The notes under the pieces were generated by a model that worked only from the letters and a program-made list of their open reading frames with translations, was not told where the DNA came from and searched no databases. A stretch of DNA of 40,003 bases from Neocallimastix lanati (nom. inval.) (taxonomy: Eukaryota > Neocallimastigomycota > Neocallimastigomycetes > Neocallimastigales > Neocallimastigaceae): positions 1 through 40,003 of the forward strand of contig JACVTC010000352.1 in assembly GCA_016946835.1 (NCBI GenBank). Direction: 5' to 3'. The translations under genes and the position numbers were made by a program. Every line of letters starts with the position of its first letter. The first letter of the stretch is position 1. This document shows, piece by piece, positions 1 through 40,003 of this stretch.

Positions 1-484
1 TACTTCTTAAAAGTAATCGGTTTTACTTAATTAACACGATGATCGATATGGATAGAATATCGATCAAAAAACTTATCTAGGTTTTTCTTCTAGTCTTTTC
101 CTAGATAAGAGATTTGTTAAGATTAGAACCCCTTTTGATTTTAACCTTATTTTGACAAAAAAGTATAAATAAGGCTCTTGAGTTCTCTTGAGAAATCAAG
201 AGTTATTATTATAACAATTATAATATAATAATAATAACAATAGTTTTAACATTTAAAATTTCTAATAAATAATAAAACAAATTATTTTAATAAAACAGAT
301 TTTATAATTAAAACTTTTCTTTATCAATTTTAGTGTTTCGTCTATTATAATTCGTTATAATAAACTCGATAATTAGAAAGAACCATAGGTAAGTATGATT
401 CTTTTCTAAACCTTTAATATTAGCAGTTAGAGCTAATATTAATGATTAATAATTTAATTATAATTTTTTAATTAAATTATTACA
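1..484 (+). repeat. Family X LTR, 3' portion (cut by window start)
   Basis: Nearly identical to 39339-39823, and related to the inverted copy at 11165-12093. The full repeat begins TGTAAGAATC (seen at 23748) and ends ATTATTACA, the usual TG...CA form of an LTR. A TATA box (TATAAAT, 164-170) is followed by a short self-complementary stretch (CTCTTGA / TCAAGAG), consistent with a Pol II promoter and the start of the R region. No X coding region is visible, so this is either a solo LTR or the 5' LTR of an element to the left. Confidence 0.8.
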
Positions 485-1194
485 CAAAATATGATATGGG
501 CACAGATCACACACAATATTTTAAAAACACAATATTAAATATTATAAATAAATTTTTATTAGTTTAAAAGTATTTATAAATTTTTATTTTATTTTATTGT
601 CGTCCTTTTTCAAAGAAAGAAAATTTCTTCCTTTTATAGTTTTTTTTACATGAATCTTGAATTGAACATTAACATATACACTTTATTTATATTATTCTAT
701 TATGAATGTTATTTTAATATTAATATATTTTTAAAATTAACCTATTCTAAAGTATCTATTTAAAATATAGTTGTATAATTATTAATGATTTATTTATATT
801 TGAAATTTAACTATCTATTCTAATAATGTTTTAATTTATCAATTAATATATAATTAATATTCTTGTAAATTATAATATTATATTCTCATAAAGTTATTAT
901 TGTAAAAAAGAATACAGAAAATAATAATCTATTTTAGAGAAAACAATAAAAATAATAGTTAGTATTGCCAATCGATTTAATTTTATACAGAATTAAATAT
1001 TTCTGTATTTATTTATTAAAAACAATTTATAGATAATTTATTTTATTATAAATAATTTTATTATAAATAAATTTTTTTATTATAACTATTTTAATTTTAA
1101 ATAATTTCATTATTATAAACATTTTATATTTTTTTCTTTTTATCATTTTTATGTATGCTTATTTGAAGTAAATAAGCTAGTTTCGGATCAAATA
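485..1194. other. A/T-rich gap without recognisable gene
   Basis: About 700 bp of A/T-rich sequence between the X LTR and element A. No credible ORF was seen. A perfect 7-bp hairpin (CTTATTT / AAATAAG, about 1159-1177) lies just before the left end of element A. Confidence 0.6.
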
Positions 1195-1727
1195 TGATAC
1201 AATTAATTTAAAAAGTATCATAAAATATGGGAAAAGCAAGAGGGAATTAATCAAGAAATATCGTATTTATGAAATAGTATAATAATTATTATATATTTAT
1301 ATAATACACTCAAATTATTATTTTAGAATATAATGTTCATTTTATTATGTTTATTTATTAAAATTATTCACTTTATTATATTATTTATTAAAATAATTAT
1401 TCACTATTATTCATTCTCAATTAATACATTTCAATAAAAAATAAAAACACAACATTTTTTTTATAATTAAAACTTCCTAACTAATTTTTATCTTATTATT
1501 CTCTATATTATTATTATTTAAAATTTGTACTTATTATATAATTAATTATATATATTTTTATAATAAACTTATATTAATAATAAAATAATAAAATAATTTT
1601 ATAATATTATATCTTATTAAATATTAATTTTAACTTATTTAGAAAATATTAATAATAAAAATTATTTACAATAATATTTAAAATAATAATTATATCACTT
1701 TACATTCATATTATATATCTCGTATCA
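1195..1727 (-). repeat. Element A 3' LTR
   Basis: 533 bp, matching 9165-9702 with roughly eight small differences, mostly in A/T runs. The 6-bp terminal inverted repeat TGATAC...GTATCA is intact. It is the 3' LTR because the genes read leftward and a purine-rich tract abuts its inner edge. Confidence 0.92.
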
Positions 1728-1742
1728 GAACGCCCCTTCTTT
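1728..1742 (-). promoter_or_regulatory. Element A polypurine tract
   Basis: On the minus strand the bases next to the 3' LTR read TCTAAAGAAGGGGCGTTC. This purine run is where plus-strand DNA synthesis would be primed in reverse transcription. Assigned by position and composition. Confidence 0.6.
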
Positions 1743-1894
1743 AGACATGACTTCGTCCCTTGAAATTAAAATGGAACAAAGTTAATATATATATATTATT
1801 ATTATTTTATAATAATTTTTTTTATAAATTTTTTTTTTTTTTATAATAATAAATTTTTCTATAATTTTTTTTTTTTTCTATAAATTTTTTTAAT

Positions 1895-1927
<33 letters not shown>

Positions 1928-1952
1928 TATATATTTTTTTATAATATTACTC

Positions 1953-1990
<38 letters not shown>

Positions 1991-2029
1991 TAAAAATTTT
2001 TTTTTTTTTAAAAAATTAATTTTGTTTCT
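1743..2029. repeat. Homopolymer and (ATT)n tract in element A 3' UTR
   Basis: Untranslated stretch between the pol stop and the polypurine tract. It is made of long T runs (for example about 1900-1920) and an (ATT)n microsatellite at about 1950-1990. No gene. Confidence 0.7.
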
Positions 2030-4591
2030 TTAATCTTTAAATTCAATAAAGTTAGTAATATAAGGAATAACATTTTTTAAATGAATGTTTCTTTCTGCTA
2101 TTTCGTTAGTTATTGGATCACAAACAGTGACTGTGTTAAATTGTTGTTTCACAATTTTTAAAGGTCCTAAAAAGTATGGATCCAATTTTCTTCTATTAAA
2201 ATTTCTGATTAATACTAAATTTCCAGGTCTAAAAGAACTTCGGAGTCGTTTTATTTGTTTCCTTCTATCACTCCACAATTTATTTGCTGTTTCTATATTT
2301 TCTATTGCTTCCTTTATCCATTGATTATGATTTATGAATTTCCTGATATAATATTCTTCTTCAGTTTCCTCAGGAAGTCTTTCATCCATATTAATAGTAA
2401 GTCCAAATGGTTGTAAGTCTCTTCTACCGTATAGTAATTCGAAACTACTATACTTAGTCACTTCATTTCTACACGTCCTAAGTGCCCATAATGCACTTGG
2501 TAGAAGATCATCCCATTCCTTGTCATTACTTCCTAGAATCCTTAAGTATTTAGAGATTTCCCGGTTACGATTTTCTACCTCACCATTTGACGCAGGATGA
2601 TATGTACTAATATAATGTACATAAACATCATTCAAATCTAAAAAAGTCTTGGTTTTATCCGCTACAAATTGTGGTCCATTATCTGTTATTAATAATTCAG
2701 GAATTCCATGTCTTGCAAAAACATTAGTGAGAAATCTTATAACATCTTCTGATTCTGTTTTTTTCAATGGCTCCGCTTCTACCCATTTGGTTAGGTAATC
2801 TACTAAAACTATTATATATCGGTTTCCACGCTTTGTTCTGTATAATGGTCCAATTAAATCTAATCCAACTCTAGAAAATGGTAGACCAGGTGGAGTAGCC
2901 AAATCTTCAGGATAGCTATTCGTTGGCTGAGGTTTGCAAGTTTGGCAATTATGACAACATTTAATAAATAATTTGATATCTTTGATCATACCTTTCCAGT
3001 AAAAATCTCTTCTCAGTCTATGATAGGTTTTATAAATGCCCTCATGTCCTATAGTATGAGCTGCATTTATTAATTTCCATTTTTCTTCTTGATTGTTGAT
3101 AACTTTCCTTAATATATTATTTTGTTTATAATATAGTATATTATCTATTTTAACAAATTTTTGATTAATATAATTTTCTAAAAAATTATTTAAACAATTT
3201 CCACTATCCACAACATTATTGTTATTATTGTCATCAACTTTATTATTGTTATTATTAATATTATTATTACTATTATAAGGATCATTAATATTAATAAATA
3301 TATTATTAATTTCTTCTTTTTTATCTTTATTATTATTTTCTAAAATTTTATATTCATCAATTTTTTCATTTAGTATTCTTGTATTATTAACGCTATTAAT
3401 AATAATATTATTTTTATCTTCATTATTTAGATTTTTATTGACATCCTTATTTTCATTATTTAAATTTTTATTTTTATTTTTATTTTCATTATCCTCAATA
3501 TTAATTTTATTTTTGACTTTATTGTTATTTTCCTTAATAGTAAATTTATTTTTATTATTTTTGAAAGTGAATTTATTAATGTTTTCATTAATAATATTTT
3601 TATTATTATTTTCATTTGTAATATTTGTAATTTTGCTTTTATCTTTAATATTATCTCCATTATTTATTAACTTTTCCTTTAAATCATTTTTATATTTTCC
3701 AACGTTATTAGTTTCTTTGTTTTGGTTATTAAATAACCCCTCCCCCTCCTTAAAATTGTTATTAATATTTAAAGAATTTTTATTGCCATTGATATTAATT
3801 TTATAATCTTTTTTAACAGACATTCTAGATAAAGCATCAGCAACTACGTTTTTCTTACCTTCTTCATATTTAACATTAATTTTTAAAGTACTAAATTCTG
3901 TTATCCATCTTACATGGCGACTGGAAGTAGGTTCCTTATTATTAAAAATATAAACTAATGGTTTGTGGTCAGTAAAAAGAATAGTTTCAAAACTATTGCC
4001 TGTAAGAAAAGGTTTAAATTTTTTTACACAATAGAAAGCAGCTAGACCTTCAAGTTCTGTTATACTATAGTTGTTTTCAGCGTTAGATAGAGTTCTACTT
4101 TCATAATATAAGGGTTTTTCAACGTTATTATCATCAAGTTGTAAAAGTGCTCCTCCAATACCCGCTTTTGATGCATCAGTATGAATTATAAATGGCTTAT
4201 TAAAATTAGGAGGTGATAAAATTGGAGCTTTAACTAGTTGAGTTTTTAAATATTCAAAGGCTATGTTACATTCAGTAGACCAAATAAAAGGAGTATCTTT
4301 CTTAGTTAGTTCATATAAGGGTTTAGCAATTTGAGCAAAATTACTAATAAATTTCCGGTAGTACCCAATTGCTCCAAGGAATGAACGTAATTGTTTAATA
4401 TTAGTAGGAGGTAACCAATTAGTAATTATTTCAATTTTAGAAATCATAGGTTTAATACCTTTAGTTGATAGAGTGTGACCTAATAAATCGACTTCTTCTT
4501 GAAAGAAGTGGCATTTTTCAAAATTGACTTTCAGTCCATTATTATTAAGAATTTGGAATACTTTTTCAATGTCTTTTACGTGTTGTTCCAA
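2030..4591 (-). pseudogene. Element A pol, downstream part: RT end, RNase H, integrase
   Basis: Reverse transcriptase connection, RNase H and integrase of a Ty3/gypsy polyprotein (853 codons). Residues 1-60 continue the RT thumb (CHFFQEEVDLLGH). RNase H spans about 130-258 with acidic residues D139, E179, D208 and D252. Residues about 263-470 are a long Asn/Lys-rich low-complexity insert. Integrase follows: zinc finger H512, H516, C549, C552, catalytic triad D578, D637 and E673, and a C-terminal GPL motif like the GPY/F module. The first Met is not a true start: the frame continues RT from the upstream ORF, broken by a one-base shift at a T run (mRNA sense) at 4603-4607. All integrase catalytic residues are retained, so decay is recent or the shift is an assembly error. 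Confidence 0.9.
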
Positions 4592-6486
4592 CGAACTAGA
4601 ATAAAAACTAAATCATCAATATAGATAAAAACACATACACCAATTAGATCAAAGAAAATTCTATTCATCTCCCTTTGGAAGGTTGCGGGAGCATTACAAA
4701 GACCAAACGGCATGACTTCAAAATTAAAATTGCCATACAAAGTAGTAAAACATGTAATATCTTTATCATCAGGATGCATCGGAATTTGATGATATCCTGA
4801 AAATAAGTCAATCGTAGATAATATTGTGGTATCACCACTGATATAATAAAGTATGTCATCAATAAGAAGAAGAGCATATGCATCCTTTAAAGTACAGTTA
4901 TTAATCTTCCTATAATCAACACACATTCTAACTTGTCCATTTTTCTTCGGAACAAGTACAACGGGGGAAGACCACGGAGAACTAGAAGGAACTATTAATT
5001 TATTATTAATTAATTTAATTAATTCTTTTTTTAATGCGTCAGCTTGTACTTTTGAAACACAATATGCGCGTTGTTTTATGGGTTCTGTTCCAGGAATTAA
5101 ATTTATTCTGTGTGGATATAATTTTGAGGATCCCAAATCATCAGTTTTTAACGCTAGTACACTAATGTATTCTAAAAATAAATTTTCAACACTTGATTTT
5201 AGATGTTCTTGTAGTTTATTAATAATAGAATAAATCATCTCAAATTTTGTCTTAGTATCGTTAATGGGTACGTTATCTTTATTGTCTATTACTTCATTTG
5301 TTATGACTAAAAGTGCTGGTATTAAATAAGTATTAATATTGTGTAATTTATTTTTATATTCTTTATCATTTATTTTAGCTTTAAGTAATTTAGAAGGTTC
5401 ATTTATTTCATCATTAAAATTTCTTTCTGAAATGTTTTTAGGTGAATTGTGAGAATTTAATTTTGACATATCAATATTAATATTTTCAATATTTATTTTA
5501 GGATTATTTATTTTTTTATAAATGATTTCGTTATTTTTATTTTCAATCTTATTTATTTGTTCAGTAATTATTTTAGGATTATTTATTTTATTATTAGAGA
5601 TATCATTATTATTTTTTTCAATATTATTTAAATTTGAATTAATATTATTATCAATTATAACATCAAGAAAACATGATGGATCATCTTTAAAATTATTAAT
5701 ATGAATATTTGGAATATCAGATTCCACATAAATAAAGAAGGTATTATTATCATTATTATTTATATCCAACTCATCATTTAATTTATTTTCATTAATGTCA
5801 GAACATTCATCACTTAAACTATCATCATTATTATTTTCATCTAATTCTTGATCACCTTCATTTGTTTCATCAGTAGGTTTAAGATTAACATCATAAAATA
5901 ATGAGGCTAGTTTAACAAAATTATTATCATCATCAATATGATACAGAGTATCATTTACTAAGTTTATATCAAAACGATTTCTTTTTAAAGTATCAACACC
6001 AATTAATATATCAAATATATCATCTTTCTCTATTTTTCTAAAATAATCTACAAATGTGTAATTTCCAATAGTTATTGATAATTCATAAATATCAGAGTCA
6101 ATAGAATTATTTGAATAAACTTGAAAAATCTTCTCTGATATTCTTCCAATAGGATTTTTATTAATATTATATTTTTTTAGAGCTGAGGATGTAATTAAAT
6201 TTACACTAGCACAAGAGTCAAGGAATATTTCTACTGGTTTTTTATCAACTGTTCCTTTGACTTTAATCACCTTGTGCTGACTTATAATATTCATAACATT
6301 AATTAGCGAAGTATTTGCTTTTGTTGTATTATTCCCTTTTCCTTCTGTTAAACGTAAAGCTTTAGTAAATTCTGATCTAAACTTTGGGAATAAGTCTAAT
6401 AAGTAAACTAGTTTTGTTATTACTTCAGTTGAAGCTACCTCCTTAATTAAATCATTTATTTTATATTCTTCAAAAGTTTCCATCAT
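4576..6486 (-). pseudogene. Element A pol, upstream part: protease and RT palm
   Basis: Encodes the protease and most of reverse transcriptase (636 codons). A retropepsin-like motif FLDSCASVNLIT has its presumed catalytic Asp at residue 90, with Cys where Gly is usual. Residues about 200-380 are Asn/Asp-rich linker. RT begins about 450 and holds SPVVLVPKKNGQVRMCVDYRK, the first catalytic Asp in STIDLFSG (D560), FGLCNAPATFQ, and YIDD at 622-625. Fourteen out-of-frame residues follow YIDD where a one-base loss at 4603-4607 throws the frame; the rest of RT lies in the overlapping downstream ORF. The open frame extends upstream of the first Met to a stop at 6613-6615, so the listed Met need not be a real initiator. 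Confidence 0.9.
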
Positions 6487-6620
6487 TTTAATGTGTTTTT
6501 CCGGTTTATTAAATTCTTGAGTGATGGCTATTTTATTATTATTTTCTTCACTTAATATTTCTTTTATTTTTTCCTTTTTATGAATTTTTTTAGCATTCCT
6601 TATATTGGTTGATTAATTAC

Positions 6621-7778
6621 CTAAAGGTCAAGGTAATTTAATTTATTTGTATCTATATTATTATTATCCTTATCTTGTAATATATTATTTTTCGGAGAAT
6701 TATTATTATGTATTTCTTTTTTCTTAGCTATTAAATTTTCATTATTTTTAGAGTTAGTAATATTACTGTGTTTTTTATTATTTATTTCTGTATCTGTTAG
6801 AGAAATATTATCATGAATTTCAATTATATCATTAAAAGAAACATTTTTATTATTAGTTTTTGGAATATTTTTTTCATTAATTATATCAAATTTTCTAATA
6901 GTGTTATTTATTTCTTCATTATTTGGGAAATCATTAGTTGTCACATTAATTTCTTCCGTTTCCATATTTGAGTTTGTAGATTTATTAATTTTATTATTTA
7001 ATTTACTTTGAATCTTCTTTTTTATTGCAGGTGTGATAATTGGGACAGGATTATCTGTTAACTTTTTCTTAACTTCTTTTAGAAAAGGAGTTGATTTTGA
7101 GTTATTTTTATTTCCTTTTCTCTGAACCACTGCCGCAATTTCCTCTACTTCATCATTATCATTGAAATCATTATTATATTCATTTATTTCATCATTTTCA
7201 ATATTATTTTCTTTATTGTTAAAATAATAAATATTACTATTTTTTTCCATGTAATTTTGATTATTAGAATAATCAGGATAATTATTATATTTATTAACTT
7301 CATCTTCATAATAATCATTATGCATTAAATGTTCATTATTATTATCATAATTATTCTCATTTAATTTTATATTATTAGAAAAGTTATTATTTTCAACATT
7401 ATTATTATATTTATTGTTGTTTATAATTTCGCCCTCCATTTTAAAATTGTTTTTATTATTAATATTGTTAATATTATTTATATTATCATTATCACTTGTA
7501 TAATTATTAATATTTTTAAAATTATTATATATAACATTGTTAGGAGAATTATCATAATTCATGTTGCTATTAATTTTTTTTATTTTGTCACTATCATTAT
7601 TATAATTATATTTTCCATTATCATTATAAAGAATTTTATTAGTTTCCGTTATATGATTATTATTATTTAAATCTAATGAATATGTTAAATTCACATATTC
7701 GTTATTATTGTTTTTATTATAGTTAATATTTTGTTGATTGGTTTGTTTAGTGGAAGTTATCCTTCTCGCAATATTTAG
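6621..7778 (-). pseudogene. Element A pol N-terminal region after -1 frameshift
   Basis: After -1 slippage at 7778-7784 the reading frame is open without a stop to 6621. It codes for an Asn-rich region (long N runs, acidic patches). Near its middle is LTDNPVPIITPAIKKK, which matches the start of pol in C (LKDNPTPITTPAIRK) and D (LKDNPRPFATPALRK), so this is the N-terminal arm of pol. It ends in TAG (6621-6623). The next open frame begins only after a TAA at 6613-6615, so at least two lesions separate it from the protease. Its function is unknown; low-complexity linkers between Gag and protease are common in this window. Confidence 0.75.
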
Positions 7779-8968
7779 TTTAAATGATTATTATTAAGAA
7801 GTCCTTTTTCCTCCATTTCTGCTAATTGCTTAAATGTATAAGGGCATTTATTACTCTTGTGTCCTTCTTGGTAACAACGATGGCAATATAATGTAGAATT
7901 TGGGCTGTTTAAATCTAACCCTTGTTGAATTCTATTTTGAATGTCGGAGTTATTAATAAATTGTTCTTTTCTATTTTTTATATACGGATTTTTGATTTGA
8001 TTATTTTGATCATGATAATTATTATATCCTTGAATATTATTATAATTATTTTGTGGAACTCCAGCATTATAATTATTAGTTCCATTGTTTATATAATTAA
8101 AATTATTATTTCTTCTATTACTGCTATTATTAAAATTATTTATATTTCCATTTGTACGGTAGTTACCATAAGGATTATTGAGTGTAGCTCTATTTGGATT
8201 ATATAAATTAAAATTATTACTATTATTAAAAGAATATCCATTATTATTAGTATTCCAGTTATTATTGTTAATCATATTTTTATTTTGTTGATAATTATTT
8301 CTTGGTTCTACATTAAAATAATTAAATGTAGGATTTCTATTTCTTCTTGGGAAACTAGTATTTTGAGTCAACATAGATAAATTTCTAATATTTCTTTTAT
8401 TGTTAGTTGTTCTAATTTGATATTCTTCATTACTATTATTATTATCTGGTTTGTTCCATTCCTTCTCTGCTTCTTCAGCCGTTTCAGCAATTTCATAAGC
8501 TTCATTCAAGGAATCACATTTAGACATAAATACTTGAGAATAAGCAAAATTCCTTGACTTTATAGCGTTCCTATAAGTTTTTACTGAAACAATTTTTTGG
8601 TAGTCTCTTGAAAGATCGTGATATAATCTTCTATATCTATCATTAAAAGTTTTTATTGTTTCATTTTCTTTAATTTTTAATCCTTGAAGGTAGGTCAACT
8701 TATCTCCTTCGGTAATTCCAAGATGTTCTTCTACTGCCTTTTGAATTTCCTTAAGAGAAGGGTACACACCTGTTCTTTTATTTATTAGTCTTCTTAAAAC
8801 GGCTTTAGTATTTGAATCCACAGCTTCAGAAGCCCAAGTAAAAATTCTTTCCGGGTCTTTTATATTGCAAACTCTCATTAAGTTGCTAAGGTCTTCAATC
8901 CAATCCACTACATTATTTTCATAGTCTTCTAACATAGGGAGGACTTTATAGATTTTCAAAGAATCCAT
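7775..8968 (-). CDS. gag: Element A Gag (capsid / nucleocapsid)
   Basis: Structural polyprotein of a Ty3/gypsy element, 397 codons, which should assemble the cytoplasmic virus-like particle. The N-terminal 170 residues resemble a retrotransposon Gag capsid domain (WIEDLSNLMR, ETIKTFNDRYRRLYHDL). Residues about 180-340 are Asn-rich and basic. A CCHC zinc knuckle (C362, C365, H370, C375) near the end would bind RNA. The ATG at 8968 follows directly on an A/T-rich leader of about 200 nt. The frame ends in TTTAAAC plus TAA, a -1 frameshift site into pol. The frame is intact, unlike pol. Confidence 0.88.
   Translation of the reverse strand: MDSLKIYKVLPMLEDYENNVVDWIEDLSNLMRVCNIKDPERIFTWASEAVDSNTKAVLRRLINKRTGVYPSLKEIQKAVEEHLGITEGDKLTYLQGLKIKENETIKTFNDRYRRLYHDLSRDYQKIVSVKTYRNAIKSRNFAYSQVFMSKCDSLNEAYEIAETAEEAEKEWNKPDNNNSNEEYQIRTTNNKRNIRNLSMLTQNTSFPRRNRNPTFNYFNVEPRNNYQQNKNMINNNNWNTNNNGYSFNNSNNFNLYNPNRATLNNPYGNYRTNGNINNFNNSSNRRNNNFNYINNGTNNYNAGVPQNNYNNIQGYNNYHDQNNQIKNPYIKNRKEQFINNSDIQNRIQQGLDLNSPNSTLYCHRCYQEGHKSNKCPYTFKQLAEMEEKGLLNNNHLN
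7778..7784 (-). promoter_or_regulatory. -1 ribosomal frameshift heptamer TTTAAAC (element A)
   Basis: In mRNA sense the end of gag reads CAT TTA AAC TAA. TTTAAAC fits the XXXYYYZ slippery pattern in the correct phase, immediately before the stop, and the -1 frame is open for about 1.15 kb. Downstream only a weak hairpin (GAAG / CTTC) is visible. The same heptamer at the same place in C and D supports the call. Confidence 0.85.
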
Positions 8969-8997
8969 GTTTATTATTATTATTATTATTAGTATTA

Positions 8998-9028
<31 letters not shown>

Positions 9029-9140
9029 ATAAAATTTTTTTTTTTTTTTTTTTATAATTTTTTTTTTATAATTTTTTTTTATAATTATTATTTATTTAAT
9101 TTTTATACTATATTTTCACGATATTTTCCTGCTTGCTTCG
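8969..9140 (-). other. Element A 5' leader, low complexity
   Basis: Short leader between the PBS and gag, made mostly of A tracts in mRNA sense plus an (ATT)n stretch next to the ATG. Unlike C, D and E it has no G+C-richer structured island. Confidence 0.7.
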
Positions 9141-9156
9141 CCCGGATTCTCCACCA
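9141..9156 (-). promoter_or_regulatory. Element A primer binding site
   Basis: On the minus strand TGGTGGAGAATCCGGG lies 8 nt inside the 5' LTR. It begins with TGG, the complement of a tRNA CCA tail, and predicts a primer tRNA whose acceptor 5' strand is GGAGAAT. C and D use a related but different sequence. Confidence 0.75.
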
Positions 9157-9164
9157 AAAATGGT

Positions 9165-9702
9165 TGATACAATTAATTTAAAAAGTATCATAAAATATGG
9201 GAAAAGCAAGAGGGAATTAATCAAGAAATATTGTATTTATGAAATAGTATAATAATTATTATATATTTATATAATACACTCAAATTATTATTTTAGAATA
9301 TAATGTTCATTTTATTATGTTTATTTATTAAAATTATTCATTTTATTATATTTATTTATTAAAATAATTATTCACTATTATTCATTCTCAATTAATACAT
9401 TTCAATAAAAATAAAAACACAACATTTTTTTTATAATTAAAACTTCCTAACTAATTTTTATCTTATTATTCTCTATATTATTATTATTTTAAATTTGTAC
9501 TTATTATATAATTAATTATATTATATATATTTTTTATAATAAACTTATATTAATAATAAAATAATAAAATAATTTTATAATATTATATCTTATTAAATAT
9601 TAATTTTAACTTATTTAGAAAATATTAATAATAAAATTATTTACAATAATATTTAAAATAATAATTATATCACTTTACATTCATATTATATATCTCGTAT
9701 CA
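9165..9702 (-). repeat. Element A 5' LTR
   Basis: 538 bp, the partner of 1195-1727, beginning TGATAC and ending GTATCA. It is the 5' LTR because the PBS and gag lie just inside it. Confidence 0.92.
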
Positions 9703-11164
9703 AATTGTTATGGTTCGGGTTTTATTAGAATTTTTATTTAATTATTTATTTTTAATATTTTTCTGTCTACATTTTAATTATTGAAAAACTTCACTTATTT
9801 ATACTTTTTGAAAAAAAATAAATATGTAAAGCCTTTCTACATTTTATTATCATATTTAAAAAAAATATTTACTATTACTAATTACTTAAAATTTTATATT
9901 AATTTAAATTAACTAATTCATAAGTATTTTTTTTTTAATAAATTTTGTTTACATAATTTTATATTATTTTTCATATACTAAAACTAAATTATTTAATATA
10001 TACGAAAAGTAACAAACAAAATTTAAAAAGATTTTACAGAAAAATAAAGTTATTTTAATCAAGAATGTTAATATAATATTCTTATATTTTATATAAAATA
10101 AATTTAAAAACTATAATATATTTAATATTTATTATCAATTAAGATTTGATTTTATTTGTGGGAAATAAAAAATATTAAATAATCAATTTAAAAATAAAAT
10201 AAAATACTAAAAAAAATACAAGTTTAATATTGATACAATATAATAATAATATAATAATATATTTGAAAATAAAAATAAAATATTAATATTGATAATAAAC
10301 ACTTTAATAAAATAATAAAATTTAAGGTTAAATTATAGATATTGATATTAATAATAAAAATATAGAATTATTGATAATATTTTAAAAACTTTTAATAAAA
10401 ATATAAAAAAAAAATATATTTAGAAAATATTTTAGTATAGAAAATATAGTAAAGTAATATTAAGTAAAGAATAATATAATGGATTCTAAAGTATGTTAAG
10501 ATAATAACTGAATTTCAATTTCAATTTCAATTTCAATAATTCAGTTATTTGAATTTCAATATTAAAAAATAATAATATAATAATTATTACTAAATTAACT
10601 TTATTAAAATATTTAGGAATTAGTCTAGGCCAACTAATTACTAAATATTGTTAACATATTGAAATTAATATATATTAAATAATGTAAACACGTGATTGTC
10701 ATATTAAATTAATTTCTACATATTATATTCTTATATTTTATTTATATTAAATATTTATATTACTATCTTACTTTATATTATCAATATCAAACTTATATTA
10801 ATACTATTACATATTCATATTAATAATTAATATTTTAATAATTAATTATTTTATATAAATACATGTTTAAATCTTTTGATTAATCCTTTGTAGGATTATT
10901 GTAATTTAAATTATAGTAATAATTATATAAAATAATAATGTAATAAAATATTATTAAAATTAAATAAAATTTATATTTTAAATAAAAAACTTATTCATTA
11001 AATTTACTAATAACAATATGTTTTAAATAAGAGTAAATTTAAGTTATATATTAATAAATTACTATAATTTGGCATCTTGACCTAATCGTTAAGACCAAAT
11101 TATCTTAAAACTTTGACAAAGTAAGTTGAAATTCTAATTAATAATCCATTATATGTTCGTTCTT

Positions 11165-12093
11165 TGTAATAATTCTATTAAGAACTAACTCAAAATAGAA
11201 TTATTAACTACAACTTAACGACTAATTCATTAAGTTGAGAAAATAAAATAAAATAAATTTTTTTACCTTTAATGTAGAGTTTATTATAAAATTAATTATA
11301 ATAATAACACAAAATGTAAGAGAAGAATTGTTTGTATAAATTGATCTTAAAAATATGTTTTTGAATAAAATATTTTTATTAATTTATTAAAGTTAAAAAT
11401 ATAAAAATGTTACTATTATAACTATGTTTTTTATAATAATAACTCTTGATTTCTCAAAGAGAACTCAAGAGCCTTATTTATATTTTTTTATGAAAATAAG
11501 GTTAAATAAGAAAGGGTTTTCTAATCTTAACAAATCTCTTATCTAGGAAAAGATTAGATAGAAAAACCTAGATAAGTTTTCGATCGATATTCTATCCATA
11601 TCGATCATCGCATTAATTAAGTAAAACCGATTACTTCTAAAAAGTAATTGGAAAAAATCTTAATTAACCGATTTTCCAATCTAATAATCGAAAATAAAAG
11701 AATAAAATAATAAAAGATATTTCGATCATATAATTTATCCTTATATTAAAAATATAAAATTAAATAGTTAATAAAATACAGAATACATTATAAAATACAG
11801 AATACATTATAAAATACAGAATACATTATAAAATACAGAATACATTATAAAATACAGAATACATTATAAAATACAGAATACAATACAAAATACATTAGTT
11901 ACAGTAGAGAATTTAGCATATTGTAAATATATTATTTAAAATTAATTAAATAAATTTTGTTAAATTAATGAATATTTAAAATTAAATTAAATAAATTTAA
12001 TAAATATTATATGTAATTAAATAAAGTTATAGTTATAATAACTTAACTAAGAAAATATAATTATTTGCTAACAAATAATTATAGATTCTTACA
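11165..12093 (-). repeat. Solo family X LTR, inverted, diverged
   Basis: Reverse-complement relative of the X LTRs at 1-484 and 23748/39306. On the minus strand it begins TGTAAGAATC and ends ATTATTACA. TTCTT on both sides (11160-11164 and 12094-12098) is a 5-bp target-site duplication. It interrupts the Y LTR: joining the flanks restores the Y terminus seen at 14870-14883. The promoter-proximal part (TATA region, GATCGATATGG) is conserved; the outer parts are strongly diverged. Confidence 0.88.
11776..11891. repeat. 19-bp minisatellite inside X LTR
   Basis: Six tandem copies of a 19-bp unit containing ACAGAATACATTATAAA, at 11778, 11797, 11816, 11835, 11854 and 11873. The X LTR copy at about 24030-24070 has only about three imperfect copies, so the array length varies between copies. 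Confidence 0.9.
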
Positions 12094-12105
12094 TTCTTTA
12101 CCAAA

Positions 12106-12293
12106 TGTTAAGGTTTTAGAGAATTAAATAAAAATAAAGTAAAGAAACACAAATTTTATTTATTTATTATTTTATTTATTTATTTTATTAAATTTATTTC
12201 ATTTTATTTGATAAAATAAATAAATAAAATAATAAATAAATAAAATTTGTGTTTCTTTACTTTATTTTTATTTAATTCTCTAAAACCTTAACA
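12106..12293. repeat. Perfect palindrome of two D-family LTR ends
   Basis: Inverted repeat with arms of about 82 bp and a loop of about 24 bp. The left arm starts TGTTAAGGTTTTAGAG, as the D LTR does at 24312; the right arm is its exact reverse complement, ending CCTTAACA. It is continuous at 12294 with the D primer binding site in plus orientation, so it is two LTR ends joined tail to tail. Confidence 0.92.
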
Positions 12294-12345
12294 TTTATAT
12301 GGTGGAGATATCGGGGAATTAAATAGAAATAATAGTAAATAACAT

Positions 12346-12385
<40 letters not shown>
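12294..12385 (+). mobile_element. Fragment of D-family PBS and leader
   Basis: Matches the reverse complement of 31560-31629, including PBS TGGTGGAGATATCGGGG, then runs into about 40 T. Similarity to D stops there. This is a truncated D-related element in the opposite orientation to the intact copy. Confidence 0.8.
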
Positions 12386-12387
<2 letters not shown>

Positions 12388-14042
12388 TAAAAAGTGTTTA
12401 TTATTTATTAATATAAAATTTTATTATTTAAAGTACACATATTTAATTTTTAAGAAATATTTACAATATTTATAATTTTTTTTGAATTTAAGGTATAATT
12501 ATTTGTTTATAATTTAAGTAATTTTATAGAATTATTGAATTAATTTTATATCAATAATTCATTTTTGTTTTAATTTTTATAAATATAATAATATAATATT
12601 CAAATATAATTTAATTAAAAATAATTATAAAATAAATATATAGAAAATAGTTTTTACTATTTTCTTTGATATTTTTAAGTTAAATAAATTGTTTTTAAAG
12701 ATTAATATAATAAATTTAATAATCTTTAATTATTTTAAATAATACTTGTAATTATTTTCAAAAATAAAATAAAATTTTTATAATATTTAATTAATAAATT
12801 TGATAATATTTAATTAATAATTTTTATAATAAGTAATAATTTTTAATAATAATTTTTAATAATAAATTTAATTAATAATCTTAATAATTTTATAATAATA
12901 TTTAATAGTTATAATAAATAAATTTTTATAATAATATTTAATAATTTTAATAATTTTATAATATTAATAATTTATAATAATTTTTAGAATAATATTTAAT
13001 TAATAATTTTAATAATTTTATAATAATTTTTATAATAATATTTAATTAATAGTTTTAATAATTTAGTATCTTAAAAGTATAATTTTAATATTTACAATTG
13101 TATTTTAATCATATATTTAATAATATAACAATAAAGTAATTAATTAAAATTTATTTACATTATTTACAAGTTAAAATTAATTTATATTAAAATAAATTAA
13201 ATTTTATTATTAAGTTTAGGTTATCAAGAATATAGGAAAGTACAATTTGTTAAAAAGTAAACAGATTGAATTTAACGAGGAATCAGGTTGATATATCTAT
13301 ATAATATAACTATATAGATATAAGTAAATTACTAAAATAAAAGAGTTATAAAGTTAAATTTGTTAATTTAACACTTAATTAAAACTAATAATTGGTTTGA
13401 TATGATAAAAATTTTTATTTACTAATAAAAATATATAGTTATATTATAATAGGTTAACTATAACCTTACAAAGAACAAAAAGATAAATTTGAATTTTCTT
13501 TTTATACTTTGTAGGTTTGAGAATATTGATAATAATAATATAAAGTTGACAATAATAATATTTAGTATAAGAATATGTTTAATATAAATAAATTATATTT
13601 TTTAATCTAATATATTAGCTAATATATTTAATATAATATTAAATTTAAATATTTAATATAGTAATTAATAATTAATAATTAATTAAATCAATATAACATA
13701 AATTAATACATTAACATTAATTTATGAATCAAGGATGACATGACCAAATGATTCATGTTGAATAAATATTTTATTTATTAATAATATTTAAGTTTAATAT
13801 GATATCATTAGAATCAGTAGGCCTAAGCTGGTCCTAAGATGATCAAATAACTTATAATATTATAAAATAAATAAAATTTAAAGAATAATTAATGAATTAT
13901 AAGTTTTTATTAATTATTTTGTTTTAAATAATTTTAATTGAAATTAATTGAAATTGAAATTTAATTCAGTTGTAATTTCAACACAATTTAGTAAAGAATT
14001 ATTAATAATAAAATAAAGGTTATTAATTCATTCTTTACCACA
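12386..14042. other. Degenerate A/T sequence with Y-like LTR remnant
   Basis: No coding potential seen. 12780-13070 is a run of imperfect AATTTTATAATAATATTTAATTAAT-type repeats. The right part, from about 13700, ends TTCATTCTTTACCA, resembling the outer end of family Y, and may be a diverged Y LTR. Hairpins include ATGAATCA / TGATTCAT (about 13724-13757) and an imperfect GTAAAGAA / TTCTTTAC stem (about 13991-14039). Confidence 0.45.
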
Positions 14043-14046
14043 AAAT

Positions 14047-14883
14047 TATTATGGTTCGGGTTTTATTAGAATTTTTATTTAATTATTTATTTTTAATATT
14101 TTTCTGTCTTCATTTTAATTATTGAAAAACTTCACTTATTAATACTTTTTGAAAAAAATAAATATGTAAAGCCTTTCTACATTTTATTATCATATTTAAA
14201 AAAAAAATATTTACTATTACTAATTACTTAAAATTTTATATTAATTTAAATTAACTAATTCATAAGTATTTTTATTTTAATAAATTTTGTTTATATAATT
14301 TTATATTATTTTTCATATACTAAAACTAAATTATTTAATATATACGAAAAGTAACAAACAAAATTTAAAAAGATTTTACAGAAAAATAAAGTTATTTTAA
14401 TCAAGAATGTTAATATAATATTCTTATATTTTATATGAAATAAATTTAAAAACTATAATATATTTAATATTTATTATTAATCAATTAAGATTTGATTTTA
14501 TTTGTGGGGAATAAAAATATAAAATAATCAATTTAAAAATAAAATAAAATACTAAAAAGAATACAAGTTTAATATTGATACAATATAATAATAATTTAAT
14601 AATATATTTGAAAATAAAAATAAAATATTAATATTGATAATAAACACTTTAATAAAATAATAAAATTTAAGGTTAAATTATAGATATTGATATTAATAAT
14701 AAAAATATAAAATTATTGATAATATTTTAGAAACTTTTAATAAAAATATAAAAAAAAATATATTTAGAAAATATTTTAGTATAGAAAATATAGTAAAGTA
14801 ATATTAAGTAAAGAATAATATAATGGATTCTAAAGTAAGTTGAAATTCTAATTAATAATCCATTATATGTTCGTTCTTTACCA
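14047..14883 (-). repeat. Element C 3' LTR with large internal deletion
   Basis: Aligns with 22293-23744, but about 670 bp are missing after AAAGT at 14832-14836; AAAGT occurs at both matching breakpoints in the other LTR (about 23022 and 23690). The outer end reads TATTATGG instead of TGTTATGG. Confidence 0.88.
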
Positions 14884-14893
14884 AGATGCCCCC
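14884..14893 (-). promoter_or_regulatory. Element C polypurine tract
   Basis: Minus-strand GGGGGCATCT abuts the 3' LTR. Element D has GGGGCATCT at the same place, so the motif is shared although it is not purely purine. Confidence 0.55.
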
Positions 14894-14906
14894 ACTAAGA
14901 CTCAAG

Positions 14907-15959
14907 CTAATCTATAGCTGAGTTATACTTTACTATATTTTTCAAATGAACATTACGATTCATTTGAATCATAGTATTTGGTTCCGCAAGTGTTACGGTA
15001 TTAAATTGTTTTTTTATTACTTTTAAAGGACCGACAAAATAAGGTTCTAATTTAGAACGACTAAAATTTCGAACAAGAACTAAATCACCGATTCTTATGT
15101 TTTTGGAATTTTTCATGCTATTTTTTTCTTCCCTTCGATCGGCCCAATATTTACTTGCGTTCTTTACATTTTCAGCTGCTTCCATGGTCCACCTATAATG
15201 TGAGATAAATTTTTCTAAAAGAATTTCATCTGAAGATTTATTCACTCCTTGTGTAGGTCTAGCAGCAATGTCGAAAGGCTGTTGATCCTCACGACCATAA
15301 ACTAATTCGAAGCTAGAATGTTTGGTTACAGAATTCTTTGTAGTTCTAAGGGCCCACAAGGCTGAAGGTAATACTTCATCCCAGTCTTTATTTTCTTCAC
15401 CAAGTAATCTCAATAATTTACCAATTTCTTTATTCCTATTTTCAACCAATCCATTACTTTCTGGGTGATAGGTAGTGGTAAATTTTACGTAAACATCATA
15501 TAAGTCCAGGAATATTTTAGTCATATCCGATGTGAATTGAACGCCATTATCCGTTGTAATGACTTGAGGAACTCCATGTCTAGCGAAAACATTTATTAAA
15601 AACTTAATGATGTCCTTAGATGTAATATTCTCAGTAGGTTCAGCCTCCACCCACTTTGTGAAATAATCCACCGCAACAATGATATATTGGTTTTTATTAC
15701 CAGTCTTTATTAAGGGACCAATAATATCAAGTCCAAGATGAGTAAAAGGGCCTTCAACTTCTGTTGGAATGTTTTCGGTTGGTTCTGGATATGGCTGAGG
15801 GCGATTTAACTGACATTTTTCGCATTTTGAAATTATCCGTTTTATATCGTTGACCATATCATTCCAGTAGTAACTTTTTCTAAGTCTTTGATATGTTTTA
15901 TAATAACCTTCATGGCCAACATGATGTGCTTCGAGAATTAATTTTAGTTTTTCATTTGT
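14907..15959 (-). pseudogene. Element C pol, part 3: integrase
   Basis: Integrase in the same frame as the two upstream pol pieces, separated from them by TAA at 15960-15962. Right after that stop the translation continues with LILEAHHVGHEGYYKTY (His half of the HHCC finger), then CEKCQ supplies the Cys pair. The DDE core is complete: D in LGLDIIGPL, D in TTDNGVQFT, E in NGLVENRN. A C-terminal GPL module follows (YFVGPLKVIKKQF). Similarity to D integrase is high throughout. The first Met of the open frame (15857) lies inside the zinc finger and is not a real start. Confidence 0.88.
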
Positions 15960-16865
15960 TTAGGTAACAAGTTTTCTATAATTATTTCCATCTATAAAAT
16001 AATCTATACCATCAATCTTTGTAAATTTTTCTTCAATAAATTCTTTAATTACTTTAGAAAGTGAATCATTTTCATCATCTTTATTCGTTTTTATAGCTAA
16101 TACCTTTTGTTCTTTATCGTTCTTCATTCTAGATAAAGCGTCGGCTACTACATTCTTTTTACCTTGCTCATAGCGAATATCCACTTTTAGCATACTTGCA
16201 GTCAAACACCATCTTGTTTGTCGTGCATTATTCGGTTCCTTATTATTAAATAAACCCAGTAGAGGTTTGTGATCTGTAAAAACTATGGTTCTAAAGGGGC
16301 TTCCCATAATATAAGGTTTTAATTTAGTAATACAATAATATAAAGCCGTTCCTTTCAAATCGGTTATTCCATAATTCTTTTCTGCTTTGGTTAAGCTACG
16401 GCTAATGAAATGAATCGGGTGTTCTATTTCCGATTCGTCTTTTTGCAATAAAACTCCACCAATACCTTCATATGATGCATCTGTTCGAATAATGAATTCT
16501 TTGGAGAAATCAGGATATTTTAAAATAGGAGCATTAATTAATTTTTCTTTTAATTTGGTAAAACTTTGTTTTTGTTCATTATTCCGTTTATATTTTACGC
16601 CTTTTCTTAATAGCTTACAAAGAGGAGCTGAGGTTTGAGCATATTCATTTATAAAGTTCCTATAATATCCTACAGCACCTAAGAATGATCTTAACTCATG
16701 TATATTCGTGAGTTCTTTCCAGGCTTTAATTGCTTCAATTTTACTATTTTGAGGACTTAGACCCTTAGTAGAAATCTTGTGACCAAGAACTTCAACTTCC
16801 GTTTGCATAAAGTGACATTTTTCAATATTAATTTTTAATTTATGTTCCTTGAAGATTGCTAATAC
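15960..16865 (-). pseudogene. Element C pol, part 2: RT thumb and RNase H
   Basis: Lies between the two nonsense codons, in frame with both neighbours. It begins with the RT thumb (INIEKCHF, then VLGHKISTKGL and ELRSFLGAVGYYRNFI), followed by RNase H with FIIRTDASYEGIGG, a degenerate GITDLKGT (the Glu of the D copy, LEGT, is Lys here), VFTDHKPL and VVADALSRM. It ends just before the integrase zinc finger. Loss of the RNase H catalytic Glu is a further sign of decay. Confidence 0.85.
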
Positions 16866-19019
16866 CTATTTTATGTGTTGGATATGTTCTTCGAAAGTTT
16901 TTGAATATATAAGTATATCATCAATAAAGTTGAAAACACATTTTCCGATTAAAGGAAATAAAATTCTATTCATTTCCCGTTGGAAGGTAGCCGGAGCTCC
17001 AGTTAATCCGAAAGGCATAACTTTGAATTGGTAGTTGCCAAATTTGGTTGTAAAACTGGTTATTTCAACACTTTCTTCGTCCATTAGGATTTGATGGTAA
17101 CCTGAGTATAGATCCATAGTAGTAAAGATTTTGGCACCATCTAGACTGTCAAATATCTCGTCAATATATGGAAGGGCATAAGAGTCTTTTTCGGTTAGAT
17201 CATTCACCTTGCGGTAGTCCACACACAATCTCCATTTTCCATTAGCCTTTGGGACCACAACAACAGGTGAAGACCATTCTGAATAAGATGGTACAACTAG
17301 CTTTTTCTTAATAAGTTTAATTAGTTCTTCTTTAATAATATCCGATTTAAATTTGGTTACTCTGTAACATCTTTGTTTAACAGGTTTTGCGTTCGCTTTC
17401 AAGTTAATTTTATGAGGGGCCAAGTCTGACGGGGTTAATTCTTCAGAAGATGTCGCTATAATGTCCAAGTTTTCTTCAAGTAATTTTACTATTACATCTT
17501 TATAATCTTTACAAAGACTTGCTAAAAATTTTTCATCATGGATATACTCTTGCGGAGATAGACCTTCAAGTTTCTTTAATTCATTAGTTGTGTCTTCATC
17601 TTCAAGTATTTTCCTTACTATACATACTAATTTTTCTTCTTCTTGGGAATTATTATTAATAGGAGCTATAACGTCGATTAGTCCTTGAGAATTAAATTGA
17701 CATAAACTATATCTTATAGGATGGATAAAAAGATTGTGTTCTACTTGAGTTTGAAAATTAATCAACAAATCATAAAATGGGTCATCATCATCAATTATTC
17801 GAAAATCTACTATCATTTTATAATCATTAATCTTAACAGGTATTCGTACAATGATTCCTTCTGAATACTCATCATTCTTAGTCGCTAAACGTATCCTTCC
17901 ACGACTAATACCTACTTCTTCATAATTTCCAGGTAATTTCTCATAAAATTTTTTTGTGATAACATTGAGATTGCTACAAGAATCAATTAGTGCTTTACCA
18001 GGAATTTCATCTACTGTTACATCAACCATGGCAATATCTTCTTCTGAGGTTTCCTTACTTTTGCTAATATAAGAGTGATCAATATTATTTACCAAAGTAG
18101 CAGCAGCAATAGTATTGTTTAATGCACCTATTATTTTCTTTTCAGGTTTTTCTAATTTTAATCCTTGACTTACTTGACTTCTGACTTTTGGAGAAACATT
18201 GAGGAGCTGACCGAAACTAATATTACACTTGGTTTCATTCAAATCTTGTAAAACATCATATTCTTCCTGATCCTTACACATCTTGATGTTCCTAAGCGTT
18301 CTACTAATTGTTGCTTTTTCTTTAGGCTCTTGAAAATCTATGAGCTTCTGTAATGTAATATTCTCATGACCTTCGTCATTAAGCTTTTCAGGAACTTCAA
18401 TAACTTCCATTTCATTGATTTGTTTTGTTTTAATAATTTTATCTTTTTCATCATCAATTAATTTATTTAATCGTTGATGCATTTTATCACTAGTAGTACT
18501 GATGCTATTTCTTTGTTTTGAAGAATCCAGACTTTGCTTTTCTCTTATAGTAATATTATCCTCCCTTTCCTTCCCTTTTCCCTTGTTATTTCCAAAGTTA
18601 GCTCTTTCTTTATTTCGAATTTGTTTTTCTTTGGCTTTCTCAATATTTATATTAGGCTGCGCCATTATCGAAGGATGTAGTTGATTTTTATTCTTAACAA
18701 TTATTCTATTTTCTATTTCTTTCTCTTTTATCTTTCTTATTGCAGGAGTTGTTATAGGGGTAGGATTATCTTTGAGACTTTTACGTTGTTTCTTTTCATT
18801 ATTTTCACTAGTTTCATCGTTAGTCGTCAACTTCCTTTTTGTCGCACTAACTATAAATTCTACATCATTCTCATTATCGGATTCTTTGTAAGTTTCATTA
18901 GTATAGGAAGCATCTTCTTTTTCTTCCTTATTATAATCATTTGTACTACTAGGAATGGATTTGTATTGTAATGAAGCTATTTTATTTTTATAGGGAGTGC
19001 TTCCTCTCCCTTTTAGTGG
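16866..19019 (-). pseudogene. Element C pol, part 1: linker, protease, RT palm
   Basis: The frame opens by -1 slippage at 19019-19025 and runs to TAG at 16866-16868. Numbered from the first Met (18830): a charged Lys/Glu/Asn-rich arm (1-230) including LKDNPTPITTPAIRK, a protease motif LIDSCSNLNVIT with D283, then RT from about 470 with WSSPVVVVPKANGKWRLCVDYRK, first catalytic Asp D573 (TTMDLYSG) and FIDD at 635-638. The stop interrupts HIQHIK|VLAIFKEHK where element D reads HLIHIKQVLEVFKENK, so a Gln codon CAG became TAG. Everything before the stop is well preserved. Confidence 0.9.
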
Positions 19020-19025
19020 TTTAAA
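18993..19025 (-). promoter_or_regulatory. -1 frameshift signal (element C): heptamer plus hairpin
   Basis: In mRNA sense: TTTAAAC (19019-19025), an 8-nt spacer containing the gag stop TAA, then GGGAG, an 8-nt loop AGGAAGCA and CTCCC (18993-19010). Pol opens in the -1 frame. Element D has the same layout. Confidence 0.9.
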
Positions 19026-19906
19026 GATTTTCCACTATATAACCGTTTCTTCTTTTCTTGAATAATTGCATTTAATTTAGGACAATTATACTGCAAATGT
19101 CCTGGATCGCTACAATAAAAACAGGCTTTAATGGTAAGATTTTTCATTTTTTTTGTTAAGTCCTCCAATTCGTAATCTTTATTTCTTTTTGGGCTTCTAA
19201 CTTCATAATTCTCTCTTACTACCTTTCTGTTGTTTTGATAATTATTCCTGATATTTATTCTTGGGTTGACAATTTCAGTTGAGTACTCTTTTGAGGGTCT
19301 CAAATTCATTACTCTATCAACCTTTTCGGCAATGTCAAACGCCCGATTTAGAGAAATATCATCCTTAAGGGAGACCTTTTTCCAAGCTTCTTCATTGTTC
19401 CTAAGAGCATCAATATAATCGAGAACACTGACTCGCTTCTTTCTTTTCTTATCTAATTTCAAATATATGGATCGGAAACGAGTATTAAAGTCTTTTACTC
19501 GCTCATTTCTTTTAATTCTTAAAGCACGGAGCTCACGAAGTAACATATTCTGGTCTTCTTTAAGACCATAAAAAGTTTCTATTGCTTCTACAATTTCCTT
19601 TAAGGAAGGATATTCATCTTTTTTCTTTTCTTCTGAATCAGATTCTTCTTCTTCTTCGTCCTCACTTTCTGATTCAGAATCGGTACTATAACTCTCAATT
19701 AAATCCTGGATAACTTCGCGAGGCTCTCCAGTAGACGTGAGTAAGCAGGCGGTAAAAATCGTTTTGGGATCAGTAACTTCCTCAAGTTTTATCCATAATC
19801 GGATTTCTGATTCCCAAGATTTGATATCGAGATTTTCCTTTGAAATTTTCTCGATATCTTTTAATTCCTTTTTTAATTCTTTAAAATTGATTTTATTTTC
19901 AGCCAT
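19013..19906 (-). CDS. gag: Element C Gag
   Basis: Capsid/nucleocapsid precursor of about 297 codons. I place the start at the ATG at 19906 (MAENKINF) because it aligns with the start of D Gag (MSKETTLSF) and both continue FKELKKELKDI; the open frame runs 13 codons further upstream. An acidic Glu/Ser stretch (ESESEDEEEEESDSEEKKK) follows the first 80 residues. Then comes a Gag core (KRNERVKDFNTRFRSIYLKLDKKRKKRVSV, split here only by convention) and a CCHC zinc knuckle CFYCSDPGHLQYNC near the C terminus. The reading frame is intact although pol is dead. Confidence 0.88.
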   Translation of the reverse strand: MAENKINFKELKKELKDIEKISKENLDIKSWESEIRLWIKLEEVTDPKTIFTACLLTSTGEPREVIQDLIESYSTDSESESEDEEEEESDSEEKKKDEYPSLKEIVEAIETFYGLKEDQNMLLRELRALRIKRNERVKDFNTRFRSIYLKLDKKRKKRVSVLDYIDALRNNEEAWKKVSLKDDISLNRAFDIAEKVDRVMNLRPSKEYSTEIVNPRINIRNNYQNNRKVVRENYEVRSPKRNKDYELEDLTKKMKNLTIKACFYCSDPGHLQYNCPKLNAIIQEKKKRLYSGKSLNH

Positions 19907-20026
19907 TTGAAAATTTAAAAATGGTATTAATGCTATGATATACAATTTAAAAAAAAATGTTTACTTTAAAAATATATTTAATAACAAAAAAAATAAATTT
20001 ATCTTTGTTTTATAATAATATAATTG

Positions 20027-20203
20027 TGGACTCAGAAAACCCTCTGACAATCCAATTCTTTATTCCAATAATAATTCAGACTCAGAATCTCTCTCTGAAA
20101 ATCTGATAAATTAATTCAGACTCGAAAACACCCTTCGAAAATCTGAAACTAAAAAAAAAAAAAAAATAAATTCAGACTCAAAAACGCAATTTGAAAGTCT
20201 GAA
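20027..20203 (-). repeat. Array of four RNA hairpins upstream of C gag
   Basis: Four units (20027-20054, 20075-20106, 20115-20147, 20171-20203). Each has an outer stem, a small asymmetric internal loop, a 4-5-bp inner stem and a 6-7-nt loop. Outer stems on the plus strand: TGGA/TCCA, TCAGA/TCTGA, TTCAGA/TCTGAA, TTCAGA/TCTGAA. Inner stems: CAGA/TCTG twice, CGAA/TTCG, CAAA/TTTG. Paired changes keep the stems intact. Lies about 120 nt upstream of the gag ATG. Confidence 0.75.
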
Positions 20204-20205
20204 GC

Positions 20206-20428
20206 TTTTTATTATGAATTTTAATGTTTATTATATTCTCTTAAGCATTAATACACAAAATATGTATATCTTAATCTTTTTTTTTTTTTTTAAATTTATT
20301 TGTAGTAATAACTTCTTTATTTAATTTTATTTAATATATTTATTTCCTTTATTAAAATAATTAATATAACATAAAACAAATTGTATAAATACTTAAATAA
20401 TAATAATAATATATATTTATTTTTATTT

Positions 20429-20460
<32 letters not shown>

Positions 20461-20519
20461 GTATATATTTATATTCTATTAATACTTTGTTATAATATTT
20501 AATAAAATATTAAATAAAA
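20206..20519 (-). other. A/T-rich leader segment of element C
   Basis: Homopolymers and (AT)n (about 20430-20450). Nothing coding or clearly structured seen. Confidence 0.6.
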
Positions 20520-20825
20520 AGTTAAAATACAAGCCAAACTATATAGTGTTGAACCATCAAATATATAGCTTGTTAACCCTTCTTACAATAAGTCCCCTTA
20601 GCTCTTTATTGATAAGTTGATAATGTCGATTGTTAATTAATAAGAAACTTAATAAAAAGAAGGTAGCAATATTAAATTCTTTTTAATTTGGCTAACTTAT
20701 TGTTAGTAATAAAGAAGATAATAACGTATCCTTCCCAGTATCAACAAGATCAAAACAATAAAGTATTATGTGTGGGTGTTCAACTATCCCGCGTAGAGAG
20801 TTGTAAGACAGTTTATTTATATTTT
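20520..20825 (-). other. Element C leader: G+C-richer island, possible structured RNA
   Basis: Composition rises above the surrounding A/T sequence. Complementary segments include CTATATA / TATATAG (about 20538-20568) and CCTTCTT / AAGAAGG (about 20577-20664). No ORF. No counterpart recognised in D or E. Probably part of the structured leader. Confidence 0.45.
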
Positions 20826-21327
20826 TCTTTTTAATTAAAATTTAATTAATTATATAACGAATAATAGAAAATTTAACACACACAAAAAAAAAATTTCAAT
20901 TATAAAAAATTCAAAAATAAATTTAATTATATAAAATCATAAAAATAATAATAATCTAATTTTATATATTCTATATATATATTGTACATGTATATATTAA
21001 AAAAAAATAAAATAAACTGATAAACATAAAAAAATTACAATTTATTATTTAGAATTATTAATAAAAAAAAATTTTATTTATAAAATTTATTCTTATTTAA
21101 AAAAAATTAAAAATTTGTACTAAAAAAAAAAAAAATTTTATTTATAAAATTTATTCTTATTTAAAAAAAAATTAAAAATTTGTACTAAAAAAAAAAAAAA
21201 TTTTTTTTTTGCTTATTATTTTAATATTTATCATTAATTAAAAAAAATATATATATTTTTTTTTTTTTTTTTTTTTTATTTTTTACATATATAAATCTAT
21301 ATCTATGATAATACTATTGGTTAAAAA

Positions 21328-21377
<50 letters not shown>

Positions 21378-21497
21378 TTGTTCTACACTAAAGAAAAATT
21401 TAATTTATTATTTATTAAAAAAAAATTTTATTAATGAAATATTTATTATTTTAATAAAAGGAAAAAATATATATATATATTTTTATTTTATTGCAAA

Positions 21498-21528
<31 letters not shown>

Positions 21529-21568
21529 GGCGAACAAATTTATAAAAGCCTAAAATAGAAATAAAAAA
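20826..21568 (-). other. Homopolymer-rich leader segment of element C
   Basis: Poly(A), poly(T) and (AAT)n (about 21500-21528) runs. A block of about 65 bp with AAAATTTTATTTATAAAATTTATTC is tandemly duplicated at about 21063-21130 and 21130-21200. No gene. Confidence 0.6.
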
Positions 21569-21860
21569 AAACTATATATTTTAACGTCACTTCGCAAGAA
21601 TGACCAGGGTTTTATCAGGGATCGAACCTGACCCACCTCTTATTTTCTGCGCGAGTGAACAAACTATCACCTGTTGAAGTGTGTAGTTGCCTTCAGCGTG
21701 AAGGTTTTATAGTTCTAGGGCGTATTTGCCTAATTGTCAAGGATTTGTTCCTTGAGATACTCGCGTTTACAATCTACAAAACCTTGCAAAATTGTAAATA
21801 AGAGTTTATGAAATTAATATCCTGCAAGCTAACACTGTCTTACTCGAATATTAACTTCGT
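21569..21860 (-). ncRNA. Element C leader structured RNA block 1
   Basis: Dense set of potential helices. A long-range stem CGCGAGT (21650-21656) / ACTCGCG (21759-21765) encloses hairpins TCAAGGA/TCCTTGA (21737-21755), CCTTC/GAAGG (21690-21704) and AACTA/TAGTT (21662-21688), the last presenting CTTCAACAG (RNA sense) in its loop. Outside lie a tRNA T-arm-like hairpin TCAGG/CCTGA (21615-21631, loop TTCGATC in RNA sense) and a hairpin GTCA/TGAC (21586-21604) followed by TTAAAATATATAGTTT. A possible pseudoknot is at 21767-21828. Part of the transcript 5' leader, not a separate gene as far as can be seen. Confidence 0.6.
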
Positions 21861-22052
21861 AAATTTGTTAACTTTTTATTATTTTTTTTTATTATTATTT
21901 TTTTTCTATAATCTATAATTAAATAAAGTTACTACAAAAACTAAAGTTTTCCAAAGTTTTTTTTTTTTTTTTTTTTTTTTTTATGATAACTTTTATTATT
22001 ATTATTATTAATATTAAATTATTAATTATTATTATTTAATAAAACTTATGGA

Positions 22053-22209
22053 TAATCTGATAGTATACCCTGTCTGACGTGCAGCTTGCCTCTTCACGGC
22101 GTCATGCCACGCGGGTACCACAGCTACTGTATTCAATATAAAATACAGCAGTCCAGAGCCTACTAGCCCAATTACTATGTAGGTTAAACTTAGCCCGGAA
22201 ATCTATATC
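22053..22209 (-). ncRNA. Element C leader structured RNA block 2 (shared with D)
   Basis: About 150 nt clearly homologous to 30772-30923 in element D. Hairpin CTGTATT/AATACAG here is CTATATT/AATATAG in D, and GCC/GGC (22088-22100) is ACC/GGT in D, so single base pairs changed on both sides. Invariant stretches include CTGACGTGCAGCTT and CAATTACTATGTAGG. It lies close to the PBS; role unknown. Confidence 0.65.
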
Positions 22210-22266
22210 CAAGGCTTTGTTAAATAATTTAATTAATAAATAATATTAAATTTTATTTTTCTAATA

Positions 22267-22285
22267 TTCCCCGATATCTCCATCA
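22267..22285 (-). promoter_or_regulatory. Element C primer binding site
   Basis: Minus-strand TGATGGAGATATCGGGG lies 7 nt inside the 5' LTR. It differs from the D PBS (TGGTGGAGATATCGGGG) by one base, likely decay. Confidence 0.7.
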
Positions 22286-22292
22286 TAAATTA

Positions 22293-23744
22293 TGTTATGG
22301 TTCGGGTTTTATTAGAATTTTATTTAATTATTTATTTTTAATATTTTTCTGTCTACATTTTAATTATTGAAAAACTTCACTTATTTATACTTTTTGAAAA
22401 AAAAATAAATATGTAAAGCCTTTCTACATTTTATTATCATATTTAAAAAAAAATATTTACTATTACTAATTAATTAAAATTTTATATTAATTTAAATTAA
22501 CTAATTCATAAGTATTTTTATTTTAATAAATTTTGTTTACATAATTTTATATTATTTTTCATATACTAAAACTAAATTATTTAATATATACGAAAAGTAA
22601 CAAACAAAATTTAAAAAGATTTTACAGAAAAATAAAGTTATTTTAATCAAGAATGTTAATATAATATTCTTATATTTTATATAAAATAAATTTAAAAACT
22701 ATAAAATATAAAATAATCAATTTAAAAATAAAATAAAATACTAAAAAGAATACAAGTTTAATATTGATACAATATAATAATAATATAATAATATATTTGA
22801 AAATAAAAATAAAATATTAATATTGATAATAAACACTTTAATAAAATAATAAAATTTAAGGTTAAATTATAGATATTGATATTAATAATAAAAATATAGA
22901 ATTATTGATAATATTTTAAAAACTTTTAATAAAAATATAAAAAAAAAATATATTTAGAAAATATTTTAGTATAGAAAATATAGTAAAGTAATATTAAGTA
23001 AAGAATAATATAATGGATTCTAAAGTTGTTAAGATAATAACTGAATTTCAATTTCAATTTCAATAATTCAGTTATTTGAATTTCAATATTAATAATTAAT
23101 AATATAATAATTATTATTAAAATATTTAGGAATTAGTCTAGGCCAACTAATTACTAAATATTATTCTAGGCCAACTAATTACTAAATATTATTAACATAT
23201 TGAATTTAATATATATTAAATAATGTAAACACGTGATTGTCATTAAATTAATTTCTACATATTATATTTTAATTATAAAATATAATATTTAGCAATATTT
23301 GATTCTTATATTTTATTTATATTAAATATTTATATTATTATCTAACTTTATATTATCAATATCAAACTTATATTAATATTATTTACATATTCATATTAAT
23401 AATTAATATTTTAATAATTAATTATTTTATATAAATACATGTTTAAATTCTTTGATTAATCCTTTGTAGGATTATTGTAATTTAAATTATAGTAATAATT
23501 ATATAAAATAATAATGTAATAAAATATTATTAAGATTAAATAAAATTTATATTTTAGATAAAAACTTAATTATAAAATTTACTAATAACAATATGTTTTA
23601 AATAAGAATAAAATTTAATTATTAATTAATTACTATAATTTGGCATCTTGACCTAATCGTTAAGACCAAATTATCTAAAAACTTTAACAAAAGTAAGTTG
23701 AAATTCTAATTAATAATCCATTATATGTTCGTTCTTTACTATCA
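22293..23744 (-). repeat. Element C 5' LTR
   Basis: 1,452 bp from TGTTATGG to TTTACTATCA, matching the solo Y LTR at 9706 over its whole length. It contains a 29-bp tandem duplication of CTAGGCCAACTAATTACTAA (about 23130-23190) and lacks about 60 bp present in the 3' LTR, so both LTRs have suffered deletions. Confidence 0.88.
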
Positions 23745-23747
23745 AAA

Positions 23748-24227
23748 TGTAAGAATCTATAATTATTTTTAACAAAATAATTATATTTTCTTAGTTAGGT
23801 TATAATTAATATAACTTTTATTTAACTCATATTTCATTTATACAATTAATTATAATTAATAATTTATTTAATTATATATTAAAATTTTATTTAGTTTAAT
23901 ATTAAAAATTTATTTAATCAAATAATTTTTATACATTTAAAATAATATTAAATTTATTTAATTATTCACTTAATTATTAAATTTATTAGTTTTAGTTTTC
24001 TCTCACTTATTAAATCATAAACTAAAACACTATTCTGTATTTTATCATGTATTCTGTATTCTATCATGTATTCTGTATTGTATTAATCATGTATTTTATT
24101 ATTAATGTATTGTTTTATATTTTTTATGTAAAGTTCTATAAAATAGAACTAAATAGATTAAATTTTAAATTTTATGATCGAAATAATTTTCATTATTTTA
24201 TTCTTTTATTTTCGATCATTATATTAG
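23748..24227 (+). repeat. Solo X LTR, left half (split by element E)
   Basis: Begins TGTAAGAATC after CAAAA (23743-23747). It is interrupted after ATTAG (24223-24227) by element E and resumes at 39306. Homology to the inverted X copy runs straight across the break. The small ORF at 24047 is chance translation of LTR sequence. Confidence 0.9.
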
Positions 24228-24311
24228 TATAACAGAATTAATAATTACAATTATTTTATTATTTTAATATTTAGTATTATTTTTCAATAAAGTTTTAAAA
24301 CAAATAATTAA
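24228..24311 (+). repeat. Element E 5' LTR, first 84 bp
   Basis: Identical to 38658-38740 except one A in a short run. The D insertion follows TTAA (24308-24311). The rest of this LTR is at 32500-33057. Confidence 0.92.
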
Positions 24312-24628
24312 TGTTAAGGTTTTAGAGAATTAAATAAAAATAAAGTAAGAAACACAAATTTTATTTATTTATTTATTTATTTTATTTATTTATTTTATTA
24401 AATTTATTTGATTTTATTTGATTTTATTCGATGATATTTAAAAATTAGTAGCAAAATTTACAACTATTTATATTTTTTTTCAAGGCATAAAAGTTGTTCT
24501 TGCCACTAAATTACATTTTATTTATTTTTTTTTTTAAAAACTATTAAATTTAAATTGATTTTTATAATTAATTATATAAAATTTAATTATAACAATATAA
24601 ATAAAATACATTTATAATATTAATAAAA

Positions 24629-24683
<55 letters not shown>

Positions 24684-25179
24684 TTATTTATTTAAAAATA
24701 TCTAAAATATTACTAATAAGAATTTATTTAATTGGCTATAATTTTTATTACAATCTGTTAAAATATTCAAATAAAAATAAAAATACTATTCTAATATAAA
24801 GGTTTTTAATAAAATAAAATATTTTTCAATATAAAATAAAACATTTCGATATAAAATTTTATAATAAAAAGTTAAAATATAATATATAAATTTTTAATTA
24901 TCAATATATAAAAATATTATTAATATAAATTTTCATTATTAATATAAAAAAAATAAGATTTATTATTAATATTGCTAATATAAGTTTTAAATATATAAAA
25001 ATATTACTATTAATATAAGATTTAATATAAAAATATAAAGTTTAATATAATTTTTGATTTAATTTTTGATCTTTGGATTTAAAAATTTATTAAAGTACAA
25101 AAATAATAATGTACACATAATGTATTAGAAATAAATCGTAGATTTAATTAAGAATGCATTATTTAGTACATTCTTATCA
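24312..25179 (-). repeat. Element D 3' LTR
   Basis: 868 bp, identical by eye to 31630-32495 apart from 2 T in the tract at 24631-24681. The terminal dinucleotides are TG and CA. Confidence 0.95.
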
Positions 25180-25190
25180 AGATGCCCCGA
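25180..25190 (-). promoter_or_regulatory. Element D polypurine tract
   Basis: Minus-strand TCGGGGCATCT abuts the 3' LTR, like GGGGGCATCT in element C. Assigned by position. Confidence 0.55.
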
Positions 25191-25197
25191 CGAAGAC

Positions 25198-28100
25198 TCA
25201 AGCTTCTCTGTAAGCGGAGTTAAACTTTACTAAATTTTTAAAGTGAACATTCCTATCGAGTTGCTTTCCAGTCTTCTGATCGATTAAGGTTGCCGTGTTG
25301 AATTGAATTTTTAAAATTTTAAATGGTCCATTGTAATATGGTTCTAGCTTAGTGCGGCTAAAGTTTCTAACAAGAACAAGATCACCAGCTTTTAATTCTT
25401 TTCCTTTTTTCATACTTATTTGTTCTTCTCGTCTTGTTGCCCAATACTTGTTAGCATTCTTCACATTTTCGCATGCTTCTCTAGTCCATTGATAATGACG
25501 AACAAATTTTTCCATTAAAATTTCATCATACGATTTACCTGCATTTTCAATTGTTCTTATGGCTATATCATAAGGCTGTTGGTCTTCTCTTCCATATACT
25601 AATTCAAAACTAGAATGTCCGGTAGCTGTGTTTTTGGTAGTTCGAAGTGCCCATAAAGCAGAAGGTAAAACTTCATCCCAATCTTGATTTTTCCTTCCTA
25701 ATAAACGAAGTAATTTTCCAATTTCTTTATTTCGGTTTTCAGTGAGACCATTGGATTCAGGGTGATAGGTAGCTATGAATTTTACATAAACATCATAAAG
25801 ATCAAGAAAGATTTTAGTCATATCAGAAGTGAATTGGACTCCATTATCTGTAGTAATAACTTGAGGCACACCATGTCTTGCAAAAACGTTTATTAAAAAT
25901 TTAATTATATCAGAGGAAGTTATGTTTTCAGTGGGTTCGGCTTCAACCCATTTGGTAAAGTAATCAACAGTTACTATAATATATTGATTATTATTTCTTG
26001 TTTTTGGTAACGGTCCTATAATATCTAATCCTAAATGCACAAAGGGACCCTCCACTTTAGTTGGATGGTTTTCGGTTGGTTCTGGATATGGTTGAGGACG
26101 ATTTAACTGGCATTTTTCACAATTACTAACAATTCTTTTGATATCTTTAATCATATGATTCCAATAAAAGTTTTTCTTAAGTCTTTGATATGTTTTGTAA
26201 TATCCTTCGTGGCCAATATTATGAGCTTCTAAAATTAATTTAAACCTTTCATTTTCGTCCGTTATTAATTTTCTATAATTTCCATTGTCGATAAAGTAAT
26301 CTTCACCATCAATAACAGTAAACTTTTCATTAATAAATTCCTTTATAACCTTAGATAATAATTCTTCATTATTTCCATTAGTAATTTTTGTTAATAATAT
26401 CTTTCTCTCTTCCTTACTTTTCATTCTTGAAAGAGCATCAGCTAACACATTCTTTTTGCCTGATTCATATTTTATATTAATTCCAAGCATACTAGCGGTT
26501 AGACACCATCTTGTTTGCCTTGCATTCAAAGGTTCTTTATTCTTAAATAAACCAACTAATGGTTTATGATCTGTGTAAATAGTTGTAGGTAATGGATTTC
26601 CTTCAATATAAGATTTAAATTTAGTCATACAGTAAAATAAAGCTGTTCCTTCCAAATCTGTGATACCATAATTCTTTTCAGTTTTCTTCAAACTTCTACT
26701 TATAAAGTGTATTGGATGCTCCTTACCGGTTTCTTCTTCTTTTTGTAAAAGAACTCCACCAATTCCATTATACGAAGCATCAGTTCTAATGATAAAAGGT
26801 TTGTCAAATGACGGAAATTTTAGAATAGGTGCATTGATTAATTTTTCTTTTAGGAGTTCAAAGCTTTCTTGTTGTTCTTTATTCCATTCATATTTAGTAT
26901 TCTTTTTCAATAATTTACATAAAGGTGAGGTAATTTGAGCATATTTAGGGATAAAGTCACGATAATACCCTATTGCTCCTAGAAATGATCTTAATTCATG
27001 AATTGATGAAGGGGCTTCCCACTTCTTAATAGCTGTTATTTTACTTTCCATGGGACTTAATCCTTTAGTAGTAAGTTTGTGACCTAATACATCAACTTCA
27101 GTTTGAAGAAAATGGCACTTTTCAATATTAATTTTTAACTTGTTTTCTTTAAATACTTCTAATACTTGTTTAATATGAATTAAATGTTCTTCGATACTTT
27201 TTGAATAGATCAAAACATCATCAATAAATACATAAACAAATTCACCAATAAAAGGGAATAAAATTTTATTCATTTCTCTTTGGAAGGTTGAGGGAGCTCC
27301 AGTAAGTCCAAAAGGCATAACCTTAAATTGATAATTTCCAAACTTAGTAGTGAAAGTGGTTACTTCAACGCTTTCTTCATCCATTAAGATTTGGTGAAAA
27401 CCAGAAAATAAATCAAGAGTTGTAAATATTTTAGCTCCTCCGAGACTATCAAAAATTTCATCTATACATGGAACTGAATAAGAATCTTTTTCTGTCATAT
27501 CATTGACTTTTCGGTAGTCAATACACAAGCGCCACTTTCCATTGTGTTTTAGAATGAGTACTACTGGAGATGACCATTCTGAACAGGATGGTTCTATCAA
27601 TCCTTTCTTAATAAGCTTTGTAAGTTCTTCTTTTAAGATATCTGATTTTAATTTAGTTAACCTATAACTTCTTAATTTTACTGGCTTTGCATTTGCTTTC
27701 AAACGGATCTTATGTGGTGAAAGTTTAGAAGGAGTTAGTTCTTCTGTTGAAGTGGCAACTATGTCAATCATTTCTTTGAGAATTTTAATAATTTGTTCTT
27801 TATAATCTTTATTTAAGGTACTTAAAAATTCATCACTCTCAATAAATTCCATTGGAGTTAATTCCTTTATAATTTCCTTTTCATTATTCGTTTCTTTAAC
27901 TTTTCTAATAGTGCAAATTATACTTTCTTCATCATAATATTGATTATTTATTTTAGCTATTTCTTCGTATTCACTTTCTGACAAAAGTTTACATAAACTG
28001 TTTAAGGTCGGATGAATAAGTAAACAATGATCGATTTGAGTTTTAAAGTTTATTAACATATCATAAAAAGAGTCTTCTTTCTCAATAATTCTAAAGTCCG

Positions 28101-29202
28101 CATTAAATTCATAATTATTAATTTTTACTGGTAATCGAACAATAATTCCTTCCGAGTATTCTTCATCTTGTGTTGCTAGTTGGATTCTTCCACGACTTTT
28201 TCCAACTGTTTCATATTCACCAGGTAATTTATCAAAATACTGCTTAGTAACGATGCTTAGGTTACTACAAGAATCAATTAAAAGTTTTCCTAGTACTCCG
28301 TCAACACTTGCATCAACCATTGCTAAGTCTTCTTCGGCTACTTCATTACTTTTACTTATGTAGCTATGATCATAGTTATTTACTAATAAAGTTCGTGCTA
28401 TTACATTGTCTACAGTTCCAATTATTTTAGATTTTTCTAACTTTAAACCTTGAGTTAATTGTGAACGAATTTTCGGACATGCATTCAAGAGTTGACCTAT
28501 CGTAATACTGGATTTAAGATTATTTAAATCATCCATAATATTGTAAGGTTCTTTATTATTCATCATTTTAATATTCCTCTTTACTAACTGAGTATTTCCA
28601 TTATTAGTTTCTTTAGTTTTTGTTGAAATTAATTTTTCCAAAGTATTAGTTTTATTTTGTTGATTATCTTTATTCATTTCTAGATCTTCTATTTCATTAT
28701 CGATTACAAGTATATCTTCAGATTCAACTTTTTCCTTTCCTTTTGATGAATAATTGTTGTTTTCTTCTTTACTTTCTCTTACTCTTGTTATTTTTCTTAA
28801 TTCCTTTTCTTTTTGTTTTTCTTTGTTAATATTTGGTTGAGTTAAAATTGAAGGAAGTATTTGATTTTTATAAACTTTATTTGGTTTATTATGCAGCTCA
28901 TTTTCTTTCTTCTTTCTTAAAGCAGGAGTTGCAAAAGGACGTGGATTATCTTTTAAACTTTTATGTACTTTCTTGGAATTATTTTCTTCTTTTTCGCTGT
29001 TATTATCATTCATTTTTCTTTTTATAGCATTTATGATGATATCATCCTCACTTTCAGTTGTGTCACTAAAATCAGATTCTTCAGATTCTTCATTAAAGGA
29101 ATTATTATCAATTGGAGTATTCTTAGTAAAAGTATTATTTTGTAAATTATTTAATGAAGCTATTGTTTTGTCATTGGGAGTGCTTCTGCTCCCATTTAGA
29201 AG
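25198..29202 (-). CDS. pol: Element D Pol: protease, RT, RNase H, integrase
   Basis: Intact enzyme polyprotein, expressed by -1 frameshifting from gag; the frame opens at 29202. Numbered from the first Met (29013), 1,271 residues. A charged N-terminal arm with LKDNPRPFATPALRK is followed by protease LIDSCSNLSIVT (D247). RT spans about 430-700 with WSSPVVLILKHNGKWRLCIDY, D534 (TTLDLFSG) and FIDD (596-599). RNase H spans about 735-865 with D744, E788, D815 and D859. The integrase finger is H931, H935, C965, C968; the catalytic triad is D997, D1056, E1092; a C-terminal GPF module follows. No chromodomain. All catalytic residues are present, so this is the only undamaged pol in the window. Confidence 0.95.
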   Translation of the reverse strand, partial: LLNGSRSTPNDKTIASLNNLQNNTFTKNTPIDNNSFNEESEESDFSDTTESEDDIIINAIKRKMNDNNSEKEENNSKKVHKSLKDNPRPFATPALRKKKENELHNKPNKVYKNQILPSILTQPNINKEKQKEKELRKITRVRESKEENNNYSSKGKEKVESEDILVIDNEIEDLEMNKDNQQNKTNTLEKLISTKTKETNNGNTQLVKRNIKMMNNKEPYNIMDDLNNLKSSITIGQLLNACPKIRSQLTQGLKLEKSKIIGTVDNVIARTLLVNNYDHSYISKSNEVAEEDLAMVDASVDGVLGKLLIDSCSNLSIVTKQYFDKLPGEYETVGKSRGRIQLATQDEEYSEGIIVRLPVKINNYEFNADFRIIEKEDSFYDMLINFKTQIDHCLLIHPTLNSLCKLLSESEYEEIAKINNQYYDEESIICTIRKVKETNNEKEIIKELTPMEFIESDEFLSTLNKDYKEQIIKILKEMIDIVATSTEELTPSKLSPHKIRLKANAKPVKLRSYRLTKLKSDILKEELTKLIKKGLIEPSCSEWSSPVVLILKHNGKWRLCIDYRKVNDMTEKDSYSVPCIDEIFDSLGGAKIFTTLDLFSGFHQILMDEESVEVTTFTTKFGNYQFKVMPFGLTGAPSTFQREMNKILFPFIGEFVYVFIDDVLIYSKSIEEHLIHIKQVLEVFKENKLKINIEKCHFLQTEVDVLGHKLTTKGLSPMESKITAIKKWEAPSSIHELRSFLGAIGYYRDFIPKYAQITSPLCKLLKKNTKYEWNKEQQESFELLKEKLINAPILKFPSFDKPFIIRTDASYNGIGGVLLQKEEETGKEHPIHFISRSLKKTEKNYGITDLEGTALFYCMTKFKSYIEGNPLPTTIYTDHKPLVGLFKNKEPLNARQTRWCLTASMLGINIKYESGKKNVLADALSRMKSKEERKILLTKITNGNNEELLSKVIKEFINEKFTVIDGEDYFIDNGNYRKLITDENERFKLILEAHNIGHEGYYKTYQRLKKNFYWNHMIKDIKRIVSNCEKCQLNRPQPYPEPTENHPTKVEGPFVHLGLDIIGPLPKTRNNNQYIIVTVDYFTKWVEAEPTENITSSDIIKFLINVFARHGVPQVITTDNGVQFTSDMTKIFLDLYDVYVKFIATYHPESNGLTENRNKEIGKLLRLLGRKNQDWDEVLPSALWALRTTKNTATGHSSFELVYGREDQQPYDIAIRTIENAGKSYDEILMEKFVRHYQWTREACENVKNANKYWATRREEQISMKKGKELKAGDLVLVRNFSRTKLEPYYNGPFKILKIQFNTATLIDQKTGKQLDRNVHFKNLVKFNSAYREA

Positions 29203-29208
29203 TTTAAA
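29176..29208 (-). promoter_or_regulatory. -1 frameshift signal (element D): heptamer plus hairpin
   Basis: mRNA sense: TTTAAAC (29202-29208), 8-nt spacer, GGGAG, 8-nt loop CAGAAGCA, CTCCC (29176-29193). The gag frame reads TTA AAC TTC TAA. The -1 frame is open into pol. Confidence 0.92.
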
Positions 29209-30107
29209 GACTTTTTGGAATATATTTCTTTTTTATTTTTTTCCATAATCTTATTTAATTGAGGGCAATAGTATGAGTAATGACCTTCTTCCTTACAGAA
29301 GAAGCAAGTTTTAACAGATAAATTTCTCATTTTCTGGGTTGATTCTTCTATAATATCTTGAGGTTTCAGTTTATTATTTGTTTGACTTGTTTGGAAAGTT
29401 TCGTTTCTTCTTTTAGGATAAAGTCTTGAAGTAGTACCGTTTTGATTATTTTGATTATGCTGGGAATTATTAACATTATAGGTATTAATATTATTGTTCC
29501 TTACAGAAAGTCTATCTACTTTCTCGGCAATTTTGAAAGCTTTCTCCATACTTATATCATCTTTAAGGGATAATTTCTTCCAGGCTTCATAATTATTTTG
29601 AATAGAATCAATATAATCTAGTACACCAATGCGCTTTCTTCTCTTTTTATCAAGTTTAGTGTACAAAGTTCTATATCTTACATTAAAGTCTTTAATCTTT
29701 TCGTTTCTTTTAATTCGCATTGCACGAAGTTCTTTAAGAAGTAAATTTTGGTCTTCTTTAATACCGTAAAAATTTTCAAGACTTGAAATAATTTTTCCAA
29801 AAGAAGGAAATTTAATATCATCATCAACATTTTCTTCTTCATCATCATCTTCTTCTTCATCTGATGAATCATCACTTTCATCATCACTATCTTCTCCCAA
29901 ATCTTCAATAACGCGTTGTACTTCACCAGAGCTGGTAAGTAAACAAGCATTAAATATTGTTTCTGGATCTGTAATACCTTGTATCTTGATCCAAAGTTTT
30001 AATTCAGTAGCCCAGGACTTAATATCTAAATTGTCCTTGCTAAGTTTCACAATATCTCTTAATTCTTTTTTCAATTCTTTAAAGCTCAAAGTTGTTTCCT
30101 TGGACAT
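29196..30107 (-). CDS. gag: Element D Gag
   Basis: Capsid/nucleocapsid protein of about 303 codons. The start is placed at ATG 30107 (MSKETTLSF), which aligns with C Gag; the open frame continues 22 codons upstream with no counterpart in C. Order: Gag core (KELKKELRDI, WATELKLWIK), an acidic Asp/Glu/Ser run (about residues 70-95), FGIKEDQNLLLKELRAMRIK-type capsid sequence shared with C, then a CCHC knuckle CFFCKEEGHYSYYC near the C terminus. It ends at the frameshift site into pol. Expected to form particles that package element RNA. Confidence 0.92.
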   Translation of the reverse strand: MSKETTLSFKELKKELRDIVKLSKDNLDIKSWATELKLWIKIQGITDPETIFNACLLTSSGEVQRVIEDLGEDSDDESDDSSDEEEDDDEEENVDDDIKFPSFGKIISSLENFYGIKEDQNLLLKELRAMRIKRNEKIKDFNVRYRTLYTKLDKKRRKRIGVLDYIDSIQNNYEAWKKLSLKDDISMEKAFKIAEKVDRLSVRNNNINTYNVNNSQHNQNNQNGTTSRLYPKRRNETFQTSQTNNKLKPQDIIEESTQKMRNLSVKTCFFCKEEGHYSYYCPQLNKIMEKNKKEIYSKKSLNF

Positions 30108-30281
30108 TTTGTTTAAATATTTCTTGTTGTATATTAATGAGGTGATTAAATAAGAATAAATTTGGAAATACAACTTTAAAAATATAATTTAATAGGTAAT
30201 TTAATATCGAATCAATTTTTAAAACAATATATTTTAGTAACTTTTGAAAATAATAATTTTATTTGCTTTCTTTAGTAGATA

Positions 30282-30593
30282 TAAGCTCGAAATCTTTATC
30301 GACAACTTAGTAGAAATTATAAAGCACGAGGTTCTTTTCGACTACTTTATTAAGAATAATTTTTAAGTTCGAAATCTTTATCGACAACTCAATAGAATAA
30401 TTTTTAAGTTCGAAATCTTTATCGACAACTTAATAGAATAATTTTAAGTTCGAAATCTTTATCGACAACTCAATAGAATAATTTTTAAGTTCGAAATCTT
30501 TATCGACAACTTAATAGAATAATTTTAAGTTCGAAATCTTTATCGACAACTTAATAGAATATTTTTCAAGCTCGAAATCTTTATCGACCACTT
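30282..30593 (-). repeat. Array of eight RNA hairpins upstream of D gag
   Basis: Tandem repeat of period 40-41 bp with core CGAAATCTTTATCGAC, seven exact cores (30288, 30370, 30411, 30451, 30492, 30532, 30573) and one diverged unit (30321-30348). Each unit can fold: inner TCGA/TCGA and outer AAG/CTT, extended to TAAG/CTTA, AAAG/CTTT, TTAAG/CTTAA or CAAG/CTTG in different units. The geometry resembles the C array although the sequence is unrelated. Confidence 0.8.
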
Positions 30594-30771
30594 GAATTTT
30601 TTTAATTTAGTATATTTGTAGTAATAAATTTAGAAGCAAAGTTTTATTTATTATTTTCACCTTTCAAAAATTTTCTTTTTAAACGATAAATATTGTATTG
30701 TTATAGCTAATAAAATTATTAATTAATTATAATTATTAAATACAAAAAAAAAATAATCTTTATTGTCGTAC
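30594..30771 (-). other. A/T-rich spacer in D leader
   Basis: No structure or coding signal recognised. Confidence 0.5.
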
Positions 30772-30923
30772 AATCTGATAGTACACACTGTCTGACGTGC
30801 AGCTTACCTAATGGTGTCATGCCACGCGTGTGCCACGATTACTATATTCAATATAAAATATAGCAGTTCAGAGCCCACTAGCCCAATTACTATGTAGGAT
30901 AAACTTAATCCGATAATCTATGT
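30772..30923 (-). ncRNA. Element D leader structured RNA block (shared with C)
   Basis: Homologous to 22053-22209. Contains hairpins CTATATT/AATATAG (30842-30863) and ACC/GGT (30806-30815), both with compensatory differences from C, plus a palindrome CACGCGTG. An unnamed leader element. Confidence 0.65.
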
Positions 30924-31082
30924 ACGGAATAAAAAAAAATTTTAAAAGTATTCAATAATATTTTTATTAACTAATAAAAATTAACTAAAAACACAATATT
31001 TTCAAAGTAAATTAAGATTCTTTTACAGGAATTATTAAACAAATAAAGTATCAGTAATAAAAAAAAAATAAAAAAAATTTAA

Positions 31083-31420
31083 ATGGCGAAGTTAGCCAAA
31101 GTCTGATACTTTATATAATAAAGTGCCTTATAACTAGCACAAAGAAAAGTAAAAAAAAAAATATATATAAAAAAAACAATCTTACGCCTTCGGTGACGTA
31201 AGCTCCTTATTCGCCAGTGCTTGGAAAGTACCCGCACCTTCGTGTGTTGAAACGTTGAAGGCTGAACTATTATTACCGGGTCGGTAACCAAATACCTTCG
31301 TCTACTTTCCAATTAATCTCCAAATTAACTACTATTCAATAACCTACTATGAATAGAGTTAATTTGTTGCTATCTGAGAATACACTGTGTATGAGCTCTA
31401 TCCGCTCCTTGTTATAATTT
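31083..31420 (-). ncRNA. Element D leader structured RNA block (shared with E)
   Basis: In RNA sense the block opens with GGAGCG and AGAGCTCAT (31391-31408), as in E at 33705-33722. It continues with a TTACC/GGTAA hairpin, a CCTTC/GAAGG hairpin (31237-31261) with TTTCAACA in its loop, GTGC/GCAC, then CTGGCGAATAAGGA (31204-31217) and hairpin CTTACG/CGTAAG (31181-31202) with loop TCACCGAAGG. Further hairpins ACTTTAT/ATAAAGT, GTGC/GCAC and TGGC/GCCA follow (31083-31140). The 77-codon ORF here is probably spurious. Confidence 0.65.
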
Positions 31421-31496
31421 TACAAAATTTGTTTTTTTAGAATCTTAATTTTACTTATTTAAAAAAAATTTTTTTTTTTTTTTATATATATATATC

Positions 31497-31542
31497 AAAC
31501 AAGCGCCATAGGTTAATCAAAGGATTAACGACTTACTTGTTT
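31497..31542 (-). other. Two-tier hairpin near D primer site
   Basis: Outer stem AAACAAG/CTTGTTT (7 bp, 31497-31503 and 31536-31542) encloses a perfect inner hairpin GTTAATC/GATTAAC (31512-31529, 4-nt loop). It lies about 65 nt downstream of the PBS in the transcript. Confidence 0.7.
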
Positions 31543-31605
31543 ATCAATATAAAATAAAAAAAAATTAAAAAAAATCTATGTTATTTACTATTATTTCTAT
31601 TTAAT

Positions 31606-31623
31606 TCCCCGATATCTCCACCA
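31606..31623 (-). promoter_or_regulatory. Element D primer binding site
   Basis: Minus-strand TGGTGGAGATATCGGGGA lies 6 nt inside the 5' LTR. It predicts a primer tRNA with acceptor 5' strand GGAGATA. The same sequence occurs at 12299-12316 in plus orientation. Confidence 0.8.
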
Positions 31624-31629
31624 TATAAA

Positions 31630-31946
31630 TGTTAAGGTTTTAGAGAATTAAATAAAAATAAAGTAAGAAACACAAATTTTATTTATTTATTTATTTATTT
31701 TATTTATTTATTTTATTAAATTTATTTGATTTTATTTGATTTTATTCGATGATATTTAAAAATTAGTAGCAAAATTTACAACTATTTATATTTTTTTTCA
31801 AGGCATAAAAGTTGTTCTTGCCACTAAATTACATTTTATTTATTTTTTTTTTTAAAAACTATTAAATTTAAATTGATTTTTATAATTAATTATATAAAAT
31901 TTAATTATAACAATATAAATAAAATACATTTATAATATTAATAAAA

Positions 31947-31999
<53 letters not shown>

Positions 32000-32495
32000 T
32001 TATTTATTTAAAAATATCTAAAATATTACTAATAAGAATTTATTTAATTGGCTATAATTTTTATTACAATCTGTTAAAATATTCAAATAAAAATAAAAAT
32101 ACTATTCTAATATAAAGGTTTTTAATAAAATAAAATATTTTTCAATATAAAATAAAACATTTCGATATAAAATTTTATAATAAAAAGTTAAAATATAATA
32201 TATAAATTTTTAATTATCAATATATAAAAATATTATTAATATAAATTTTCATTATTAATATAAAAAAAATAAGATTTATTATTAATATTGCTAATATAAG
32301 TTTTAAATATATAAAAATATTACTATTAATATAAGATTTAATATAAAAATATAAAGTTTAATATAATTTTTGATTTAATTTTTGATCTTTGGATTTAAAA
32401 ATTTATTAAAGTACAAAAATAATAATGTACACATAATGTATTAGAAATAAATCGTAGATTTAATTAAGAATGCATTATTTAGTACATTCTTATCA
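31630..32495 (-). repeat. Element D 5' LTR
   Basis: 866 bp, identical by eye to the 3' LTR apart from the poly(T) length (31949-31997). Its outer edge is followed by TTAA (32496-32499) and then the remainder of the element E LTR. Confidence 0.95.
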
Positions 32496-32499
32496 TTAA

Positions 32500-33057
32500 A
32501 TTTAAAAAATATTATTTCTGGTATAGTTGTTAGTAACTAATACCATGAATCAAACTACTTAGGGTTCGATTCACATTTATTATTATTTTATAGTTTTATT
32601 CTAAAAAATATCTAGAAGATTCTTTATAGTTCAAGAAATTACTAGAATTTCTTGATAATTCTTGTGTTTAATTAATTAAAATTTATTCTATTAAATTCTT
32701 AATTCTATTGTTTTCTATTTTTTCTAAATTTTTCGATTTTTAAGAACTTTTTAGAAACTTTTATTTTTATTTTTTAATAACTTTAACTTTTGAAAAAAAT
32801 ATAAATATGAGTAAAATTCTTATTAACAAATATTCTTTCCTTTGTGTTTTTTATTTTAATTTTGTTTAGTTAATAAAACTTAATTTTTTAATAAAACTTT
32901 TTTAATATTAATACTATATCAACCCTTGCGGCTTATAGTATTATAATAAATATAATTAATAAAATAATTATAATAAAAGAAAAAAAAAAATAAATAAAAA
33001 ATAAAATAATTTTTGTTTTTTTGAGTGTTATTATATTTATTATAATATTTTGTTATA
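32500..33057 (+). repeat. Element E 5' LTR, remaining 558 bp
   Basis: Continues the LTR broken at 24311 and matches 38741-39300 almost exactly. TATAAAT at 32800-32806 may be the Pol II TATA box. It ends TGTTATA. It also carries Pol III A- and B-box-like motifs (next entry). Confidence 0.92.
32519..32589 (+). promoter_or_regulatory. tRNA-like A box and B box in E 5' LTR
   Basis: TGGTATAGTTG (32519-32529) fits the A-box consensus TRGYNNARNNG. GGTTCGATTC (32563-32572) contains GTTCGATTC, which fits the B-box core GWTCRANNC. Spacing is 44 nt and TTTT follows at 32586. The flanks do not fold as a tRNA (no T stem or acceptor stem), so this is a tRNA-derived or Pol III promoter-like segment rather than a tRNA gene. 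Confidence 0.55.
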
Positions 33058-33704
33058 ATAAAAAACACCCAAGATTTAGACGCCGTGCCTTGATATATCT
33101 ACCCTTTTGTTTGGTTTGAAGCTTTCTTTTGGAATTAGTGTCTACTGCCTTTTTGTTTTCTTTTTGGACTTTATTTTTTGAATCTCTCGGATTTTCTGTT
33201 TCCTTTGTTTTTGGTTTCTGTTTGGCTACTTATCTTATTGGCTTCAGGTTTCCACTTTTGGTTAGATTCTTTCTGTTTGCCTTGGATTTCTTATTTTTGG
33301 TCTTGGTTTCTGTTTCCATTGGTTTCAGATTTCTTAGTTTTGGACTTGGTTTTTGTTTCCATTGGTTTCGGGTTTCTGATTCTTGGTTTCTACTTTTGGA
33401 CAAAATCTCTTCTTCTCTTAGTCTCTGATATCTTCTTTGGGTTCAGCCTTGCTTCTTGAATCTACTTTTTTTTTTTCTTTAAAAAATAAAATTCTCGGTT
33501 TTTGGTATTAATAGCATACTCACAATAATACCAAAATCTATCTAGGCGAAAAAAAAAAAAAAAAAAAAAAAATTTTTGATATAAAAAAAAAAAAAAAAAA
33601 ATTTTTGATATAAAAAAAAAAAAAAAAAAATTCTTTAAGAAGTTCTACAGTTCTTGAGACTTTTTAAAGAATATTACAGGTAAATATAATATTTAAATAT
33701 ACTA
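33058..33704 (+). other. Element E 5' leader, upstream part
   Basis: No TGG-type primer site follows the LTR (ATAAAAAACACCCAAGATTT). About 33110-33470 is T/G-rich and pyrimidine-rich with imperfect repeats built on TTGGTTTCTGTTTCCATTGG; its long ORFs are composition artefacts. A perfect 11-bp hairpin TTTTGGTATTA/TAATACCAAAA lies at 33500-33536. Poly(A) runs ending TTTTTGATAT recur at 33549-33630, and a hairpin TTCTTTAA/TTAAAGAA lies at 33631-33671. Confidence 0.6.
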
Positions 33705-33975
33705 GGAGCGATTAGAGCTCATAAACAGAGTTTCGGCGGTTAGTAACTAGTTTCAGTAGGTTAGAAACTATAGCCGTTAATTATTCGAATATAAACGGGC
33801 TTCAAAACCCTAGGGCGTGAAGAGCGTGTGGATTAAACGAAAGCCACATCCTACCAACCAACTTCAACAGTTCGGTGGTTGCTCTATTCGAATAAGCTCT
33901 GGCGAATAAGGAACTATAGTCACCGAAGGCTATAGGTTGGTCGTGAAGGTAAAGCGACTTTAAAATATATAGTTT
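33705..33975 (+). ncRNA. Element E leader structured RNA block (shared with C and D)
   Basis: Begins GGAGCG and AGAGCTCAT as in D. Contains hairpin CAACCA/TGGTTG (33855-33881) with CTTCAACAG in its loop as in C, then CTGGCGAATAAGGA (33899-33912) and hairpin CTATAG/CTATAG (33914-33935) with loop TCACCGAAGG as in D, and hairpin GTCG/CGAC (33940-33958) followed by TTAAAATATATAGTTT as in C. Part of the leader of the gag-pol mRNA. No known RNA family recognised. Confidence 0.65.
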
Positions 33976-34195
33976 ATAATTTTTTATTTTGAGGTCTAGT
34001 ATATACCTCTAGTTAGTAACTCTTGCCGGTTTTTTATTTTGTTGTAAGGCATAAAAGAGTGAAATTTAGTCTAGTTATTATATTTACCAAATTAAATTTA
34101 AAAAAAAAAAAAAAATTTAAATCAGCAATTAAACTAAACGCCTAGAAAAATAATAATTTATTATTCTTTATCATTACAATTTTCATTCGGGAGCA

Positions 34196-34233
<38 letters not shown>

Positions 34234-34318
34234 ATAATAATAATAATAATAGTGATAATATTAAATAAATCTTCCTATTGCAATTCTTAAACTTGTTTAT
34301 AATTTAATAATTCTTTCA
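33976..34318 (+). other. Element E leader, gag-proximal part
   Basis: A short mixed-composition stretch, then A-rich sequence with about 30 A (34200-34230) and (AAT)n just before the gag ATG. No ORF. Possible hairpin GAGGTCTAGTATATACCTC near 33990-34010. Confidence 0.5.
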
Positions 34319-36643
34319 ATGTCTTCTTCATCAAACGATTTTCATTTTAATGGCGATTCAGCTAAGCTCAAGGGATTTTTAGCTTATGTTGGGTTAGCCA
34401 TTGCTCTTCGTCCTGAATATTTCACCAATGATCCGTTAAAAGTAGCTTATACCATCACTTTGTTAAGAGATGAAGCTATGGATTGGGCTGCAGACTTGAT
34501 GAATGAAAATAACCCAGTCCTTGACGATTTTAACGCTTTCATTGAACTTATGAAGGATAGATTCAGTGACGTAGATGCAGTTTTTAATTGTAATCAAGCT
34601 CTTATGCATATTAAGCAAAAAGCATATGGTAAAGTCACTGATTACAATAATGAATTCCGTAGGCTTTCGGAAAAAACGGACTGGAATGAATTTGCCTTAA
34701 TGGATGTTTATATTGAAGGATTGCTACCAAGACTTCAAGAAAGAGTAATTAGTTTGTTCCCTCCTCCTGCCAAATTAAGTGAACTAATGCGAATTACCAA
34801 TCGTATAGATCATCAAATGACTCGATTCGCAACGATCAACAATTACAATTCTAGAAATAACAGTAATAATAATAATAATTCTCGTAATAATAGGAAGTAT
34901 TATAGATTTAACTCTAGTAATAATAGAAACGCCAATTCTAATTCTTTTTTCAAATCAAATAATGATTCAAATTACTCTCATTTATCCCCTGAAGAAAGAG
35001 CAAGAAGAATTAAAGAAGGGCTTTGTCTATATTGTGGACAATCAGGCCATAAGTTAATAAATTGTCCAAAGCGAGCAAAAAAACCTGGTTCCTCCCATAT
35101 GGCTAGATCTAATTCTTCTAAGAAATTTAATAAAGATTGTATTATTAAGTGTTCCTTTAACTACAAAAATAAATGGATTAAAGCTAAGGCTCTTATAGAT
35201 TCCGGCTCCGACTTGAATCTTATGGATAGTAATTTTGCTAAAATTAATAATTTTAAGCTTGTACATGATAATTTAGAAGCTGATAACATTACTGGTATTG
35301 GTGGTGGCAAAGACGTTGTTGGTAAAACTATACCAATATTATTTAAAGTTAGTAACCTTCAGGTCTTAACAGAATTTTTTGTTATTGATTTGAACGACAA
35401 ATTTGAGTGCTTAATTGGTTCTAGATTTCTTAAAGAAAATAAATCATCAATTGATTTCAACAATAATATTTTAAGCTTTTGCAATAGTAATAACAATGCG
35501 TCAGATTCTTCCTTTGTTGAATCAGTACCTTCGACCTCGGTTAACTCTACTTCACTTTCTCTTACTTCGAATACTTCCGACTCTATCTCTTCGAAACCAG
35601 CCTATTCCAGTTCATGCACCCCTAATAATTCTTTGTTTGATAATTCTTCTATTTCTCCTTCAGTGTTGAAGAATTCAATTGCCTCTTCCCCAAACATGGA
35701 TACTCCAAATAAAACACTTCCCGCCATTTATCTAGAATTCTCTGATGTATTTAGTGAAGAAGAAGCTAAAATCTTACCTCCTCATTCTAGTTTTGATTGT
35801 GCTATTGACCTTAAACCTAATACTAAGTTATATTATAGTGCAATTTATCCCCTTACAATTCCCGAAGAAATAGCTTTAGAAAAAATTATTAAAGACTATT
35901 TAAAATACGGTTTTATTGTTAGGTCAAAATCAGAAGCTGGTCATCCAATTTTATTTGCTCCAAAAGATAATGGTGAGTTACGTATGTGTATTGATCTTAG
36001 GAAACTTAATGAAATCACCATTAGAGATAGTTATCCTATGCCTTTAACAACTGTTATTTTTAATAAAGCTCCTGGTCATAAGTATTACTCAAAGCTTGAT
36101 TTAAAATCTGCTTACTTCCAAATTCGTATCAGGCCTGGAGATGAATACAAAACAGCTTTTGTATGTAGCTTAGGACACTTTGAATTTAGAGTTATGCCTT
36201 TCGGTTTCAAGAATGCACCTGCTTGTTTTCAAAGAATGATTGATACTGCATTAAGTGACTATTTAGGTAAATTTTGTTATGCCTATATTGATGATATTAT
36301 CATTTTTTCTGATGATCTTTCTGAACATCATTTACACGTTAAAAAAGTACTATTACAACTTAGGAAATTTCATTTACATGTTAACCTTGAAAAATGTGAG
36401 TTTGATAAGTTCGAAGTTAAATTTTTAGGATATTATGTATCTTCAGATGGTCTTAAGATGGATATTAAGAAAGTCTCAGCTATTTTAGATTGGCCTGCTC
36501 CAACTACAGTTAAAGAAGTTCAATCGTTTCTTGGCCTAGCCAATTTCTACAGACGCTTTATAAAAAATTTTGCTAAAATTGCTTATCCTCTTAATAAACT
36601 TACAAGAAAAAAATGTTCCTTTTGTTTGGTCAAAAGATGCTAA
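34319..36643 (+). pseudogene. gag-pol: Element E Gag-Pol, part 1: Gag, protease, RT
   Basis: Single frame with no gag stop (774 codons). Gag core at 1-170 (LKVAYTITLLRDEAMDWA). An Asn/Arg-rich basic region precedes the CCHC knuckle C236, C239, H244, C249. Protease motif ALIDSGSDLNLMD with D294 is the canonical D-S-G. A Ser/Thr/Asn-rich linker covers 385-465. RT from about 490 has RMCIDLRKLNEIT, D594 (SKLDLKSAYF), VMPFGFKNAPACFQ and YIDD (656-659), then the thumb. The last residues are out of frame: one extra A in the run at about 36606-36613 shifts the frame, and RNase H continues in the next frame. A shift between RT and RNase H is not a usual programmed site, so this is a mutation or sequencing error. 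Confidence 0.92.
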
Positions 36644-38225
36644 TGACTCCTTTGAACTTCTTAAACGTTCTTTTACTTCTGCTCCCATCCTTATTCCTGC
36701 TGATCCTAATTCTCAATTTTTTGTTGAAACGGATGCAAGTAATTTTGCGCTTGGATGTATTTTATCCCAAGTTAGCTCTAAAGATAATAAGCTTCATCCA
36801 ATTGCTTTCTATTCTAGAGCTTTTACCTCTGCTGAATGCAATTATCCAATTTATGATAAAGAGTTACTTGCTATTAAGACTGCTTTTGAAACTTGGAGGT
36901 ACTATTTAGAAGGTGCTAAGAATACTATTAAAGTTCTTACTGATCATAGAAATCTACTCTACTTTAAGAAACCAGAACAGCTTTCACAACGTTTAATTAG
37001 ATGGTCAATGTTCTTTACTCGATTTGACTTTCAAATTGAGTATCGTCCAGGTTCTCGCGGTGGTAAGCCTGATGCTTTATCTCGCCGTCCTGATTATGAT
37101 AATCATGAACCTGCTAAACCTTACCAAGTACTTAAACCGGAAAATTTTTGTTTTACTTCAAGTATCTCTATTGAATCAAATCTACAAGATGAAATTAAAA
37201 AGTGTTACTCCAAGGATCCTTTCTTTAATAATGTTAAGATATATTTTGAAAAGCCTTCTACTAATGAGAAACCCATTGCTTCGGTTGATCTCCTTTCGTT
37301 CTCCAATGGTATTCTTTTATATGACAATCTTATTTATATTCCTGAATGCCTTAGATTTAAAATTCTTTGTTCTTGTCATGATTCTCCTACTGCTGGCCAC
37401 TTTGGCATAAATAAAACCTCTGACTTAGTTTCTAGAAATTATTGGTGGCCTGGTATGCATAAGGATATTAAAAAATATATTCGTACTTGTAATGTGTGCT
37501 GCGCTTCAAAAGCTCCTCGTCATAAACCTTACGGTTTACTTAAATCTTTACCCATTGGCAATAATCCTTGGGAATCAATTTCAATGGATTTTATAACAGA
37601 TCTTCCCTCTTCCAATGGTATGTCTTGTATTCTTGTCGTAGTTGATCGCTTTACGAAGATGGCTCATTTTGTTCCCTTTAAATCAGTTCCCTCTGCTGAG
37701 GATTGTGCTGAACAATTTCTTAATTCTATTTTCAAACTTCATGGTCTGCCAAAGGATATTGTGTCGGATAGAGGTACTCAGTTTACTTCTAAATTTTGGA
37801 ATAGATTATTTAATTTACTTCATGTTGATCTTTGTTTATCATCTGCTCATCATCAGCAAACTAATGGTCAAACGGAGAGGGTAAACGCAATACTTGAACA
37901 ATACTTAAGATGTTATGTTAATTATCAACAAAATAATTGGATGGAATATTTATCTCTTGCAGAATTTGCTTACAATAACACAATACAAGAATCTGCAAAT
38001 GCTACTCCTTTCTTTCTTAATTATGGGTTCAATCCTAAATTTGATCCTTCTACTCCAGATGTTTCTATTGTCCCTCGTGCTGAAATTATTGCTAAAGACC
38101 TAAAAGAATTAAGAAATGTACTTAAAGAAAATCTTCAAAGTGCAGTTAATTTCAAAAAAAATATTATGATGATAAACATATGTCTCCGCCTGAGTTTAAA
38201 GTTGGCTCAAAAGTTTGGCTGTTAA
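36570..38225 (+). pseudogene. Element E Pol, part 2: RNase H and integrase
   Basis: Real homology runs from about 36613 (NVPFVWSKDANDSFELLKR) to about 38160. RNase H: D55 (FVETDASNFALG), E98 (YDKELLAIK), D125 (LTDHRNL), D168 (KPDALSRRP). Integrase: finger H270, H277, C307, C310; catalytic D340 (ISMDFITDLP), D400 (VSDRGTQF), E436 (TNGQTERVN). The first Met is not a true start and the last 20 or so residues are out of frame. A missing A in the run at 38153-38160 moves the frame back to that of part 1, so the two indels cancel. Confidence 0.92.
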
Positions 38226-38647
38226 GGAATGATTTAATAAATAATAAAAAAGGTAAACTTGCTCCTAAGAAATCTGGTCCATTTACTATTTTAAAGAAAA
38301 TTTCAGATGTAAGTTATAAATTAAAGTTACCAAACTCTTTTAGGGTCTTTCCAGTTTTCCACGTTTCACTTCTTGAGCCAGCCTATGAAAATGAATTTAC
38401 AGAAAGAAATATCCCAACTCCAAAACCTATTATACTTAATGGAGAAAAAGAATATGAGGTTGAATCTATTCTTGATTCAAAGAAATTTCATAACAAAATT
38501 AAATATTTAATTCATTGGAAAGGTTATGATGATTCTGAAAACTCATGGGAACCTTTTGAGAATCTTCATTGCAATAAACTTCTTGCCGAATTCCACAAGA
38601 AGTTTCCAAATAAACCAAAACCTAAGACGTCTGGAATCCGTCTCTAA
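38180..38647 (+). pseudogene. Element E Pol, part 3: integrase C-terminus with chromodomain
   Basis: 155 codons in the same frame as part 1. Residues 1-70 are the integrase GPY/F module ([32 protein letters not shown]). Residues about 92-145 are a chromodomain (YEVESILDS, then [17 protein letters not shown]) with the aromatic Y, W, W pattern that binds methylated histone tails. In chromoviruses this domain steers integration towards heterochromatin. The frame ends directly at the polypurine tract, the normal layout. The apparent start Met is internal. Confidence 0.92.
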
Positions 38648-38657
38648 GGGAGAGAGT
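38647..38657 (+). promoter_or_regulatory. Element E polypurine tract
   Basis: AAGGGAGAGAG lies between the pol stop codon and the 3' LTR (TATAACAG). A textbook primer site for plus-strand synthesis. Confidence 0.88.
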
Positions 38658-39300
38658 TATAACAGAATTAATAATTACAATTATTTTATTATTTTAATAT
38701 TTAGTATTATTTTTCAATAAAGTTTTAAACAAATAATTAAATTTAAAAAATATTATTTCTGGTATAGTTGTTAGTAATTAATACCATGAATCAAACTACT
38801 TAGGGTTCGATTCACATTTATTATTATTTTATAGTTTTATTCTAAAAAATATCTAGAAGATTCTTTATAGTTTCAAGAAATTACTAGAATTTCTTGATAA
38901 TTCTTGTGTTTAATTAATTAAAATTTATTCTATTAAATTCTTAATTCTATTGTTTTCTATTTTTTCTAAATTTTTCGATTTTTAAGAACTTTTTAGAAAC
39001 TTTTATTTTTATTTTTTAATAACTTTAACTTTTGAAAAAAATATAAATATGAGTAAAATTCTTATTAACAAATATTCTTTCCTTTGTGTTTTTTTATTTT
39101 AATTTTGTTTAGTTAATAAAACTTAATTTTTTAATAAAACTTTTTTAATATTAATACTATATCAACCCTTGCGGCTTATAGTATTATAATAAATATAATT
39201 AATAAAATAATTATAATAAAAGAAAAAAAAAAATAAATAAAAAATAAAATAATTTTTGTTTTTTTGAGTGTTATTATATTTATTATAATATTTTGTTATA
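38658..39300 (+). repeat. Element E 3' LTR
   Basis: 643 bp, uninterrupted, TATAACAG to TGTTATA. It shows the sequence that D interrupts in the 5' copy (AAATAATTAAATTT at 38731). A box at 38760-38770 and B box at 38804-38813 are conserved with the 5' LTR; the one change between them (C to T) lies in neither box. Confidence 0.95.
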
Positions 39301-39305
39301 ATTAG

Positions 39306-39823
39306 ATTAAGTAATCGGTTAATTAAGGTTTTTCCAATTACTTCTTAAAAGTAATCGGTTTTACTTAATTAACGCGATGATCGATATGGATAGAATATCG
39401 ATCAAAAAACTTATCTAGGTTTTTCTTCTAGTCTTTTCCTAGATAAGAGATTTGTTAAGATTAGAACCCCTTTTGATTTTAACCTTATTTTGACAAAAAG
39501 GTATAAATAAGGCTCTGAGTTCTCTTTGAGAAATCAAGAGTTATTATTATAACAATTATAATATAATAATAATAACAATAAGTTTTAACTTTTAAAATTT
39601 TTAATAAATAATAAAACAAATTATTTTAATAAAACAAATTTTATAATTAAAACTTTTCCTTATCAATTTTAGTGTTTCGTCTATTATAATTCGTTATAAT
39701 AAACTCGATAATTAGAAAGAACCATAGGTAAGTATGATTCTTTTCTAAACCTTTAATATTAGCAGTTAGAGCTAATATTAATGATTAATAATTTAATAAT
39801 AATTTTTTAATTAAATTATTACA
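39306..39823 (+). repeat. Solo X LTR, right half
   Basis: Continues the X LTR broken at 24227 and ends ATTATTACA, followed by CAAAA (39824-39828), the partner of 23743-23747. TATAAAT at 39502-39508. Total LTR length without E is about 998 bp. Confidence 0.92.
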
Positions 39824-39828
39824 CAAAA

Positions 39829-40003
39829 TTGATACGATATTTTTATTAAACATCAATATCAATATTTATTTTATTTTATTTGGACGATAACAGTAGGGAA
39901 TAATTGACAAAATAATATATTTTAATATTATATAGAATAATACACACAATAATAATATTCACACTTTATATTTAGTTTATTATTTTATTTATTTATTATC
40001 ATT
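39829..40003. other. Right flank, A/T-rich, no feature
   Basis: Sequence beyond the nested stack; it was originally the right flank of element C. No gene or repeat recognised. Confidence 0.5.

Follow-up and report, generated by a model that had tools for sequence, protein, structure and literature searches.

A structured leader RNA shared by unlike Ty3/gypsy-type retrotransposons of the anaerobic gut fungus Neocallimastix lanati

The locus and its carrier elements

The window – the whole stretch of DNA analysed, 40,003 nucleotides of contig JACVTC010000352.1 of Neocallimastix lanati (nom. inval.) – holds two neighbouring LTR retrotransposons on opposite strands, here called D and E. Both are Ty3/gypsy elements, with the LTR pair and the order of gag, reverse transcriptase–RNase H and integrase all present. 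The following landmarks frame their leaders:

31625..32495, minus strand: 5′ LTR of element D (99.7% identity to 24307–25179)
31606..31623, minus strand: D primer binding site (PBS), complementary to the 3′ end of tRNA-Ala(TGC)
29196..30107, minus strand: D gag ORF, from ATG
32492..33059, plus strand: 5′ LTR of element E (99.3% identity to 38733–39302)
34319..36643, plus strand: E gag-pol ORF 1 (Ty3_capsid, reverse transcriptase)

For families F, G and E2, the gag region was read (the F gag matches Ty3_capsid). By their gags, these elements and C, another element of the window, divide into one group made up of D, G and C and another of E, E2 and F, and no significant similarity links the D gag to those of E, E2 and F. 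The primers, read from the PBSs identified only in D, C and G, are tRNA-Ala in D and C and tRNA-Trp in G.

Layout of the leader block

A structured RNA block about 370 nt long, M1, is common to the 5′ leaders of these Ty3/gypsy-type retrotransposons. Read from its 5′ end, it begins with a hairpin (H1), followed by a long-range domain that the stems P2 and P3 close, then a linker and three further hairpins (H3, H4 and H5); several loops are kept between families, while the stems drift with compensation. In element E the parts are:

33694..34068, plus strand: M1 cassette, from about 10 nt before H1 to the end of H5 (E/E2 sequence match, folding, covariation)
33706..33720, plus strand: hairpin H1, GAGC-GATTAGA-GCTC (folding, covariation)
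33726..33901, plus strand: long-range closing stem P2, 33726–33731 with 33896–33901 (folding, covariation)
33748..33770, plus strand: side arm Ha, loop AGTAGGTTA, also in D, not in F or G (folding, pair check)
33781..33895, plus strand: second closing stem P3, 33781–33790 with 33886–33895 (folding, covariation)
33797..33810, plus strand: inner 3-bp hairpin, GGG/CCC, 8-nt loop (covariation)
33902..33913, plus strand: linker GCGAATAAGGAA, kept in D, E, E2 and F, with another sequence in G
33914..33935, plus strand: hairpin H3, CTATAG/CTATAG, loop TCACCGAAGG (pattern match, folding, covariance model)
33991..34009, plus strand: hairpin H4, GAGGT/ACCTC (covariation)
34019..34060, plus strand: hairpin H5, ACTCTTGCC, GGTTTTTT...GTTGTAA loop, GGC...AAGAGT (covariation; outer stem also by folding)

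The counterparts in element D are:

31048..31410, minus strand: M1 cassette (folding, covariation, copy comparison)
31393..31407, minus strand: hairpin H1, GAGC-GGATAGA-GCTC (folding, pair check)
31215..31387, minus strand: closing stem P2, 31382–31387 with 31215–31220 (folding, covariation)
31332..31356, minus strand: side arm Ha (pair check, D copy comparison)
31221..31312, minus strand: stem P3, 31303–31312 with 31221–31230 (folding, covariation)
31283..31296, minus strand: inner hairpin GGT-ATTTGGTT-ACC, after GACGAA (covariation)
31181..31202, minus strand: hairpin H3, CTTACG/CGTAAG, loop TCACCGAAGG (pattern match, folding, covariance model)
31123..31140, minus strand: hairpin H4, GTGCT/GGCAC (folding, pair check)
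31048..31109, minus strand: H5-like hairpin, GTATCAG/CTGATAC (folding, pair check)

It was through H3 that the block came to attention: a first-pass annotation had placed a hairpin with the same loop, TCACCGAAGG, in both leaders, with a stem reading CTTACG/CGTAAG in D and CTATAG/CTATAG in E, and had marked the 5′ side of the shared stretch by GGAGCG. The placement (D 31181–31220, minus strand; E 33896–33935, plus strand), the identical loop and the compensation at three of the six stem pairs are all confirmed, and GGAGCG indeed lies 212–215 nt upstream of the H3 loop in both elements. The distance from the start of AGAGCTCATA to GGCGAA is similarly even, at 184–187 nt (179 in one E copy). The block had been located correctly but drawn too short at its 3′ end, past which it continues through two further hairpins. 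Folding also adds two pairs (U-G and C-G) to H3, leaving a loop of 6 nt.

The joint hairpin pattern occurs twice in the window, against 0.00 expected from window shuffles, and a genome-wide pattern search finds the H3 core at 497 places in the 199-Mb genome (none for the reversed control), so that the further copies which the annotation had called for do exist. All 30 places examined, among the 100 of the 497 that were listed, lie in retrotransposon leaders; in viral contigs, the H3 core motif has no match. By itself, H3 is of ordinary stability (z −1.4 to −1.7); the larger block is more stable (z −2.1 in E, −4.4 in D and −1.8 in F).

The layout varies between families: the linker of G is a different one, the AGTAGGTTA arm loop is missing from F and G, and the interior of the H5-like hairpin of D is unlike that of E, F and G. 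Single-sequence folds favour other pairings over the inner hairpin in both E and D, omit H4 in E and prefer an alternative fold for the H4/H5 region of F. A loop–loop pseudoknot of ACCG with CGGT, spotted by eye, was too weak for a claim.

Covariation and selection on structure

The families D, E, F and G form the same helices from mostly different sequences. All 56 chosen pairs form in the four (184 of 184 cells paired, a percentage biased by the selection of these helices because they pair, against 31–42% with partners slid), and 37 of the 56 show double changes, compared with 4–10 pairs after sliding. To the four main rows, single rows were added from H for H3 and from C for H4, the only helix in which C was counted; E2 stood outside the main count, D outside the H5 count, Ha was counted in D and E only, and the shorter P3 of F was counted alone, so that its 6 pairs could show no change. 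The annotation had made its case depend on covariation beyond background, and the helices do covary beyond the slid-partner control.

When D, E and F were used to train a covariance model, G, which lay outside the training set, scored 24.0 bits (E = 1.5e-5), a result that is not fully independent, G having been chosen by its shared loop. Compensation recurs on a smaller scale, with two double changes in H5 between E and E2 and, within family D, a rebuilt Ha arm around an unchanged loop in the copies L011, L013 and L028. The block has no Rfam match: Rfam 15 gave none in the window at gathering level; with the threshold relaxed to E up to 10, 30600–34400 gave only a chance one outside M1 (KRAS_3UTR, E = 9.2) and the C leader gave nothing, and, at E up to 5, only tRNA – the positive control – and chance miRNA matches in L009, L058 and L081.

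It is scarcely credible that the common block reflects no more than residual ancestry or sequence-level constraint, with stems arising by chance. Few independent families are available (four in the main count), the helices were picked for folding, the M1 model is missing from the minimum-energy whole-block folds of F and C, and within D – 24 copies, equal to 22 distinct places, as L036 and L037 lie inside L079 – the stretches neighbouring M1 and a second module, M2, are conserved as well as the modules; but slid and shuffled controls fall far below the observed pairing, H3, P2 and the 3-bp hairpin were located by flanking sequence rather than by pairing, and compensation is seen again inside family D and in the modules M2 and M3. 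As the first-pass annotation had proposed, the helices kept in four families despite sequence change support the view that selection acts on the RNA structure of M1. A fold that outlasts the turnover of its sequence in this way identifies M1 as a functional part of the element RNA.

Spread among families and further modules

Families F, G and E2 carry M1 too, and element C probably has it in diverged form:

21527..21770, minus strand: candidate diverged M1, element C (closing stem 7/8 pairs; 5/5 pairs)

This candidate has a closing stem ACGCGAGT/ACTCGCGC, the linker AATAAGAG, TTAAAATATATAGTTT and an H4 of TAGGC/GCCTA; a search with covariance model R1 did not recover it, and its single-sequence fold lacks the closing stem.

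The leaders of E and E2 have M1 as their sole common block (92.8–93.6% identity, four E copies against L027 1294–1664) and their gags are only 39–41% identical, which is why M1 behaves as a cassette. F and E2, conversely, have gags that are 68% identical and M1 blocks that are only 62% identical, and in F2, although its gag is 72% identical to that of F, no M1 was seen. From such comparisons we infer, with good support, that M1 moved between element families as one unit, for which template switching during reverse transcription of co-packaged RNAs would be the simplest route. Since F2 shows no M1 and the leader of element A is only 196 nt long, M1 is dispensable for some elements.

Variant searches with G or C as the third stem base, or with altered inner hairpins, returned no further M1 families, nor did those with H5 variants (none for one, 6 against 15 in the control for a second); other stem and loop variants recovered family G and a diverged, D-like element, L043, with a D-like gag (81%). 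Five candidates for non-autonomous M1 elements without gag proved to be E2, carrying a different gag; the gags of E2 and L043 were at first missed because of fast BLAST settings.

Two further leader modules, M2 and M3, also covary and may be cassettes of the same kind:

30765..30930, minus strand: M2, second structured module, element D
22047..22215, minus strand: M2, element C
20540..20870, minus strand: M3, third structured module, element C (also in F and F2)

Possible functions of M1

In every copy whose gag was seen, M1 precedes it in the leader, a position that already known packaging signals also occupy, and the distance from H5 to the gag AUG ranges from 82 to 940 nt, with no fixed placement. 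The leaders are nearly free of AUGs (observed/expected 0/12.2 in E, 0/11.5 in F, 2/17.2 in D and 2/13.5 in E2), also upstream of M1 (none in 631 nt of E, where 5.9 are expected, and 2 in 1071 nt of E2, where 9.5 are); in G, an AUG falls within M1. This avoidance suggests that ribosomes traverse the leaders, scanning them over their whole length.

We tentatively favour the reading that M1 is a cis-element facing the host, most likely aiding translation, with packaging close behind as a rival. M1 would work in cis on the element RNA via host machinery rather than via the family's own Gag or primer tRNA, and may aid gag translation from a very long leader, possibly by recruiting or retaining 43S ribosomes that then scan to the gag AUG. 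Its carriers span both gag groups and different primers (Ala and Trp), a spread that speaks against a signal tied to one Gag or one primer. The internal entry that the first-pass annotation had raised among possible roles is not required: M1 is a large conserved 5′-leader structure, as expected of an IRES, but upstream AUGs, which an IRES would bypass and so tolerate, are depleted ahead of M1 in E and E2. This depletion argues against M1 as the sole ribosome entry site and fits cap-dependent scanning of the whole leader.

Rather unlikely, though a serious contender, is a role in encapsidation or dimerisation, with M1 as a structured Psi bound by the nucleocapsid zinc knuckle of Gag, in which case cross-family packaging by one Gag would explain the sharing, and co-packaging, which leader recombination requires, would enable recombination of the block. 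The translated Gags of D, E, F, E2, C and G all carry what we take to be a CCHC-like knuckle, at which those of C and E match weakly (16 aa, E = 8e-5), M1 has the leader position of a Psi, near the PBS (identified only in D, C and G) and gag, and BARE-1 and BARE-2 reportedly have packaging signals in common. Against this stand D, whose Gag does not significantly match those of E, E2 and F although the H3 loop is identical, and F2, with its F-like gag and no detected M1; moreover, Psi signals are usually short hairpins, which M1 exceeds in multibranch complexity. As a putative cis-acting structure placed towards the 5′ end of the element RNA, before gag, M1 resembles the packaging and dimerisation signals of retroviruses and of Ty1 and Ty3 (PMC4974528), but differs in being carried by two unlike Gag groups and shared independently of Gag similarity.

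A role in RNA export or stability, comparable to that of the constitutive transport elements of retroviruses, by which host proteins would let unspliced element RNA exit the nucleus or avoid decay, is improbable. The loops conserved across unlike elements, the variable distance to gag and the presence of M2 and M3 in some leaders would fit host-protein docking; export elements, however, are usually found at the 3′ end, and M1 was in leaders at all of the examined places (30 of 30, among the 100 of 497 listed). That M1 helps to initiate reverse transcription, by placing the primer or in strand transfer, is more improbable still, for M1, although it follows the PBS in D and G, is common to elements primed by tRNA-Ala (D, C) and tRNA-Trp (G), and 8-mers complementary to tRNA-Ala outside the PBS number 0–2 in six leaders, with 0.4–1.3 expected. 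Pairing of the primer tRNA outside the PBS in these leaders was thus little or none above chance.

Relation to known mobile RNA structures

More speculative than the host-facing reading of M1, yet possible, is a wider proposal: the LTR retrotransposons of anaerobic gut fungi may have leaders built from at least three unrelated structured cassettes (M1, M2 and M3), shuffled independently of gag, pol and primer and acting as host-facing modules for translation or RNA handling. Such a toolkit, if real, would parallel in a cellular setting the way in which IRES classes pass from one family of RNA viruses to another, and would extend the idea of mobile structured RNA – mobile IRESs, s2m – from RNA viruses to retrotransposons. 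In the open-licence literature, we found no report of large structured leader RNAs swapped as cassettes between cellular LTR retrotransposon families. The covarying M1 structures would be ready for probing, whether host-facing RNA modules or Gag drive leader evolution would become a testable question, and a fungal group with few tools would gain new RNA families for its annotation.

Within LTR retrotransposons, IRESs have reportedly been described in the RNA of a Mytilus Steamer-like element and in that of Drosophila gypsy. These, too, are elements of LTR-retrotransposon RNA tied to translation; upstream AUG avoidance here favours scanning. Among viruses, the type IV or HCV-like IRES is a class spread by recombination in Flaviviridae and Picornaviridae (PMC7354566), likewise a large folded unit of the 5′ leader that passes among genomes whose coding regions are unlike; M1 differs in residing in fungal LTR retrotransposons, in AUG-poor leaders on both its sides, at no fixed AUG distance and with no Rfam match. 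The mobile stem-loop s2m, highly conserved, at the 3′ end and found in different viral families (PMC3197151), resembles M1 as a structured RNA motif in genomes with unlike coding regions – here E/E2, D, F and G – whereas M1 is a 5′-leader block of about 370 nt whose sequence drifts with compensation.

Leader modules and the elements that carry them

The hairpins that the first-pass annotation had described in the leaders of D and E, both Ty3/gypsy-type elements, are present in the window, where the pattern GGCGAATAAGGA-N5-12-TCACCGAAGG occurs twice against 0.00 expected from a shuffled window. The hairpin is H3 of a structured block of about 370 nt, M1, which is joined in some leaders by two further modules, M2 and M3 (L positions count within a fetched genomic locus).

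Elements, primer-binding sites (PBSs) and modules
24307-25179 and 31625-32495, minus strand: LTRs of D, 99.7% identical to each other
32492-33059 and 38733-39302, plus strand: LTRs of E, 99.3% identical to each other
31606-31623, minus strand: PBS of D, fits tRNA-Ala(TGC)
22268-22285, minus strand: PBS of element C, fits tRNA-Ala(TGC)
L058 1190-1207: PBS of family G, fits tRNA-Trp
30765-30930 (D) and 22047-22215 (C), minus strand: M2, GC-rich structured leader module, D/C 85%
20540-20870, minus strand: M3, structured module, in C
L009 1700-2015: M3 in family F
L081 3215-3515: M3 in family F2

The host is a Neocallimastix-like anaerobic gut fungus, to judge by a sugar transporter from the same genome that shares 93% identity with proteins of Neocallimastix lanati and N. 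californiae. Further copies of the hairpin core abound: the genome (199 Mb, 762 contigs) holds 497 matches against none in a reversed control. Among the 100 matches listed, the first 30 were fetched (L009-L038) and comprise 16 D, 4 E and 5 F copies together with 5 of a new family, E2. A gag lies downstream in 29 of these 30 – judged by gag match, ORF or alignment to a copy of known gag ORF – and at L036 the contig stops 1064 bases downstream, with 111 gag bases aligned at 15 mismatches. A loop-centred pattern gave 58 genome matches against 76 in its control, a total not above chance; one sequence common to 25 of the 58 nevertheless defines family G, with the same new gag downstream in all 12 loci fetched. 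The covariance model R1, for which only hairpins of D, E and F were used, gives G a score of 24.0 bits (E = 1.5e-5); this is supportive rather than independent, as G had been selected via a loop that R1 also scores. Judging by sequence and base pairs, C probably carries a diverged M1, although R1 did not detect this candidate; a T-arm-like hairpin (TCAGG-TTCGATC-CCTGA; window 21600-21660, minus strand) stands in the place of H3.

Architecture and covariation of M1

In RNA sense, M1 runs through hairpin H1, a domain closed by the long-range stems P2 and P3 that encloses a side arm as well as a 3-bp hairpin, a linker, and hairpins H3, H4 and H5.

Stems of P2 and of the inner hairpin (GACGAA-NNN-ATTTGGTT-NNN-GAC in D, F and G; the loop of E is unlike theirs)
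D: P2 CAGTGT/GCACTG; inner hairpin GGT/ACC
E: P2 CAGAGT/GCTCTG; inner hairpin GGG/CCC
F: P2 CAGAGT/ACTCTG; inner hairpin TAG/CTA
G: P2 CGTTGT/ACAACG; inner hairpin TCT/AGA

The P3 stems are unlike throughout, the linker of G differs from that of other families, the H5 interior of D is unlike those of E, F and G, and the side-arm loop AGTAGGTTA is present in D and E and absent from F and G.

The proposal that selection acts on RNA structure in the shared leader holds up when extended from one hairpin to 56 pairs, counted over D, E, F and G, plus family H for H3 and C for H4: all 184 cells show standard pairing and 37 pairs are doubly changed. Sliding the partner by 1-3 leaves 31-42% paired and 4-10 doubly changed pairs, and none of 2000 shuffles attains either observed value. 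Strands matched within a family pair in 208 of 209 cases, against 308 of 632 when crossed between families. These counts include helices picked for folding and few families; H3, P2, the inner hairpin and the inner H5, whose positions are fixed by their flanks, are the fairer evidence. Compensated changes are also seen between closer copies: three D copies (L011, L013, L028) have rebuilt the side arm (TCTC/GAGA to TTCC/GGAA, among other changes) with the loop TAGTAGGTTAT unchanged, and H5 shows two double changes between E and E2 (ACTCTT/AAGAGT versus GCTTTT/AAAAGC). Whole-block energy folds give most of the M1 model for D and G, recover H1, P2, P3 and H3 but not H4 for E, and do not recover the model for F and C; in F it is seen only with the sequence cut at H3, and its H4/H5 stretch energetically prefers a different fold. 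Overall, the structure of M1 and its sharing between families are well supported.

Probable exchange of modules between families

The leader of E2 (L027) aligns with those of four E copies over 371-375 nt only, a stretch that starts about ten bases ahead of H1, ends just past H5 and is 92.8-93.6% identical; beyond M1 the two leaders do not align except in A/T runs, and the gags are 39-41% identical. F and E2 share 68% gag identity but only 62% in M1, and F2, whose gag is 72% identical to that of F, has no M1 seen in its leader. The gag of D is 50% identical to that of C and weakly matches that of G (E = 1.6e-9); none of the E, E2, F and F2 gags matches it significantly. The histories of module and gag thus conflict, and the case for M1 as a cassette is strong for E and E2 and likely in general.

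M2 (52 pairs in D and C) has no broken pair and 9 doubly changed, against 0-1 when slid, and 2 of 500 shuffles attain this; M3 (85 pairs in C, F and F2) has 92.8% of cells paired and 27 pairs doubly changed, against 37-47% and 1-4 when slid, and none of 500 shuffles attains it. Both structures were predicted from the alignments on which they were scored, a bias in their favour. Module order is M2, probable M1, M3 in C; M1, M2 in D; M1, M3 in F; and M3 in F2, so that M2 changes position relative to M1 between C and D if C's probable M1 is accepted.

Leader AUG content and possible function

Leader AUGs, observed/expected (F counted from L009:1001, G from L058:1001)
E: 0/12.2 in 1259 nt
F: 0/11.5 in 1260 nt
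D: 2/17.2 in 1515 nt
E2: 2/13.5 in 1516 nt
F2: 3/10.4 in 1242 nt
G: 2/9.3 in 836 nt (from its PBS, 1 AUG in 647 nt)
C: 11/27.2 in 2386 nt
Controls: D LTR 9/9.8; C LTR 6/6.3; E LTR 2/5.2 (P 0.06); intergenic, one strand 25/35.6 (P 0.008), other strand 36/39.9

The controls indicate that the shuffle null is somewhat generous; the leader deficits are nonetheless far larger. Among E copies, the gag start was located in 10 of 12 tried, and 9 of these 10 leaders are AUG-free.

The likeliest reading of M1, we infer, is a host-facing cis-element that helps translation, and the next best is a packaging signal. A signal for one Gag or one primer is unlikely, given the unlike PBSs and the variable distance from H5 to the gag AUG (E2, 82 nt; G, 208 nt; E, 258 nt; F, 623 nt; D, 940 nt). 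Since the AUG deficit persists upstream of M1, the whole leader is apparently scanned by ribosomes, which makes it less likely that they enter at M1 alone; a helper that recruits or retains them would still fit. We found no report on anaerobic-fungus elements of this kind in the open-licence papers listed by our searches; related subjects treated elsewhere are Ty1/Ty3 encapsidation (PMC4974528), IRES transfer between viruses (PMC7354566) and s2m (PMC3197151).

Low-complexity, AUG-poor tracts lie upstream of M1 in E (window 33060-33690) and E2 (L027 230-640), both T-rich, and in the F2 leader (L081 2830-3090), with CAA/GAAATC-rich repeats; they look as though they had been kept clear for scanning. 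Family G departs from the avoidance of AUG: an AUG in its linker (GTTAATGCG; L058 1496-1502) starts a short upstream frame that runs through H3.

Divergence, priming and neighbours

When aligned to the window copy, 24 D copies from 22 distinct places diverge from it by 0.18% in M2, 1.38% in M1, 2.7% in gag (some ragged ends), 3.0% in the part of the leader that follows M2 and 3.25% in the LTR, where one copy, L080, aligns poorly (332 of 845) and is included in the figure. M2 is nearly invariant across D copies: of 629 genome candidates for the D-type M2, the best 40 were scored, and each shows 100% identity over 150 nt. As the regions flanking the modules are equally conserved (PBS to M1 1.13%, M1 to M2 0.10%), low divergence within D is not specific to the structures.

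By-eye inspection found no TGG-type primer site adjoining the LTR of E. E2 and F2 have the string AATAAAAGCACCC in common close to the end of the LTR, and E, again by eye, has a similar string; the three may be primed differently. A tRNA gene adjoins the element in 4 of 12 scanned G loci (L058, L048, L069, L077; L058 343-430), about 13 bp from the start of the LTR in L058 – a likeness to Ty3, which targets Pol III genes. At the outer end of the D 5' LTR, another element (E, F, another D, G or F2-like) abuts directly or lies within about 300 bp (window 32492-32495; L078 2120-2363; L079 2359-2363; L080 2357-2361; L081 2310-2588), in loci chosen partly for close motif spacing. Between M2 and gag, the D leader carries tandem repeats of about 40-41 bp (window 30282-30597).
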